NCBI RefSeq assembly: GCF_020091585.1
Contig: NZ_CP083582.1
Location: 7,202,536 to 7,266,535, forward strand
Direction of reading: 5' to 3'
From: Kovacikia minuta CCNUW1
GTDB taxonomy: Bacteria; Cyanobacteriota; Cyanobacteriia; Leptolyngbyales; Leptolyngbyaceae
DNA: 64,000 nucleotides
The number at the start of each line of letters is the position of its first letter. Positions within the stretch are counted from its first letter, which is position 1. The position numbers were made by a program, and so were the translations under genes. Below the pieces are notes generated by a model that saw nothing but the letters and a program-made list of their open reading frames with translations, made no database searches and was not told the origin of the DNA. Shown in pieces: positions 1 to 64,000 of the stretch.

Positions 1-1828
1 GGGTTTTTCGCCTTTGTTTGGTTGACCTCCCTCCCAGCGGCAACAAACTGTCAAAAAATTTCACCCCTCTCACCCGATATTGATCGACTTTCCTGTGCCC
101 AAGCCGCTGCAAAATCGGGGAAATTACCTGAGCTGATGGCAGGGTTGCACCTGGTGGAACAGTGGACTCCAGAGCATCCCCTCTATCATCAGGCGCAGCA
201 ATGGATGACGGAGTGGTCGCAATCGGTGCTGAATATTGCCCGCCAAAAGATCGTATACGAGGATCTAAATAGTGCGGTAACGCTGGCAAATCAAATTCCC
301 AAATCAAGTCCGCTTTACAAGGAGGCTCAAGCTGAAATTGCCCTCTGGCAGAAGCAATGGCAAGAGGGTGAGGGAATTCAGAAAAAGATTCAAACCGCCT
401 TGCAAGCGCAACGTTGGGATGAAGCGATCGACCAGATTTTGACCCTGAGAGAAACAGAGTATGACTACTGGAGTGTAAAACGGGCAAATGCCCTGTCCCA
501 ACAGGTGGTACAGGAAAAACAGGGACGCCAATCGCTGGAAGCGGCAAAACGACTGGTACAGACTGGTGAACCAGAACAGTTGGGGGCAGCGATCGCTCTG
601 GTGGGTAAAATCAATCGCCAAACCTATGTCTGGAAAGATGCCCAGCCCAGGCTGAACCAGTGGAGTGAAACCCTACTCAATCTTGGCGTTCAAAAATGGC
701 AGCAAAAGCAACTGGACGAAGCAATTTCCCTGGCTCAAAAAGTCCTCCCCAACCCCAATCTGGCGCAGGAAGCCAGAAATCTCCTCCAACTCAGTCAGGC
801 GCGTCAGCTGGCGATCGCCACAGATACCCACTGGCAACCAACCCCGCTACACATTTGGAACCTCCTGTCTGCTATCGAAGCAGCCCGTCAAATCAATCCA
901 GAGAGCCGCTTTTATGCACAAGCACAGACTAGCCTTGAAGCATTGGGAAACCCAACTGCAAGATGTGATGCAGTTACATCTGGCACAGCTTACTGCCAGT
1001 CTGGGGCAGCGTCAGGGATTTGAATTTGCGATCGCGCAAGCCCAACAGGTGTCGCTCAATCGTCCCCGTCGGGTGCAGGCACAAACGCTGGTTGCCCACT
1101 GGAAACGGGAAATTGAGCGCTTGGAGGATCGTCCCATTATCCTGCATGCCCAAAAATTAGCAGAACCCGGTACGATTCGGGCTTTCCGGTCAGCGATCGC
1201 CGCAGCCAACCAGATTCCTGAAGGACGGGTAATGCGGGGGGAAGCTCAAGGATTAGCCTATGACTGGCGACGACGGATTGAAGTGATTGAGGATCAACCC
1301 CTGCTCAATCTGGCAAGGGTTGAGGCAAGCCAGGGCAACCTGTCCCAGGCGATTGAAACCGCATCCGTCATTCGTTCGGGGCGTGCCCTCTACTACCAGG
1401 CACAGGCAGCGATCGGCGATTGGCAAACAGAAATCCGACGGCTGGAAATGGCGCGCTTAGACGCAGCCCGAAAAGCCGCAGCGGTGAAGGAAGCCCAACA
1501 AAAAGCGAAAGTTGAACAAGACCAGGATTCGCTCACTGATGAAAACCTTCTTCCGCCCTCGGAACAACCCAACCACAGGAGTGAACGATCCGATTCCTCC
1601 GGCGATTCCTCTTCGATCGAGGAACCCTTGCCACCGCTCACACACCCATCTTCCCAACGCCTGCAACCCCAGGAACCTTCTCCTCCATCGATTGATGGTT
1701 CGACAGTTCCCATTTATGCCCCCGCCCCGGCAAATCAAGGAACAGGATTGAATGGGAAAGTGCCTGCATCTATCAAAACGATCGCTCCCCCGGCAAAAGA
1801 AGAACTCCCTCCAGCATCGCTTCCTTAA
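1..1828 (+). pseudogene. Cyanobacterial helical-repeat protein, 5'-truncated by window edge and frameshifted
   Basis: The open frame enters from the left edge with a hydrophobic stretch (GFFAFVWL), suggesting a membrane anchor just upstream. It then shows repeated helical units of about 40-70 residues with the pattern A..IP..S.LY..AQ..I..W, as in cyanobacterial repeat proteins often auto-named chromosome segregation ATPase; no ATPase motif is visible. The frame runs to 1023, but from about 935-945 the repeat pattern continues in the +1 frame (residues LKHWETQLQDVM) and ends at 1828 after a low-complexity Ser/Pro tail. One extra base near AGCCTTGAAG explains the break. This is either a real lesion or an assembly indel. 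Function unknown. Confidence 0.6.
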
Positions 1829-2329
1829 ATCAAGGATGAAGGATGGGGGATGAGGGATGAAAAAAGATAGGGGCGATGGGGAAGAGATAGAAAGAGAATC
1901 TTGAATCTCAAACAGATTCTGGTTCCTTACTCCTGCTAATTTTTATCCCTCATCCCTCATCCCTCATCCCTCATCCCTACCACCGACTCCCTCCTGATGC
2001 AATCTGAATCAGACTAACTGCCACGGTTGCGGCGGGTGAGTCCATACCGGGGTTGGCAGGTAGTAACCCTGTGAAACATAGAAATGAATAAAGGATGCAA
2101 AATACGCAAAATTGTAATTTCATCATCACACCTCACAAACCAAAACTAACGCACACACACTGCGCAGCATGGTAATAATAATCCAGATTTTTGATGTTAG
2201 CTTTCAAAAATGATCTGGATTTTACGCACCTCCTACCTCTACGCAAACCTCGGATCACTTAGATCTCGCAACAGTATCCGAAACCGGGTTTCTCACCATT
2301 GATGCAACCTGAAACCCTTGATTTATTAT
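1829..2329. repeat. Intergenic low-complexity repeats
   Basis: No gene is visible in this 500-bp gap. It opens with GGATGAAGGATGGGGGATG-type sequence and, at about 1944-1978, has the complementary tandem CATCCCT heptamers, so the two could pair. Such short tandem repeats are common between cyanobacterial genes. Confidence 0.6.
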
Positions 2330-2346
2330 TCAGAAACCTGGTTTCT
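2280..2346. repeat. Paired AGAAACCGGGTTTCT-type palindromes
   Basis: Two copies of a 15-bp near-palindrome lie at 2280-2294 (GAAACCGGGTTTCTC) and 2332-2346 (AGAAACCTGGTTTCT). The same palindrome recurs twice near 3.7 kb and twice near 11.4 kb, each time as a pair 50-60 bp apart. Confidence 0.6.
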
Positions 2347-3643
2347 CAAGATTTATTGAGAATAATGCAAGATCTCGGAACCCCCTTTCCTGCCCTCTGC
2401 CTTCTTCCTTCTTCACCTTCAATTCTCCGAAGAGGCTGGGGGCGGAGCCTCCGCAGGTGCGGGAGGCGGTGCCTCGACGGGAGCCGGAGCGGGTTCTGCT
2501 AAGGGTGGGGGGTTCTGCTGGAGCGGGAGCTGCAACGGGTGGAGGGGCAGCTTCCAGCGCTGGGGCAGGAGCGGGTTCAGGTGGAGGGGCAGCGGGTTGC
2601 TCTGGAGCAGGAGAGGTGGGGGAGATGGGGGTGGTAGAGGGAGTTGAGGGAGCTGGTTTTTCCGGGGTGTCGGTGGCAGTGGCGGGAGTTCGTTTGCGTT
2701 CTTCCTCAGCTCGTCGTTGCTGTTCCTGTTCTGCCCGCCGTTCTGCCTCCTGTCGTCGATCTGCTTCTCGCCTGCGCCGCTCCTCATTTTGTCTCTGAAA
2801 TTCAGAACCTCTTTCCTCATAGGTAACTCTCCTTCGAAGTCGAGTTCCACCTTCGGGAATAGTTTGGGGATCAAATCGCCACTTGCTGATCGTTTCTAGT
2901 GTTTCACGATCGGTTGCGGGATCTCCACTTGATTTTCGTAAACGCACTTTCACGCTGCCGTCAGGTTGTGTGTCAATATCAACGACAGGCACTGCTTCAG
3001 TCCCACGATACTTCGGCTGCGGGCAACTGACGCAGACAGGCTTTTTGGGTTTTGCAGGAGGGGCAGTACGCGTCGCCGTCGCATCCGGTTTGCCACCAGG
3101 AACGCCACCCGGCTTACCGTTTGGATCACCATCCGGTTTCCCCAGAGGGTTAAATCCCGTTGGTCGGTTTGCGTTGCCAAATCCACTTCCCAACCCAAAC
3201 GGTTTGAAGATGGGACCACCGCCCACCTTTAAGCCTGTATCGCCTGCATTGTTGGTCATGGGTTGGGCGGCTTCCGGAGAAGTTGCAGGCTTATCACTGG
3301 GGGCATCTTCGCCTTTCTCCAGCGGAATCGGGCTTTCGGGAGCCAGGGGCGGTGGTGGTGCAACCTCGGTTGCGTAGGTTACTTCCTCCGGAACATCGGG
3401 GGGCGGCTCAACTTCCGCTGTCACTTCTTCAGGCACAGGTTCCTCTGGCGGTGCCGCCTCTACCACCAATTCCATTTCTTCCTCCTCCGGTGCAGTCGGT
3501 AGATAGCTCCAGAAGTTTCCCACTTTGAACGTCATGGCTACTGCATGCAAGGCAAGGGAGCCAAGCAAACTACTAACCAGGAAAATCTTCAGGGCTTTTC
3601 CTTCTTTTTGCCGCTGTCGAACGACGCTTTCTGAGGAGTTCAT
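2330..3643 (-). CDS. tonB: TonB-family energy transducer, C-terminal frameshift
   Basis: An N-terminal membrane anchor (about residues 18-40) is followed by a Pro/Glu-rich periplasmic linker, a Gly/Asn/Pro-rich segment, a TonB C-terminal-like domain (GTEAVPVVDIDTQPDGSVKV ... TISKWRFDPQT) and a long charged coiled segment, then another Pro/Ala tail. With the ExbB and ExbD proteins encoded just upstream it would transmit proton-motive force to outer-membrane receptors. At a six-G run (2507-2512) the Pro/Ala-rich sequence jumps frame: in the other frame it continues (AEPAPAPVEAPPPAP) and stops at 2419, whereas the open frame ends in an atypical Arg-rich tail at 2330. Loss of one G restores the expected tail, so the natural gene is probably 2419-3643. 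Confidence 0.8.
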   Translation of the reverse strand: MNSSESVVRQRQKEGKALKIFLVSSLLGSLALHAVAMTFKVGNFWSYLPTAPEEEEMELVVEAAPPEEPVPEEVTAEVEPPPDVPEEVTYATEVAPPPPLAPESPIPLEKGEDAPSDKPATSPEAAQPMTNNAGDTGLKVGGGPIFKPFGLGSGFGNANRPTGFNPLGKPDGDPNGKPGGVPGGKPDATATRTAPPAKPKKPVCVSCPQPKYRGTEAVPVVDIDTQPDGSVKVRLRKSSGDPATDRETLETISKWRFDPQTIPEGGTRLRRRVTYEERGSEFQRQNEERRRREADRRQEAERRAEQEQQRRAEEERKRTPATATDTPEKPAPSTPSTTPISPTSPAPEQPAAPPPEPAPAPALEAAPPPVAAPAPAEPPTLSRTRSGSRRGTASRTCGGSAPSLFGELKVKKEEGRGQERGFRDLALFSINLEKPGF

Positions 3644-3685
3644 GGGAGAGTTTTGAGTTTTGAGTTTTGAGTTTTGAGTTTTAAG

Positions 3686-3789
3686 TTAGGACTTACGCAG
3701 AAACCGGGTTTCTGAACGAAAATCTGTCATTTAACCGTTTAGATTCTGTCTAGAAACCCGGTTTCTTTCAAACTGTGCGTAAGTCCTAA
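3686..3789. mobile_element. MITE-like element with TTAGGACTTACGC ends
   Basis: Terminal inverted repeats TTAGGACTTACGC (3686-3698) and GCGTAAGTCCTAA (3777-3789) enclose two AGAAACC(C/G)GGTTTCT palindromes (3699-3713 and 3751-3765). No coding capacity. It lies within TTTTGAG tandem repeats between tonB and exbD. The ends resemble those of small non-autonomous elements common in cyanobacteria, probably mobilised by a transposase encoded elsewhere. Confidence 0.65.
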
Positions 3790-3955
3790 AGTTTTAAGTT
3801 TTGAGTTTTGAGTTGAAGAAACAGTGTTGAGGTTGATGGAAGGCTTGGAGCTTCAAGTTTTGAGTTCTAAGTTTTAAGTTTTAAGCAAGGAACAATTTTT
3901 ATCCTTTATCCTTTATCCTTGCCCTACCACCTACCACCTACCACCTACCACCTAA

Positions 3956-4363
3956 TTACTGCCGCTTCGTGGCGATCGCCATTTTCGCCCCTTCTACCTG
4001 ACGGATTTGATCCATCACGGCAACAACGCGATCGTGCGTAACAGAACCGTCGGCGTTGAGCACCACAACCAGATCTTTACCCGGTTCGTTCAATTGCCGC
4101 ACCGAGTTTGCCAATGATTCCACCTGAGTTGGCGACTTATTCAAATAAAGGCTGCCCTGTTTGTCGAGTGTAACGGTTGCTCGAATGGTCTTTTGGGCTT
4201 TAGCAGATTGGGCTTTGGGTAAATTAACCGTCAACCCTTCAAACCGTCCCAGAAACAAGGTGGACATAATGAAAAACGTGAGGATGGCAAAGATCACGTC
4301 AATCATTGGCACAATGTTAATTTGGGGAGTAACTTCGGGTTCATCGATCGCGCGTCGTCGCAT
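3956..4363 (-). CDS. exbD: ExbD/TolR biopolymer transport protein
   Basis: A 135-residue protein with one N-terminal membrane helix (about residues 20-40) carrying the conserved Asp of the family (PMIDVIF), then a small periplasmic domain. ExbD works with ExbB and TonB in the inner membrane, coupling proton flow to TonB movement. Its start overlaps the 3' end of exbB by 23 bp, so the two are translated as an operon. The order exbB-exbD-tonB is typical. The gap to tonB (3644-3955) holds only tandem repeats and a MITE-like element. Confidence 0.93.
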   Translation of the reverse strand: MRRRAIDEPEVTPQINIVPMIDVIFAILTFFIMSTLFLGRFEGLTVNLPKAQSAKAQKTIRATVTLDKQGSLYLNKSPTQVESLANSVRQLNEPGKDLVVVLNADGSVTHDRVVAVMDQIRQVEGAKMAIATKRQ

Positions 4364-5003
4364 AGGAAATCTCCAATTTGTTTTTGTAACGCCGACGGTG
4401 CAACAGCTCCAGCTCTGCCGAATGTTCCTGAATCATAGCCAGTTGGCGCAGGTAAAAGCCTCGGAACGTATTTGCAAAAAACAAGGTCGTCACGGCAACG
4501 ATCAAGCCAAATGCGGTTGAAACCAGCGCTTCACTGATGCCACTGGTAACTCCAGTTGCATTGCCGCCGCCAATATCGCCTAAATTAAGTGACGCAAAGG
4601 AACGGATCAGACCCAAAACCGTTCCCAGTAAGCCTAGCAAGGGCGAGAGGGTGACGATCGTATCAAACACATTATTAAACCGTTTGAGAATGGGAACCTC
4701 TGCCTGAGTTGCGCCATCGATCGCCAGTGCCAGCTCTTCCGGTTCGGCATCTTCAAGGGACAGGGCTTCCAAAAAAATTCGCGCCATCGGCAAATCCACA
4801 TGGCGTTCCAGCTTTTCTAATGCCAGGGAAGGATCTTGCCGATACATGGCTAAAACTTCCTTGACCACCTTTTCCTGACGCTGGTTAATGCGGTACCAGA
4901 AGATAGTACGTTCAATAATCAAGGCGATCGAAACAATTGAAAACGCAAGCAGGGGAATCGCCACAATCCCTGCTGAGATTAGAATTTCACCCAGTTTTTG
5001 CAT
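4341..5003 (-). CDS. exbB: ExbB/TolQ/MotA-type proton channel subunit
   Basis: A 220-residue protein with three hydrophobic segments (about residues 8-30, 110-135 and 150-180) and the family core (LSPLLGLLGTVLGLIRSF, then SEALVSTAFGLIVAV). It forms the proton-conducting pore of the TonB motor. First gene of the minus-strand tonB operon; it starts at 5003 and diverges from the receptor gene at 5647, so both probably share the regulatory region between them. Confidence 0.93.
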   Translation of the reverse strand: MQKLGEILISAGIVAIPLLAFSIVSIALIIERTIFWYRINQRQEKVVKEVLAMYRQDPSLALEKLERHVDLPMARIFLEALSLEDAEPEELALAIDGATQAEVPILKRFNNVFDTIVTLSPLLGLLGTVLGLIRSFASLNLGDIGGGNATGVTSGISEALVSTAFGLIVAVTTLFFANTFRGFYLRQLAMIQEHSAELELLHRRRYKNKLEISYATTRDR

Positions 5004-5224
5004 GGAACTTGTATGACTATTAAGGCTACGGATTTAGGAATGGAAATTCAATAACCTTACTTTTTGCCGGTTGGCTTGAGGTTACGAAACCCAACATTTC
5101 CATAAACGGTGCGTTTCATCCTTCAAGCCAGCCTGCTAAAGGTTATTCGCTTCAGGCTCCTGAATGCAAGGGGTTGAATGGCTCAACAATGAGACAAATC
5201 TTGCAATAGAACTATAGACCCAAA

Positions 5225-5239
5225 TGAGAATCTATTTCA
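5225..5239. promoter_or_regulatory. Possible Fur-box-like dyad between exbB and the receptor gene
   Basis: The 640-bp divergent region between exbB and the receptor contains no gene. TGAGAATCTATTTCA is an imperfect dyad agreeing at about 10 of 14 arm positions with the Fur core TGATAAT-N-ATTATCA. Iron-dependent control is expected for this locus, but the match is weak. A separate long-range pair, GGCTTGA near 5072 and TCAAGCC near 5120, could form a hairpin. Confidence 0.3.
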
Positions 5240-5646
5240 AGTAGAAGGGCAAGTCAACTTTTTAATCATGATTGAATTCGCGATCGTCACTCTGCAAAAA
5301 GCCGCGAATGGAAAGCAGTAAAAGATCGCGAATAGTTGCAAATAGTTTCCACGATTGTTAAGGAAATTTATTGTTTTACGATGATACCCGCCCACCTTAA
5401 ATCAGCCTGAAATCTCCTCCAGATAAGCCCTTAAGGCGCTTTTCTGGTATTTGATTCAAATGACTTTCCAAGATTTAAAGGCTTGACTTTGGATCGTCAG
5501 GCATCATAACTTCTTGATCGTTACTAAAAGTTCTTCTCAATAAGAAGAAGGCAACTTCTCTGGTGAGCCGCTGGTTTCGATGGGCGATCGCTGGAGGGGA
5601 CAGATTTTTAATGGCAATTAGCCTGGCTGGATGTAAGGAGATATTT

Positions 5647-8226
5647 GTGAGTAAGTGGCATTTAAGGTTAGGCATGGTGGCTGTGGGTGCAATTTTTGTG
5701 GGAAGCTTGCCGCAGCCAGACAGTGCAGAAATTGCGCAAGCAGAGGAACCGCCAAGGAAGAGAAATTGGCAAAATGTTACAACAACAGAACTTCCTCGCA
5801 TTAAGGATTTGAAGCGTTCAGCCAAAACCTTGAAGGATTGGCTGGCACAAATGCAGGAGCCAGCAGTGGAAGCACCGATTCAAGTAACAGGTGTGCAGCT
5901 CAATCGCACGGAGTTTGGCTTAGAAATTGGGTTGGAAACGGAGGCAGGAAAGCCGCTGCAAATTGATGCCACCAAATTCCGAGTAGAGGGAAATAGCCTG
6001 GTTGCCGACATTCCCAACGCAGTGCTGGCACTCCCCAATGTCCAGGAATTCAATGCTGATAAACCAACAGGGGAAATTGCGAACGTCCGTGTGCGTCAAA
6101 TGGATGCCACAAGGATTCGCGTCACCGTTACGGGCAATCATGCACTGCCCACGGAAGAAGTCAGCCTGAAAACGGGAGAGTTAACGTACAGCCTCAATCC
6201 GGAAGGGGAAGTACCAGAAGAAGAACTGGTGGTAACTGGAACAGGACAGCGCGGTTATTTTATTCCCGATGCGACAACGGCAACCAGAACGGATACCCCC
6301 CTGCGCGATATTCCCCAGTCGATTCAGGTGGTACCGCGACAGGTGATTGAGGATCAGAAGATTCTTCGGATTTCCGATGCGGTTCGCAATGTCAGCGGTG
6401 TGACTCCCCAGGGCGGGTATTCTGGGCTGACTGACAATTACAACATTCGGGGCTTTACCACCTACGACAACTTGAGGGATGGGTATTACGCTCAGGATAA
6501 TTTGGTGAATCCGACCAACATTGAGCGGATTGAAGTGCTGAAGGGTCCCGCTTCGGTGCTGTATGGGCAGTTTGAACCGGGCGGTGTGGTGAATTATGTC
6601 ACCAAGAAACCGCTGAGTGAGCCTTATTACTTTGCTGAATTTACGGCGGGAAGTTTTAGCACCTATCGTCCCTCGATCGATCTGTCTGGTCCGCTCAACA
6701 CGGATAAAACCTTGCTGTATCGGCTGAATGCTGCCTACGAAAGCTCTGGCAGTTTTATTGACTTTGTTGATCAAAAACAATTCAGCATCGCGCCCTCCCT
6801 GACCTACAAAATTGGTGATGCAACATCATTAACGCTGCAATACGAATACCTCAACGCCGATCGCACCTACTATGATGGGCTGCCGCCAGACCCCAGCGTC
6901 TTTAAAGCGCCGATCAGTCGGTTTTTAGGAGAACCGGGCGATCGGTTTAAATTTGAATCGCATACCATTTTTTTAGCCCTCAACCACCGCTTTAATGAAA
7001 ACCTGCGCCTCCGCAGTGCGTTTACAACGGAGTTGCGCGATACCGAGGAACCCGGAGAGTTTCGCCCGAACAGCATTGCTGCCGATGGTCGGACTGTGTT
7101 GCGGCGGTATGCAGCGGGTCCTGGTTATTACCGCAACGATGCGTTGCAAAACGATTTAATCAGCAATTTCAATACGGGTGCCATTCAACATCAACTGCTA
7201 TTAGGTTTGGAGTGGAATCAATATACCTACGGCTATGATTACCTCCGCAGTTCGGTTGACCTGACCCCCAGTATTGATTTGTTCAATCCGGTATATGGTG
7301 CATCTCCGCCTCCCATCTTTGATGAGGCATCCCAGCGCGATCGCTTCCATCGCACCACGATCGGACTGTATGCCCAGGACCAAATCACCTTATTACCCAA
7401 CCTGAAACTGTTAGTGGGTGGCAGGTACGACTTTATTCATCGCAAAAACCGTTCGCAACCGCTGGATGCATCTGGCAACGATCCAATTGGTGATGCGACC
7501 GAGGAACGGCTGTACAATGGCGCTTTTTCACCCCGCGTAGGCATTGTTTACCAACCGATTCCGCCGATTTCGCTGTACGCCAGCTACAGTCGATCGTTTA
7601 ACCCCAGTGGTTCACGCACTGTGGATGGCAGTCTGTTACCACCAGAACGGGGCACGCAATACGAAGTGGGCATTCGGGGTGAAACCCTCAATGGCAAGCT
7701 TTCAGCCACACTCTCTGCCTATGAAATCATCAAAGCAAATGTTGCCACCGTCGATACCAACAACACCGACTTTTCCATTGCGGCAGGAGAAGTGAAAAGT
7801 CGAGGCATCGAGTTTGATGTGGTGGGGGAGATTTTACCCGGTTGGAATGTGATTGCGTCTGCGTTTGTCAACGATGCGTTTGTCAGTCGGGATAACAGCT
7901 TGCCCGTGGGCGATCGCCTGGTCAATGCGCCCAGCCAGGGAGCCAGCCTGTGGACAACCTATGAGATCCAACGGGGCAGTTTGAAAGGTTTGGGCTTTGG
8001 TGCCGGTGTCTTTTTTGTCGGCGATCGTGAAGCCGAACTGCCCAACACCTTTGAGATTCCCTCCTATGTGCGCGCCGATTCTGCCGTTTATTACAAGCGC
8101 GATCGGTGGAAAGTGGGGCTAAATTTCAAGAATCTCACCAGCACTCAATACTACGAGTCACAAGGTTACTATCTCCGTCCTGGGGCACCGTTCAGCGTTC
8201 TGGGTACAGTTTCCGTGAACTTTTGA
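5647..8226 (+). CDS. TonB-dependent siderophore receptor with N-terminal AMIN domain
   Basis: GTG at 5647 is chosen because AAGGAG lies six bases upstream and a signal peptide follows at once; an in-frame GTG at 5563 has neither. After the signal peptide comes an AMIN domain (about residues 70-185, VTGVQLNRTEFGLEIGLET), a TonB-box-like EEELVVTG, a plug domain (DIPQSIQVVPRQVIEDQ ... GPASVLYGQFEPGGVVNYVT) and a 22-strand-type barrel ending in Phe. It is of the FhuA/FhuE/FoxA siderophore class; the ligand cannot be read from sequence. It faces tonB-exbD-exbB and belongs to the iron locus. AMIN fusions to such receptors are a cyanobacterial feature. Confidence 0.92.
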   Translation: MSKWHLRLGMVAVGAIFVGSLPQPDSAEIAQAEEPPRKRNWQNVTTTELPRIKDLKRSAKTLKDWLAQMQEPAVEAPIQVTGVQLNRTEFGLEIGLETEAGKPLQIDATKFRVEGNSLVADIPNAVLALPNVQEFNADKPTGEIANVRVRQMDATRIRVTVTGNHALPTEEVSLKTGELTYSLNPEGEVPEEELVVTGTGQRGYFIPDATTATRTDTPLRDIPQSIQVVPRQVIEDQKILRISDAVRNVSGVTPQGGYSGLTDNYNIRGFTTYDNLRDGYYAQDNLVNPTNIERIEVLKGPASVLYGQFEPGGVVNYVTKKPLSEPYYFAEFTAGSFSTYRPSIDLSGPLNTDKTLLYRLNAAYESSGSFIDFVDQKQFSIAPSLTYKIGDATSLTLQYEYLNADRTYYDGLPPDPSVFKAPISRFLGEPGDRFKFESHTIFLALNHRFNENLRLRSAFTTELRDTEEPGEFRPNSIAADGRTVLRRYAAGPGYYRNDALQNDLISNFNTGAIQHQLLLGLEWNQYTYGYDYLRSSVDLTPSIDLFNPVYGASPPPIFDEASQRDRFHRTTIGLYAQDQITLLPNLKLLVGGRYDFIHRKNRSQPLDASGNDPIGDATEERLYNGAFSPRVGIVYQPIPPISLYASYSRSFNPSGSRTVDGSLLPPERGTQYEVGIRGETLNGKLSATLSAYEIIKANVATVDTNNTDFSIAAGEVKSRGIEFDVVGEILPGWNVIASAFVNDAFVSRDNSLPVGDRLVNAPSQGASLWTTYEIQRGSLKGLGFGAGVFFVGDREAELPNTFEIPSYVRADSAVYYKRDRWKVGLNFKNLTSTQYYESQGYYLRPGAPFSVLGTVSVNF

Positions 8227-8247
8227 TCCTAACCTTCAATTTTTCCC

Positions 8248-8583
8248 TCACAGATATTCCACCCTACCCTTCATTTCTTCAGGCATCGCAACTTCGTACA
8301 GGAGAATCAACATCCGAATGATATAGCTAATTGATTTCGTATCTTTTTGGCAGTAAGCAATACCACTGTGGTCAATTTCTTGGCTATTGAGAATCAGAAA
8401 ATCATCATCATGGGTTACTAATATGCGGGACTGTGTTTTAGCAAAATCTTACTGCGCTATATCGCTTTCTGCCAGGAGATTCGCCTCTTGCGAGGTGGTG
8501 ACATCAATGCCAGCACGTCTCAATGCTAAAGCAATCGCCGGATCAATATTCTCATCCAGATGGAATCGAATCCGCTCATGCAT
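8248..8583 (-). pseudogene. DUF5615-type PIN-like toxin, interrupted by an in-frame stop
   Basis: Reading down from ATG at 8583 gives a good DUF5615 protein (RIRFHLDENIDPAIALALRR, then after the break RILVTHDDDFLILN). The frame is broken by TAA at 8449-8451, after residue 44, and then stays open to the natural stop at 8248. The start overlaps the end of the DUF433 gene by 8 bp, the normal arrangement for this toxin-antitoxin pair. One base change explains the stop, so toxin loss looks recent. No other gene is seen in 8227-8575. Confidence 0.75.
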
Positions 8584-8890
8584 AATCTCTCATGGCATCA
8601 ATCTTTGCTCTCAACAGCGAGGGCTGTTTCGACCGTTCCGCTTCGGCAAAGGCTTCCCCCTCAGCCGTTCGCTGATCAATCTCTTCTCGGTGGTCGTAGT
8701 AAAACGCCATCGCTGCATGAGCTGCGGCCAGTGACAATTGATATTTCCCAGCAATTTCTTCCAGTGACTGTCCCATGCGCAGATACATGATGGCGACATC
8801 TGCCACTGTAATTCTTGTTCCCGCAAGGCGGGGCTTACCGCTACGTACACCTGGAGTGATCTCAATATGCTGATTCAGGGCAATTTCCAT
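8576..8890 (-). CDS. DUF433 antitoxin
   Basis: The protein has the DUF433 signature (ITPGVRSGKPRLAGTRITVA, then MGQSLEEIAGKYQLS), a helix-turn-helix-like domain used as antitoxin and autorepressor with DUF5615 PIN-like nucleases. ATG at 8890 is preferred because GGAG lies eight bases before it and family members begin near there; another ATG is at 8908. The partner toxin directly downstream is broken, so this antitoxin may be an orphan. It lies in opposite orientation inside the iron uptake cluster. Confidence 0.85.
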   Translation of the reverse strand: MEIALNQHIEITPGVRSGKPRLAGTRITVADVAIMYLRMGQSLEEIAGKYQLSLAAAHAAMAFYYDHREEIDQRTAEGEAFAEAERSKQPSLLRAKIDAMRDYA

Positions 8891-8964
8891 CCTGGCTGCT
8901 CCAATCATTCTTACTTTGATACGCTCTCACCTTGATTGTAAAGCATTACTCAGGAGTGTCTGCC

Positions 8965-10104
8965 ATGCGTACTAACGCGTTCCGAAACTGGATTTTTAAG
9001 CTCCATCGCACTCTCGGTTTGGTGATTGGGTTGGTGGCGATCGTCGTTGGTTTAACGGGTAGCGCACTGGTTTTTCAACATGAAATGAATGATTTTCTGA
9101 TGCATCACCAGGTAGGACGCATTGTGCCAACGGGCGATCGTCTTGATCCTGACACCGTTTTAGAACGAGTCAAGGCTAACTATGCCGCACAACCAGAGGT
9201 CAAGTTTGAACGGGTGTATCTACCAGCTCAGTTAACCGATCCCTATAAGGTTGCGTTTACCTCTCCAACCAACGGCTGGAGCGAAATCATTGTTCATCCT
9301 TACACAGGGGCTATTCTCAAATCTCAACCCTGGGATACATCTTTTTTTGGGATAGTCTACCGCTTGCACTACGCCCTTTTATTTGATCAGATTGGCACCA
9401 CGATTGTGGGAGTGATTGCGCTGTTGATGTGTATTTTGACCATCACGGGCATTGTTTTGTGGCCCGGTTGGCGCAAACTGCTTGCGGGTTTCAAAATTAA
9501 GTGGGCTGCCCATCCCAAGCGCATCAGCTTTGACCTGCACAAGGTTACAGGCATCCTCGCAGCCGTGTTTCTGTTTCTAGCTTTTTTCACTGGATTCTGC
9601 TGGAATTTCTACGACTTCACGAAACCGCTGATTTATGCGGCAACCTTAACACCAGTCCCCAAAGATCCAGTTTCTCAAGTGGTGGTGGGCAAGGCACCGA
9701 TCAAACTACATGAAGTTCTAAAAAGGGCAGATGCCGCTTTACCAGGAACGAGCACCGTTTCCATTCTCCTGCCAGAAAAACCAGAGGGAGCTTTTACCGT
9801 GAGAAAGCGGTTTCCCGGAGAAGTGGAGCATTGGGGACGTAGTGAGGTCGCGATCGATCAATACAGCGGTGCCGTTCTGCAAGTTTCTGATAAACACAAG
9901 CTGGCTTTAGGTGATGCTGTCATGGATGCGTTTGCACCTCTCCACTACGGCACTTTTGGAGGCTTACCCACGCGTATTTTCTATGTCTTCGTTGGGCTGG
10001 CTCCATTAATTTTGGGCATCACAGGATTTGTGATGTGGTGGTATCGATGGCGCAGGAAAAAGGGCGATCGCATCCATCAGCGAACCCTGCTTCAATCCCG
10101 ATAA
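8965..10104 (+). CDS. PepSY-domain membrane protein (PiuB-like, iron-associated)
   Basis: ATG at 8965 has CAGGAG eight bases upstream. The 379-residue protein has four likely membrane helices: N-terminal LHRTLGLVIGLVAIVVGLTG, a pair near the middle, and a C-terminal one (IFYVFVGLAPLILGITGF). Conserved His residues sit near the membrane faces (KLHRTLG, RLHYALLF, LHYGTFGGLPTR). This is the PepSY-associated TM family often found beside siderophore receptors and linked to reduction or release of iron. It resembles the next gene, so the pair probably arose by duplication. Confidence 0.85.
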   Translation: MRTNAFRNWIFKLHRTLGLVIGLVAIVVGLTGSALVFQHEMNDFLMHHQVGRIVPTGDRLDPDTVLERVKANYAAQPEVKFERVYLPAQLTDPYKVAFTSPTNGWSEIIVHPYTGAILKSQPWDTSFFGIVYRLHYALLFDQIGTTIVGVIALLMCILTITGIVLWPGWRKLLAGFKIKWAAHPKRISFDLHKVTGILAAVFLFLAFFTGFCWNFYDFTKPLIYAATLTPVPKDPVSQVVVGKAPIKLHEVLKRADAALPGTSTVSILLPEKPEGAFTVRKRFPGEVEHWGRSEVAIDQYSGAVLQVSDKHKLALGDAVMDAFAPLHYGTFGGLPTRIFYVFVGLAPLILGITGFVMWWYRWRRKKGDRIHQRTLLQSR

Positions 10105-10233
10105 TTCTTCCTTTGGCAAGACAACGTTATTTCCCGGCAGAAAGGAGCGAACCACTTCCGAAGCAACGGTTGTCCTGGAAGAACCCTGAATTGTGCCAAC
10201 GCACTATCCGAAGAATGATCAGGAGTATTTGCG

Positions 10234-11352
10234 ATGTATCATGGGCAATTTCACAAACTAATCCGCGCTTTACATGGCATGCTTGGCATCGTCGCAGGGC
10301 TATTGCTGGTTGTGATTAGCCTTTCGGGTGCGGGTATTGTATTCCATGAAGAGATGGATCATGCGCTCAATCGATCGCTCTGGTACATTACTCCACAACC
10401 AGAACAGGTGTCATTGGATGTCATGCTTGCATCGGTTCAGGCAACCCATCCTAAGTTGCCTGTGGGCTACATTCAAGCGCCCCAAGCGGCTGAGCAAAGT
10501 TACGTATTTAATCAAACCACCCGTGATAAAAGGCGGCTGCAAACCTTCGTCAATCCTTATACTGGGAAGGTTTTAGGTTCGCGCATTTGGGAGTATTCGT
10601 TTGTCGGATTTCTTTATACACTGCACCATGATTTATTTGTTGGCAACGTTGGTCAAATCATTGTCGGTGTGGTTGGTGGATTGCTGTTGCTGATGGCGAT
10701 GACTGGAGTCATGTTGTGGACAGGTTGGCGCAAATTGGCAGCAGGTTTGAGAATTCGTTGGAATGCACCCCTGCCGTTACTCAGCTATGACATCCACAAG
10801 GTTGGCGGCATTGTTTCTCACATCTTTTTAACCATCACCGCAGTCACAGGTATTGCTATTGTCGTTTTGCATCTTCTGCCGATGTTTAACCAAACACCAG
10901 AGGCAAAACCTGCTCCACAAACGCCGATGGTCACCTTCAATACGCTGATGCAAAAAGCCGATGCTGCTATTCCAGAGGGCAAAACCACGTTTATCGAATT
11001 GCCAGAGCATGATCCACAAAAGCTAACGGTGCGTAAAAAGCTACCGAATCAGGAGACAGGCCGGTTTGACCTGAGTGTAGTTGAACTCGATCGCTCCAGT
11101 GGTGAAGTTGTGCAGGCAACCAAAGTGGAAAAAGCCGAGGGAATTTTCAAACTGATTGTGACGGTTGCCGCTCTCCACTTTGGCACCTTTGGAGGCTTAC
11201 CCACCCGCATTCTCTATGTTTTTGTTGGTTTCATGCCGACCATTCTGCTGGTCACCGGCTTAATTACCTGGAAACGACGCCGCTGGCTAATTGCAAGGCG
11301 AGAAGAGGCTCATCGAGTGACAGCACAAACTCAGGCTAATACCGTTCTCTAG
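10234..11352 (+). CDS. PepSY-domain membrane protein, second copy
   Basis: A 372-residue paralogue of the preceding gene, with the same layout: LHGMLGIVAGLLLVVISLSG at the N-terminus, TLHHDLFVG, a middle helix pair and LHFGTFGGLPTRILYVFVGF near the C-terminus. AGGAG lies about ten bases before ATG 10234. The 130-bp gap after the first copy suggests one transcript. Adjacent paired PepSY proteins could act as a heterodimer in the inner membrane in handling imported iron; this is inference from context. Confidence 0.85.
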   Translation: MYHGQFHKLIRALHGMLGIVAGLLLVVISLSGAGIVFHEEMDHALNRSLWYITPQPEQVSLDVMLASVQATHPKLPVGYIQAPQAAEQSYVFNQTTRDKRRLQTFVNPYTGKVLGSRIWEYSFVGFLYTLHHDLFVGNVGQIIVGVVGGLLLLMAMTGVMLWTGWRKLAAGLRIRWNAPLPLLSYDIHKVGGIVSHIFLTITAVTGIAIVVLHLLPMFNQTPEAKPAPQTPMVTFNTLMQKADAAIPEGKTTFIELPEHDPQKLTVRKKLPNQETGRFDLSVVELDRSSGEVVQATKVEKAEGIFKLIVTVAALHFGTFGGLPTRILYVFVGFMPTILLVTGLITWKRRRWLIARREEAHRVTAQTQANTVL

Positions 11353-11456
11353 AACGCCGGTACAGAAACCGGGTTTCTGCTATGAGATGCTCAATTTTCG
11401 CTGAATATCCTCACCAGAAACCCGGTTTCTCGAAATACTGTACCGATGCTCTAGAG
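11347..11456. mobile_element. MITE-like palindromic element
   Basis: Outer imperfect inverted repeats CTCTAGAACGCCGGTAC (11347-11363) and GTACCGATGCTCTAGAG (11440-11456) enclose two AGAAACC(C/G)GGTTTCT palindromes at 11364-11378 and 11416-11430. The core matches the element near 3.7 kb although the outer ends differ. It begins inside the last codons of the preceding PepSY gene. Confidence 0.55.
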
Positions 11457-11542
11457 CTTTGGTGAAAGGAGCGATCGTCCTGCTCCCTATCACTCTCCCA
11501 CCGTTTATTCATTCACCTACCGTTCGTGTAAAAGGATTGATT

Positions 11543-14149
11543 GTGAAAACCAGTTCGTTTGTTTATTCCCTGTTATGGTTTAGTACTTTTGCCGTATTCT
11601 CAAGTACATCTGTTCAAGCAGAATTAGATGTAGATACGCAAAGAATACGCACTCAAAATTCTTCTATTCCTCAAATTCGCGATCGCAAAGCGTTTCTGAG
11701 GGAGAATCGTTCTGCTACAACCCTAAAAGAGTGGGAGAAAAATCTTGAAACCCACCACTCAAATCTTGTTAGCCAAAACTCACCTGTGCCAGTTACAGGT
11801 GTGAAACTGAACCAAGTTGACACAGGTTTGGAAATTATCTTAGAAACGCAGGATGGCAAACCGCTGCAAATTGATGCAACTAAATTCCGCACTGAAAACA
11901 ATCGACTGATTGCAGATATTCCCAACGCTGTATTGACCCTCACGGATGTTCAAGAATTTAGTGCAGACAGCCCAACCACTGACATTGCCAATGTTCGGGT
12001 GATTCAGACGGATGCATCGAATATTCAAGTGGTTGTGACAGGTAAAGACGCCCTGCCAAAGTCAGAAGTAACGCTCACAACTGGAGCGCTATCCTACAGC
12101 CTCAATTCAGAAGGAGACACAGCGGAAGAAGAAGTTGTGGTCACGGGCGAGGGACGCACCCCCTATCGTGCTTCCAGTTCTGGCACGGCAACCGGAACCA
12201 ACATTCCAATTCTGGAAACACCGTTCTCGATTCAGATTGTGCCTAAGGACGTGTTGCGAGATCAGCAAACGACACGACTGGAAGAGGCATTGTTGAATGT
12301 CAGCAGCGTTGCGATTCAGGGAAATGCTTCATCACGAACTGCGAGTTTCAGTCTGCGAGGTTTTGAAAATGCACCGACGTTGCGCGACGGCTTCAGGCGA
12401 TACGGCTCGTTTCAAGCCTCTCCCGAAATTGCCAATTTGGAGCAAATTGAAGTGCTGAAAGGAGCAGCATCGATTCTATATGGTGAAATTCAGCCAGGGG
12501 GTGTGGTCAACTTGGTGTCTAAGAAGCCATTGTCTAACCCTTTCTATGAAGCGGAACTGGAGTTGGGAAGTCGGGGTTTGTTTAGTCCCCGCGTTGATTT
12601 TTCTGGTCCGGTGACGCCGGATGCCAAACTGCTGTATCGAGTGAATGCGCTAATTTCCACTCAAGCACCCTTTCAAAATTTCAACACCAATTTTGAGCGC
12701 GCGTTTATCGCACCGACATTAGCTTGGAAAATCAGCGATCGCACTGATTTAGGGTTTTCCCTGGAATATCTCAACAAGCGAAGTCCAGCAGATTTTGGCT
12801 TGCCAGTGATTGGCAGAAGCGTCGTCGATGTGCCGCGTGACTTCGTTTCCACAGATCCCAATGACGCGATCGAGAGTCAATTTCTCAGCGTTGGCTACGA
12901 CTTCGAGCATCGGTTTAGCCAAAATTGGAAGATCCGCAATGCCTTTCGCTATTCATCCTATGACTATGATTTCAACACGGTTCTCTTGCCCTTTGGCTTT
13001 GATGAGGAAACGGCAACTATCGGACGGGTCTTTGCATCACAGGATGGACAGAATGAAAACTTTTCCCTGCTCACCAATCTGCTGGGTGAGTTTACCACTG
13101 GTTCGGTGAAGCACGTACTGCTGTTCGGAGTTGATCTTAATCGCAGCCAGGATCGAATTTTTTCGGTCGGTGACTTTCTCACCTTCTTACCGCTGAATAT
13201 CTTTAACCCAGTTTATGGACAGCCTCCCACCCCTAGTGAAGCGGATTTACCTCCCTTTGGAGGCAATTACATCACCACCAATCGCCTGGGGATCTATGTG
13301 CAGGATCAAATTTCACTGTTCGATCGCTTGACACTGCTGGCGGGCATTCGCTACGACACGGTAGATCAGACGAACAAAAGGGTTCCGGGGCTATTCACCG
13401 AACCCGGTAAAACGACTCAAACTGATGATGCCTTTACACCACGCCTGGGATTGCTTTACCAAGTCAGCAAAACTGTTTCGCTGTACGGCAGTTACTCGCA
13501 GTCGTTCAACCCAGGCTCAGCGACGACAGCGGCAGGAGATGTAATCGAACCAGAACGCGGCGAAGGCTACGAAGTTGGCATTAAAACGGAATTACTGAAC
13601 AGGAAACTCCTGGCGACAGCGGCGTATTTTGACATCACCAAGCAGAATGTAGCGGTTACAGATCCAGATTTCCCGCTCTTTTCCGTTGCCAGTGGAGAAC
13701 AACGCAGTCGAGGAGTTGAGTTTGACATCGTGGGAGAACTGACACCGGGTTGGAATCTGATTGCATCCTATACCTACACTGATACGCAGGTGACCGAAGA
13801 TTCAAATCCAGACCTGATTGGTAACCAGTTGTTCGGTGTTCCAAAACATAGTGCCAGCCTATGGACGACTTATGAAATTCAACGCGGTAACTTGCAGGGT
13901 TTAGGCGTTGGGTTTGGCTTTAACTTCGTCGGAGAGCGGCAAGGCGACCTAGCAAATAGCTATGAAGTAGACAGTTACTTCATCACCAACGCAGCCATTT
14001 TTTACCGACGGGGTAATTGGCGATTTGCAGTGAATTTCAAAAATCTCGGTGACGTTAAATATATTGAATCCACCTCCAATGGCAGGGAGTCTGGCAACTT
14101 TTTCGGCGAACCATTCACCGTGATTGGCTCCGTTTCAGTGCAGTTTTGA
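11543..14149 (+). CDS. TonB-dependent siderophore receptor with N-terminal AMIN domain, second copy
   Basis: GTG at 11543 is preferred: AAAGGA is six bases upstream and a typical signal peptide follows (VYSLLWFSTFAVFSS). The domain order is as in the first receptor: AMIN (VTGVKLNQVDTGLEIILET), TonB-box-like EEEVVVTG, plug (ETPFSIQIVPKDVLRDQQ ... GAASILYGEIQPGGVVNLVS) and a barrel ending SVSVQF. The two receptors share order and length but differ clearly in the barrel, which suggests different siderophores. Upstream extension to 11459 lacks a ribosome-binding site. Confidence 0.92.
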   Translation: MKTSSFVYSLLWFSTFAVFSSTSVQAELDVDTQRIRTQNSSIPQIRDRKAFLRENRSATTLKEWEKNLETHHSNLVSQNSPVPVTGVKLNQVDTGLEIILETQDGKPLQIDATKFRTENNRLIADIPNAVLTLTDVQEFSADSPTTDIANVRVIQTDASNIQVVVTGKDALPKSEVTLTTGALSYSLNSEGDTAEEEVVVTGEGRTPYRASSSGTATGTNIPILETPFSIQIVPKDVLRDQQTTRLEEALLNVSSVAIQGNASSRTASFSLRGFENAPTLRDGFRRYGSFQASPEIANLEQIEVLKGAASILYGEIQPGGVVNLVSKKPLSNPFYEAELELGSRGLFSPRVDFSGPVTPDAKLLYRVNALISTQAPFQNFNTNFERAFIAPTLAWKISDRTDLGFSLEYLNKRSPADFGLPVIGRSVVDVPRDFVSTDPNDAIESQFLSVGYDFEHRFSQNWKIRNAFRYSSYDYDFNTVLLPFGFDEETATIGRVFASQDGQNENFSLLTNLLGEFTTGSVKHVLLFGVDLNRSQDRIFSVGDFLTFLPLNIFNPVYGQPPTPSEADLPPFGGNYITTNRLGIYVQDQISLFDRLTLLAGIRYDTVDQTNKRVPGLFTEPGKTTQTDDAFTPRLGLLYQVSKTVSLYGSYSQSFNPGSATTAAGDVIEPERGEGYEVGIKTELLNRKLLATAAYFDITKQNVAVTDPDFPLFSVASGEQRSRGVEFDIVGELTPGWNLIASYTYTDTQVTEDSNPDLIGNQLFGVPKHSASLWTTYEIQRGNLQGLGVGFGFNFVGERQGDLANSYEVDSYFITNAAIFYRRGNWRFAVNFKNLGDVKYIESTSNGRESGNFFGEPFTVIGSVSVQF

Positions 14150-14209
14150 GCTTGCGTTCTGTTTTTTTCAATCCATATTCCAACTTTAAATAAATATCAG
14201 GAGGTTCCC

Positions 14210-14953
14210 ATGAAACGCTTTACCTTGCTGACTTTGTTACTTGTTAGTGGTGCGATCGCCACTGCTTGCCAACCTCCAACCACACCATCTGCATCTAACT
14301 CACCCTCTGCCAGTGAGTCACCCACTGCCGTCTCTACCCATCAAGAAACCACCCGCTTCGACGAGGAACTGTACTTATTTGCCAATCCCGATGTGAAGAA
14401 ATTAATTCAACAGGGCAAATACAAATCAGGACAGGACCATTACAGCCAGATTGGGCAAACCGCCAAGAAACCCAATGGTGAAAAATATGAAAGTTTCTTT
14501 ACTGGCACGAATGGCAATGACACGGTTCAGGGGTTTGGCAAAGGCGAGCACGCCCACTTTTCAGGAGTAAAAATTGAAATTGTGCCGAAAAAAGGCGATG
14601 CCCTACCGCTGCGTCCCCAAAGTTTGGGTCGCGGAGAAATGGATACCTTGATAGGTACGAAGGAGGGCGGCAATGAATTTCTGTTAGGCAGTTTCATTAC
14701 CTCAGTCAATCCCAAAGCGGAACCCTTTTATGTGGGCAATGGTGACCAGGACTATGCCCGGATTCAAAATTTCAACAAGTCAAAAGATGGGGTCGTTCTG
14801 GCGGGAGAACCAAACCAGTACAAGTTTGAGTCTGTGGATGGGAATGTGCGGATTTCGACCGTGGGGGGAGATTTGGTAGCGATCGTCGAAGGGGTAGACA
14901 AGCTAGAAGTGGGTGAAACCGCAAAAGACTTTGGCGTATTCAGCCTGAAATAG
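14210..14953 (+). CDS. Lipoprotein with RTX-like calcium-binding segment
   Basis: The 247-residue protein starts with a lipoprotein signal (lipobox IATAC, Cys at residue 20) and a Ser/Thr/Pro linker. Next comes FDEELYLFANPDVKKLIQQG ... DHYSQIGQ, a motif seen in cyanobacterial RTX-type proteins, and one GTNGNDTVQGFG calcium-binding-like repeat. AGGAGG lies upstream of the ATG. It follows the second receptor closely and is probably co-transcribed, so a surface role linked to metal uptake is possible but not shown. Confidence 0.75.
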   Translation: MKRFTLLTLLLVSGAIATACQPPTTPSASNSPSASESPTAVSTHQETTRFDEELYLFANPDVKKLIQQGKYKSGQDHYSQIGQTAKKPNGEKYESFFTGTNGNDTVQGFGKGEHAHFSGVKIEIVPKKGDALPLRPQSLGRGEMDTLIGTKEGGNEFLLGSFITSVNPKAEPFYVGNGDQDYARIQNFNKSKDGVVLAGEPNQYKFESVDGNVRISTVGGDLVAIVEGVDKLEVGETAKDFGVFSLK

Positions 14954-14984
14954 TTTGATCGAAAATTTGTGGCAATGCGTATTG

Positions 14985-15012
14985 GTAGAGACGGGACCAA
15001 TTGCGTCTCTAC
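14985..15012. repeat. GTAGAGACG hairpin repeat
   Basis: GTAGAGACG (14985-14993) and CGTCTCTAC (15004-15012) form a nine-bp stem around a ten-base loop. This is a common cyanobacterial interspersed hairpin. The surrounding gap 14954-15198 holds no gene. Confidence 0.55.
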
Positions 15013-15198
15013 AAAGGTTTTGTTTGTAACGATCAACCCATCAAGTAAATTTCATCCAAGGTTATGAAAAGCAAGTCATTTCTGTCGATAGGGTCGCGGT
15101 CAATTCAGCGCGGGATCGAATGGTCCCTGGTTGTAATTGTCCTTTTGTATTTGACGGCAATCTTTGAAGATTAAAGCATGGGTGGGATGAAAATCACC

Positions 15199-15831
15199 TT
15201 ACTCGTTCAACCGTCCCACCACTTCCACGCGTCCTTTTGAGTCTGCTTTCAGAACAACGGATTCCCCCGATCGCGGCACAATTTTGGTCAACGCCGTAAT
15301 ATTCACCTGGTGGGTAACCAAGATAATTAATCCGGGTGTGTTACGGTTATTTACAATGAACTGGCGGATTGCTGCCGTTTGTTTTGGCTCAGGGCTGGAG
15401 TTCTGAAAGAAAGAGTTGAGTGCAGAGAACGGTTCAACCTTGCCCAGAGCCAGAAGCCGCGCAGTCTCTAAACAGCGACACCACTGGCTGGATAAAACTC
15501 TCGCAACTAAAATTTTACGGCTGCGGAACGCCTGCCCAATCCTTGCTGCCTGTGCCCGTCCACTGCCAGATAAATTGCGCTGGGTAGCACAATCCCCTAA
15601 ACGAAAATTTGCTGGGTCGCCTGTTCCAGGTGCTTCCGCATGGCGCATCATCACCACGTAGCCTGGAGAACCCTGCTGAAGCAATTTCCAGGTAGCGTCG
15701 CGGGCAGATGGGCGGGCATTCCCCATAAAAAATTCGTCCGGCATTGCCAACTGCCAGACCAAAAGAACCAAGGCGATCGCAGAAAAGAGTTGGATCGCCT
15801 GACCAAAGCGGTTTGTCTGTCTTTTGCTCAC
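15199..15831 (-). CDS. Histidine phosphatase family protein, membrane-anchored
   Basis: An N-terminal helix (about residues 12-30) anchors or exports the protein. The histidine-phosphatase core follows: [11 protein letters not shown] with the phospho-accepting His (RHA rather than the usual RHG), [29 protein letters not shown], and [11 protein letters not shown] with the second catalytic His. Substrate unknown. The GTG start overlaps the stop of the fasciclin gene (GTGA), so the two genes are translationally coupled. Confidence 0.85.
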
Positions 15832-16229
15832 CCCATCAAGATGACGCGATCGATCACATGGATAACCCCATTATCCGCCTCAATATCGGGCGCTACAACG
15901 GTTGCATTTTTCACTTCAAATCCGTTAGAGCAATCAATTTTAATGGGAGACCCTTCCACGGAGGTTACCGTTCCTAGCTCCGCCAAATCTGCTTTGGTTA
16001 ACTTGCCTGGAACCACATGAAAGGTCAAAATTCTAGTCAGCTGAGGAATATTTTGCACCAATGTTTGAATGGTTCCCGGTGGCAGTTTGGCAAATGCCTC
16101 ATCTGTGGGCGCAAACACCGTAAATGGACCGGGGCTTTTGAGTGTTTCCACCAATCCAGCCGCTTGAACTGCGGTAACCAGTGTTTTAAAGGAACCTGCA
16201 CTAACTGCGATATCAACAATGTCTGCCAT
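15828..16229 (-). CDS. Fasciclin (FAS1) domain protein
   Basis: A 133-residue single FAS1 domain: [45 protein letters not shown] and the C-terminal [11 protein letters not shown]. It has no signal peptide, as in many short cyanobacterial FAS1 proteins. It overlaps the following histidine-phosphatase gene by four bases. It diverges from the LysR regulator across a 300-bp region rich in palindromes. Confidence 0.93.
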
Positions 16230-16366
16230 AGGTTTAAATGAATGTAATGTAGGTGATACGTGGTAGGTGATAGGTATCAGGTATTAGGTTTCAGCCTTCA
16301 CTCTCAAGATAAGGATTCACTGTTCACTGTTCACTGTTCACTGATCCCTCCCCCTGCATAGGAAAA

Positions 16367-16479
16367 GCGTTGCACATGAAGAAAAAAATTCTGGCTGTGC
16401 AACGCCGAATGGAAGGGAGCATTATGCTCTTAATTGTGATAATACTGTTGAAACCTATAAATAGAAATCGCGATTTCTA
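16367..16479. promoter_or_regulatory. Palindrome-rich divergent control region
   Basis: Three dyads lie between the fasciclin and LysR genes: GCGTTGCACA/TGTGCAACGC (16367-16376 and 16396-16405), GAGCATTATGCTC (16427-16439), and the perfect 18-bp palindrome TAGAAATCGCGATTTCTA (16462-16479). LysR-type regulators commonly bind dyads upstream of their own gene, so the last is a candidate site. The rest of 16230-16531 contains TTCACTG tandem repeats. Confidence 0.4.
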
Positions 16480-16531
16480 ATTAGGAGAATAGACCATCAT
16501 CTATGAAGTCAGTCCTACTAAGGAGAACGGA

Positions 16532-17485
16532 TTGAAAAACGCAACGCTCCATCAACTCAAGGTTTTTGAGGCAGTCGCCCGTCATAGTAGTTTTACCCGT
16601 GCTGCGGAAGAGCTATTTTTAACGCAGCCTACTGTTTCAATGCAGGTGAAGCAACTGTCAAAAGCGGTTGGTTTGCCGTTGTTTGAGCAGGTTGGCAAGC
16701 GGTTGTATCTCACGGAAGCGGGGAAGGAACTCTACACCACCTGCCGAGAATTGTTCGATCGCCTATCCCAGTTTGAGATCGCGGTCGCCAACTTAAAAGG
16801 GCTGAAGCAAGGCTCCCTGCGGTTGGCAGTGGTGACCACAGCTAAATATGTGATTCCCCGGCTGTTGGGTCCCTTTTGTCAGCGCTATCCAGGGATTGAC
16901 GTGTCGCTTACCGTGGATAACCACGAACGGGTGATCGAAGGATTGATCGACAACCGGAATGATTTATACATTCTCAGCCAACCACCCGAAGATCTGGATG
17001 TGTCCATCCATCCGTTTCTAGAAAATCCCCTGGTGGTGCTGGCGCGGCGTCAGCATGGGCTGGCGGATCAAAAAAACATTTCCTTGAAACGGTTGGCGGA
17101 GGAACCTTTCATTATGCGGGAACCGGGGTCGGGAACCCGCAATGCCGTGCAGAAACTTTTCGATGAGTACGGCTTGGAGTTGAAAGTCAAGCTTGATTTA
17201 GGGAGTAATGAAGCCATTAAGCAGGCGATCGCCGGTGGGCTGGGGATTTCCGTACTTTCCTTGCATACCCTGGCACTGGAGGGAACCAATAGCCCGTTCA
17301 CGATTCTGGATGTGGAAAATTTCCCAATTCAGCGCTCCTGGTATGTTGTCTACCCCTCTGGCAAGCAACTCTCCATTATTGCCCAAACCTTTTTTGAATA
17401 TCTGCTCAACGAAGGCAAAGCGGTCGCTGAAGAAACTGCATTTCAGGGCATCTTTAGCCTCAGCAAAAAGGAGAATGAGGTTTAA
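16532..17485 (+). CDS. LysR-family regulator, CmpR/CcmR(NdhR)/RbcR-like
   Basis: A 317-residue LTTR with N-terminal winged helix (LHQLKVFEAVARHSSFTRAA, TQPTVSMQVKQL) and effector domain (RLAVVTTAKYVIPRLLGPF). This sequence type is the cyanobacterial carbon-metabolism LTTR group, which responds to metabolites such as 2-oxoglutarate or 2-phosphoglycolate; which member it is cannot be decided here. The start is TTG at 16532 with AAGGAG nine bases upstream. It is adjacent to but oriented opposite to bciB. Confidence 0.85.
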   Translation: MKNATLHQLKVFEAVARHSSFTRAAEELFLTQPTVSMQVKQLSKAVGLPLFEQVGKRLYLTEAGKELYTTCRELFDRLSQFEIAVANLKGLKQGSLRLAVVTTAKYVIPRLLGPFCQRYPGIDVSLTVDNHERVIEGLIDNRNDLYILSQPPEDLDVSIHPFLENPLVVLARRQHGLADQKNISLKRLAEEPFIMREPGSGTRNAVQKLFDEYGLELKVKLDLGSNEAIKQAIAGGLGISVLSLHTLALEGTNSPFTILDVENFPIQRSWYVVYPSGKQLSIIAQTFFEYLLNEGKAVAEETAFQGIFSLSKKENEV

Positions 17486-17562
17486 GGTTTAAGTTCTCAG
17501 TTTTGAGTGATGGGACGCAGTATTCCCATTCAACTTAAAACTTAAAATTCAAAACTTAAAAC

Positions 17563-18756
17563 TTAGTCCGGTAGCTTGTACTGCCCCACGATCCGCCTGG
17601 CATACTCTGGTACGTGGGTTGCTAGTTTTTCGGGGTGGTTACGCTTGACGTAAAGGTAATTGCGGGTGAAGTGGGAGTCGATCGAAAAGCGAGCATACTC
17701 CAAACCCTTGGGACCAATTTTTTCGATCACGACGCCCATTAGTTTGGCTGCCCACATGGGCAAGGTAACGCCCTTATCGTAGGCAGGAATACTTTGCTGA
17801 ACTGCATTGCGGCGATCGCCCTGGGACATCACAGGTTGAGTTTCCAGCACATCCTGCACCAGATCCAGCATTTCCTGACCGAGATCGTTGCGGACCACAA
17901 TCCACTGCCAGCCAAAGGGTGCGCCCATGTAACCCACCACCAGATCGGCGAGGGAGTTGACGTAATCAAAGCAGCTCATACAGGAGGGGGCAAACACATC
18001 CTTCAGTTGGTTGGTCTTTAGACCAAAGAAGGGCACGGTTTCGGTTGAACCATCCTCATGCTTAAAGTGAACCCGAAAGTCCTGCATGAATTCGTAATGG
18101 ACAACGGTATCGGGCGATCGACTGGTGGTATCCAAGAACTTCTGTAACCCCGCACGGGTGACATTATCGACACAAGGCGTTCCCAAAACGTAGAGTTTCT
18201 CCAGCCCAAGTTGCTTTTCAACCGTGCGAAGCGCCTGGATCTGGCAACCGACGCCAATCACCAGCAACCGTTTCATGCCGGATTGTTCCACCTGTTCCAG
18301 TACAGATAAATTGGGAGACAGGGTGGGCTTGTTCACCCGTGCCGCCAAAATTTCCTCCGGAGTACGGGCAATCACAGGTTTGGGTTGAAATCGGTCTTCC
18401 TCCGTGTTCTGGACGCAGACCACACCTTCCACCATGCCCCGGTTCAACATTTCAATCGCGATCGTGCTGACAATTCCCGTCCATTGCGCCCCTGGAATCG
18501 GTTCTTGCTTGCGGGCTGCCATCATGTCCTGGTTTACCCCAAAATACCAGGCATCGGGATTGCTCAAATCGCGGCTCCGTCCATGCACCTGTTCCTCCAA
18601 TTCAGCGATATGCTGAGTCAGAAAAGCACAGGCATCCTTAACGTAGTGAATATAATGGGTGTCACACAGCCCACACTCGCTACACAGTTCTTTCGCAGGG
18701 CGGCGACTGGAGGGTTTGAGCGCTTTTGCTTTTTGGTGAGGAGGCGCTTGGGTCAT
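17563..18756 (-). CDS. bciB: Ferredoxin-dependent divinyl (proto)chlorophyllide 8-vinyl reductase
   Basis: The 397-residue protein is of the FrhB / coenzyme F420 hydrogenase beta-subunit family and closely resembles cyanobacterial Slr1923/BciB. Visible features: CSECGLCD near the N-terminus and FAPSCMSCFDYVN, Cys clusters for iron-sulfur centres, and GVGCQIQALRTVEKQLG. BciB reduces the C8 vinyl group of divinyl chlorophyll precursors using ferredoxin and FAD. 7-hydroxymethyl-chlorophyll a reductases are close homologues, so that activity is the alternative. TTTTGAG-type repeats separate it from the LysR gene. Confidence 0.8.
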   Translation of the reverse strand: MTQAPPHQKAKALKPSSRRPAKELCSECGLCDTHYIHYVKDACAFLTQHIAELEEQVHGRSRDLSNPDAWYFGVNQDMMAARKQEPIPGAQWTGIVSTIAIEMLNRGMVEGVVCVQNTEEDRFQPKPVIARTPEEILAARVNKPTLSPNLSVLEQVEQSGMKRLLVIGVGCQIQALRTVEKQLGLEKLYVLGTPCVDNVTRAGLQKFLDTTSRSPDTVVHYEFMQDFRVHFKHEDGSTETVPFFGLKTNQLKDVFAPSCMSCFDYVNSLADLVVGYMGAPFGWQWIVVRNDLGQEMLDLVQDVLETQPVMSQGDRRNAVQQSIPAYDKGVTLPMWAAKLMGVVIEKIGPKGLEYARFSIDSHFTRNYLYVKRNHPEKLATHVPEYARRIVGQYKLPD

Positions 18757-19076
18757 GGGTAAAGCGTCTGTTTAAAGAGGGTTCCTGATAGATCACAATA
18801 GCTCAATATGGTACGCAACGTTCTCGTGAATGGCAGGTAGTCCAAAATCCAGGCCGCACAATTCTGAGGCAACCAATCCCAGCATGAATGGTCGGTGAAG
18901 TGCGATCGTAGGGTTAAATGGTTGAAATATGAATTTCAAAAAGCCCAACCCTAACCTAAGGCAGTCTGAAGCAATTTAAGTGCTTGTGGCATAGAGTGAG
19001 GGGCGATCGCACTGGGCACAAAAATATTATCGAGTGTAGCAAGCAAATCAAGGAGCCTGGCAATGGCTTCATAGTG
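18757..19076. other. Intergenic stretch, no clear gene
   Basis: About 320 bases between bciB and the first attC-like hairpin. No convincing coding sequence on either strand; a short unbroken minus frame near 18800-18900 has no start signal and is not recognised. Confidence 0.4.
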
Positions 19077-19165
19077 GGCATAACGTCCAAGGTCACCGGA
19101 CGCAGACAACCTTTACAACTCAACCGACCAGGGTGCGGCATTCTGGTGCAGCAACTTGTTATGCC
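19077..19165 (-). other. attC-like hairpin downstream of the PIN toxin gene
   Basis: On the minus strand the 89-bp segment begins GGCATAAC and ends GTTATGCC, a perfect eight-bp outer pair resembling integron R boxes. After a short mismatched spacer both arms share CACC, a weak L-box candidate. It lies 24 bp after the stop of the PIN toxin gene, where a cassette recombination site would be. Outer boxes are AAC/GTT-type but depart from the strict RYYYAAC/GTTRRRY consensus. Confidence 0.4.
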
Positions 19166-19189
19166 GCGCTGAACACTGCTTCAATTTCT

Positions 19190-19606
19190 TCACCCAGCAC
19201 CATTGATAGTATCAATATCTTCAGGCAAGACTACAGGGATTTCTGCATTTATAAATCCAGAGACATCACGAGTTACGATCGCATCAACGCTATATGCTAC
19301 CGCACAAGCATACTGTACTGCATCTTCAAAATCCTCGAAATTTAATGCAACAGCTTGTTCTAGCACCTCTAAATCGACTGTACAAATGTTTAGATCGCTC
19401 AATACCTGAGTAATTGCATCTTGCGCCACTGCCCTTCCTGCTGCCCTACGTACAATGTAGTAAATGTTAGTTATTGTCGTTGCTGCGATAAATCCCTCAG
19501 TTTCCCCATCATCAATACGCTCAAATAATCTTGATGCATTTTCCACAAATGGCTCTCGTTCTTGTAAAAAATCAAGAACAACATTAGTATCAATCAGAAC
19601 TCGCAT
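19190..19606 (-). CDS. PIN-domain toxin (VapC-like)
   Basis: A 138-residue PIN nuclease: VLIDTNVVLDFLQ with the first acidic ligand (Asp6), then NFEDFEDAVQYACA and AIVTRDVSGF with the later acidic residues. PIN toxins cleave RNA and are neutralised by the upstream antitoxin. The start overlaps the antitoxin stop by one base (ATGA arrangement). It is followed within 25 bp by an attC-like hairpin. Confidence 0.9.
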   Translation of the reverse strand: MRVLIDTNVVLDFLQEREPFVENASRLFERIDDGETEGFIAATTITNIYYIVRRAAGRAVAQDAITQVLSDLNICTVDLEVLEQAVALNFEDFEDAVQYACAVAYSVDAIVTRDVSGFINAEIPVVLPEDIDTINGAG

Positions 19607-19833
19607 TACTGATACTTCTCGGTCAGATAGGTTACATAATCCGCTTGGGCGTTACTTTCCCCTGTGGCTGTCGAAATCTTAGCAATACCTCGCAAACGCG
19701 ACAGGTTTCCCCGCTTGGGTTTGAGGTTCGCTTCCCGTTTCAGAGAGTCTAAAAGAACTTGTACCAACTGCCAGCGATCGCCAGTAGGTAACTGCAATGC
19801 CTGATTTTGTATTTCTTGTAACGTCATCAGCAT
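19606..19833 (-). CDS. Small antitoxin partner of PIN toxin
   Basis: A 75-residue protein with a short helical N-terminal region (LQEIQNQALQLPTGDRWQLV) resembling small cyanobacterial antitoxins, and a disordered C-terminal half suited to wrapping the toxin. The start is ATG 19833 or 19827. It precedes and overlaps the PIN toxin gene. No DNA-binding fold can be named with certainty. Confidence 0.75.
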   Translation of the reverse strand: MLMTLQEIQNQALQLPTGDRWQLVQVLLDSLKREANLKPKRGNLSRLRGIAKISTATGESNAQADYVTYLTEKYQ

Positions 19834-19970
19834 TTTCCTAGCAACTCTTGATCTATTCTAAATTGTTGCTGCCGTTATCGCCTGAAAGTACTGCTAGCTC
19901 AAGATGTCATGCCATCTAGTCTCGGACGTCAAGAGATAAGATGCAGGCTACGCCTCAACCGAGGATGAGC

Positions 19971-20058
19971 GGGATAACGATTGAGATGAGCCGCCGCAGA
20001 TAACCTCTGATTCTCATAGATAACCTCTCGGCGGTCGGCTCCATCGATTTGTTATGCC
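19971..20058 (-). other. attC-like hairpin downstream of the restriction-modification unit
   Basis: Minus strand: GGCATAAC, a nine-base mostly unpaired spacer, then GAGCCGACCGC; on the far side GCGGCGGCTC, another spacer and GTTATCCC. The inner stem pairs except for one extra A in one arm, like the extrahelical base of attC sites. The terminal loop carries the direct repeat AGAGGTTATCT twice. Length 88 bp, nearly equal to the next hairpin (89 bp). It lies 22 bp after the stop of the Uma2 gene. A MITE-type hairpin is the alternative. Confidence 0.5.
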
Positions 20059-20080
20059 GCTGCGATCGCCCTCACTGCTT

Positions 20081-20683
20081 TTAAGCGCCAATCTCAATGT
20101 TTTCATAGAGGGCAATGATTTCGATTTGAGCTTCAAACGCACTCAACGACAATGTAACATCTGGATCATCATATTCTGATAGTAGCCATTGATTAGCAGC
20201 CGTTTTGACGTAGTGTTCTACGTGAATACTGTACTGATCAATGAGGAGATATTCGCGGAAGCTTTCAATGGTGCGGTAAGCAGAAAACTTTTCGCCGTGA
20301 TCATAATCTTGGGTTGATTTGGATAGTACTTCAGCAATGAAGCAGGGATTGGTCACGGTGTCGGTACGCCCGGTTTGAAGCTGTAGGGGTTTTTCGACAA
20401 CCATCAGATTGGGATAGGTGTAAAGATTGCGACCCCTTGCGGGTATCTCGGAGAGCGCGGGTATCCACAGGCGTTGATCGGCTCCGAAAATCCGGTAGGG
20501 CTTGCCTCGCAAAGCAGATTTGAGCAGGGTTGCAAGATTAATTGCCAGTTCGTTGTGGTCAGGTGTGCCTCCCGTCATGAGTCGAATTTCTCCGTTTACG
20601 TATTCATGGCGTTCCTCCGAAGCCATTTCAAATTCCAGATATTCTTCACGGGTATAGGTGCGTTGCTCAAGTGCTTGTGTCAT
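20081..20683 (-). CDS. Uma2-family (DUF820) putative endonuclease
   Basis: ATG at 20683 starts the family sequence (YTREEYLEFEMASEERHEYV); the frame is open far upstream but only as a shadow of the preceding gene. The 200-residue protein shows the PD-(D/E)xK-like fold of Uma2: GGTPDHNELAINLATLL, FGADQRLWIP, YTYPNLMVVE, NPCFIAEVLSKST. Uma2 proteins are abundant in cyanobacteria and of uncertain role. The gene starts seven bp after the R-M C-terminal half, so it is the last gene of that operon. Confidence 0.88.
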   Translation of the reverse strand: MTQALEQRTYTREEYLEFEMASEERHEYVNGEIRLMTGGTPDHNELAINLATLLKSALRGKPYRIFGADQRLWIPALSEIPARGRNLYTYPNLMVVEKPLQLQTGRTDTVTNPCFIAEVLSKSTQDYDHGEKFSAYRTIESFREYLLIDQYSIHVEHYVKTAANQWLLSEYDDPDVTLSLSAFEAQIEIIALYENIEIGA

Positions 20684-20690
20684 GGTGTCT

Positions 20691-22088
20691 TCAACCTCCC
20701 TTATGCTCAACGGTATCTGGCATTTGCTGAATGATTTCCATCGTGCGAACGCTGACAGTGCAGACTCGTTGCAACAGGTCGATGACGTGTTCTTTGTAGT
20801 CTGCAAACCTGTAAGTGTTGAAGAGTTTGGCGATCGTCGGGTCTTTGGGTTTCTTTTCTTTGTATTGGTCGAGAATCCATTCCAGGGCGGAGCGATTGCC
20901 GAGTTTGTAGTCCCAGGCAACAGCGGGGATACCTTCCAGAGTGGTTTCGGTGTCGAGGATGATTTTGCCTTCGGTTTTGTCGGCTTTAAGTTTGGCTTTG
21001 GGTGTGGTGCGTTTGATCGGTTTGGTAGTGTCTGATGGGTTCTGTAGGGGCGGGTCTTGTTCAAATAATGTCGGTTGGTCATCAATCGTCTGGCTAGACC
21101 CGCCCTTACGTCGCGTGGTAGCAATGTCAACCCGTCGCAATCCGTAGGGTTCGATGGTTTCGTAGTTCAGGTGCAAATCCATCAGGGCTTTGCCCCAGGT
21201 TGCCCATTGGTGGAAGTCGGCGTAGAAGGGCAGGCGGGGAAATTCACGTTTGAGGTTGAGTTCGTATTTGGTGCGGTAGGCGGGATGGTGGAGAACAGCG
21301 TAGGTGTAGTGGAAGATGGCTTCTTTGGTGATGGTGGGGGCGTTGTAGTGAGTCTGGAATTGGGTTAAGCCCCAGTTGGTGATGTTGTCGATGCGATTCC
21401 CGTTTTCGTCGTAGCGGTAGAGGGGAAGACATTGAGCAGAACAGGCTGCACCAACGACATGTATATCAGGAATTTTATTGCTGGCAATAGTCATAAATGG
21501 TTTTTGTGAGCCAGCATCAGTACAGCAAATAACAAAGTTTTTATCTTGACTGGCAGGAAACAAGCTTGGAAGTTGATAGGTTACTCCATTGAAGTGTTTA
21601 TCAAAATAAAAACTCATTGAAACAAATGGTCTATACAAAGCTGAAACAATGCTTAATGAATCAAACTTTTTGATCACACTACGCTTTAAGTGGTTATCCA
21701 GTTCTCGATCCCATTTAATATCTAATTCTCGTACTACGTTATTTTCTAGTCGCTCTTGGTAAGTATCTGCAAAATAACTCATTCGCTCAATTAAGGCATC
21801 TTTCGAGAAGTCATATACCCATTCATCTCGTTGAGTCTTAACTGCTGCCGAGAAAAGCTGAAAAATAGCTTCTTGAGATTTCCCAATCTTCACTTCCTTA
21901 TCAATCAATGGCAAAAAGCTATCAAAATCATTATTTGTTAAATTAATCCAATTCGCCTTTTGATCCGGCGTAATGTTGTCAAACGGAATGTGCTCAAACC
22001 GTGTCCGTTCAAACCAGTCAAGCTTTTCTTCCTTCGTTTGCTCATCCTGCAACGTAAAGTAAAAAATCTTTGCCTTGCTCATGCCCAT
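20691..22088 (-). CDS. Restriction-modification enzyme, C-terminal half (target-recognition part, type ISP/IIG-like)
   Basis: The protein starts SKAKIFYFTL..., which in family members continues directly from the end of the methyltransferase domain. It contains the conserved specificity region (IFHYTYAVLHHPAYRTKYEL, then WGKALMDLHLNYE) and the closing WILDQYKEK ... VCTVSVRTMEIIQQMP. Start ATG at 22088 or 22082 lies inside the PIN toxin gene end (10-bp overlap). Together with the 579-residue N-terminal half the length is 1044 residues, about one normal enzyme. A 66-bp palindromic repeat (21044-21109) is inserted in frame in a linker. Confidence 0.85.
   Translation of the reverse strand: MGMSKAKIFYFTLQDEQTKEEKLDWFERTRFEHIPFDNITPDQKANWINLTNNDFDSFLPLIDKEVKIGKSQEAIFQLFSAAVKTQRDEWVYDFSKDALIERMSYFADTYQERLENNVVRELDIKWDRELDNHLKRSVIKKFDSLSIVSALYRPFVSMSFYFDKHFNGVTYQLPSLFPASQDKNFVICCTDAGSQKPFMTIASNKIPDIHVVGAACSAQCLPLYRYDENGNRIDNITNWGLTQFQTHYNAPTITKEAIFHYTYAVLHHPAYRTKYELNLKREFPRLPFYADFHQWATWGKALMDLHLNYETIEPYGLRRVDIATTRRKGGSSQTIDDQPTLFEQDPPLQNPSDTTKPIKRTTPKAKLKADKTEGKIILDTETTLEGIPAVAWDYKLGNRSALEWILDQYKEKKPKDPTIAKLFNTYRFADYKEHVIDLLQRVCTVSVRTMEIIQQMPDTVEHKGG
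21044..21109. repeat. In-frame palindromic repeat within the R-M C-half gene
   Basis: GTAGGGGCGGGTCT (21044-21057) and AGACCCGCCCTTAC (21096-21109) form an imperfect inverted repeat. The 66-bp element is exactly 22 codons and adds a Ser/Gln/Pro-rich stretch without breaking the frame. GGGCGGGT palindromes are common interspersed repeats in cyanobacteria. Confidence 0.6.
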
Positions 22089-22474
22089 ACCTTTTCGATG
22101 GGATAAGCATCAAATTCTTTGTCTTTACTCACAAGAGGGAGAGATCGACTGATTGCCTGAGAAATAATAATACGATCAAAGGGATCTTTGTGCTCTGCTA
22201 AATAAAAGGGAAGATTATATTGTTGAATCGTATCTTGTATCGAGATTGGGAGTAACTGTAAGTCGGTTTCCAGAAATCTGGACTCAATTTCGTTGAAATC
22301 ACAGCTCAAAAAAATCTGCGCTTTTTTAAGCTTTATTCCAATTTCCCAAAAACTGGCAATGCTGACAAAAATATCGTTCGTCACAGCTATTCTTTCTTTG
22401 ATAGGCTGTGGAAGCTTGGGGCTATCTTCTACAAGCCAAATAAAAGCATGGGTGTCTAGTAAAACTGCACTCAT
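22079..22474 (-). CDS. PIN-domain toxin embedded in the R-M gene
   Basis: A 131-residue PIN protein: VLLDTHAFIWLVED (Asp7), SIASFWEIGIKL (Glu44), HKDPFDRIIISQA (Asp97/Asp100) and SKDKEFD near the end. The start overlaps the stop of the DUF2281 antitoxin by one base and its 3' end overlaps the R-M C-half start by ten bases. It is therefore expressed from the same transcript as the R-M enzyme. Confidence 0.92.
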   Translation of the reverse strand: MSAVLLDTHAFIWLVEDSPKLPQPIKERIAVTNDIFVSIASFWEIGIKLKKAQIFLSCDFNEIESRFLETDLQLLPISIQDTIQQYNLPFYLAEHKDPFDRIIISQAISRSLPLVSKDKEFDAYPIEKVWA

Positions 22475-22698
22475 TACATATAGTCCTCAAATTCTTCTAG
22501 AGGTTCATCAAAGTTATCTGGTAACGGCAACACAAATGTGCCTTTCATAGAACCAGCCAAACGACGCTTTTTGGGTGTTTCTTTTTGGATAGGTGGTGTC
22601 GTATGTTTTTCTAGCAGAAATTCAATGTAATGAAGTACTTCTGTTTGAAGTGCTTCAGGCAGCTTTTCCAGCTTTTCTAGAATAGTTGGTTTTATCAT
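22474..22698 (-). CDS. DUF2281 antitoxin embedded in the R-M gene
   Basis: A 74-residue DUF2281 protein (LEKLEKLPEALQTEVLHYIE, then RLAGSMKGTFVLPLPDNFDEP, which probably inserts into the toxin). The ribosome-binding site AAGGAG lies inside the last codons of the R-M N-half, and the ATG overlaps its stop codon (TAATG). This places the toxin-antitoxin pair precisely between the two halves of one enzyme gene. Confidence 0.9.
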   Translation of the reverse strand: MIKPTILEKLEKLPEALQTEVLHYIEFLLEKHTTPPIQKETPKKRRLAGSMKGTFVLPLPDNFDEPLEEFEDYM

Positions 22699-24437
22699 TA
22701 CTTTTTCTCCTTACTTGTTCTTACTAAAAACATCACTGCAATTCCAGTTTGAATGCCAAATACATTGTTCTTTGTCCCAGAGATTTTAGGATTGTTCCTC
22801 ACATCCGATTGGGTATCGACAATATAGACATAATCAAACTCGCGATCGATACACTTGCGAAAGCCATCAAAAGTTTTAGAGTCAATAAACGATCGATTGG
22901 TAATAAAAGCAACGATGCCGTTTTGACCTAATCGATCGGATGCCCATCGAAAAAAACGAGTATACATATCGTAAACAACAATCTGATTTTGGGCGGTTCC
23001 TTCTTTGATATAGGTTTCCTTAATTGCCTTATCAATGCCTTTGTAAAGACGATTGGCATTGCGCTGGTTAAAGTTTTCCTGGTGTGCGTTGTACGGCGGG
23101 TTGCCAATGATCACAGAAATGGTGCGATCGTTCTGTTGTTGAATTCGCGCTGTATTTTGCACACTCATGGCAAATAGATCAAACTGATGCCCTTCCGAGG
23201 TGCAGTGATCCAGCGTATCCACTAAGCAAATATTCTTAAACTCCTCATATTTGCCCATCTTTTGCTGATAGGTAAACTCAATATTCAAGTTAGCAATGTA
23301 ATAGGGCAAAATCGCCATTTCATTGCAGTGGATTTCGTTCTTATATTTATGCTCTAGCTTATCCGCAGGCAAATATTCGATCAGTTCCGTCACATAGGTG
23401 CCCGTTCCCGTACAGGGGTCAAGAATCTCTACACCGCGATCGCTCAATAACTTGCCAAAGTGCTTATGGGTCAAATAATCCGCACTCTCAATCATGAAGC
23501 GGACAATTTCATTCGGCGTGTAAACAATTCCCAACCGATCCGCCGCTTTCGGGTTATAGGCTTTGTAGAAATTCTCATAAACCGCCTTGAGAAACTTCTG
23601 CTTTTCGTGGTGGTTGGCAATGTTTTCCGAGTGGCGACGAATCACCGCATAGTAGTGTTCGATGCTTTTGAGTGTGTTTTTTCGGGTCGCTCCGGTAAAA
23701 AAGGTGTTGATGATTTCTGACAGTTCCCGCGCAATATTATTTTCGCGGTGAAACTGCGACTCATGGAAAATATTGGTGAAAATATCCTCCGTGAGAATGT
23801 GCTGAATCAACATCTCATGGATGTCGAAGATCTCAATTTCGGGGTTAATTGACTGACGACACACCTCTAGAAAGGTGTTGCGGCGTTCTCTAAATTGGGT
23901 ATTATTCTCCTCCTGCTGAGCAATAATGCTCCGCAAGGCTTCCAAAATATGCGGGACATCTTCTTTAAACTTGACGATCGCCGCTCGAAAGTCGCGCACT
24001 TCAGGGCGTTCATAGTCTACAAACGTACTGATTAGCCCATCCAACGCCTCCGCATCCCGCATGGAAACACGCAACTGCTCTCGACTGTGCTGAATCAGCA
24101 CCGCAGTTTGAGAGTCTTCAAACAGAATGTTTTCGTCGGGGTAGCCCTTCTCCAGTTTTTTCTCAATCTCGTCGTCAATTTTGTCATACTGGTCTTTGCT
24201 CTCCCACCAGCCATGCTCCAACCGAATGGCATCCTTCACCGTGCCATCGGGGAAAACCGTCGTATTGAACTTGGTCTTAAAATCTAGTTCCGGGATCAGC
24301 AGATAGTTGCGGGGCTTGCAATAATCATTCAGTAGCCGCTCAAATGCATTACGAATGCTAGTTTCCTTTTTGGAACCACCATAGCGAATGATTTTTTCAA
24401 CTTCTGCTTGGTACTGCGTCACCAGCAATCTGGACAT
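22698..24437 (-). CDS. Restriction-modification enzyme, N-terminal half (nuclease plus N6-adenine methyltransferase)
   Basis: A 579-residue protein. Near the N-terminus VFPDGTVKDAIR ... GWWESKD gives a PD-(D/E)xK-type site (Asp64, Glu79, Lys81). A helical connector follows, then a gamma-class adenine methyltransferase: motif I DPCTGTGT (residues 340-347) and motif IV NPPY (446-449). There is no helicase domain, so it is closest to single-chain type IIG enzymes or the C-terminal part of type ISP. It stops right after the methyltransferase core at VRTSKEKK, where intact relatives continue into the specificity domain. That domain is encoded at 20691-22088 beyond the toxin-antitoxin pair. Confidence 0.88.
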   Translation of the reverse strand: MSRLLVTQYQAEVEKIIRYGGSKKETSIRNAFERLLNDYCKPRNYLLIPELDFKTKFNTTVFPDGTVKDAIRLEHGWWESKDQYDKIDDEIEKKLEKGYPDENILFEDSQTAVLIQHSREQLRVSMRDAEALDGLISTFVDYERPEVRDFRAAIVKFKEDVPHILEALRSIIAQQEENNTQFRERRNTFLEVCRQSINPEIEIFDIHEMLIQHILTEDIFTNIFHESQFHRENNIARELSEIINTFFTGATRKNTLKSIEHYYAVIRRHSENIANHHEKQKFLKAVYENFYKAYNPKAADRLGIVYTPNEIVRFMIESADYLTHKHFGKLLSDRGVEILDPCTGTGTYVTELIEYLPADKLEHKYKNEIHCNEMAILPYYIANLNIEFTYQQKMGKYEEFKNICLVDTLDHCTSEGHQFDLFAMSVQNTARIQQQNDRTISVIIGNPPYNAHQENFNQRNANRLYKGIDKAIKETYIKEGTAQNQIVVYDMYTRFFRWASDRLGQNGIVAFITNRSFIDSKTFDGFRKCIDREFDYVYIVDTQSDVRNNPKISGTKNNVFGIQTGIAVMFLVRTSKEKK

Positions 24438-24608
24438 TCTGCAACTCCCGGAACCATAAAGTCTGGGTCAAGTGAGGACTAAAGCTCAGTATTCCCACTT
24501 AATCTCAATTCTGACTCATCGACAAGGTTCCGGGTCTGAAACTGGGAAAGACGGTTGGACAAGTAGCTGCATTAAGGTGGGCGATCTCATCTCATCAATT
24601 ACCTTCCG

Positions 24609-24640
24609 GCTACGCCCCCACCGAGGACTTGCGGCATAAC
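24609..24640 (-). other. Half-site resembling the cassette junction
   Basis: GCGGCATAAC at 24631-24640 (GTTATGCCGC on the minus strand) is preceded on the plus strand by GGCTACGCCCCCACCGAGGA. Nearly the same stretch (GGCTACGCCTCAACCGAGGA) borders the hairpin at 19971. So both minus-strand units begin with a similar leader after a GTTATSCC box. No full second arm is seen here. Confidence 0.35.
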
Positions 24641-24653
24641 AACTTATTAGACT

Positions 24654-24782
24654 GAAAGTTTCGGGTTAATTACCCATTTGGGGGTGTTATTTGGAAAGTT
24701 TCGGGTTAACTGCTGGTTTTAGGCAATTAACCCGAAATCTTCTAGATAATATCCAGTGTCAGGCAATTAAACCGAAAGTTTC
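24654..24782. repeat. Four copies of a GGYARTTAAMCCGAAA repeat
   Basis: Two copies on the minus strand (within 24654-24674 and 24694-24713) and two on the plus strand (from 24722 and 24762) share the core TTAA(C/A)CCGAAA. The pairs face each other. They lie upstream of the restriction-modification operon and could be binding sites for a transposase or a regulator. The rest of 24438-24970 holds no gene. Confidence 0.5.
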
Positions 24783-24970
24783 GGTATATTTTCAGAATCA
24801 ATCACAGGGAGAAGTATGCGCACAGGGCGTTGCCGAGAAAAATCCGTATAGTGTCGGTAAATCGGGGCTTATTTCAGCTTATTTCAGTGCGATTTGATCG
24901 CGAGGAGTGGCAAAAACCACCCCTCAGACTACTCAAGTAGGGTGCGAATAAACCAGTGATCTGATTCAGG

Positions 24971-25393
24971 TTACGCACTTGCGGTTGCGCCATTTTGGAT
25001 TGCAGAGGGTAGGGTTTCGATCGCTTTTTTAGGTTCAGATTTGTCCAACGTGTTTTGGGAAGTCGATTGGCGTTTCTTAGAACGGGGTTTTCTCCCAATC
25101 ATGCGATACTCCTGGCTATCTTCGCCATAACGTGCCACCACATTTGTCGCTAGTCGCTTAGATAGAGTGGTCAGGGCTTCCTCCGCCAGTTCTACTTCTC
25201 TTTGAGCCGCATCTACGGTTGATAGCAGTGTGTTATAGGTGGCAAGTTTCTGCCGCATCTGGTCAATCAGGTTAGCAAAGTCCTGGAGGGCTAACCCGCT
25301 ACCAAAGCTGAGGTTGCGATCGATGGACTGGAAAGATTCCAATTGGCGTTCTGAAGTTGTTAGTACAGTGGAGTTTCGTTTGGGACGTGGCAT
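24971..25393 (-). CDS. Conserved hypothetical protein
   Basis: A 140-residue, soluble, mostly helical protein. It has a central segment (FANLIDQMRQKLATYNTLL, then EVELAEEALTTLSKRLA) likely to form a coiled coil, followed by YGEDSQEYRMIGR and a basic, low-complexity tail. The family is not one I can name; the GxDSxxYxMxGR pattern is seen in cyanobacterial proteins of unknown role. Standalone gene. Confidence 0.6.
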   Translation of the reverse strand: MPRPKRNSTVLTTSERQLESFQSIDRNLSFGSGLALQDFANLIDQMRQKLATYNTLLSTVDAAQREVELAEEALTTLSKRLATNVVARYGEDSQEYRMIGRKPRSKKRQSTSQNTLDKSEPKKAIETLPSAIQNGATASA

Positions 25394-25620
25394 TTGTGTT
25401 TCTTGCTCTACAACCCTTCCAGGTTAGTGATGGAGCAGAAGCCCTGTTCACCGTAATTTTGAGGAAATTATTTGGAGTTCCTCGATCGCGCCCCAATGAA
25501 GACTGTAGTTCTGCGGAGTAATATCTTTCCCTATCACCGATTACCTACAACCTATTTCAGAGCAGTAGCAGAAACAAGGATTTTTTGAAGGGTTGAGACA
25601 TTGAGAAGAAACGAACCTCC

Positions 25621-25809
25621 ATTGATAACTCAGGTTAGAAGGTCAATAAAAAAGCTTGCAATGATCCGGATGGATGGAGGTTCATTGATAACTCAGGTTA
25701 GAAGGTTAATAAAAAAGCTTGCAATGATCCTGATGGATGGAGTTCCATTGATAACTCAAGTTGAAAGGTCAATGAAAAAGCTTGCAACGATCCGGATGAG
25801 TGGGGAGAT
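25621..25809 (+). repeat. Three tandem copies of a 63-bp repeat
   Basis: ATTGATAACTCAGGTTAGAA starts copy 1 at 25621; copies begin again at 25684 and 25747 with few differences. The period is 21 codons, and the plus strand is open across all three (from TTG 25601 to 25852), encoding an amphipathic unit LITQVRR(S/L)IKKLAMI. No good ribosome-binding site is present, so coding is uncertain. The gap 25394-25875 has nothing else recognisable. Confidence 0.7.
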
Positions 25810-25875
25810 CGGTCAGGCGTTGAAGCTTGTTCTTGAGAAACACCGACTTTAGAACAAATGGGATTGAAATAATCG

Positions 25876-27057
25876 TTATGACGGATTTACCTGATACCTG
25901 TGGCGAGTTACAACTGCCAAACCCAATACCAGAAACGTCAAAATTCCTGCCAGGTAGAGCGGATAGGCGTAGGTCGCGGGATTTGATTGTTGAATTAACA
26001 TCCCAGCAATGACGGGACCAAAGGCATTAGAAATGCTCAAGTAGGAAGCGTTTAATCCCAGTGCTGTGCCCTGATCCGCTGGACTGGTGTTGAGGGAAAT
26101 CAGCGCATTAATCATCGGTTGCACAAGGGAATTAAACAGAGAGTAAACGATCGTCACCGCAACAAAATAGGCGACATTTGCCCAAACGGGCATCAAGATA
26201 AAGGAGAAACTACGAATAAATAAACCTAAAAATAGAATATGAACCAGGTTGAATTTTTGGGTTAGAAGTGTCACACCCCAGGTTTGCATCACCACTCCCA
26301 GGACGCCAAACATCAGAAACATCAGCGTCAAGGTCTGGTTGTTTTGTCCGAGCACATGGATGAAATAGGGCTGAAAGGCATAGGTAAAAATTGTAAACGT
26401 TGTTCCAATCAAGAAATTGATCACTAGAAGAATCCCAATTCGAGGAAATGCCAATCCTCGGATTAAGTTGCCTAAACCTAAATCAAAAATATTGTTTGCT
26501 TTTTTTGCTTTCTCTTTCAGGGTTTCCGGCAGAAAGAAGATAGTAATGAGCAGGGCGATCAGGGCGATCGCCCCGGAGGTCAAAAACGAAGCGCCCAACG
26601 AAATCTGTTGTGCCAACAAACTAATCACCGGACCTAAAACAAACCCCAAACCAAAGGCGGCGGCATTAATTCCAAATCCCCTTGCCCGGTTTTCTGAAGT
26701 GGTTGAATCGGAAATGACTGCCTGAGCAACCGAGGCATTTCCGCCCGTGATGCCATCTAGAAATCGAGCAAAAAAAAGAACCCCAGCAGTTGCTGCGGTT
26801 CCTGCCATCAAATTTGCGATGACGGTTCCCGTCAAGCTGATGATCAGCAATGGTTTGCGCCCAAACCGATCGGACAGTTTCCCAATCACGGGAGTCGCAA
26901 AAAATTGGGCGATCGAATAGGTTGAAAACAACAAACTGGTCTGGAAATCATTCAACCCAAACTGTCTGCCATAAAGATAGATAACCGGAATTAGAATCGT
27001 CAGACTCAGCGAATTGATCAGCGAAATGAGAGCGATAATCCAGAAGTTTCGTGTCAT
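25876..27057 (-). CDS. MFS transporter, TetA/DHA1-like
   Basis: A 393-residue protein with about twelve membrane helices and the MFS motif between helices 2 and 3 ([13 protein letters not shown]), plus a helix-5-type motif ([11 protein letters not shown]). This is the drug:proton antiporter group; the substrate is unknown. ATG at 27057 overlaps the stop of the upstream PfpI-family gene by four bases, so the two are co-translated. Confidence 0.9.
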
Positions 27058-27653
27058 GCAATTGCCAATTCCGCGTGTTCAATCCGGGTGCCCAACACCT
27101 TCAGGAATTCCGCCAACCATTGGGGGTGGGCAGGCCATGCTGGAGCCGTTACCAGATTGCCATCCACAATGGCATCAGTTACTGAAATATCCGCATATTC
27201 CCCACCGGCAAGGGTGACCTCCGGCCCACAGGCAGGATATGAAGAGCAGCGCTTACCACTGATCACATCGGCGGCAGCCAGGAGTTGGGCACCATGACAG
27301 ATAGCCGCGATCGGCTTGTTAGCATGGGCAAAATGTTTCACGATTTTGATCACTTCGGCATTTAAGCGCAGATACTCCGGTGCTCGACCACCAGGAATCA
27401 CCAAGGCATCATAGTCTTCTGGCTTGATGGCATCAAAGGTGGCATTGACCGTAAAGTTATGACCGGGCTTTTCGGTGTAGGTTTGATCGCCCTCAAAATC
27501 ATGGACCGCAGTCCGAACCGTTTCTCCTGCTTTTTTATGCGGACAAACCGCATGAACCGTATGCCCCACCATTTGAAGCGCTTGAAAGGGCACCATTACC
27601 TCATAATCTTCAACAAAGTCGCCCACCAGCATCAAGATGTTTTTTCCAGCCAT
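27054..27653 (-). CDS. DJ-1/PfpI family protein
   Basis: ATG at 27653 begins the family sequence ([20 protein letters not shown]) with AGGAG six bases before it; the frame is open further upstream only across tandem repeats. The nucleophile elbow is AICHGAQLL (Cys), and [13 protein letters not shown] is present. The family includes glyoxalase/deglycase-like and protease-like proteins; this member resembles the cyanobacterial PfpI-type hydrolases. It leads the operon with the MFS transporter. Confidence 0.88.
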
Positions 27654-27900
27654 GATAGAACTCCTGATCGTTAGTACGATTACAGCGATCCTAAAGCATT
27701 TGGGGCATAAAAAGGCAGAAGGTGACAGGTGGTAGGTGGCAGGTGTCAGGTGGCAGTCGCCAATAACCCATGACCAACGATCAACGACCAACGACCAATG
27801 ACCAAACCGCAGCTTTCGTTTCTTAAACTGTAACAACTGGCAGTTTTTCATTTTGGTCGGGGCATAATAGCAGCCAACGATTCATCAGAAGGATGTCTCC

Positions 27901-28926
27901 ATGCTGCCAACTGACGCCCGCCTCTATCAGATCCTTTTTCTCGCACTTTTCTTGGTAGTCGGAATTGGTACCCGCGATTGGACTTTGCATCCCGGCATGA
28001 TTGGGATGGCGATCGCCACCTGTCTTTTGACGCAAATCGTCGCGCTGTGGGTAGTGGCAGGGATAGATAAGGCAGAGGGCAGAGGGCAGAGGACAGAAGG
28101 TGAGGGAGATGGGGAAGATGGAGGAGAAAACCCATTCCCCACTCCCTACTCCCCACTCCCTACTCCCCATTTCAAAACTCAAAACTTTTATCCTTTATCC
28201 TTTATCCTTCATCCTTCATCCTTCATCCCCCCCGTTTCATCTCTCCTCAGTCCCCTCATCACCTCCCTCGGACTCAGCCTCTTACTCAGGGCAGACCACT
28301 ACAGCACCATTGCCCTGGCTTGCGCCTGTGCAATTTTGAGTAAGTTTCTGTTGCGGGTACGGGATAAGCACATTTTTAACCCTGGCAACTTTGGAATTAT
28401 TGCAGCATTGCTCCTTACCCCTGATGCCTGGGTGTCACCCGGTCAGTGGGGTGAGGAGGGATGGTATGGGTTACTGTTTTTGGGAGCAGGAGGACTGGTG
28501 GTGCAGAAGGTGGGAAGGTGGGACACCACCCTTGCCTTCCTGGGAACCTATGCCGGACTGGAAGCGGTTCGTAATCTTTGGTTGGGCTGGACCTGGGATG
28601 TGTGGGCACATCGGTTGATGAGTGGTTCCCTATTACTATTCGCTTTTTTCATGATTACGGACCCGCGCACCATCCCCAATGCCCGCGTTGCCAGGGTGCT
28701 TTGGGCAGGCACGATCGCCCTCCTCACATTCATCCTCCGCAATGTCTACTTCATCCCCACCGCTGTCTTTTGGGCACTCTTTACCCTTGCCCCTCTCAGT
28801 ATTCTGCTAGATCTTGTTTTTCCTGACTCACGGTTTAGTTGGATGGGAAGTCAGGAAGATGGGGGGAAGGCAGAGGGCAGAGGGCAGAGGGCAGAAGGGG
28901 AGCAGGTGTCAGGGGTCAGGTGTTAG
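27901..28926 (+). CDS. RnfD/NqrB-like membrane protein interrupted by low-complexity insert
   Basis: A multi-helix membrane protein with the RnfD-type segment NPGNFGIIAALLLTPDAWVSPGQW and a C-terminal helix bundle (MITDPRTIPNARVARVLWAG). In cyanobacteria such a protein occurs without a full Rnf complex and beside a DUF2330 gene, as here. Between helices 2 and 3 (about 28065-28245) the coding sequence consists of intergenic-type tandem repeats (GGCAGAG, CTCCCCACTC, CCTTTAT units) read as Gly/Glu- then Pro/Ser/His-rich peptide. A similar GGCAGAG stretch forms the C-terminus. Confidence 0.7.
   Translation: MLPTDARLYQILFLALFLVVGIGTRDWTLHPGMIGMAIATCLLTQIVALWVVAGIDKAEGRGQRTEGEGDGEDGGENPFPTPYSPLPTPHFKTQNFYPLSFILHPSSFIPPVSSLLSPLITSLGLSLLLRADHYSTIALACACAILSKFLLRVRDKHIFNPGNFGIIAALLLTPDAWVSPGQWGEEGWYGLLFLGAGGLVVQKVGRWDTTLAFLGTYAGLEAVRNLWLGWTWDVWAHRLMSGSLLLFAFFMITDPRTIPNARVARVLWAGTIALLTFILRNVYFIPTAVFWALFTLAPLSILLDLVFPDSRFSWMGSQEDGGKAEGRGQRAEGEQVSGVRC
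28065..28245. repeat. Tandem-repeat tract inside the RnfD-like gene
   Basis: GGCAGAGGGCAGAGG repeats, then ACTCCCTACTCCCCACTCCC repeats, then TTTATCCTTTATCC and TTCATCC repeats. The same classes fill intergenic gaps at 1.85, 3.9, 30.5, 30.65 and 33.6 kb, but here they stay in frame within a gene. Confidence 0.7.
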
Positions 28927-29005
28927 GTGTCGGGTGCCAATTAAAAGTCCTGAACAGCCAGTGACCAATGACCAATGACCAATGACCAATGACAAGCAAT
29001 AAATT

Positions 29006-29048
29006 CTCCAACTCAAAACTTAAAACTCAAAACTTAAAACTTAAAACT
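29006..29048. repeat. AAAACTTAAAACTC tandem repeats
   Basis: Heptamer-like AAAACTT/AAAACTC units just before the DUF2330 gene, directly after CCAATGA tandem repeats (about 28964-28990). The same family occurs at 3.65-3.85, 17.5, 32.8-32.9 and 43.0 kb. Confidence 0.6.
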
Positions 29049-29074
29049 CCATATCCCCTTCCAAGGATCTCTCC

Positions 29075-30458
29075 ATGAAACCTCTAAAACTCCTCCTCAC
29101 CTGCCTCCTTACCTGTATCGCCTGCCTCATCATTGCGCCAAAAGCCTGGGCATTTTGTGGGTTTTACGTGGCGAAGGCGGATGCCAAGCTTTATAACCAG
29201 GCGTCTCAGGTGGCAATCGCTCGCAGTGACAACCGCACGGTGTTGACGATGGCAAATGATTACCAGGGAGAGGTGAAGGATTTTGCGATCGTCGTCCCGG
29301 TTCCAGTTGTGCTGCAAAAAGAGCAGGTAAAGGTTGCGGAACCCAAAATCAGTGGAACGCCTGGATGCCTTCAGCGCTCCTCGCCTGGTGGAATACTTTG
29401 ATCCTGATCCCTGTACACCCCCCTATGCCTTGGAAGATCGGGCAATGCCCGCCGCGCCAGCAGCAGGGGCATCCCGCAATGAAGCCCAACGGCGCGATGG
29501 ATCATTGGGGGTAACCGTCGAAGCCAGATATACGGTTGGCGAATATGACATTCTAATTTTGAGTGCGAAGGAATCCGGTGGGTTAGAAACCTGGCTGGTT
29601 CAGAATGGCTACAAAATTCCTAAAGGCACAAAAGATTTGCTCCGTCCCTACATTCGTCAAAAGCTGAAGTTCTTTGTTGCCAAGGTCAACCTGAAGGAGT
29701 TTGACAAAGCGGGATACCAGTCTTTGCGCCCGATTCAAATTAGCTACGAGTCGCCCCGGTTTATGCTACCGATTCGGTTGGGGATGGTAAATGCGAAAAC
29801 GGCTCAAGATTTAATCGTGTACATCTTGTCCCCCAATGGGCAAACGGAAACGACCAACTACCGCACCGTTAAAGTGCCATCCGATGCAGAAATTCCGGTG
29901 TTCGTGAAAGATGAATTTAGTCATTTTTACAAATCCATGTTTCAAACCGCATACCTGCGAGAAGACCGCAAGGTGGCATTTATGGAATATGCCTGGGACA
30001 TGGCAAGTTGCGATCCCTGCTCTGCTGAGCCGCTGAATCCAGAGGAATTGCAGCAGGCTGGTGTATTCTGGCTGGATTCTGAGGCAGCACCCAACCCCTC
30101 TTCCAATAATCGTCGGTTTATTCCCCGCCCTGCCCCTTATGGGGGGGTGTTCCTGACCCGGTTGCATGTCCGCTATACCCGCGATCGCTTCCCTGAGGAT
30201 TTGATGTTCCAGGCAACCGGAAATCGGGAATTTTTCCAGGGACGCTACATCCTCCGCCATGCCTTTACAGGCAAGATGGATTGTCAGGCAGGACGGCAGT
30301 ATGTGCGATCGCTCCCCCGCCGATTTGACCAGGAAGCGCAAACCCTGGCCCGGTTGACCGGCTGGAATATCGGTGACATCCGCAGGAAACTACCCCAAAT
30401 CCAAAGTCAGCTATTTCCCTGGTGGCAGCAGCTTTGGCTATCTTTGACTGGGAAGTAG
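29075..30458 (+). pseudogene. DUF2330 secreted protein, frameshifted
   Basis: It begins with a signal peptide (LLLTCLLTCIACLIIAPKAW, cleavage near AFCGFYVAKAD) and the DUF2330 start (TMANDYQGEVKDFAIVVPVP). At about 29340-29352 the frame changes: the first part ends at 29401, while the family sequence continues in the +1 frame (VERLDAFSAPRLVEYFDPDPC) to 30458. One extra base near AAAATCAGTGGAACG accounts for it. Cys residues in the mature part suggest a disulfide-bonded exported protein. It follows the RnfD-like gene as in other cyanobacteria. Confidence 0.75.
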
Positions 30459-30687
30459 AAAGAGTGGGGAATGGGGTGTGGGGAAGAAGGGGAAGGAATG
30501 AGGGATGAGGGATGAAGGGAGTTTTGAGTTTTAAGGTCATTGGTCATTGGTCATTGGTCATTCCTCTCCTACTACCTGACACCTACCACCTACCACCTGG
30601 CACCTCCACCTGATATACGATACACAAGTGAGAATCGCTATTTTCCCTACTCCCCACTCCCCACTCCCCATCCCACCCCCTTTTTCC

Positions 30688-31860
30688 GTGAACATTGATA
30701 CAACCCCCACTCGCATGCAGGCTGTTCAGTCGCCGATTATTCCTATCGTGGCTGAGCTGATTCGACAACATCCGGGAACCATTTCGCTGGGGCAGGAAGT
30801 GGTGTCCTATGGTCCACCACCAGAAGCGATCGCCCAAATCTCCCAATTTCTGAGCGATCCAGAGAATCACAAATACCGATCGGTCCAGGGCATGCCTCCT
30901 TTGCTGAAGCAGATTGAGACAAAGCTGAAACGAGAAAATCGGATCGAACTAGACAATCGCCGTCAGGTTGTTGTCACCGCAGGCAGCAACATGGGGTTTC
31001 TGAATGCGGTTCTGGCAATTACCAATCCGGGCGATGAGATCATTCTGCAAACGCCCTATTACTTCAACCACGAGATGGCAGTGACGATCGCTGGATGTCG
31101 CCTGGTACTGGTCGCCACGGATGACAACTACCAGCTTCGCCCTGAGGCAATTCAACAGGCAATCACTGAACGAACCCGGGCAGTCGTAACCATTTCGCCG
31201 AACAATCCAACAGGTGTGGTTTATCCAGAAGCAGATCTTCGGCAAGTCAATGAACTGTGCCGGACCCACGGGATTTATCACATCCATGATGAAGCCTACG
31301 AGTACTTCATTTATGGGGATGCTCACCATGTTTCAGCCGCAGCCTTGCCAGACAGTAGCAACCATACCATTTCGCTTTACTCGCTTTCCAAGGCTTATGG
31401 TTTTGCCAGTTGGCGCATCGGTTACATGGTGATTCCTGCCCACCTGCTGACCTCAGTCATGAAAATTCAGGATACCAATGTAATTTGTCCGCCTGTGGTG
31501 TCCCAATATGCAGCCCTGGGAGCATTACAGGCGGGGGTAGCGTATTGCCAGGAACGGTTGGGGGCGATCGCCGAAATTCGCCAGTTAATGTTGCATGAAC
31601 TCAATCAAATCAAGGAGTTCTGTACCATTCCACCCACGAGCGGCGCATTCTACTTTTTTTTGAAAGTTCATACCGACCAGACATCAATGCAACTCGTCGA
31701 GCGTCTGATTCAGGAATATCGGGTCGCCGTCATTCCCGGTTCTACCTTTGGTATAGAGACGGGCTGCTATCTGCGGGTTGGTTATGGAGCCTTACAACGA
31801 GAAACAGCCACCGTGGGAATCGGACGTTTGGTTAATGGCTTGAAATCTATCCTGAAGTAG
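30688..31860 (+). CDS. Pyridoxal-phosphate aminotransferase, class I/II
   Basis: A fold-type I aminotransferase of about 390 residues: GSNMGFLNAVLAITNPGDEI, SPNNPTGVVYPEADL, HDEAYEYFIY (Asp that contacts the cofactor), SLSKAYGFASWRIGYM with the Schiff-base Lys, and the C-terminal YLRVGYGAL with the carboxylate-binding Arg. The substrate is not predictable. GTG at 30688 is chosen since the frame upstream is only CCCCACT tandem repeats; ATG 30715 is the alternative. Confidence 0.88.
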   Translation: MNIDTTPTRMQAVQSPIIPIVAELIRQHPGTISLGQEVVSYGPPPEAIAQISQFLSDPENHKYRSVQGMPPLLKQIETKLKRENRIELDNRRQVVVTAGSNMGFLNAVLAITNPGDEIILQTPYYFNHEMAVTIAGCRLVLVATDDNYQLRPEAIQQAITERTRAVVTISPNNPTGVVYPEADLRQVNELCRTHGIYHIHDEAYEYFIYGDAHHVSAAALPDSSNHTISLYSLSKAYGFASWRIGYMVIPAHLLTSVMKIQDTNVICPPVVSQYAALGALQAGVAYCQERLGAIAEIRQLMLHELNQIKEFCTIPPTSGAFYFFLKVHTDQTSMQLVERLIQEYRVAVIPGSTFGIETGCYLRVGYGALQRETATVGIGRLVNGLKSILK

Positions 31861-31994
31861 GATGCCGAGCTGACAGCCTGTCAGTAAACTCCTGATGAAA
31901 TTGATGAATAGATCCCGGATATTCCAATATCCGTTGGGTATCTATAGTCAGGATTTACTAACTTTTGTCCTACCTACCCTTTCCTCCTAGCACG

Positions 31995-32126
31995 ATGAAC
32001 TCTATTCGACCCAAACTTGTGCCCACGTTACTTTGTGTAACTGTGGTGGGACTATTTGCCGCCCTTCTCCCCTACCCTGGTTTCAACCATCACGTTAATA
32101 TCCTGAGTACGAATACGGCTGAGTAG
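31995..32126 (+). CDS. Possible small membrane protein
   Basis: A 43-residue frame with one hydrophobic stretch (TLLCVTVVGLFAALL). It begins 135 bp after the aminotransferase and ends 50 bp before the next gene. It has no strong ribosome-binding site. The dyad CGGATATTCCAATATCCG lies upstream at about 31916-31933. Confidence 0.35.
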   Translation: MNSIRPKLVPTLLCVTVVGLFAALLPYPGFNHHVNILSTNTAE

Positions 32127-32175
32127 GGAATCTGGGAAAATTAAAGGAGAAGACTTTAATCTCCAATTTCTCATA

Positions 32176-32814
32176 ATGACTGATCTGGCATCTCTCCCTG
32201 ACTACACTGCCACACTGACGGCAGCAGCAATCGCGTTTCGGCATGGGGGTGGCGATCGTGCCCCTTCCACCCAGGAAAATCGCCCCACTTCCACCGCCCT
32301 GGTTAATGCTCTGGTACAGGCAGAAAAAATTGCCAAACAGCAACGTCTTCGGTATCCGTTTGAATCCCTTCAGGGACGCTGGCGACTTTGTTTTACCGCT
32401 AACCGCAAAGCCCATGAACGTAGCGGTACTGTTTTGGGAAAAGGTTGGTATGTCCCCAAACTTGCTCCAGCCCACATTTCCTTTAGTCAGAATCAGAGCC
32501 TGGAGCGATCGGATAGGGGAGAAATCAGTAACCAACTCCAACTGGGTTCCTTCCTGCTTAGATTTACCGGCCCCTGTCGCTATCTAGGTAAGAAAAACTT
32601 GTTGTGCTTTGACTTTACTCAGATCCAGATTCGACTCCTGGGACGCACCCTTTACCAGGGAAACTTCCGAGGTGGGAATGCTCAAACACAGGAGTTTTAC
32701 CCCCAATCAGTTGGCAAACTTCCCTTCTTTGCATTTTTCCTGATCACAGAAGATTTTATTGCCGCCCGTGGGCGCGGCGGAGGGCTTGCTCTCTGGGTGA
32801 GAAGTGAAGAATAA
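32176..32814 (+). CDS. Conserved cyanobacterial protein, PAP/fibrillin-like
   Basis: A 212-residue soluble protein. After a helical start it has LQGRWRLCFTANRKAHERSG, a run of beta-strand-like segments (LQLGSFLLRFTGPCRYLGKK, LLCFDFTQIQIRLLG) and a conserved C-terminus (LPFFAFFLITEDFIAARGRG). The pattern suggests a lipocalin-like barrel as in plastid lipid-associated proteins (fibrillins) of thylakoid lipid bodies. The assignment is tentative. Confidence 0.6.
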   Translation: MTDLASLPDYTATLTAAAIAFRHGGGDRAPSTQENRPTSTALVNALVQAEKIAKQQRLRYPFESLQGRWRLCFTANRKAHERSGTVLGKGWYVPKLAPAHISFSQNQSLERSDRGEISNQLQLGSFLLRFTGPCRYLGKKNLLCFDFTQIQIRLLGRTLYQGNFRGGNAQTQEFYPQSVGKLPFFAFFLITEDFIAARGRGGGLALWVRSEE

Positions 32815-32916
32815 AGGCAAAAAGTAGTTTTAAGTTTTAAGTTCTCAATTCTTAGTTCCCAGAACTAACTCAAAACTCAAAACTCAAAACTTAGAACTCC
32901 TCACCCCTCACCGATG

Positions 32917-33513
32917 TTAAGCCTCAGCCTCAGCCTCTTCGCTGGCAGCACCACTACCACTGCCACCTGACACCATGACCACGACCCGATCGGGTTCACC
33001 AAGGGAGCTAACTCCCTTGGGTAAAACTAATTCATGGACATGCAGCGCATCACCAATCTGCATATTGGAAACGTCAATTTCGATTGACTCAGGAATCACA
33101 TCAGGGGCACAGCGAACATGAAGTTCGTTCAGTTCTATATCTAGTGAACCGCCATCGGTCTTAACCCCAGGGGCTTCTCCAACAAAATGGAGCGGCACAT
33201 CCACATCCAGGGTTTCCTGGGAACCCACGGAGAAAAAGCTGAGATGATAGAGCTTTCCTTTCCAGGGGTGGGTTTGAATTTCCCGCAAGAGGGCTTTTCC
33301 TCGCCAGGGAAGTTCGGGAACGGTGATATCTACCAGGGTGTTATTCAACGATGCATCCCGAACCAGGAGTTCGGCAGTTTTTGCATCGGTTGTCAGAGAA
33401 ACGGATTCAGCCCCGTTGTGACCATATAAAACAACCGGAATCAAGCCAGAGCGACGAAGCGCATTGGGCTTACTACCATCTGGACGGGCATGACATTCAA
33501 GGGTGAGTTCCAT
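32917..33513 (-). CDS. rplY: 50S ribosomal protein L25/Ctc
   Basis: A 198-residue long-form L25 (CTC type): an N-terminal 5S-rRNA-binding domain (LRRSGLIPVVLYGHN, PWRGKALLREIQTHPWKGKLYHLSFFSV) and a C-terminal beta domain (DVDVPLHFVGEAPGVK), ending in a Ser/Gly/Glu-rich tail. It sits on the minus strand 120 bp downstream of purA, likely in the same transcription unit; the gap is filled by CATCCCT repeats. Confidence 0.93.
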   Translation of the reverse strand: MELTLECHARPDGSKPNALRRSGLIPVVLYGHNGAESVSLTTDAKTAELLVRDASLNNTLVDITVPELPWRGKALLREIQTHPWKGKLYHLSFFSVGSQETLDVDVPLHFVGEAPGVKTDGGSLDIELNELHVRCAPDVIPESIEIDVSNMQIGDALHVHELVLPKGVSSLGEPDRVVVMVSGGSGSGAASEEAEAEA

Positions 33514-33635
33514 AGTTAATCAAGGATGAAGTAGGAGGGATGGGGGATGAAATCGGAGAGGGAGAAGAATAGGGGCAGGAAAAAAAGAACCAACAGTTCT
33601 CATTCATCCCTCATCCCCCATCCTTCATCCCCTAA

Positions 33636-35027
<1,392 letters not shown>

Positions 35028-35237
35028 TCATTATCGGCAGCAATTGTTGCTGGTGTCAATCAAGGGGCGCAATTTTGGTAGCCCCCAATACTCAGCATTC
35101 TGGCTGAATCCGTTACAGAATCGAGGTCATATTTATTTTAGTTTTCTATGATCTAGATTAAGATGCTTCAAACTGCTTAATGGTTTGGCTGACGTAATAC
35201 ACGATCGCATCGATTCCTACTCCTTATCTTAAAAGAG

Positions 35238-36302
35238 GTGCCTGTGGCTTTATATGCTGAACTTCACCGCCACTTGGGAGGCTCTGTTGTACCTCGGGTT
35301 TTGTGGCGGTATCTCCAACGGAATGATTCAGACCTGACTGCGCGCTTTCCTGACTATCCAAACTTTGAGGATTTTTATACGCGCCCACGCAACACTCTGG
35401 ATGAATATTTAGAACTACACACTCTGGTAGAAAGTGTGCAAACAGCGGAGGCATTGCCCTATTTTGTCTATCGGCTAATGCGGGGTGCTTATATTTTTGA
35501 AAATCTGGCTTATTTAGAACTGCGCTATACCCCCTATCTACGAACCCCGGATCATCTGACGCAATCACAACGGATCGAACAGATGGCGGAAATTGTAGAG
35601 ATTGTTGGCAAAGCGAGTCGTCTAAATGAGTATCCGATCGTGACCAGCCAAATCCTCTGTATGCATTCCCGACTTCCCTATGAGGTCAATCGGGCGATTG
35701 TCGATTTGGCTGCCCAATCACGGGAGTATGTCTGCGCGATTGATGTCGCAGGTGGAGACAACCACTACGGGGAACGCCTGGACGAATTTGTCGCGCTATA
35801 TGCCCGTGCCCGCTCGCTGGGGGTCAACACGACTGGCCATCTATATGAAACAAAGGAGGGTTGCTATCCAGAGCTGCTTCCCTACCTGATGCGGATTGGG
35901 CATGGAATTCAAATTCCATTGCGATACCCCCAATTGCTGAAGCAGGTTGCCGATCGAGGGCAATGCCTGGAGGTTTGTCCCACGACTTACTTGAAAACAG
36001 GCACCCTGGAGGAGATCTCCCAACTCAAGCTGGTCTTTGACCGATGTTTTGAAGCGGGAGTCGATATTGCAATCTGCACAGATAATGCCGGTTTACACAA
36101 CGTCCGCTTACCCTTTGAGTACGAAAACCTGCTGACCCACGACATTATTGACTTCAAACAATTGCAAGCCTGTCAGGATGCCGCATTCCGCCATGCTTTT
36201 GCCTGGCCCTATAGCCAGCGTCCAGCTTCACTGCTCAACGGCTTACTGAAGGTGGAAGGCGATCGCGATAGTTCCTATGAAGTCGTCCATGAAATTCATT
36301 AA
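35238..36302 (+). CDS. Adenosine deaminase-like amidohydrolase
   Basis: A TIM-barrel metallo-hydrolase of the adenosine/adenine deaminase family. The N-terminal ELHRHLGGSV carries the HxH metal ligands; later GHLYETKEG matches the His and catalytic Glu of HAGE in canonical enzymes, and ICTDNAG holds the last metal Asp. The GTG start at 35238 follows AAAAGAGG. The substitutions around the catalytic motifs mean the true substrate is open. Encoded divergently from purA, another purine gene. Confidence 0.8.
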   Translation: MPVALYAELHRHLGGSVVPRVLWRYLQRNDSDLTARFPDYPNFEDFYTRPRNTLDEYLELHTLVESVQTAEALPYFVYRLMRGAYIFENLAYLELRYTPYLRTPDHLTQSQRIEQMAEIVEIVGKASRLNEYPIVTSQILCMHSRLPYEVNRAIVDLAAQSREYVCAIDVAGGDNHYGERLDEFVALYARARSLGVNTTGHLYETKEGCYPELLPYLMRIGHGIQIPLRYPQLLKQVADRGQCLEVCPTTYLKTGTLEEISQLKLVFDRCFEAGVDIAICTDNAGLHNVRLPFEYENLLTHDIIDFKQLQACQDAAFRHAFAWPYSQRPASLLNGLLKVEGDRDSSYEVVHEIH

Positions 36303-36405
36303 TGAGTAATGGGGAATGGGTGAAAGAAAAATTACCTGTTACCCATTACCCATTACCCATTACCTATTCCTAAAAATAGCCGTCAACTCGATTACTATAA
36401 TCAAC

Positions 36406-36819
36406 CTACGCTCCACGATCGATGGCCAGCTCGACTTGCTTAAACTCTTGCTCTAACCGATCTTTCAGCTTTTGCGGGATGGGGCGATTGGGGTAGGAGC
36501 TATAATGCCCCGCCAGTGAGTTCAGCGCAGTCCGCATGGTGGTGTAGGAACTGAGCCGAGCAACGGAATTTTCCCGCCGATAGCGTGCCGCAAAATCGTT
36601 AATCAACTGACGGGTCTGTGCCTGAGTAGTGGCTTTTTCAGGGTCGTCATCGGTCAGTGCAATTGCGCTTCTTAGACTGTCAACTAAGGCCAACGTATCC
36701 TGACGGTAATCTCCAGTTAGCCCGACAGAGCCTTCAGGAACTGAAGAACAACCCACCAAACCGATACATACAACCAGAACGAGGGAAAGTAAGCGAGATA
36801 AAAGGCGGTTCATAAGCAT
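36406..36819 (-). CDS. psb27: Photosystem II assembly lipoprotein Psb27
   Basis: A 137-residue lipoprotein: signal peptide with lipobox GLVGC, then the Psb27 four-helix bundle (LTGDYRQDTLALVDSLRSA, FAARYRRENSVARLSSYTTM, LNSLAGHYSSYPNRPIPQKL). It binds CP43 on the lumenal side during photosystem II assembly and repair. Start ATG 36819 or 36813. Confidence 0.93.
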   Translation of the reverse strand: MLMNRLLSRLLSLVLVVCIGLVGCSSVPEGSVGLTGDYRQDTLALVDSLRSAIALTDDDPEKATTQAQTRQLINDFAARYRRENSVARLSSYTTMRTALNSLAGHYSSYPNRPIPQKLKDRLEQEFKQVELAIDRGA

Positions 36820-37062
36820 TCTTGAGGAGAGATGTGGGCAATGATATTGTCTTAATTTGTCACATTTATCTGATCCTACCCCGATTCGGGATCGGGGATC
36901 ACGTTTAGGAAAAGGATACTTCTCAGGATGTAGCAGAGGGTAGAGGCAAGGAAAGCTGCGACAAGAAAAAAGGAGGCATTGCTGCCCCCCATTGAAGATT
37001 CACTGACCTATTCATCAAACTCTTAACAGTTTTTAGTCATCCCAGGGAATGAAGCAGTCAAT

Positions 37063-37869
37063 TTAACCAAAGCGACCGCTAACATACTCTTTCGTCGCTT
37101 CCTGCTGAGGATTTTGGAAGATTACTTCAGTCCGATCGTACTCAACGATGTAACCCGTTCGTTGCCCTTTTTCATTTGCCTGAACATTGTAAAAGGCGGT
37201 GAAATCGGAAGCCCGCGATGCCTGTTGCATGTTGTGAGTGACGATGATGATCGTGTAATTCTCCTTGAGTTCCTGAAGCAAATCCTCAACCTTAAGCGTG
37301 GAAATAGGATCGAGGGCAGAACAAGGTTCGTCCATCAGGATGACATCGGGCTGAACCGCGATCGCCCGTGCAATACAGAGCCGTTGCTGCTGACCACCCG
37401 ATAAATCCGTTCCCATTGCCCTCAGTTTATCCTTCACGTCATCCCACACCGCTGCTTGCTTGAGGGAACGCTCTACAAGCTCATCCATGTCGCCTTTAAA
37501 GCCTAAAAGCCTTGGACCAAAGGCAATATTGTCATAAATCGTTTTTGGGAAGGGGTTTGGTTTTTGAAATACCATCCCAATTTGACGCCGTACCTCTACC
37601 GGATCAATGTCTGGAGCATAAAGATCCTGATTGTGATAGAAAATTTTGCCGTCAATATGAAAGGACTTGATTAAGTCATTAAGGCGATTAAAACAACGTA
37701 ATACGGTACTTTTGCCACAACCAGAAGGTCCAATAAAAGCCGTAATCGCATGCTTGGGAATTTCAATATTGACATCCCGTACAGCTAAAAAGCTGCCGTA
37801 GTAGATATTTAGGTTTTCGGTACGAAAGACTGTCTCGGTCTGGCGGGCAGTCTGAAGTTTGGAAATCAT
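37063..37869 (-). CDS. pstB: Phosphate ABC transporter ATP-binding protein
   Basis: The ABC ATPase of the high-affinity phosphate importer: Walker [11 protein letters not shown]-loop [15 protein letters not shown], signature [14 protein letters not shown], Walker [14 protein letters not shown] and H-loop [10 protein letters not shown] at 37869 gives the usual length (268 residues); the frame is open further upstream to 37947. It is the last gene of pstSCAB. Confidence 0.95.
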
Positions 37870-38007
37870 CAGATCAGGAGGGGTAAATAGATTGGGTTGT
37901 ACCAGAGGATAATTTAAGTAATAGATTGGCACGTTTCGCGAACACATGAGTCACTTGTATAGGGGCAGAAATGGCATAAAGCAGGGGGTCTGCAACCAGG
38001 TTTGAAA

Positions 38008-38893
38008 TTATCGTTTGCGTGTTACCCAGCGAGCAAGAATACTGGCGATCAAAACCATTAGTACCAACACCAAAGCAGCAGCCCAGGCAAGCTGTTGCTG
38101 ATTCTTATAGGGCACGATCGCAAAATTGAACACCAACACCGCCAACGATGCAGTCGGTTCCCAAATTCCTCTGGGCCAGTACTGGTTGAACAGAGCGGTA
38201 AAGATCAGAGGGGCTGTTTCCCCGGCGGCACGGGCGACCGCCAGCATGACTCCAGTCACGATCGCCGACAGGGCAGCAGGCAGCACAACGCCTGCTACGG
38301 TTTGGAAGCGAGTTGCGCCCAGTCCCACTGAAGCCTGTCTAAATTCAGTCGGCACCGATTCCAACGCCTCAGTTGCAGTTTTTACAATCGTCGGTAACAT
38401 CAATACTGCCAGCGCCACACCCCCCGCAACCGCTGAAAAGGTTCCGGTCGTCAGAACCACAATTGAATAGGCAAACACCCCAATCACAATGGAGGGAACG
38501 CCACTCAAAACATTGGTGCAAAAGTCAACTGCGTCTGACAGTTTCGTATCCCTGGCAAACTCTGCCAGGAAGATGGCCGCCAAAACACCGAAGGGAATAC
38601 TGATTAAAGCTGCAATGCCAACCATGAGCAGTGTTCCCATAAAAGCGTTGCCAAATCCTCCCCCTTTAACCAGCGGGGGAGGCGGCAGTTGGGTGAACAA
38701 ATCTGGACCCAAACGAGCCGCCCCTTGAATGAAAACATAAATTAGTACTGCAAATAGCGGAATCAGGGCAAGCGCCGCACAAATGAATGCCGACAACCGT
38801 CATTGCAGACGAAAATAGGGTTCGGGGTGAATTGGGCGATCGCTTCAAGCTCCGCGCTAGAGATGGGGATGCCGCAAAATCTTGACCAGCCAT
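38008..38893 (-). pseudogene. pstA: Phosphate ABC transporter permease PstA, frameshifted near the N-terminus
   Basis: The C-terminal 262 residues are a typical PstA permease (GVPSIVIGVFAYSIVV, EALESVPTEFRQASVGLGAT, ARAAGETAPLIFTALF). The natural start is ATG 38893 (AGQDFAASPSLARSL ... RTLFSSAMT), but the frame breaks at about 38797-38806 within ACGGTTGTCGG. One extra base there separates it from AFICAALALIPLFAVLI, the first membrane helix. The intact operon around it argues for an assembly indel rather than true loss. Confidence 0.85.
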
Positions 38894-38970
38894 CTTAGTA
38901 TCTTTTCAACCTCTATATAACCTGCCAACTGATTGCAAAGCAGGAACTCAAACGAAATCAGTGTGTTCAA

Positions 38971-39927
38971 CTAAACCTTGAGCCTGACACTACGAACCAG
39001 CAATTCAGCCAGAATATTGACAATTAGCGTCAGCCCAAACAACAGCAGGGCCGCATACATGAGCGCAGAAATTTGCAGCCCACCTGCTTCTGCAAACTGG
39101 TTTGCCAATAGCGCCGAAACCGTTGACCCGCTGTCAAAAATAGAACCCGTGACTCTGTTGCTGTTGCCAATCACCATCGTCACTGCCATCGTCTCTCCCA
39201 TTGCCCGCCCTAGCGCCAGCATAATGCCACCCACAATTCCAGAGATAGCAGTCGGCAAAATGACCTGGAAAATGGTTTCCCAGCGGGTTGCCCCTAAACC
39301 GTAGGCACCTTGACGCAGTTCTGGCGGGACTGCAACCAGGGCATCGCGTGAAATCGCCGCAATAATGGGCAGAATCATAATCGCCAGAATAAACCCTGCG
39401 ACGTAGATCCCAGGACCTGAAGGCGCAGTGCTGAAGATGGGGATAAAACCGAGCGTCTGGTGAATCCAATTTCCTACCGGAGTCAGAATTGGAATCAGGA
39501 CAAAAATCCCCCACAACCCATAGACCACACTGGGAATTGCTGCCAGCAACTCAACTAGAAATACGATCGGTCGCTGAATCCTGGGGGGAAGAAAATCCTC
39601 ACTCAAAAAAAGGGCAACTCCAACGCCGATTGGGACAGCCAGCAACAAAGCAAGCACTGAGGTAACGATGGTACCGTAAATTTGTGGCCATGCCCCATAG
39701 ATGTTCTGGACCGGGTCCCAGCGGGTGCCTATAATGAAACCCAGTCCAAACTGCTGCATGGCAGGAAAAGCTTGCTGCCCAACCTGGAGGGCGATCGCTG
39801 CGAGAACAACCGCAACCCCAATCGCAAAAACTCCAGTCAACCAGATAAAGCCTTTGTCTACTAGGCGGGATGTGGCTGAGCGTTGCCAGGACATCGGCGA
39901 TGAGCGTTCAATTGGCGGAGACGACAT
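38971..39927 (-). CDS. pstC: Phosphate ABC transporter permease PstC
   Basis: A 318-residue inner-membrane permease with six helices: GIFVLIPILTP, the permease motif VAVPPELRQGAYGLGATRWE, and GRAMGETMAVTMVIG. It forms the channel with PstA. Located between pstS and pstA. Confidence 0.94.
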   Translation of the reverse strand: MSSPPIERSSPMSWQRSATSRLVDKGFIWLTGVFAIGVAVVLAAIALQVGQQAFPAMQQFGLGFIIGTRWDPVQNIYGAWPQIYGTIVTSVLALLLAVPIGVGVALFLSEDFLPPRIQRPIVFLVELLAAIPSVVYGLWGIFVLIPILTPVGNWIHQTLGFIPIFSTAPSGPGIYVAGFILAIMILPIIAAISRDALVAVPPELRQGAYGLGATRWETIFQVILPTAISGIVGGIMLALGRAMGETMAVTMVIGNSNRVTGSIFDSGSTVSALLANQFAEAGGLQISALMYAALLLFGLTLIVNILAELLVRSVRLKV

Positions 39928-40101
39928 ACCTTTACTAAGCAGGGGGGAATAGGGAATGAAGAGCGAACATCAATACCTGGAGGGATAAAAATATTAGGAG
40001 AAACAGAAATTCAAGCCAACTTTGAGATCAGCCAAAGTTAAAGGAATCACTGTTCTTTGGAGAAACTTAAAGTGCCTGAGCAAATCAAAAAAAAAGATGC
40101 G

Positions 40102-41218
40102 CTACTTGGCAGCTACCTTCACATTATCAAGCGCTGCGATTGCCTTGTTTGTCACCTCATTGGGCAGAGGTAAATATCCCAACTCTTTAGCGAATGATGA
40201 ACCATCTTGAAATGCCCACTTGATAAAGTTTTTGAGGGCATCCGCTTTAGCCTGATCACTATACTTGCCATGCAGCAGCAACCAGGTTAATCCGACAATT
40301 GGATAAGCTTCCTTACCTGCAGGATCAGGAACCTTCAGCGCAAAATCTGCGGGCACTTCCGCCCCTTCAAGCGCCTTCGCTGCGGCTTCGGGTGAAGGGT
40401 CAATAAACGCCCCTGACTTGTTCTGAATCGCTGCCATTTTCAAGCTGTTCTCTTTGGCATAAGAATATTCAGTGTATCCAATTGTACCTTTGGTTTGCTG
40501 GATTTGAGCTGTGACGCCCTCATTTCCTTTTGCCCCAACCCCGGCGGGCCACTCGACAGACTTTGAAGCACCTGCTTTCCAATTGGGGCAGGCAGCTTTG
40601 ATGTGGCTAGTAAAGAGAAAGGTCGTCCCGCTACCATCCGAGCGGTGAATAAATGTAATCGGGGAGCTAGGTAGCTTCGCATCTGGATTATCCTTGACGA
40701 TCTTCGGATCATTCCAGGTTTTGATGGTTCCGTCGGTGATACCGCAATAGGCATCTCGTGACAATTTCAGATTGTCAACCCCATCCAGGTTGAAGGCATA
40801 AACAACAGCCCCCCCGGTCATCGGGATTTGCAAAGGCTCGCCCATATCTTTGGGGTAGGAAGCCCGTTCCTTGTCATTCAAAGGTGCATCCGTTGCACCA
40901 AAGTCAACCGTCTTAGCCAGAAATTGCTTTACCCCCGCTCCGCTACCGACTGATTGATAGCTAATTTGGATATTGGGGTTTAGCTTATTGAACTCAGAAA
41001 ACCAGCGCTGATATAGCGGGGCTGGGAACGTTGCGCCTGCACCACTGAGAGATACCGTTCCCCCTCCCCCAGCGGTTGCTGCTGGACTTGGCGCCTCCAG
41101 TATTTGCTGCGGGCGGCGCATTATTTGCGGAAGGCGCGCCACAGGACGCCAAACCAAGAGTCAGAGCAACCGCAGAAACTGAAACTACCTGACGCGTTGC
41201 CTTTAGAGACGAAAACAT
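40102..41218 (-). pseudogene. pstS: Phosphate-binding lipoprotein PstS, frameshifted near the N-terminus
   Basis: The mature part is a full periplasmic phosphate-binding protein (SLSGAGATFPAPLYQRWF, RSDGSGTTFLFT). Its lipoprotein signal is in the other frame from ATG 41218 (VVSVSAVALTLGLASCGAPS). The shift lies at about 41080-41097 within GGAGGCGCC; dropping one G joins the two parts smoothly in the Ala/Pro linker. As it stands the downstream frame has no signal peptide. First gene of the pst operon. Confidence 0.85.
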
Positions 41219-41263
41219 AATTCTGCATCTTAAAATAGACCTCCCCCTAACCGTACACCGAGT

Positions 41264-41282
41264 CAGTAAAGAGAAGGTTAAG
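41264..41282 (-). promoter_or_regulatory. Pho-box-like direct repeats upstream of pstS
   Basis: On the minus strand CTTAACCT-TCT-CTTTACTG matches the cyanobacterial Pho box (repeats of the (C/T)TTAA(C/T)CT type spaced by three bases), one perfect and one partial unit, about 45 bp upstream of the pstS start. SphR/PhoB control under phosphate limitation is expected. Confidence 0.5.
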
Positions 41283-41418
41283 CAACCCCAGGGTATTAAT
41301 TTTTGATCTGAGTTTTATCGCGTGCGGCAAGGAAACGGGTTAGGGGGTGGACTAAAAGATGCTTTTTACCCCTTATGCTTCATCTCCCAATCTTCCTCTA
41401 GCCTCTAATTCCTTACTC

Positions 41419-42039
41419 CTAGCTACTCAGGACGGTTCTTTTAACCGCAGATTTTACCTGACGACAAAGGATTTGGCGCATATTCCGCATGTTGGCGGGC
41501 AAATCTAACTGGATGGCTTGCTGAATGAACATGGAGGGAACAGGAATCAACGGTGTTGCCTGGACGGTATAGGTTAAAAGTGTTCCGCCACCATAGTCTT
41601 GCAGCTTCAGGTCAGCAGAGAAGTCAGAAAAGCTACCAGACTCCATATGAAATTGAATGCGCTGGTAGGCAGTTTCAACCACATTAAGGTAGGCATCGAC
41701 CTGAACACTCAGCACCAGAAAGCTTTTCTTGGCGACCTGATAGAGGCGCTTGCGGATGTCTAAGCTCTGGTTGCCTTCTCGGGCTTCACTGCGGTGCACG
41801 ATCTCACTTCGTGCCAGGTCGGGGAAGTACTGCACCCAGCGGGGATAGTCGGTTAATTGTACCCAGGCGATCGCCCGTTCCAGGGGGAGATACATCTGAG
41901 CAGTCACCGAAGCCCCCCAGGCAGTATGGGAACGGGTCGTAAGCGCGATCTCGCCATTGAGAAGGGAAGCCATCTGGCGATCGCTACAAATCGGCGGGCA
42001 TGATGCAGCACGGACAGAATTAGGGGAAGTTACGGTCAT
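41419..42039 (-). CDS. SRPBCC-family (START/cyclase-like) protein
   Basis: A 206-residue protein with a SRPBCC fold: VTAQMYLPLERAIAWVQLTD at the start, TDYPRWVQYFPDL, then GGTLLTYTVQATPLIPVP and a long C-terminal helix. Such proteins bind hydrophobic ligands in a deep pocket. Ligand unknown. It stands alone downstream of the pst operon promoter region. Confidence 0.8.
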   Translation of the reverse strand: MTVTSPNSVRAASCPPICSDRQMASLLNGEIALTTRSHTAWGASVTAQMYLPLERAIAWVQLTDYPRWVQYFPDLARSEIVHRSEAREGNQSLDIRKRLYQVAKKSFLVLSVQVDAYLNVVETAYQRIQFHMESGSFSDFSADLKLQDYGGGTLLTYTVQATPLIPVPSMFIQQAIQLDLPANMRNMRQILCRQVKSAVKRTVLSS

Positions 42040-42316
42040 TAGCTTGAATAGCTCCTGATTAGGTAGAGACGAAAAAATTCGCTCTTATTCAGACGTTAAC
42101 CTCATATTCATTAAAAAGTATTACGTGGTGCTGTAAAGATTTAGATAAAATTTTCGAGAGTGAACGCTCACTAACCCGTAAAAAGTAGAAGGCAGAGGGC
42201 TAAAGCCCTGAGGACAACTATAAAGGGAAAGGAATTGGGAGATGGAGAATTTAGTCCGATAAGATTGGTAGAAAGGATTCTGGCAATTTGGGTAGTAGAC
42301 AGGGGGATGGGTCACG

Positions 42317-42487
42317 ATGGCAAGGTCACTTAAACCGACGACTTCAGCATTTCTGATAGTAGTGATAATGACCGCATTTGTCTGGATCTTGCGAGGAATT
42401 GGACTTTTAACCTTTATTCCAGGTTGGGTACTTTGGGCGCTAATTTTGCTGTGTGTATTGACGGCTGTCATTAGCGCGGTTCGTTAA
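42317..42487 (+). CDS. Small two-helix membrane protein upstream of folK
   Basis: A 56-residue protein with two hydrophobic segments (TTSAFLIVVIMTAFVWILRG and VLWALILLCVLTAVIS). Its stop codon directly abuts the folK start (TAAATG), a sign of translational coupling and real expression. The function is not recognised. Confidence 0.65.
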   Translation: MARSLKPTTSAFLIVVIMTAFVWILRGIGLLTFIPGWVLWALILLCVLTAVISAVR

Positions 42488-42982
42488 ATGTTGACGCTTG
42501 CCGCGATCGCCCTTGGCAGCAACCTGGGGGATTCTTTCACCACCCTGGAATCTGCCCTGCAAGTGCTTTCCCAAATGCCTGGGATAGAGCTGGTCGCTCG
42601 ATCACACTGGTATCAAACCAAAGCGATCGGTCCTCCCCAACCGGATTACTTAAATGGGGCTGCGGTACTCCAGGTCTCACACATACCTCCGGATCTCCTG
42701 AATGCACTGCTGGAAACTGAAGCAAAATTTGGGCGGGTTCGCCGGGAGCGCTGGGGACCGAGGGTTCTGGATCTTGATTTATTGCTATTTGATGGGTTGA
42801 TCCTGGATCTTCCTGGATTGCAAATCCCCCATCCCCGGATGACCAATCGGGCGTTTGTGCTGGTTCCGCTGGCAGAAATTGCTCCCCATTGGGTAGAACC
42901 GATTTCGGGAAAGACGATCGCAGACCTCGTGCAAACGGTAGACTGTTCAGAAGTCAGAAGAGTTTTGAGTTCTGAGTTTTAA
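42488..42982 (+). CDS. folK: 2-amino-4-hydroxy-6-hydroxymethyldihydropteridine diphosphokinase
   Basis: The folate pathway enzyme that transfers diphosphate from ATP to 6-hydroxymethyl-dihydropterin. Features: ALGSNLGD at the N-terminus, PPQPDYLNGAAVLQ, RRERWGPRVLDLDLLLFDG (ATP and Mg site) and IPHPRMTNRAFVLVPLAEIA. Of usual length (164 residues). Start directly abuts the upstream small ORF. Confidence 0.95.
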   Translation: MLTLAAIALGSNLGDSFTTLESALQVLSQMPGIELVARSHWYQTKAIGPPQPDYLNGAAVLQVSHIPPDLLNALLETEAKFGRVRRERWGPRVLDLDLLLFDGLILDLPGLQIPHPRMTNRAFVLVPLAEIAPHWVEPISGKTIADLVQTVDCSEVRRVLSSEF

Positions 42983-43044
42983 GGTCTAAGTTACGAAAAA
43001 TTCAAAGCTCAAAACTAAATATTCAAGAATTTAAAACTTTTACT

Positions 43045-43593
43045 ATGCCTTTTGGTGGAGAACCCCCTCAACTTTTGAAACAACGCCTGCTTTATCAGGG
43101 GCGCAGATTTTCGTTTGAATCCAGTCGTTTACGGTTACCAAACGAGCAGGAGGGCGAATGGGAATGTATTCGCCATCCAGGTGGGGCACTTGCGGTTCCC
43201 GTCACCCCTGAAGGCAAACTGATATTGCTGCGACAGTATCGCTTTACCGTTCAAGGAAGATTACTGGAGTTTCCCGCAGGAACAGTGGAACCCAGTGAAG
43301 GACCAGAAGAAACGATCAAGCGGGAAATTGAAGAAGAAACTGGCTACCGTGCCCATCGTTGGCGCAAACTGGGTGAATACTTTATGGCTCCCGGTTACTC
43401 CGACGAAATTATCTACGCCTATCTGGCAGAAGACCTGGAATTATTGGAAAATCCTCCCGGTCAGGATATTGACGAAGACATTGAAACCACCCTGATGACC
43501 GTTGAGGAAGTTGATCGGGCAATCCATTCAGGGGATCTCGCCGATGCGAAGTCAATTTCTGCCTTTATGCTGGCGCGTCCTTTTTTGAAGTAG
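43045..43593 (+). CDS. NUDIX hydrolase, ADP-ribose pyrophosphatase-like
   Basis: A 182-residue protein with the Nudix box GTVEPSEGPEETIKREIEEE (catalytic REIEEETG) preceded by LLRQYRFTVQGRLLEFPAG, typical of ADP-sugar pyrophosphatases. It likely hydrolyses ADP-ribose or a related nucleoside diphosphate sugar. It follows folK after 60 bp of AAAACTT-type repeats. Confidence 0.9.
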   Translation: MPFGGEPPQLLKQRLLYQGRRFSFESSRLRLPNEQEGEWECIRHPGGALAVPVTPEGKLILLRQYRFTVQGRLLEFPAGTVEPSEGPEETIKREIEEETGYRAHRWRKLGEYFMAPGYSDEIIYAYLAEDLELLENPPGQDIDEDIETTLMTVEEVDRAIHSGDLADAKSISAFMLARPFLK

Positions 43594-43787
43594 TTGCTGG
43601 TTGTTAGTGATGGCTTCGTAAATGTTTAAACCTAATCCCTAAATCAGGGACTCGCTGAGAAATAAGACCCCGCTTTCATCCACCCATCCACCCACCCATC
43701 CACCCCCTTCAACCTGGGATTTTATTCTGTACGCTCATCCCTACCAGCGACTAAAAACCTATTAAGCATGCAAATCAGTAGCGCATT

Positions 43788-45230
43788 ATGTCTGATCTAG
43801 TTCTATTTTGGCATCGGCGGGATTTGCGAATCTCGGACAATATCGGATTGGCAGAGGCACGGCGTCGCAGCCAAAAGGTTGTGGGGGTATTTTGCTTAGA
43901 TCCCAATATTTTGAGCCGGGATGATGTGGCACCTGCCAGAGTAACCTATCTGATTGGCAATTTGCAGGAATTGCAGCAGCGCTACAGGGCAGCAGGCAGT
44001 CAACTGTTAGTGCTGAAGACAGAGCCAAACCGAGGGATTCCAGCGCTGGCAGAAGCATTGAACGCTACAGCAGTGTTTTGGAATCAGGATGTGGAGCCTT
44101 ATTCACGGGAGCGAGATCGCACGGTTGCCGCAGCCTTACGCGAAAAAGGAGTGGAGGTTTGCCATTTCTGGGATCAACTATTGCATGCCCCCAAAGACAT
44201 TACTACTGGGGCAGGGCAACCCTACACGGTCTACACCCCCTTCTGGCGTAACTGGAGTCGCAAGCCAAAAGCAGATCCCTACGAAACCCTGCAAGGAGCA
44301 GTAGGCTTGACAGACCCGGAACAAAAGATCGCGCAGCAAGCAAGTGCAATTGAACTCCCGACGGCAAAAGACCTGGGATTTGTCTGGCATGAGGATTTGT
44401 TTGTTGCGCCTGGGGAAAAAACAGCCCAAGAATTGCTGGAAGCATTTTGCGATCGTGCCATCAGCGAATATGGCGAACAGCGAAACTTCCCCGCAACCCC
44501 CGGCACCTCCCACCTTAGTGCCCCCCTTAAGTTTGGGGTGATTGGTATTCGTACCGTTTGGGCAGCGACTCTTGCCGCCCTGGAAAACACCCGCAGCGAC
44601 GAAGCCCGGGATGGAATCCAAACCTGGCAACAGGAACTCGCATGGAGGGAGTTTTACCAACATGTCATGTATTTCTTCCCGGAACTGGCAGACGGCCCCT
44701 ACCGGGAACCCTTCAAAGCCTTTCCCTGGGACAACCAGCCAGAACATTTCCAAGCATGGTGTGAGGGCAGAACAGGTTATCCGATTGTCGATGCAGCGAT
44801 GCGTCAACTGAATGAAATTGGTTGGATGCATAATCGTTGTCGCATGATTGTTGCCAGTTTTTTGACCAAAGATCTGTTGATTGATTGGCGCTGGGGCGAA
44901 AAATACTTCATGCAGAATTTGATCGATGGGGATCTTTCGGCGAATAATGGCGGCTGGCAATGGAGTGCCTCTAGCGGCATGGACCCCAAACCCCTACGAA
45001 TTTTTAATCCCGCCAGTCAAGCAAAAAAATTTGACCCGGATGCAGAATACATTCGTAAGTGGCTGCCAGAATTACGAAATATAGAAACGGCAGATCTGAT
45101 CAGCGGCAATATTGCAGTCGAGGAGCGCGATCGCTGCGGCTACCCAACCCCCATCGTTGACCACAACCAGCAGCAGAAGCGGTTCAAAGAACGGTTTCAG
45201 CAGCAGAAAGGAAAGAAGACAAAAGAATAA
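43788..45230 (+). CDS. phr: Deoxyribodipyrimidine photo-lyase
   Basis: The 480-residue enzyme repairs UV-induced pyrimidine dimers with light. The N-terminal Rossmann part is VLFWHRRDLRISDNIGL; the FAD-binding helical domain shows WQQELAWREFYQHVMYFFPE, GYPIVDAAMRQLNEIGWMHN, RCRMIVASFLTKDLLIDWRW and NNGGWQWSASSGMDPKPLRI. The full-length match and the WxW/GMD motifs suggest a class I CPD photolyase of the 8-HDF type. Confidence 0.95.
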   Translation: MSDLVLFWHRRDLRISDNIGLAEARRRSQKVVGVFCLDPNILSRDDVAPARVTYLIGNLQELQQRYRAAGSQLLVLKTEPNRGIPALAEALNATAVFWNQDVEPYSRERDRTVAAALREKGVEVCHFWDQLLHAPKDITTGAGQPYTVYTPFWRNWSRKPKADPYETLQGAVGLTDPEQKIAQQASAIELPTAKDLGFVWHEDLFVAPGEKTAQELLEAFCDRAISEYGEQRNFPATPGTSHLSAPLKFGVIGIRTVWAATLAALENTRSDEARDGIQTWQQELAWREFYQHVMYFFPELADGPYREPFKAFPWDNQPEHFQAWCEGRTGYPIVDAAMRQLNEIGWMHNRCRMIVASFLTKDLLIDWRWGEKYFMQNLIDGDLSANNGGWQWSASSGMDPKPLRIFNPASQAKKFDPDAEYIRKWLPELRNIETADLISGNIAVEERDRCGYPTPIVDHNQQQKRFKERFQQQKGKKTKE

Positions 45231-45273
45231 AGCTAAAGAATAAAGGATCGGGGGGATAAAAGAAGGGAAGGGG

Positions 45274-46095
45274 ATGAAGGGAAGATATCACTTTTACTCC
45301 ACTCAACAGGGTGATCCCAGTTTGCCCGTGGTGTTGTTTCTGCACGGCTTCATGGGCAGCGGACAGGATTTTGCTCCGGTCATTGCCCACCTGTCCAATG
45401 AGTTTTGCTGCTTAACAATTGATCTACCAGGGCATGGCAAGACAGTGGTTGAGGGTGAGGACAGGGACTATACAATGTCCGGTACTGCAATTGCTCTGGT
45501 TGATTGGCTAGACCAACACGCGATTTCCCAATGTTTTCTAGTGGGATATTCCATGGGAGGAAGACTGGCGTTATACCTGGCACTCCATTTCGTTCAGAGA
45601 TTTCCCAGGGTTGTGTTAGAGTCAGCGTCTCCCGGATTGAAAACAGAGCAAGAACGACAGCAACGGCTACAGCACGATCGCCTACTGGCAAAACGCCTGG
45701 AGTCTAATTTTCCAGCATTTCTACACCACTGGTACCAACAACCGCTGTTTCAGTCCTTGCAACAACATCCAGAATTTAAGCAAATGGTCGAGCGTCGATC
45801 GCAAAACCGTCCCCATGAACTGGCAAAATCTTTGAACAATTTAGGTACAGGACAGCAACCCTCCCTGTGGAAACTGTTAGAGCAGCACACGGAACCCCTG
45901 CTGTTACTAGTGGGAGCGGACGATCGCAAATTTTGCACGATTAATCAGGAAATGGCTAGCCGTTGCCCCACTGCCCAACTAGAAATTGTTCCTGAATCGG
46001 GTCATGCCATTCACCTGGAATGTCCTGATAAATTTGTATCGTTTGCAAGCCAATTTTTGAGGAAGGAAGACACACATCCTCCTGTCTCTCCCTAA
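45274..46095 (+). CDS. menH: SHCHC synthase, phylloquinone pathway (alpha/beta hydrolase)
   Basis: Alpha/beta hydrolase of 273 residues: oxyanion motif FLHGFMGSGQDF, nucleophile elbow GYSMGGRLALYLALHF, acid LLVGADDRKF and catalytic His ESGHAIHLE. MenH converts SEPHCHC to SHCHC in menaquinone/phylloquinone synthesis. Close hydrolases of other function cannot be fully excluded. It follows phr after 40 bp. Confidence 0.85.
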   Translation: MKGRYHFYSTQQGDPSLPVVLFLHGFMGSGQDFAPVIAHLSNEFCCLTIDLPGHGKTVVEGEDRDYTMSGTAIALVDWLDQHAISQCFLVGYSMGGRLALYLALHFVQRFPRVVLESASPGLKTEQERQQRLQHDRLLAKRLESNFPAFLHHWYQQPLFQSLQQHPEFKQMVERRSQNRPHELAKSLNNLGTGQQPSLWKLLEQHTEPLLLLVGADDRKFCTINQEMASRCPTAQLEIVPESGHAIHLECPDKFVSFASQFLRKEDTHPPVSP

Positions 46096-46264
46096 TCTCC
46101 TATCAACTGCTACCTGATTAAAGGAACTTTTTCAACCCATCCACGATCTAATAATCATTCAATCCCTTGCACCCAGACTTGAACAAGGGGTTGAATTTCG
46201 CTTCACAAAACTGACTTGACTAGAAGTTTCACTCTTACACCGACATCACGTGGGTGATCCAACC

Positions 46265-46939
46265 ATGATAGACCTTCATCGCTGGCAGACCGGACCTGCA
46301 CTCGTTATTTCCTTGGGTATCGTATCCAGTGCGATCGTCCCCTTCACACTTCCTCTACCCGCTACTGCAACATCCCCTCCTGACACCCTCGCCCAACTGT
46401 TTCCCCAACCCGGAACCTCCCGCCAGGTGACGATTCCGGCAGGCACCCGGATTCCTGTTCGCTACGACGAGGCAAAAAAGATTGTTGTCCTGCCCACAGA
46501 AACCAACCCCCTAACGCTGACGGTTGCTAGAAATGTGCGAAATACCTATGGCACCTTACTGATTCCCGCAGGTAGCCAGGTGAAAGGCGAGCTCAGACCG
46601 GCAGATGGAGGTTCCCAGTTTCATGCTCAGGAGTTGCTCCTGCCTGATGGCACTAACCTCCCGATCGATGCCACGTCTGACGTTGTGACCAAAACTCAAG
46701 AGGTTCGCAAGGGTGGCAGCACCCAAATCCTGACTGGTACCGCGATCGGGGCTGGGGCAGCGGCAATTCTTTTTGGACTAACAGGTAGGCGTCGTCTAAA
46801 CGTTGGCAAGGTTCTAGCAGGGGCGGGGCTAGGTGCACTCGGCGGTTGGTTATTGGGTAAGCAAACGGTAGATGTGGTTGTGATTGACCCAAACAGTGAT
46901 CTAACATTGACATTAAATTCAGATTTAGTTCTGCGTTAA
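46265..46939 (+). CDS. Conserved exported cyanobacterial protein
   Basis: A protein of about 224 residues with an N-terminal signal (ALVISLGIVSSAIVPF), a beta-rich TrbI/VirB10-like segment (TIPAGTRIPVRYDEAKKIVV, TYGTLLIPAGSQVKGEL) and a Gly/Ala-rich hydrophobic region (GTAIGAGAAAILFGL, VLAGAGLGALGGWLLG). Conserved in cyanobacteria; role not known. ATG 46265 is preferred; GTG 46250 is possible. The gap 46940-47252 shows no gene. Confidence 0.65.
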   Translation: MIDLHRWQTGPALVISLGIVSSAIVPFTLPLPATATSPPDTLAQLFPQPGTSRQVTIPAGTRIPVRYDEAKKIVVLPTETNPLTLTVARNVRNTYGTLLIPAGSQVKGELRPADGGSQFHAQELLLPDGTNLPIDATSDVVTKTQEVRKGGSTQILTGTAIGAGAAAILFGLTGRRRLNVGKVLAGAGLGALGGWLLGKQTVDVVVIDPNSDLTLTLNSDLVLR

Positions 46940-47252
46940 CTGGAAAATAGGGCGTAGGGACAGGAGTTAGAGCAGAGATTTCTCCTGGTTTGGGGAAAGC
47001 ACACGCCCTTGACGATATCCATAAAAGGTCGCTATCAGGACTCCTTCAAAATTGGAGAGGGAGACAGGAAATTTTCATATTTAAGGGAAACCTTTGGTAG
47101 TCTGGAAATGGAAAAGTGGCTCACTCTCCATGCGCCTAATTTCTCTTAACAAAGAGTAGTAGCCATTGCCGCTGAAGATTTAGCCACTTGACTCAAATCG
47201 TCCTACTTATCTCTGGCTAGTTATTTTCTGATTCCTGTTACCTGGATTTAAA

Positions 47253-47501
47253 ATGGCAAAACACACACAGGCGCACCTGTCTCGCACCATTGAAAAAAAT
47301 AAACCCAGTGGAATGAAAGACATGACCAAGCGCCAAATGGAATACTACATGGGGGCAAAATTGATTGAACTTGGTATTGACCCCAAATCAGCCATTTATC
47401 GCTGGTCTATGGAAACCAAGAGTAATAGCGAAGTTTGGACCTACAGTGCCTATTGGGCGGACTCGAAAGAAAGATTACTGCAACAAGAACAAGGATCTTA
47501 G
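47253..47501 (+). CDS. Small conserved cyanobacterial protein
   Basis: An 82-residue soluble protein (KHTQAHLSRTIEKNKPSG ... MGAKLIELGIDPKSAIYRWS). The family is not recognised. It ends 60 bp before the convergent histidine kinase gene. Confidence 0.6.
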   Translation: MAKHTQAHLSRTIEKNKPSGMKDMTKRQMEYYMGAKLIELGIDPKSAIYRWSMETKSNSEVWTYSAYWADSKERLLQQEQGS

Positions 47502-47559
47502 AAGCCGAAATTTAGCACGTTCGAGAATTAATTGAGACGGGTTAACCAGAAGCTTGGTT

Positions 47560-48984
47560 TTATTTCCTTAAAGTTTCCTTTTGATATAGGGGAATGTCAA
47601 TCAGAAACGCTGCGCCCGCTCCAGTTTCTGAAATACATTGGAGCTTTCCCCCATGTTTTTCAACGATAATTTGATAGCTGATTGACAATCCCAAGCCCGT
47701 GCCTTTACCAACTGACTTGGTGGTAAAAAATGGATCAAACAGCCTCGCCCTGACTGCCTCTGTCATTCCTGGTCCGTTATCAGCAACTTTGATCCTGACA
47801 TGGTTTGGTTTTTGAAGCTCTGTAGTAATTGTAATTTTGCTAGGATTCTGACGAATTTCTGATACTGATCGCTGGTTGTCGTAGCTATGCAAGGCATCGA
47901 TCGCATTACTCAAAAGATTCATAAATACCTGATTTAATTGCCCTGCAAAGCACTCTACCAAAGGTAAATCTCCATACTGTTTAACGACTTCAATCGCAGG
48001 ATGCTCCACCTTTCCTTTTAACCGATTCTGCAAAATTAACAGCGTACTATCAATCCCTTCATGAATATCAACCGCTTTCATCTCTGCCTCATCTAGCCGG
48101 GAGAAGTTACGCAAAGAAAGCACAATTTGGCGGATTCGATCTGCCCCTAGCTTCATCGAAGAAAGCAGTTTCGGCAAATCTTCTAACAGAAAATTTAGAT
48201 CAATCTTTTCAATATGATGATTAATTTGGGGAGCTGGATCGGGGTAAATCTGCTGATAAAGATTTAAAAGTTCTATCAAGTCTTGGGTATATTCAGTAGC
48301 ATGTTTTAGATTACCGTAAATAAAATTAACTGGATTATTAATTTCGTGGGCAACTCCAGCAACTAACTGCCCCAAACCTGACATTTTTTCAGTCTGGATT
48401 AATTGTGTCTGAGTTTGCTGCAACTCCCTCAGTGCTTTCTTTAACTTTGCAGCTTGTGCTTCAGCAATTTCAGCCAGATTCTCCTTAATTTGCAAAGCGC
48501 TCTTTAATTGGGTCTGTTGCTGCTTTAACTCCTCCGTTAGCTTTTTTGCATCAGCCAGGGCTGTATTCTTGGCTTGTAATAAAAAAAGAAAATCAATGAT
48601 GGGATCATGGACAGCAAAATCCTTTAGCTTCAGCCCTAAAGGGGCGAGACTGGCAGTGTCCGTTACCCAGGGAGATCCCAGAAAAAAGAGAATGTCCACA
48701 TCTTCCAGGTACATCATTTGTCCCTTTAGCTGCATTCCATTCTGAAAAGACTTCAGGATAAAAAGGGAACGGCACTGCTTTCTAATTGCATCAAATTCAA
48801 ATTCCACCTTCGGGCGATCGATTTGAAAATGGTGTTCAAATTGGCTACCGACTAATTCACTAACACTGATTCGCCGCAGCACTTCTCCGACTTGAAGAAT
48901 TTCGAGATCGCGATTAAATGCAAAATGAAACGGAAAGGCATTGGAAAATAAAAGCGGCGGCAAACAGAGGTAAGGAGCAACCAT
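47560..48984 (-). CDS. HNOBA-domain histidine kinase
   Basis: A 474-residue kinase. The N-terminal half is an HNOB-associated (H-NOX-binding-associated) domain (FPFHFAFNRDLEILQVGEVL ... GSPWVTDTASLAPLGLKL). A coiled coil follows, then HisKA with the phospho-acceptor His in LVAGVAHEINNPVNFIYGN, and HATPase with N box FMNLLSNAIDAL, G1 VADNGPGM and G2 GKGTGLGLSISYQI. It is encoded eight bases after the H-NOX gene and would relay its gas signal. No response regulator is next to it. Confidence 0.92.
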   Translation of the reverse strand: MVAPYLCLPPLLFSNAFPFHFAFNRDLEILQVGEVLRRISVSELVGSQFEHHFQIDRPKVEFEFDAIRKQCRSLFILKSFQNGMQLKGQMMYLEDVDILFFLGSPWVTDTASLAPLGLKLKDFAVHDPIIDFLFLLQAKNTALADAKKLTEELKQQQTQLKSALQIKENLAEIAEAQAAKLKKALRELQQTQTQLIQTEKMSGLGQLVAGVAHEINNPVNFIYGNLKHATEYTQDLIELLNLYQQIYPDPAPQINHHIEKIDLNFLLEDLPKLLSSMKLGADRIRQIVLSLRNFSRLDEAEMKAVDIHEGIDSTLLILQNRLKGKVEHPAIEVVKQYGDLPLVECFAGQLNQVFMNLLSNAIDALHSYDNQRSVSEIRQNPSKITITTELQKPNHVRIKVADNGPGMTEAVRARLFDPFFTTKSVGKGTGLGLSISYQIIVEKHGGKLQCISETGAGAAFLIDIPLYQKETLRK

Positions 48985-48991
48985 GATTCAT

Positions 48992-49543
48992 TCAAGTTTG
49001 TTTATATTGGATCGAAAATTCATCATATTCAGCCCCCTCTTCTCGGCTTGCAGTTTGAGTAACTTCAACTTCTGTATCAAATCGGGTTCCTAACCCTTTG
49101 ACTAATCCCACCACCATAGGAGCCAGCCCTTCCCGGCTGGAGTGATATTGCAGATTGAGAGATGCTTCCGTTTGATCGGTACAGTCAAAAGATGGCGGTC
49201 TAAGTTGGGGAAAAATCACACCAACACGGGAATGGAGATTGTCGAGATTTTCTAGAAATTCCGGCAAATTATCACCGCTCATTTCCATCATCTCGCCATA
49301 GCCTTCCTGAGCTGTGTACTTCACCCAAAACTCTCCAAAGGCTTGCATAATTTCGGCAGCAGATAATCCCAAGACTTCGCTCGCTGCTTTTACCAGTTTG
49401 TGGGTGACATCATCAGGGTAACCTTCCATACTGATAAAGCTATCCATCTCCAAGTCGGCTTTCTGTTTAATTTCCTTCCAGGTTCCTTCGCCAAACTGCC
49501 TGCACACCATATCCTCGATCGCTTTGTTGACCAAACCGTACAT
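48992..49543 (-). CDS. Heme NO-binding (H-NOX) sensor
   Basis: A 183-residue H-NOX. The proximal heme ligand is His104 in DNLHSRVG, and the propionate-binding YxSxR motif is Tyr133-Ser135-Arg137. ATG 49543 has GGAGG five bases upstream; the longer frame to 49567 lacks support. H-NOX proteins bind NO (some O2) and control partner kinases or cyclic-di-GMP enzymes. Both kinds of partner flank it here. Confidence 0.93.
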
Positions 49544-49618
49544 AAAAACCTCCGATTGAAGTAACAACTGGTTTGCCCGATTGTCCTAGGGTGCCCGTTT
49601 TTTTTCGTTAGTGGCAAT

Positions 49619-52390
49619 TCAATTGATAAATTCTGCTGATAGAAGGCACCCGGCTTTCTGGCCATCTAAAGGCTTAGAGAAGAAATAGCCCTGCCCACTT
49701 TCACAATGCAGTTCCCTTAAGCGAGCAAGCTGTTGAGCGGTTTCAACCCCCTCAGCCACAGCATCCATCCCTAAACTGCGCGCAAGCATAATAACTGTAC
49801 GAATAATTTCCAGCTTTTCAGTGTCCGTATCAACACTTTGAATAAATGAGCGATCGATTTTCAAAGTACTAACTGGAAAGCGATTGAGATAACTTAGAGA
49901 TGAATAACCTGTGCCAAAATCATCCATTGATAACTGAATTCCCAATGCTTGAAGCTGCAATAGACTGGCAGTGGTAGACTCTACGTTATCCATCAGAATG
50001 CTTTCAGTAATTTCCAATTTCAAGCTTTTAGCATCCAACCCAGTCTCTTGTAGAATCTGTTGAATTTGTGGTGTGAAATTAGCTTGAGAGAATTGCTTAC
50101 CAGAAATATTGACACTAATCGTCAAGTGATCGGCGGCGGAAAATTCCTGTTGCCAGTAGCGCATTTGACGGCAAGCTTCCTGCAACACCCAGTTTCCCAG
50201 GGGAATTATCAACCCAGTCTCCTCCGCCACTGGAATAAACTCACCTGGAGCAACTAAACCGCGCTCTGGGTGGCACCAACGAACCAATGCTTCAAATCCA
50301 GTAATTTTTTGGCTTTCAAGGGACACGATCGGCTGGTAATGTAACTGAAATTCCTGGCGTTCCAACGCTCGGCGCAGGTCAGTCTCTAACTGCAAGAGGG
50401 CAACTGCCCGCACATGCATTGCCGTATCAAAAATTTGGTACTGGGCTTTGCCTTTTCCTTTAGCGTGGTACATTGCTGTATCCGCATCGCGTAGCAGGTC
50501 CTGGGGATTTTCATACCCTGTTGTGCTGAAGGCAATACCAACGCTTGTGCTGGCAAATATCTCGTGCTTACCCAAATTAAACGGAAGCATCAACTCCTTT
50601 TGCAGACGCTCAGCAATTTGGGTCGCATAATGGCTATCTTGAATTCCTTCCAGCAAAATAGCAAATTCATCTCCGCCCAGACGCGCAATTAAATCAGTGC
50701 GGCGCAGACAAGTTTCCAATCTGCGAGAAATCGCGATTAGAAGTTGATCACCCACCATATGCCCCAGGCTGTCGTTAATCACCTTGAACCGATCCAGATC
50801 CAGGAATAGAACCGCAAATAAATAGCCTTCCTGTTGTTTGGTGCAGGCGATCGCATGTTCCAGGCGATCGGTAAAGAGGGCACGGTTGGCTAATCCTGTT
50901 AATCCATCATGCAGTGCATCATGGATTAATTTCTCCTCAACCCGCTTACGTTCAGAAATATCACGGCAAACAATGACTCCCCCTTTTGGAATGCCATTCT
51001 TATCTTTCAACGGTCTACCCGTCACCGTCACCCAGATCCCTTCTGTAGTCTGAGCATGGCACACAAACATTTCAACATCGGTTACCTCTTCTCCACGAAT
51101 TGAGCGTTCTAAGGGTAAATCCCTGGCACTAAAAGGAGTGATCCGATCTGGGAGATAGAGATTCATCGTTTGTGAACAGTGATTTGCCACTAAATGGGTG
51201 GCTTGGCTGCCAAACATCCGTTCTGCCGCTGGATTAAAAACCAGGAAATTTCTGTTTTCATCAGCAACAATAACCGCATCGCCCATACTGTCGAGGATCG
51301 ACTTTAAACTCTCTGAAATTTCCGTTTGTTTTAGTAAGGCAGCCTCAATCTGCTTGCGCTGGATGAACTGACCAATTTTGATGCCAATGTCGGTCATCAT
51401 TTCTTGCAGACTGTCATCTGGCTGGCAGGATTTATGGCTGAAAAACTCAAGCACACCAATGACTTCAGTCCCATTTTGAATGGGTAGTCCGAAACCCCCC
51501 TGTAACCCCGCCGCGATCGCATGTAGCCTACGGGGTGAATTCAGATCGGCAGTAATATCCTCAACCCAAAGCGGTTCTCGCCCATGCCAAACACAACCCG
51601 CCAGACCAATCCCCAATGGCAACGTCAGCATCCGATTCAATGTCTCAAATTCCTTGAAGTGATCAGGAAACGCAGTCCATATTTCCTGACACTTCAAAAC
51701 TTTGGCGGCTGGGTCAACCATCCACAGTGCCCCCACCTGCCAATCTAATGCAGTACAAATCGCTTCCAAAAGTTTGACTGCTGCCTCGCTGAATGTGGCA
51801 GATTCAGCCAGAATATGGGTGACGGTATAGAGGGCAGCCAATTTTCGGTTGGTTTTGCGAAGTTCTGCCCGTTGTGCGGTCAATTCATCCGTCAATTTTT
51901 TCGCATCCGAGAGGGCTGCATTTTGAGCCTGGAGTAAGAAAAGAAAGTCAACAACCGGATCATGAATCGCAAAATCGCTGAGTGTAATTCCGTAAGATTT
52001 GAGCGAGGCAATATCAGTCACCCAGGGAGAACATAGAAAAAAGATCGCCTCCGGGTTATTAACATAAACCATCTGCCCTTTAAGCTTCATGCCGTTGTGC
52101 AATGATTCCAGCAGAAACAGCGACTTAGATCGTTTCCGAATTTGATCAAATTCAATTCCAATGTTGGGGCGATCGATTCGGAAGTGCTGATCAAGCTGAC
52201 TACCAATAACTAATTCAGGATAGATGTGTTGTAAAACCCCTCCAATTTGAAGAATTTCGTGGTTTCGGTCAAATACTAAGTGAAATGGAAAAACCTCCGT
52301 AAATAAATTAGGGATTAACTTAAAGCAAGATAAAGATTGGATAGTTTTAGTGGTGGAAGGATCGGTTAAGGGAGGGGTTGCACCTGCCAT
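49619..52390 (-). CDS. HNOBA-GAF-PAS-GGDEF-EAL cyclic-di-GMP enzyme
   Basis: A 923-residue protein. Order: HNOBA domain homologous to that in the kinase (residues about 30-155), coiled linker, GAF (about 180-345), PAS (about 360-490), GGDEF with intact RLGGDEFAIL, and EAL with intact GFEALVRW, ISVNISGKQF, DDFGTGYSSL and LKIDRSF. Both catalytic sites look competent, so it may make and degrade c-di-GMP, with net activity set by the H-NOX partner. First gene of the three-gene operon. Confidence 0.93.
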   Translation of the reverse strand: MAGATPPLTDPSTTKTIQSLSCFKLIPNLFTEVFPFHLVFDRNHEILQIGGVLQHIYPELVIGSQLDQHFRIDRPNIGIEFDQIRKRSKSLFLLESLHNGMKLKGQMVYVNNPEAIFFLCSPWVTDIASLKSYGITLSDFAIHDPVVDFLFLLQAQNAALSDAKKLTDELTAQRAELRKTNRKLAALYTVTHILAESATFSEAAVKLLEAICTALDWQVGALWMVDPAAKVLKCQEIWTAFPDHFKEFETLNRMLTLPLGIGLAGCVWHGREPLWVEDITADLNSPRRLHAIAAGLQGGFGLPIQNGTEVIGVLEFFSHKSCQPDDSLQEMMTDIGIKIGQFIQRKQIEAALLKQTEISESLKSILDSMGDAVIVADENRNFLVFNPAAERMFGSQATHLVANHCSQTMNLYLPDRITPFSARDLPLERSIRGEEVTDVEMFVCHAQTTEGIWVTVTGRPLKDKNGIPKGGVIVCRDISERKRVEEKLIHDALHDGLTGLANRALFTDRLEHAIACTKQQEGYLFAVLFLDLDRFKVINDSLGHMVGDQLLIAISRRLETCLRRTDLIARLGGDEFAILLEGIQDSHYATQIAERLQKELMLPFNLGKHEIFASTSVGIAFSTTGYENPQDLLRDADTAMYHAKGKGKAQYQIFDTAMHVRAVALLQLETDLRRALERQEFQLHYQPIVSLESQKITGFEALVRWCHPERGLVAPGEFIPVAEETGLIIPLGNWVLQEACRQMRYWQQEFSAADHLTISVNISGKQFSQANFTPQIQQILQETGLDAKSLKLEITESILMDNVESTTASLLQLQALGIQLSMDDFGTGYSSLSYLNRFPVSTLKIDRSFIQSVDTDTEKLEIIRTVIMLARSLGMDAVAEGVETAQQLARLRELHCESGQGYFFSKPLDGQKAGCLLSAEFIN

Positions 52391-52485
52391 TTTTCTCCTG
52401 CATACCGTCTACAGCATGATTGAGAGGTTACTTGAGAAGCAAAGTTTTCTAGGGAGGCGATCGTACTGGAAGCATGACACCATCA

Positions 52486-53214
52486 CTAAGCTGAAACAAG
52501 CTGAAGGGGAAGGGTGAGATAAGCACGGGCAGAGGTCTGGCGTAGAATGCCATCGAAGAAGCGAACCCGGGCATTCATCGCATCCAGAATCGCCCGATTA
52601 ACATCCATTGCTGCCTCAGTTGTGTTAATCCGGGGTTCGATTAAAGCGGCTAGATGGGCTGCATGGCTGTCATCCACATCAATGTGAACATCGAAGAAGA
52701 TGAGTGCTTCTTTGGGCAGGAAAGTTGCTCCTACAATGCCCTGCTGAATCTGGGTGTAGAGGGTGCGAACAATCCCTTCTGATGCAAAACAAACGGCTCC
52801 AAGGGCTGCCAAATAGTTGTATTGATGGGGTAAGTTCAGATAGGTGTCAATTAAATGGCGAGTTTCTGGTTCAGTTGGCAATGCTGCCAGGGTCTCGTCA
52901 TCAATCCCCAGAGCACGGGTAAATTGGCGGAATAATTCAGGATGGGCAAGGGTTGAGTTACCCTGTCCCATTTCATCAAACAAATTCTCTAGAATTACAA
53001 GCTGTGCCTGTTCATCGGGACAACAGGATAGGATGCCAGCCAGAATCCGATTAAACTCCTTTGAAAACTTATACATCTGCACCGCTAACACCTGCACCTC
53101 TGCCAGGGAAAGCTGGGTTGTGCGACAACGAGTCAGGAACTCATGATTCCACAGAGGGTGGTTGGCAGTTACCTCGTGGAGGGTTTGCATAACGGAAGAG
53201 GAGGGTGGTTTCAT
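52486..53214 (-). CDS. Heme-oxygenase-like diiron oxidase (HDO superfamily)
   Basis: A 242-residue all-helical protein with the ligand pattern of the superfamily: Glu in NLFDEMGQGNSTLAHPELF together with a His, Glu in CFASEGIVRTLY, and His...Asp...His in FFDVHIDVDDSHAAHL. Members (UndA, BesC, SznF, CADD types) use a diiron centre to oxidise amino acids or fatty acids, often in natural-product pathways. The substrate is unknown. The start overlaps the methyltransferase stop by four bases. Confidence 0.78.
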   Translation of the reverse strand: MKPPSSSVMQTLHEVTANHPLWNHEFLTRCRTTQLSLAEVQVLAVQMYKFSKEFNRILAGILSCCPDEQAQLVILENLFDEMGQGNSTLAHPELFRQFTRALGIDDETLAALPTEPETRHLIDTYLNLPHQYNYLAALGAVCFASEGIVRTLYTQIQQGIVGATFLPKEALIFFDVHIDVDDSHAAHLAALIEPRINTTEAAMDVNRAILDAMNARVRFFDGILRQTSARAYLTLPLQLVSA

Positions 53215-53978
53215 CGGGACACCTGCATCGCTAAATGAAGTGGATAGTCAACAAGCGGCTTGAAGAATGTTTCGTCAAGCTCTACATGGTCTGATTGCAC
53301 CCGGAGTTCTTGCAGGATTGGCATGGTATTAAATCCAGCCACCCTTAAAGCATCGAAGTAGTCTTCTAAGGTTTTGTGGACAAGCTGCACATCTAGCCAG
53401 GAGCCATCACGTTTCCAAATGCGTCCGGGAAATTGACGATCGCGTTGGCTAAAGTAGCCAGCCCCTTCTACCTGAAAATAGAAGGGATATTCTGCCTGGC
53501 GCATGTAGGGAAAGGCGGGATGGGGAACGCTGAAAATGAATCGCCCACCAGGATGAAGAATCCGGGCGACTTCTGCCATGCACTGCTGCGTTTGCTCAAT
53601 GGTCAGGTAGTTGAATAGGAAGACTGCAACCACCAAATCCAGTTGGCGATCGCCAATTTGGGATAAGTCGGTAGCACAGCCAACTTCGTAGTGAATGCCC
53701 AGGCAATCTTGGGACTCCTGCGTTTGAGCAGCGGCAATCATACCATCCGACAGATCAATTCCAAGCACTTCCCTGGCTCCCCGACGGCGTAGCTCTCGGC
53801 TACAATAGCCTTCACCGCAACCCAGATCGAGAACGCGCAGTCCGGCAATTGGCTCACACAATGCCAAAATTGCAGGACGCGCTGTAAAGTCTGATAGGGA
53901 GCTAGGCTCTTCCCGCACCCACTTTGTTGCTGTATCGTTGTATAAATCCCTGGTGGAATGGGTATGAATTAACATCAT
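53211..53978 (-). CDS. Class I SAM-dependent methyltransferase
   Basis: A 255-residue methyltransferase with motif I VLDLGCGEGYCSREL, the acidic residue in VLGIDLSDGMI and post-I LDLVVAVFLFNYL. Then HPGGRFIFSVPHPAFPY, typical of small-molecule methyltransferases. It is the middle gene of a three-gene unit and overlaps the diiron oxidase gene. Confidence 0.88.
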   Translation of the reverse strand: MMLIHTHSTRDLYNDTATKWVREEPSSLSDFTARPAILALCEPIAGLRVLDLGCGEGYCSRELRRRGAREVLGIDLSDGMIAAAQTQESQDCLGIHYEVGCATDLSQIGDRQLDLVVAVFLFNYLTIEQTQQCMAEVARILHPGGRFIFSVPHPAFPYMRQAEYPFYFQVEGAGYFSQRDRQFPGRIWKRDGSWLDVQLVHKTLEDYFDALRVAGFNTMPILQELRVQSDHVELDETFFKPLVDYPLHLAMQVSR

Positions 53979-54130
53979 GTTGCGTAGAATTTAGAACAAG
54001 TAACACCGGAAATTTTCCGGGTGAATTGAGGGGCAGCAGGTCATGACAGGAAGGGGATGTCAAGTTTGATCAACTCAACCCAACCGAAAAAATTGTTCTG
54101 GAAAAAGATGCATCCAGATGATAGAGGGGG

Positions 54131-55126
54131 TCAAAATACCTGGACGGTTCGATAATCCCTGGTATAGAGAGGCACTGCTCCTGGATTGGCTTTTCTGGCT
54201 CTGGCTTCTTCGACAGACTCATCGAACACAATCAGAGTATCTGAACCAACTTGCAGCCAGTCTTCATAGGGCACGCTCATATCTGCTTCAACTCCACCAC
54301 TGCTGGGAGGAACCATCGCTCGATAGGCTTCGTTAAACTTACGGCGAAAACGAAAGTCAACGGAAACTCGCACACCTTCAGAAACCCGTCTTACCGTTTG
54401 GTGGAGTCCACGGGCATCATTGAAGTACATCGTGCCATGTTGTAATTGGGCATTGTCATAGGACACCACCATTGGAATGTCCCGCCCTTCGTTGAAATCT
54501 GACATTACGCGCATTGCGGGTAATTCCATCTCACGGGGCATTTCTCCTGCTTCAATGGTGATATTTTCGATATCTCCGAAGAGGGGCAGTACAACGACTG
54601 TTGCATCGGGTGCGACACCTGCCCAGACATCACTATGCCGTTTGGTGCTGGTAAACGGCAACTGCAATGCATCGGGGTTCATTTTGCCAAAGACAATACG
54701 GAGGTTAACGGGTAGATCCACGGCATCGATCAAATCATTGGCTCCTAATTGGCGAAAAGCGTTGGCAACGCTTTTCTGGAATAGATTGAATTCCAGGATA
54801 TGTTCGCGTTTGGGCATCAGTAGCCCAGTCCCCATGTAGTTAGGCAGGCTGCCTCTGGTTTCCAGAAGGCGGGTCAGCAGTTCTGCTTCAGATAGGGTGA
54901 CTGAGCTGTTGAGGCAGGCTGAGATATATCCTGCGGCAGCAATCTGGATTTGACGAAACAGTTCTGGCCTCAAGGTATGTTCAAATAGCAACCGATAATC
55001 GTGGCGTGTGGCAATTTTAGATGCCAGTTCATTAAACAGTTGATCACCTAACTGAGAGAATGCGATCGCCTCTTCACCTGTAAATTGCTGAGCTAATTGT
55101 GCTCGTTCTATTAGTCCTTCAACCAT
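54131..55126 (-). CDS. Putative Fe(II)/2-oxoglutarate-type oxygenase
   Basis: A 331-residue protein. The second half shows TSTKRHSDVWAG (HxD-like pair), then beta segments and GLHQTVRRVSEGVRVSVDFR (distal His plus a possible 2OG-binding Arg). This fits a cupin-fold Fe/2OG oxygenase. The N-terminal half is helical and unassigned. I do not recognise a named family. It is the first gene of the unit with the methyltransferase and diiron oxidase, 150 bp upstream of the former. Confidence 0.55.
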   Translation of the reverse strand: MVEGLIERAQLAQQFTGEEAIAFSQLGDQLFNELASKIATRHDYRLLFEHTLRPELFRQIQIAAAGYISACLNSSVTLSEAELLTRLLETRGSLPNYMGTGLLMPKREHILEFNLFQKSVANAFRQLGANDLIDAVDLPVNLRIVFGKMNPDALQLPFTSTKRHSDVWAGVAPDATVVVLPLFGDIENITIEAGEMPREMELPAMRVMSDFNEGRDIPMVVSYDNAQLQHGTMYFNDARGLHQTVRRVSEGVRVSVDFRFRRKFNEAYRAMVPPSSGGVEADMSVPYEDWLQVGSDTLIVFDESVEEARARKANPGAVPLYTRDYRTVQVF

Positions 55127-55218
55127 TCCTGCCTCCTAAGTTTTTACAATTGGCGATCGTTTTCGTTATTTATCTGGTTGTAACAAAGCCAACTTTCATA
55201 ACGGAACTGCGCTTCATC

Positions 55219-55311
55219 TATAGCAGTCCTAAATCAGCTGTGAGATTGAGGAGCTTTGTGGGCAAGGATTCCAATGGAATCCTTGCCCACAATTCATTTA
55301 GGATCGCGATA
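55219..55311. mobile_element. MITE-like element with long hairpin
   Basis: Ends TATAGCAGTCCTAAAT (55219-55234) and ATTTAGGATCGCGATA (55296-55311) are imperfect inverted repeats. Inside is a perfect 17-bp stem, TTGTGGGCAAGGATTCC (55256-55272), pairing with 55276-55292 around AAT. A better match to the left end, ATTTGGGACTGCTATA, lies at 55541-55556, so the whole 338-bp stretch may be a larger or nested element. No coding capacity. Confidence 0.6.
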
Positions 55312-56453
55312 TGCATTAGGTAATTGATGCATAACCTCAAACTGGTTTTTAATTGATAACCATTCGTTTGAGCTTTGTTCCTATTCCAATCTGTTTAATA
55401 GACTGTTTGATCAACATTTATTGGTGAATGTAGCAAACCTACTTGAATTATGAAAATGCCTTGCCATCAACAGTCCGTTATCAGTTTTTTACTGACTGCT
55501 AATTGCTGGTTGCTAAGTCATTAAGCCTCGCTCTCAATTAATTTGGGACTGCTATAAATTTGTTCTAACAGTAATATTTTTCTAATTCAATTGTTGAAAA
55601 TACAGAGGTAGAGTTATGAGTTCCAAACCTCTGTTGGTTTTGATTGATTCCTTGTAAGATGCTCTAGGTGTGCTTTTGGAAAAGAGTGAATGGCTTGATG
55701 GTGAGAATTTAAACTGTGTTGGTATTACAGCTTCAAACAAAATGCACCTATCTTTATGCAGGGTTTGTTGAGTCACTCCGTAGATTTAATGAATCAAATC
55801 TATGTTCTGTCAGCTATCCTGAGGAGAAAATTTCAGCTATTTAACTGAGCGTAAATAGAATTCAGCTATCTGGCGGAGCTTGTTTAAGATACAGTTCTCA
55901 TCAAATCCGGTTCATTCATGGTTGCGCCGTAGGTAGGGCATGCCTGTGCCCTCCAATAAAGAGGAATCATTGAGGCAGGTCTTTCCAGAACCGACGAATG
56001 GGATGAATTGCTGCCTCGGAGTTTCCAATCTTATCCGGAGCTTTATAGAAGTTGGCTTTTGATAAAGCAAGTGTAAACAAGCACTCAATTCCTGTCATTC
56101 TTCCTGACTCAGCCAATCCAACAGGAATAGAGGAATGGTAGATGCACCCTGATCTAAATCCCTGGCAGTTATGCTGGGGATTTTCTCTTTGTAGCCATAC
56201 AACGAAGTTGCGGACTAATCTAACAAGCATTCAGGTTTCGCCGCGCCCAATCTTTGACGGCTGAAGGTTGAACGAAATTGAAACCTGGTCAATTTGTCCT
56301 TGATCTAGATTGCAAATCCTCAGAAGGTTGAGGATTCCTGGCTGTTCTTCAAAAATGTTTGGGCGTGCTATTTAGGAGCACGCGATATGCCTGTTCCTGC
56401 TGCACACTCTTCTAACTCTGCTAAAATAAGCATCTAGCTTAGTTTTTAGCTAA
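55312..56453. other. Intergenic region, no recognisable gene
   Basis: About 1.1 kb between the oxygenase cluster and the tRNA gene. It holds the right-end-like repeat at 55541-55556 and a few short open frames (minus strand 55582-55776 and 55967-56230) without start signals or a recognised family. It could contain decayed mobile sequence. Confidence 0.4.
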
Positions 56454-56527
56454 CGGGATGTGGCGCAGCTTGGTAGCGCACTTCGTTCGGGACGAAGGGG
56501 CCGCTGGTTCGAATCCAGTCATCCCGA
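56454..56527 (+). tRNA. tRNA-Pro(CGG)
   Basis: A full cloverleaf can be folded: acceptor CGGGATG/CATCCCG, D stem GCGC/GCGC, anticodon stem CTTCG/CGAAG around loop TTCGGGA (anticodon CGG), five-base variable loop, T stem with TTCGAAT loop, discriminator A. CCA is not encoded. It marks the left border of the integrative element. Confidence 0.95.
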
Positions 56528-56539
56528 TAGTTTTCCAGA

Positions 56540-56570
56540 AGCCTTACAGGGTAAAACTTGTAGGGCTTTT
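56540..56570 (+). terminator. Rho-independent terminator after tRNA-Pro
   Basis: AGCCTTACA and TGTAGGGCT form a nine-bp stem (one G-T pair) around GGGTAAAACT, followed by TTTT. Confidence 0.5.
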
Positions 56571-56685
56571 GTCATTTTTTGGCTATATTGGCGTTTTCAA
56601 AGTTGCTGTGTCAGATCTGTGTCAAAAAAAATCATAGGTAATCACACGGTTTTTTTCTGTAAGTATTTATGCTCGTTTGTTAACC

Positions 56686-56729
56686 CCCGAACGAAGTGCG
56701 CTACCAAGCCGCGCCACATCCCGTTAGCT
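56686..56729 (-). repeat. Inverted 44-bp partial copy of tRNA-Pro 5' half
   Basis: On the minus strand this matches 56448-56491 with a single mismatch (GCGCGGC for GCGCAGC). It covers six bases upstream of the tRNA gene, the acceptor 5' strand, the D arm and the anticodon stem into CGG. It lies about 160 bp downstream of the tRNA, in opposite orientation, at the edge of the mobile element. Confidence 0.85.
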
Positions 56730-56737
56730 TACGGCTT

Positions 56738-56806
56738 TGTCTCAAAACGAGTCTTGATTGTCTCAAAAATGCTAGAATAGCGGTAGAATCGTTCATTTTT
56801 GAGATA
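56738..56806 (+). promoter_or_regulatory. Repeated TGTCTCAAAA sites upstream of the first element gene
   Basis: TGTCTCAAAA occurs at 56738-56747 and 56759-56768, exactly 21 bp apart, and in reverse as TTTTTGAGATA at 56796-56806. TAGAAT between them could be a -10 box. This looks like an operator for the gene starting at 56813. Confidence 0.45.
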
Positions 56807-56812
56807 AAACGT

Positions 56813-57097
56813 ATGAATTTAGATAATCTAAGGACTTTTAACCCTGATTTCGACCCGAAAACGTTTGATCGGATGCCTCATCCCAAAACTCACCTGTTTG
56901 ATCCTGCTAAGTTCACAACCCCAGATTTGCACCAATCAGCAGAACAGGACGCGAGAGAACTGATCAGATCTGAACTGTCTAAGAAAGCAGGTGGAAAAGC
57001 TGTTTATTCTCAGTCTGAGCTACTTTACACAAAAGGTAGTGTTAGAGGCACTGAAATTTTTAACGCTATTTCGTCAGGTGAAGCTGTAGTGCGATGA
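56813..57097 (+). CDS. Hypothetical protein, first gene of the element
   Basis: A 94-residue soluble protein (NLDNLRTFNPDFDPKTFDRM ... YSQSELLYTKGSVRGTEIFN). ATG 56813 is the first start after the operator-like repeats; the longer open frame upstream runs through the inverted tRNA copy and is rejected. It overlaps the next gene by four bases (ATGA). Family not recognised. Confidence 0.65.
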   Translation: MNLDNLRTFNPDFDPKTFDRMPHPKTHLFDPAKFTTPDLHQSAEQDARELIRSELSKKAGGKAVYSQSELLYTKGSVRGTEIFNAISSGEAVVR

Positions 57098-57504
57098 CGG
57101 TCATAACTACCACTGCTAGCCCGTTAGAGTCACCTGAAAAAGTTGGTCTAACCTCAAGACAGGTTCAGGCTGCTTGTTATTTGGTGCAAGGGTATTCCTG
57201 GAAAGAATCGGCTGAGAAATCAGGCTGTAGCTTTGCTAGTGTCAAGCGATGGCACACTGACCCAGCTTTTAGACAGTACATCGCAGAAGGGCAGCGACAG
57301 GCTTTCATGGAGTCCTGTAACAAGCTCAGTGCTGGTTGCTCCCTAGCAGTCGATGTGCTGACTGACATCATGAGAAATTCAGACAGTGATTCTATCCGCT
57401 GTAGAGCCGCTGAGATCACCCTAAACACCGCTGTGAAGGTTGCTGAGATGTCAGCACTAACCGAACGGATCGCACAGTTGGAGGCGCTGTTAAATGAGTC
57501 TTAA
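57094..57504 (+). CDS. Phage/ICE-type helix-turn-helix DNA-binding protein
   Basis: A 136-residue protein: LTSRQVQAACYLVQGYSWKE, then SAEKSGCSFASVKRWHTDPA forms a helix-turn-helix of the kind in small terminase-like and phBC6A51-type proteins. A helical C-terminal part follows (RCRAAEITLNTAVKVAEMSA). It may recognise element DNA. It overlaps genes on both sides. Confidence 0.65.
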   Translation: MTVITTTASPLESPEKVGLTSRQVQAACYLVQGYSWKESAEKSGCSFASVKRWHTDPAFRQYIAEGQRQAFMESCNKLSAGCSLAVDVLTDIMRNSDSDSIRCRAAEITLNTAVKVAEMSALTERIAQLEALLNES

Positions 57505-57739
57505 CGCACGTCTCAAAAGACTAGAAGCGATCGCAGCTTCTAGACAGCAACAGCAGGACTCACAAACGATTCAACAGCGAATTGACTCGCTCAAAGATGT
57601 GCCTTATGAGCAACTGTTAGCAGAGTATGAGCAATTCAAAAATGCCCCCAGAGATCCCGAAATTGCCGCAAAACTGGACGGCATGACCATCGATGATCTG
57701 ATCCGTCATTACTTTGAACTTTGTCACAACCCGAACTAA
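57494..57739 (+). CDS. Small coiled-coil hypothetical protein
   Basis: An 81-residue protein beginning with a Gln-rich helix (LNARLKRLEAIAASRQQQQ). It overlaps the DNA-binding gene by 11 bp and is probably its partner. No family recognised. Confidence 0.6.
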   Translation: MSLNARLKRLEAIAASRQQQQDSQTIQQRIDSLKDVPYEQLLAEYEQFKNAPRDPEIAAKLDGMTIDDLIRHYFELCHNPN

Positions 57740-57751
57740 GGACTAAAAAAC

Positions 57752-58021
57752 ATGGACATACAAACCGAAAAACAATTTAACGATGCTCTCCACTCTTTTC
57801 AGCGTGAACTGATTGATCTTGAACTACGCTTGAAGACTGCGAACGATTTCCTTTGTCGTGGCAATTTTGGGGTGTGTTTATCTGACCTTCCCCAATACAA
57901 AAATGATGTTGAGCAATTTGGTGATGAGCTAAAAGAGATTGTTTCTGATTTGGAGAGTGAGATCCAGCCCAAATTTGAGAACCTAATGGTTTACGCCGAA
58001 AATAATCCCAGACCTCAGTAA
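57752..58021 (+). CDS. Small helical hypothetical protein
   Basis: An 89-residue acidic, helical protein (FNDALHSFQRELIDLELRLK ... ELKEIVSDLESEIQPKF). Last gene of the plus-strand operon, 12 bp after the preceding one and just before a terminator. Confidence 0.6.
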   Translation: MDIQTEKQFNDALHSFQRELIDLELRLKTANDFLCRGNFGVCLSDLPQYKNDVEQFGDELKEIVSDLESEIQPKFENLMVYAENNPRPQ

Positions 58022-58035
58022 AAATTACCTTTGTT

Positions 58036-58062
58036 GAAACCCCTCTAGTAGGGGTTTTTTGT
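58036..58062 (+). terminator. Rho-independent terminator
   Basis: AACCCC and GGGGTT pair around TCTAGTA, followed by a T-rich tail (TTTTTGTTTT). Ends the operon 56813-58021. Confidence 0.8.
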
Positions 58063-58223
58063 TTTAGAGCCTTCTAGGGACATTTCAGAGCATTTTTAGA
58101 AAATGTCCCAATATACCTAACTGGTGCGTATCTCTCGGTACAGCCAATTCTCAGAGGGTTGATTATGGCATGTGAGCGATCGTAAGTTTTCACACTCACA
58201 TTGGTTTGATATTTTTACCTATG

Positions 58224-59072
58224 TTAGGTATTTTTGCGGGCTTTTAATCCAACACCGAATCCTATTAACCCCATTGTTAAAGCAACAATAATCCCCTGTC
58301 CTATCCCAGACGTAGATTGTTCCTGTGTTTGAGTAGACACAGGAGATGTAGACACAGGTGTTTTAGGTTGAGTATTAGAAGTATCCGCAGGTGATGATGT
58401 AACGTTAGTAGCTGCTGAAACAGAATTAGGCTTAGCTGTAGGAACTGTTGCGTTGTTTAGTGTTTGTTCTGCTTTTGGTTCAGCCCTATTAAGATAGGTA
58501 GGTTGACCAACATCGCCATGAATTAGTCGAGCAAATTCAACGGCTCTACTTTGAGCAGTGAAGCTGGCAACTTGAATAGTTGCGATTTTTGTGTCTTCTC
58601 GAACTGTACTAACAGCATCAGAGCAGAATTGTTGCTGAATAGTGCTTAAATCGCCTCCATCAACAAAAACTGGATACCATGTGTTGCTGTCACTTGTAGA
58701 TTGATCTCCACAACTCACCTGCGGGAAGTTTGGTTTATTGACCGCCTCGATTGGACTTGTAGATACGTTTGACCTTTCATCGGTTGTAGTTGTCGATGGC
58801 TCAACATAGGAACTTGTGGGATTAGGTGAAGAATCAGTCTCTACTGAATATCCGCTGCTGTAACTAGGTACACTGCCACCGTATTGTCCACTGCCAGGAG
58901 CAGACCGCATGTGGGGACGAACGTAAGTACCGTCTTTACGATAGTATCCACGGACGCTTACAGACCTTCCAAAACTTCCATGTCCTCCCTTTCCACGTGC
59001 CAATGCTTCCAAAGGAGTGGAATAAAATGTACTACAAACTAAAATTCCAAGAACGATTGTCCTAAAGTTCAT
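58224..59072 (-). CDS. Exported Ser/Thr-rich protein with C-terminal membrane helix
   Basis: A 282-residue protein: signal peptide (TIVLGILVCSTFYSTPL), a basic Gly-rich part (RGKGGHGSFGRSVSVRGYYR), a Ser/Thr-rich stretch, a SPOR-like segment (IATIQVASFTAQSRAVEFAR) and a C-terminal helix (GIIVALTMGLIGFGVGL) followed by basic residues, as in sorted or anchored surface proteins. Function unknown. Confidence 0.6.
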   Translation of the reverse strand: MNFRTIVLGILVCSTFYSTPLEALARGKGGHGSFGRSVSVRGYYRKDGTYVRPHMRSAPGSGQYGGSVPSYSSGYSVETDSSPNPTSSYVEPSTTTTDERSNVSTSPIEAVNKPNFPQVSCGDQSTSDSNTWYPVFVDGGDLSTIQQQFCSDAVSTVREDTKIATIQVASFTAQSRAVEFARLIHGDVGQPTYLNRAEPKAEQTLNNATVPTAKPNSVSAATNVTSSPADTSNTQPKTPVSTSPVSTQTQEQSTSGIGQGIIVALTMGLIGFGVGLKARKNT

Positions 59073-59349
59073 GCGCTCAATCTGCTAAGGGTATACTTCC
59101 TGTCTCAGGCTATATGCAGACAGTCCGTAGTTGTTCTCAAGTAGCTATAGAACTTTTATATTTGGGAACAACTTGTTATACTTTTCCTTTACATAAGTGA
59201 AAAACTTAAAAAATCTATAAATCATAAGTCCTGTTTAACTGTTTATGGTGAAAATCACCATAATTGCCTATTTATGCCTTGAAATTGTGTGCCAGTTGAG
59301 AGGTTTAGATACTCTGATACCTAAACCACGGTGAAACGTTGAAATTTAG

Positions 59350-59373
59350 TTGTCGTTTACTATGAAACGACAA
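59350..59373. promoter_or_regulatory. Perfect dyad upstream of the recombinase
   Basis: TTGTCGTTT and AAACGACAA pair exactly around ACTATG, 43 bp before the recombinase start. A second dyad, GGTTTAG/CTAAACC, lies at 59302-59327. They are candidates for recombinase core sites or operators. The region 59073-59415 is AT-rich and has no gene. Confidence 0.4.
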
Positions 59374-59415
59374 TAGAATGAAAGGGTGAGCCTAAAATTA
59401 ATAAGCTAAGCACAA

Positions 59416-59955
59416 ATGCCTAAAGTAAACGGTAAAGGTCAAGCGGCAATTTTGAGCAACGATCAAATCGATCAGGTTATCAAACTCTGTAGAGAACCCT
59501 ATAACCTGGCTGTTGCGATCGCTGCTTACACAGGTTGTCGAATGGGTGAAGCGATTCAACTAAGGGCAGAAAACTTAGACCTGGCAGCAGGCATTATCAC
59601 TCTGACTCACACTAAGACCGGACGCACAAGGGAAGTAGTGATGCATCCTGAATTAGTGGTGATACTGGCTGATGCTGAATTACCCACATGTGGGTATCTG
59701 TTCCCATCACCTAGAACATCAGGACATATCACCAGACAAGCAGTAGACAAGGAACTGAGAGAGGTTTGCGAGGCTCTAGAAATTAGAGGGGTAGGAACCC
59801 ATAGCTTTAGGCGATCGCTGGCAACTAATCTACACGGCAAAGGTATCCCATTGAAAACGATCGCCAGCATTACCGGACATGAAAGCCTTAATGAGCTTTC
59901 ACGGTATCTGGACGTTACACCAGAGCAACAAAAAGCAGCTATTCTGGCTCGATGA
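59416..59955 (+). CDS. Tyrosine recombinase, catalytic domain only
   Basis: A 179-residue integrase with the full catalytic set: Arg42 (GCRMGEA), Lys67 (THTKTGR), His129/Arg132 (THSFRRS), His155 (TGHESL) and Tyr164 (RYLDV). The usual N-terminal core-binding domain is missing, so the protein is about half normal length. It may act with a separate binding protein or on a simple site. It is the only recombinase gene visible in the element. Confidence 0.9.
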   Translation: MPKVNGKGQAAILSNDQIDQVIKLCREPYNLAVAIAAYTGCRMGEAIQLRAENLDLAAGIITLTHTKTGRTREVVMHPELVVILADAELPTCGYLFPSPRTSGHITRQAVDKELREVCEALEIRGVGTHSFRRSLATNLHGKGIPLKTIASITGHESLNELSRYLDVTPEQQKAAILAR

Positions 59956-60068
59956 AAGAGATATATACCCTTGTAAAGATCGGATGATGGAAATTCTTTC
60001 TATCCTGTTTGCAGCAAGAGGGATAGTTAGTAGTAGAGTATTCGACCTAAGTTGAGCGATAACGTTTG

Positions 60069-60494
60069 ATGTTAAATGCAGCGCAGAAGAAAATTTTTAG
60101 CGGATTAGCTCTAGGGGTATTACTTGGTTGTTACTCAACCCCTGTGTCAGCGGCAGATAATAATTTAATTTTCGTTGGGAAAGATTCTGAAAACCATAGA
60201 TACTACCTCAATAGGAATTGGCTTAAAGCAGAAGAAAACGGGTTTGTTGATTTTGTATACACTATGCGACTTCCAGAACCTGATTCTAACGGAATTTTGT
60301 TTATTGATGCCCATGTCAAAGGGCACTGTGCAACCTCTCGATTAGGTATAACATCTGTTCAACTTTACAATGTTAATGACAAATTAGTAAGCGAAAAGAA
60401 ATTGGATACTTTAGTCTTTGATATTGTTCAGCCAGGAAGTATGAACCAGTTGTTACTAGATGCTACCTGTCGTATTCTTAATACTGCCAATTGA
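60069..60494 (+). CDS. Exported hypothetical protein
   Basis: A 141-residue protein with a signal peptide containing a possible lipobox (GVLLGCYS) and a small beta-rich domain (NLIFVGKDSENHRYYLNRNW ... HCATSRLGITSVQLYN). Secreted or lipid-anchored. Not recognised. Confidence 0.6.
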   Translation: MLNAAQKKIFSGLALGVLLGCYSTPVSAADNNLIFVGKDSENHRYYLNRNWLKAEENGFVDFVYTMRLPEPDSNGILFIDAHVKGHCATSRLGITSVQLYNVNDKLVSEKKLDTLVFDIVQPGSMNQLLLDATCRILNTAN

Positions 60495-60657
60495 ACTGCC
60501 TGATCGAAGATCTCACCCCAGAATCACTAGCAGAGCGGTTACATGGACAAAACATTGAAGCCTGATTCACTTCACCAACAGAAGATTGAAACCCACAGTG
60601 TTGTGATGATGGATGAAACGAAACCACACACCTGTGGGTTTCATAAAGAATCTTCGT

Positions 60658-61056
60658 TTAGTCTAGTTCGCCTTCAATGTCCTCCCAGAACTTCACAATT
60701 CCATCGAGGGCACCGAACACATAAGCTTCAAGGACGTAACCAGGAACCCTACCTACATCCATAGCACTGAGTAAGAAGGCGTTACTTGGTACACAATCAC
60801 ACAGTCTTATTGGTTGGTCACTATCAGCACATTTCATTTCATGCCAACCGATTACTTCTTGAATCTGTTCAAAGCTCAACTCTTTGGCAATATCCGACCC
60901 TTCACAGTAGCCTTTCTGATACCAGTCCTCAAGCGCTTGCTTTGCTTCAATCCGTAGTCTAGCGATCGCCGCTTCACGTTCTGTTTTTTTAACTGCTGAC
61001 CCTATCAGTTTTTCAAGCAGCGAGTCTGAAAGAATTATTTTGATAGTTTCTGGCAT
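60658..61056 (-). CDS. Hypothetical protein
   Basis: A 132-residue protein. The N-terminal part (IKIILSDSLLEKLIGSAVKK) could be a ribbon-helix-helix-like segment, followed by an acidic helical part. A long hairpin (ACCCACAG near 60590 with CTGTGGGT near 60632) lies beyond its stop. Confidence 0.55.
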   Translation of the reverse strand: MPETIKIILSDSLLEKLIGSAVKKTEREAAIARLRIEAKQALEDWYQKGYCEGSDIAKELSFEQIQEVIGWHEMKCADSDQPIRLCDCVPSNAFLLSAMDVGRVPGYVLEAYVFGALDGIVKFWEDIEGELD

Positions 61057-61135
61057 AACCTTGTCTCCTTCAGCAGGGTTACACAGGATATACCATAGAA
61101 AGCAAACAAATAAGTATTTTTGTACTCATACAACG

Positions 61136-61161
61136 CTAAAAAAACTTCCTCTAGGGAAGTT
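61136..61161 (-). terminator. Rho-independent terminator for minus-strand genes
   Basis: On the minus strand AACTTCC-CTAGA-GGAAGTT is followed by a T run. It lies 40 bp after the stop of the small gene at 61202. Confidence 0.7.
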
Positions 61162-61201
61162 AACTACTCTAGGGGAAGTTTCTAGTTTGCTCAATCTCAT
61201 T

Positions 61202-61363
61202 TTAACTTGATGCCTTTTTCGCTCTTTTCTTCTTAGCTGGCTTCTGTTCTGGTAACGGTGAATCTAAAGCCTTTTCTTCTTTAGATTTCTCAGCTTGATA
61301 CCTGGCAAGCATCGCCTGAAGAATTGATGCTGTGGTGAGTCCTGAAGGTCTTTTAATAGGCAT
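61202..61363 (-). CDS. Small Lys-rich protein
   Basis: A 53-residue protein (PIKRPSGLTTASILQAMLAR ... KPAKKKRAKKASS) with a strongly basic C-terminus suited to nucleic-acid binding. ATG 61363 has GGAG upstream; the open frame extends to 61450 but without a start signal. Family unknown. Confidence 0.6.
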   Translation of the reverse strand: MPIKRPSGLTTASILQAMLARYQAEKSKEEKALDSPLPEQKPAKKKRAKKASS

Positions 61364-61446
61364 TTTTGTTTTCTCCAATTTGTTAACGTCTATTGAACAC
61401 CAAAAGTTAAGTGACATGAGCCAACTAAATAAGTTTGCCACTTGTG

Positions 61447-62025
61447 TCACTTAGCAGGGACAGATCGCACGATGAACCGGCTAACAGAACCAAATCGATT
61501 AATGGTTTCCTGGTAGGAAATATCCCCGTCAGACTCAGCGATCGCTCTCAAACATTCAGCAGCAAGATCGGGTGAATTGATTCCTAACGCTCTTGCTCTC
61601 GGATCACGGTAAAGCTGTCTAACTGTGAGCCTATCACCAGGGTTTTGAATTAGGGAAAGAATATACTCTTTTTTGCTTAGTGGATCTACTTCATGAAAGA
61701 CGGTTTTATTATCATCTTCTGCCTTGCCAATGAACTCTACAACCAATGTGGGTACCTGTAATTTCCCACTATCAACAAACCTTGTAACGTGAAACTTACG
61801 GGCTATAATTCTCCATTCAAAACCTTTATAAGTGATGTGATCACCTAGTATCGGATCGCAGTAGAAACCCGACATAAGCAAGCTACCGTGTAGCTGTTCT
61901 AGTTCTAAATAAGTTAGTTGCTCTCGTAAATGTTCTGGTGTGTTGAACTCGACTAAATAGGGATAGTGTTTTCTATTAACTATTCGTGTAACTTTCTGCC
62001 TATCTTCTAATATTAATTCTTCCAT
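61447..62025 (-). CDS. Hypothetical protein downstream of the repeat array
   Basis: A 192-residue protein. A beta-rich N-terminal half (CDPILGDHITYKGFEWRIIA) is followed by a winged-helix-like C-terminal part (SLIQNPGDRLTVRQLYRDPR ... ISYQETINRFGSVSRF), similar in layout to the end of the ATPase encoded upstream. Its start is 28 bp from the iteron-like array, which probably controls it. Confidence 0.6.
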   Translation of the reverse strand: MEELILEDRQKVTRIVNRKHYPYLVEFNTPEHLREQLTYLELEQLHGSLLMSGFYCDPILGDHITYKGFEWRIIARKFHVTRFVDSGKLQVPTLVVEFIGKAEDDNKTVFHEVDPLSKKEYILSLIQNPGDRLTVRQLYRDPRARALGINSPDLAAECLRAIAESDGDISYQETINRFGSVSRFIVRSVPAK

Positions 62026-62052
62026 CTGTAATTGCTCCTAATTCCTTACTTC

Positions 62053-62196
62053 ACTGTCACGCTACTGTCGCAAGGTACTGTCACAGATGGTCACTGTCAC
62101 ACCCTGTTGAACTGTCACAGACTGTCGCATCATGCTTGTGACAGTGGTGACAGTAGTTTTTAGGAAAGGACGTGACAGTGTGACAGTGGTGACAGT
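62053..62196. repeat. Iteron-like array: eleven ACTGTCRC sites
   Basis: Six sites read ACTGTCAC/ACTGTCGC on the plus strand (62053, 62064, 62077, 62093, 62111, 62121), and five read GTGACAGT (62138, 62147, 62172, 62180, 62189). The two groups face each other around 62130. Spacing is 8-25 bp, so it is not a CRISPR. It fills the gap between the ATPase gene and its downstream neighbour, a place for a partition, replication or operator site. Confidence 0.8.
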
Positions 62197-62211
62197 AAAA
62201 CACAATTAATA

Positions 62212-63330
62212 TTAGAAAGGGACAGTAGGCTTTAGTCTATACAATTCTGTTGCAGTACCATTTTGATTTTCGGTTTTGTGCTTTTCAAGTGTGCCTTTCT
62301 GAGCGTGATAATCAAGAATTTTGTGGGCTAAATCTTTATCTTCAATTGTCCGAAATGTACGACTTACCAACTCTCTATAACTTACCCATTCACCGTTAGC
62401 AGCTTTTAATTTTTCTGCTAACTTTCGACCAATCTTTTGAGTAGGTGTCTCTTCATCAGATTGGCTCACAACTATGGGTTTATCCGCTACTTCAAACTCG
62501 TTTGAATTACCCACAGGTTTTGTTTGTTGAGGTCTTGATTTAACCAGGGCGATCGCATCTAATACAGCAGGTTTTGAACAAGTTGGCTGAAGACTTAACA
62601 GCAAATCAACTGTTAGCCAATCAGGAACTTTGAACTTGCTAACAGACCCGTCAAGCTTGGTCACTTCTACAACCCCTGTGGGTGCCATCTCACCGAACAC
62701 GTTTTTAACCTTACCGATAGTTTCAACCTTGACGGTGCTTTCCTGTAAGGTTCCTAAAATTCCTTTTACACCAGGGTAAAACGATGCTTGATCACCATGA
62801 GCGATAAGGATCGGGAAATAGGCATGCTTTGAAGACTCTCTCAGCAGCGATCGCAGTGACTTACCTAAAGCTTGCTCATCCTGGAACTGGTCATAACTGC
62901 CAAATTCATCCCAAGCAGCGGTTAGGTTCAGTTGCTTTCCTCTATCAACTTCTTGCTGAATGGCGTTCCAAACGGCTTCTATGGCTGGAAAGCATTTTGC
63001 CCCATCAGGAGTCGTTCCAAAGGGATTCAGGCTGTCAGGGACGGGACTATCAGCCTCTCTGTGAGGTGTAGCCCAAGCAACCTGATGACCTGGCAAAAGG
63101 ATGCTTCTAAGTAGCGCCAATTTCTTAGCAAAGGTTGATTTACCCGTTCTCTGCTTGCCAACAAGCCTGATAGGAGCGGATTTGATCAGTAACAAAAGTT
63201 CAGGGCATTCGGTTTCTAGACGGTTCAGTAGCTCTTGAGCAGTTTTGGGTAATTGCTTGTCAAAATCACCCAATGTGGGTGATTGCATCTGTAAAGGGCT
63301 TAGGTCTAACTCTTCCTCAGAGTCAAACAA
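62212..63330 (-). CDS. P-loop ATPase with C-terminal winged-helix-like part
   Basis: A 372-residue protein with Walker A GKQRTGKST (residues 58-66), an acidic Walker-B-like TAAWDEFGSYD, and a C-terminal region (ELVSRTFRTIEDKDLAHKIL) resembling a winged helix. The open frame has TTG 63330 as its first usual start, but it is unbroken up to about 63490. A well-placed AAAGGAG and ATG at 63515 begin a peptide (TENAAELIAEAFGSS) in another frame. A one-base loss near 63465 may therefore have cut off about 60 N-terminal residues. Possibly a replication or DNA-transfer ATPase. Confidence 0.65.
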   Translation of the reverse strand: MFDSEEELDLSPLQMQSPTLGDFDKQLPKTAQELLNRLETECPELLLLIKSAPIRLVGKQRTGKSTFAKKLALLRSILLPGHQVAWATPHREADSPVPDSLNPFGTTPDGAKCFPAIEAVWNAIQQEVDRGKQLNLTAAWDEFGSYDQFQDEQALGKSLRSLLRESSKHAYFPILIAHGDQASFYPGVKGILGTLQESTVKVETIGKVKNVFGEMAPTGVVEVTKLDGSVSKFKVPDWLTVDLLLSLQPTCSKPAVLDAIALVKSRPQQTKPVGNSNEFEVADKPIVVSQSDEETPTQKIGRKLAEKLKAANGEWVSYRELVSRTFRTIEDKDLAHKILDYHAQKGTLEKHKTENQNGTATELYRLKPTVPF

Positions 63331-63546
63331 ATCATCAAGGTTAAGTAACTCAGTGGTAGATTTTGATGCGTCTACCCATTCGGTGAATATCCAGGCAGTA
63401 GGCGATAGCTCGATCAGGGTTGCGTAACCCTCTAGAATCTGAGCTACCGCCTTTAGGCGTTTGGGTCAGAACTTCCAAAGGCTTCAGCAATCAACTCAGC
63501 AGCGTTTTCAGTCATTGTCTTTTTGCTCCTTTACTTTTTTTATGAG

Positions 63547-63582
63547 AACACCTGTGGATACCGACCAGTATCCACAGGTGTT
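63547..63582. other. Perfect 15-bp hairpin
   Basis: AACACCTGTGGATAC pairs exactly with GTATCCACAGGTGTT around six bases. It lies between two minus-strand genes. No T run follows on either strand, so it is not a classical terminator. Confidence 0.6.
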
Positions 63583-63588
63583 GATTAT

Positions 63589-64000
63589 TTAGGTTGCTCT
63601 GTCAATTTCAGAATCAAATTCAGCGTCAATCCGATCTGCGATTGCATAAAGCTCTTTCCAGCAATACTCAGGATCGGTATCGTGCCAGTTTCCATAGTTC
63701 TGTAAATCTGCTCCGAACAAATCACCAGACCACGTTGTTAATTCGCCGTCAGGGGTGATGTCTAGTTTGCAGACACGAATCAATGATCCTTTGTATTCAA
63801 TGAATTTACCTCGTTCGATGAATTCGACCGCACACGTTAAAGCGTTAGTGACGGTATCGCAAACCCCAATATCGTGCCAATCTAAATAACCAGAATCAAC
63901 GTGGTTGACTTCAACAATCAAGTTATTATGTACGCTCGGAGTGATTTGAACGTTGAAATCGCCTAGTTGAAACTCTGTAATAGGCTTTACGTAGATGTCT
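63589..64000 (-). CDS. Hypothetical protein, 5' end beyond the window
   Basis: The open frame continues to the right edge (DIYVKPITEFQLGDFNVQIT ...), so the true start is outside. Visible: YLDWHDIGVCDTVTNALTCA, then GSLIRVCKLDITPDGELTTW and a C-terminal helix. Acidic, soluble, not recognised. Belongs to the mobile element. Confidence 0.55.
   Translation of the reverse strand, partial: DIYVKPITEFQLGDFNVQITPSVHNNLIVEVNHVDSGYLDWHDIGVCDTVTNALTCAVEFIERGKFIEYKGSLIRVCKLDITPDGELTTWSGDLFGADLQNYGNWHDTDPEYCWKELYAIADRIDAEFDSEIDRAT

Follow-up and report, generated by a model that had tools for sequence, protein, structure and literature searches.

Three neighboring genes of Kovacikia minuta CCNUW1, encoding a probable Fe(II)/2-oxoglutarate (2OG) oxygenase (OX), a methyltransferase (MT) and a heme-oxygenase-like diiron oxidase/oxygenase (HDO), appear to provide the three steps of a conserved tailoring pathway and to be part of an H-NOX locus for nitric-oxide sensing, a reading to which we assign a probability of roughly 0.6. 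It draws on the gene content, the conserved metal sites, the protein folds and the association with H-NOX. A preceding sequence-only reading had taken the three genes for a free-standing set and missed this larger pattern; since the set is part of an H-NOX locus, its probable role differs from the one proposed there. To our knowledge, the control targets of cyanobacterial H-NOX proteins and the source of their NO are poorly known, and a conserved set of enzymes whose genes stay with the sensor gene provides a concrete, testable lead on the role of H-NOX in cyanobacteria. In addition, HDO would represent a further orphan subfamily within the HDO superfamily, whose members of known function number only about a dozen (PMC13108848).

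Organization of the locus

The window, i.e. the whole stretch of 64,000 nucleotides that was analyzed, contains the three open reading frames where the sequence-only reading had placed them, all on the minus strand, and the locus reaches beyond that segment down to position 47560:

54131-55126, minus strand: OX, probable Fe(II)/2-oxoglutarate (PhyH-like) oxygenase, 331 aa (open reading frame, invariant motif, AlphaFold model)
53211-53978, minus strand: MT, class I SAM-dependent methyltransferase, 255 aa (PF13649/PF08241)
52486-53214, minus strand: HDO, heme-oxygenase-like diiron oxidase/oxygenase, 242 aa (PF14518, six ligands, AlphaFold model)
49619-52390, minus strand: HNOBA-GAF-PAS-GGDEF-EAL protein, c-di-GMP enzyme with H-NOX-associated domain, 923 aa (PF07701, PF00990, PF00563)
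48992-49543, minus strand: H-NOX (HNOB), haem nitric-oxide sensor, 183 aa (PF07700, E=1.3e-57)
47560-48984, minus strand: HNOBA-HisKA-HATPase histidine kinase, presumed H-NOX partner, 474 aa (PF07701, E=1.1e-31; PF00512, PF02518)

As had been claimed, MT is a SAM methyltransferase (PF13649) that shares four bases with HDO, the start of HDO overlapping the stop of MT by 4 bp (ATGA), and this overlap is present in 42 of 47 homologous loci. OX is situated upstream at a distance of 152 bp from MT and is divergent in most relatives; therefore only MT and HDO form a tight pair, and the earlier description of one compact unit applies to this pair and not to OX. The reported absence of a core synthase was borne out. 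Downstream of HDO and on the same strand follow the HNOBA-GGDEF-EAL gene, the H-NOX gene and the HNOBA histidine kinase gene, with gaps of 95, 75 and 7 bp (the last between H-NOX and kinase), and this spacing makes a six-gene transcription unit from OX to the kinase plausible. On the 5' side of OX, a long intergenic stretch is followed by a tRNA-Pro gene (cgg; 56454-56527), beyond which small hypothetical open reading frames and a short integrase-like one (59416-59955) were found; the segment 56454-63921 looks like an integrated element adjoining the tRNA gene.

HDO and MT

HDO matches PF14518 (E=2.7e-29), and its diiron ligands E81, H91, E146, H177, D181 and H184, aligned with those of CADD and BesC, are invariant in 27 homologues. 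Foldseek searches with its AlphaFold model (pLDDT 89) matched CADD, HrmI, BesC and UndA (E 1e-8 to 1e-6, TM ~0.8), in agreement with the earlier assignment as a heme-oxygenase-like diiron protein. Fold and ligand set are shared with the HDOs of the HrmI/BelK and BesC/BesD systems (TM ~0.8), and the BesC/BesD pathway pairs its HDO with an Fe/2OG enzyme, as in the window. Likewise, an HDO is combined with an Fe/2OG enzyme (HrmJ) in the hormaomycin pathway. However, the window HDO is only ~21-24% identical to these HDOs and is encoded in a different gene cluster, and its score of 55.5 bits against the BesC equivalog NF042919 is far below the cut-off of 500. Plasmid-borne matches to HDO were just 23-28% identical, the BesC host among them, while no relatives of OX were found on plasmids.

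The window HDO also has the fold and the six metal ligands of the CADD/NePabS p-aminobenzoate synthases, CADD is a top match in both sequence and structure, and TIGR04305 is matched with 90 bits, below its cut-off of 200. That HDO is a self-sacrificing p-aminobenzoate synthase of the CADD type and the cluster a folate side route is nevertheless highly improbable, because a leucine (Leu27) stands in all 27 aligned homologues where CADD has its sacrificed Tyr27, and folate requires neither MT nor OX. Moreover, two genomes that carry the cassette (G022 and G040) possess a separate CADD-like, Tyr-bearing paralogue near alanine dehydrogenase. The leucine in place of Tyr27 and the separate paralogue in these two genomes led us to rule out this identity for HDO.

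MT matches PF13649 (E=1.4e-21) and also PF08241. Its nearest solved structure is ToxA, with an alignment confined to the Rossmann core, so that no substrate was drawn from MT. The MT family occurs in 18 of 291 Cyanobacteriia genomes, and an HDO-family gene is close by in all 18; they comprise 13 genomes with OX, four with a TauD-type enzyme (L124-L127) and genome G029. A role in anti-phage defence was considered and rejected, as PADLOC returned just generic methyltransferase domain matches (mad2).

OX as a probable Fe/2OG oxygenase

Although no Pfam or NCBIfam family matched OX, the presence of full-length or nearly full-length homologues with 66-88% identity in other cyanobacteria indicates a real gene. 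The motif H164-x-D166...H242...R253 is invariant in 28 homologues while H230 varies, which fits an HxD...H...R pattern; on this pattern, H164, D166 and H242 probably form the facial triad and R253 probably binds 2OG. The AlphaFold model has a pLDDT of 70, with values below 50 for residues 151-170 in the loop around H164. Foldseek matched it to EvdO1, KanJ and PtlH (E ~1e-5), with SnoN also among the matches, and VIA gave Z values of up to 9.6 over 165-228 residues; all named matches listed there are Fe/2OG-type oxygenases. Given a model pLDDT of 70, support for a double-stranded beta-helix fold of the Fe/2OG (PhyH-like) type is moderate, and OX is a probable, predicted Fe(II)/2OG-dependent oxygenase. 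The sequence-only reading had suspected such an enzyme at 54131, and the HxD...H triad as well as the fold agree with it. It had also made its case dependent on metal sites in the oxidases; the site is intact in HDO and the putative triad of OX is invariant. A halogenase was ruled out, since OX has HxD and not the HxG of halogenases.

Most Nostocales loci share a conserved element of ~22 bp (ACAGTATATTTTACGAAGTATA, OX strand) with repeated AGTATA, located upstream of OX in the OX-MT intergenic region (e.g. L026, L028, L040); it is a possible regulator site and does not occur in the window.

Distribution and rearrangement of the cassette

OX was found in 8 of 58 related genomes, and the seven others carry the same set with flanking genes that mostly differ between genomes. 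When the OX alignment was used to scan 84,980 genomes, 44 loci were obtained, some of them on the same contigs as in the 58-genome search; all named organisms are cyanobacteria, and distant relatives of OX may have been missed due to the stringent scan patterns. After removal of the two loci L030 and L055, which are truncated by a contig end on the side that matters, and of the decayed L051, in which OX is in two pieces, the kinase is a remnant and H-NOX is missing, 41 uninterrupted loci were retained. OX, MT, HDO and H-NOX occur together in every one of them (41/41), so that the co-occurrence of the three enzymes in other genomes, on which the sequence-only reading depended, holds across a sample almost wholly within cyanobacteria. 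A kinase match is present in 40 of the 41 loci, with a GGDEF protein instead in L057. Genome G005 (L015) has kept OX and an HDO fragment and has lost MT, which demonstrates that decay of the cassette occurs.

Several gene orders were observed. OX, MT and HDO are codirectional and followed by the GGDEF-EAL gene, if present, H-NOX and the kinase in one arrangement, that of the window, OX is divergent in most Nostocales, and L057 has the order MT-HDO-OX-HNOX-GGDEF. Four genomes belonging to one genus (L124-L127) lack OX and have MT-HDO-TauD divergent from HNOX-HK; here, the gene following HDO encodes a TauD-type Fe/2OG enzyme (PF02668, E ~1e-29) without detectable sequence relation to OX. A distant homology between OX and this replacement was considered, but profile-profile comparison gave a probability of 0.6%, and the two are therefore treated as unrelated in sequence. 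Divergent from the TauD-type gene, two of these four loci encode a protein (L125:1930-2736, L126:6135-7016) that has no Pfam match and, judged by eye, resembles an ATP-grasp ligase.

Association with H-NOX

Among 291 Cyanobacteriia genomes, 43 have H-NOX and 14 have OX, and all 14 OX genomes have H-NOX (hypergeometric P=3e-13 counted by genome, 1.4e-9 counted by genus; both values ignore phylogeny). When presence of the cassette was mapped on a quick, weakly supported H-NOX tree, about eight changes were counted, and the label was more clustered than in shuffles. Comparisons of corresponding sites reveal presence and absence of the cassette next to retained sensor genes: genome G277 (L130) with the cassette and G029 (L133) without it both keep the H-NOX and kinase genes between matching genes on both flanks, and the Nostocales arrangement apc-[cassette]-HNOX-HK-ftsW (e.g. 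L022) has a counterpart in G206 (L137), where the cassette is absent and H-NOX and kinase are kept. The association between cassette and H-NOX is strong and has been repeatedly reshuffled. In the open-access literature, we found no description of an association of H-NOX with cyanobacterial clusters, HDOs or N-oxygenases, which is weak evidence of novelty.

The three enzymes might instead produce a metabolite unrelated to NO, e.g. a modified amino acid that serves defence or metal handling, and have inherited their H-NOX neighborhood vertically. Many Nostocales copies indeed reside at one chromosomal site (apc-ftsW) and are thus not independent, and genome G029 carries a related trio, MT-TauD-HDO2 (L147:4743-7326), at a site separate from its H-NOX, with a methyltransferase 54% identical to MT and an HDO2 of the HDO-cupin type minus the cupin. 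We nevertheless consider this explanation improbable, as the cassette occupies several chromosomal sites in different orders and orientations and with a replaced third enzyme, and H-NOX is still adjacent. This persistence of H-NOX through reshuffled orders, several sites and the replacement of OX by a TauD-type enzyme argues for a pathway coupled to the sensor.

Nostoc H-NOX proteins are textbook models of NO sensing, and the H-NOX domain of N. punctiforme has reportedly, to go by the title of Tsai et al. 2012, been grouped with oxygen-excluding sensors. The window H-NOX scores 194.7 bits against PF07700 (cut-off 25.5), has the proximal H104 and the YxSxR motif (YHSSR), and shares ~59% identity with Alr2278 from Nostoc sp. 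PCC 7120. H-NOX proteins from cassette loci of four Nostoc strains match the N. punctiforme H-NOX domain at 19 of 19 residue positions (PMC9510103) and agree with it in length (183) and proline count (8). Both this similarity to Alr2278 and the agreement in residue positions support, but do not prove, that the cassette-type H-NOX binds haem and senses NO. With regard to the cassette, these two characterized sequences hint both ways, Alr2278 resembling the cassette-free type.

An HNOBA kinase is the partner of H-NOX in nearly all loci. The HNOBA-GGDEF-EAL gene is accessory; it is a neighbor in L009-L012, L016, L017 and L057 and is missing from most Nostocales copies. Similar to the SwH-NOX/SwDGC and HnoX/HnoK operons, the window has H-NOX beside an HNOBA kinase and an HNOBA-GGDEF-EAL protein, a signaling layout that has been reviewed (PMC8846402). 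In contrast to the described H-NOX/HNOBA operons, which contain no biosynthetic enzymes, the window locus has three oxidative and methylating enzymes stably attached.

Proposed pathway and its relation to NO

For the OX-MT-HDO pathway we infer the substrate, the reactions, the product and the direction of coupling as follows. The substrate is probably a small, amino-acid-derived molecule. HDO would use its diiron centre and O2 to oxidize this amine or acid, by N-oxygenation or oxidative cleavage as known from HrmI and BesC; MT would methylate the oxidized molecule, and a mononuclear Fe/2OG enzyme, OX or the TauD-type enzyme in another lineage, would oxidize it further. H-NOX would bind NO and signal this to the HNOBA histidine kinase as well as, in the present genome, to the HNOBA-GGDEF-EAL protein, and NO would thereby govern when the small molecule is produced or put to use. 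This direction of coupling, from NO to the pathway or its product, is the most likely one. No DNA-binding response regulator turned up among the genes of the cluster, so that direct control of the three enzyme genes by the kinase would be hypothetical, and no regulator there settles the direction. The 'bioactive compound' suggested by the sequence-only reading found no support, and an NO-linked metabolite or signal fits better.

The opposite direction, in which MT, HDO and the second iron enzyme make the ligand, an N-oxygenated NO-releasing compound or N-oxide signal, and H-NOX and the kinase serve as its receptor, appears unlikely. The locus would then combine a signal generator with its receptor and act as an NOS-independent source of NO; that the three enzymes are a dedicated source of this kind, for NO or an N-oxygenated NO-donor signal that is both made and received (by H-NOX) through one locus, we regard as slightly less likely again. 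A precedent by enzyme composition may be seen in streptozotocin, where SznF, which unites an HDO N-oxygenase with a mononuclear-iron cupin, turns methylated arginine into an N-nitrosourea (PMC13108848, PMC10849742). Like the window, SznE/SznF combine methylation, an HDO and a second mononuclear iron enzyme with a double-stranded beta-helix fold. However, in SznF the cupin is fused to the HDO, whereas the second enzyme of the window is a separate Fe/2OG-type protein and the window HDO (242 aa) lacks a C-terminal cupin, which sets it apart from SznF-type nitrosourea synthases; in addition, SznF has seven metal ligands compared to six conserved ones in the window HDO, and no H-NOX link has been described for it. 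SznF was absent from the sequence matches of HDO and from its fifty best fold matches, which is no argument against a functional parallel. The amine N-oxygenase HrmI is among the nearest HDO structures, but BesC and CADD are equally near in sequence and neither N-oxygenates. OX never occurs without H-NOX in the sampled genomes, while H-NOX is common without the cassette. Finally, in G015 (L132) the H-NOX and kinase genes adjoin an HDO-cupin fusion, an architecture otherwise characterized only in SznF (PMC13108848), but this adjacency is a single case and three other genomes with HDO-cupin genes lack H-NOX. We favor the reading in which NO controls a tailoring pathway or the use of its product.

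The cyanobacterial HDO-cupin fusions of SznF-like architecture (L132:4267-5424, L144:6001-7290, L145:6256-7572, L146:2337-3665) share 44-65% mutual identity.
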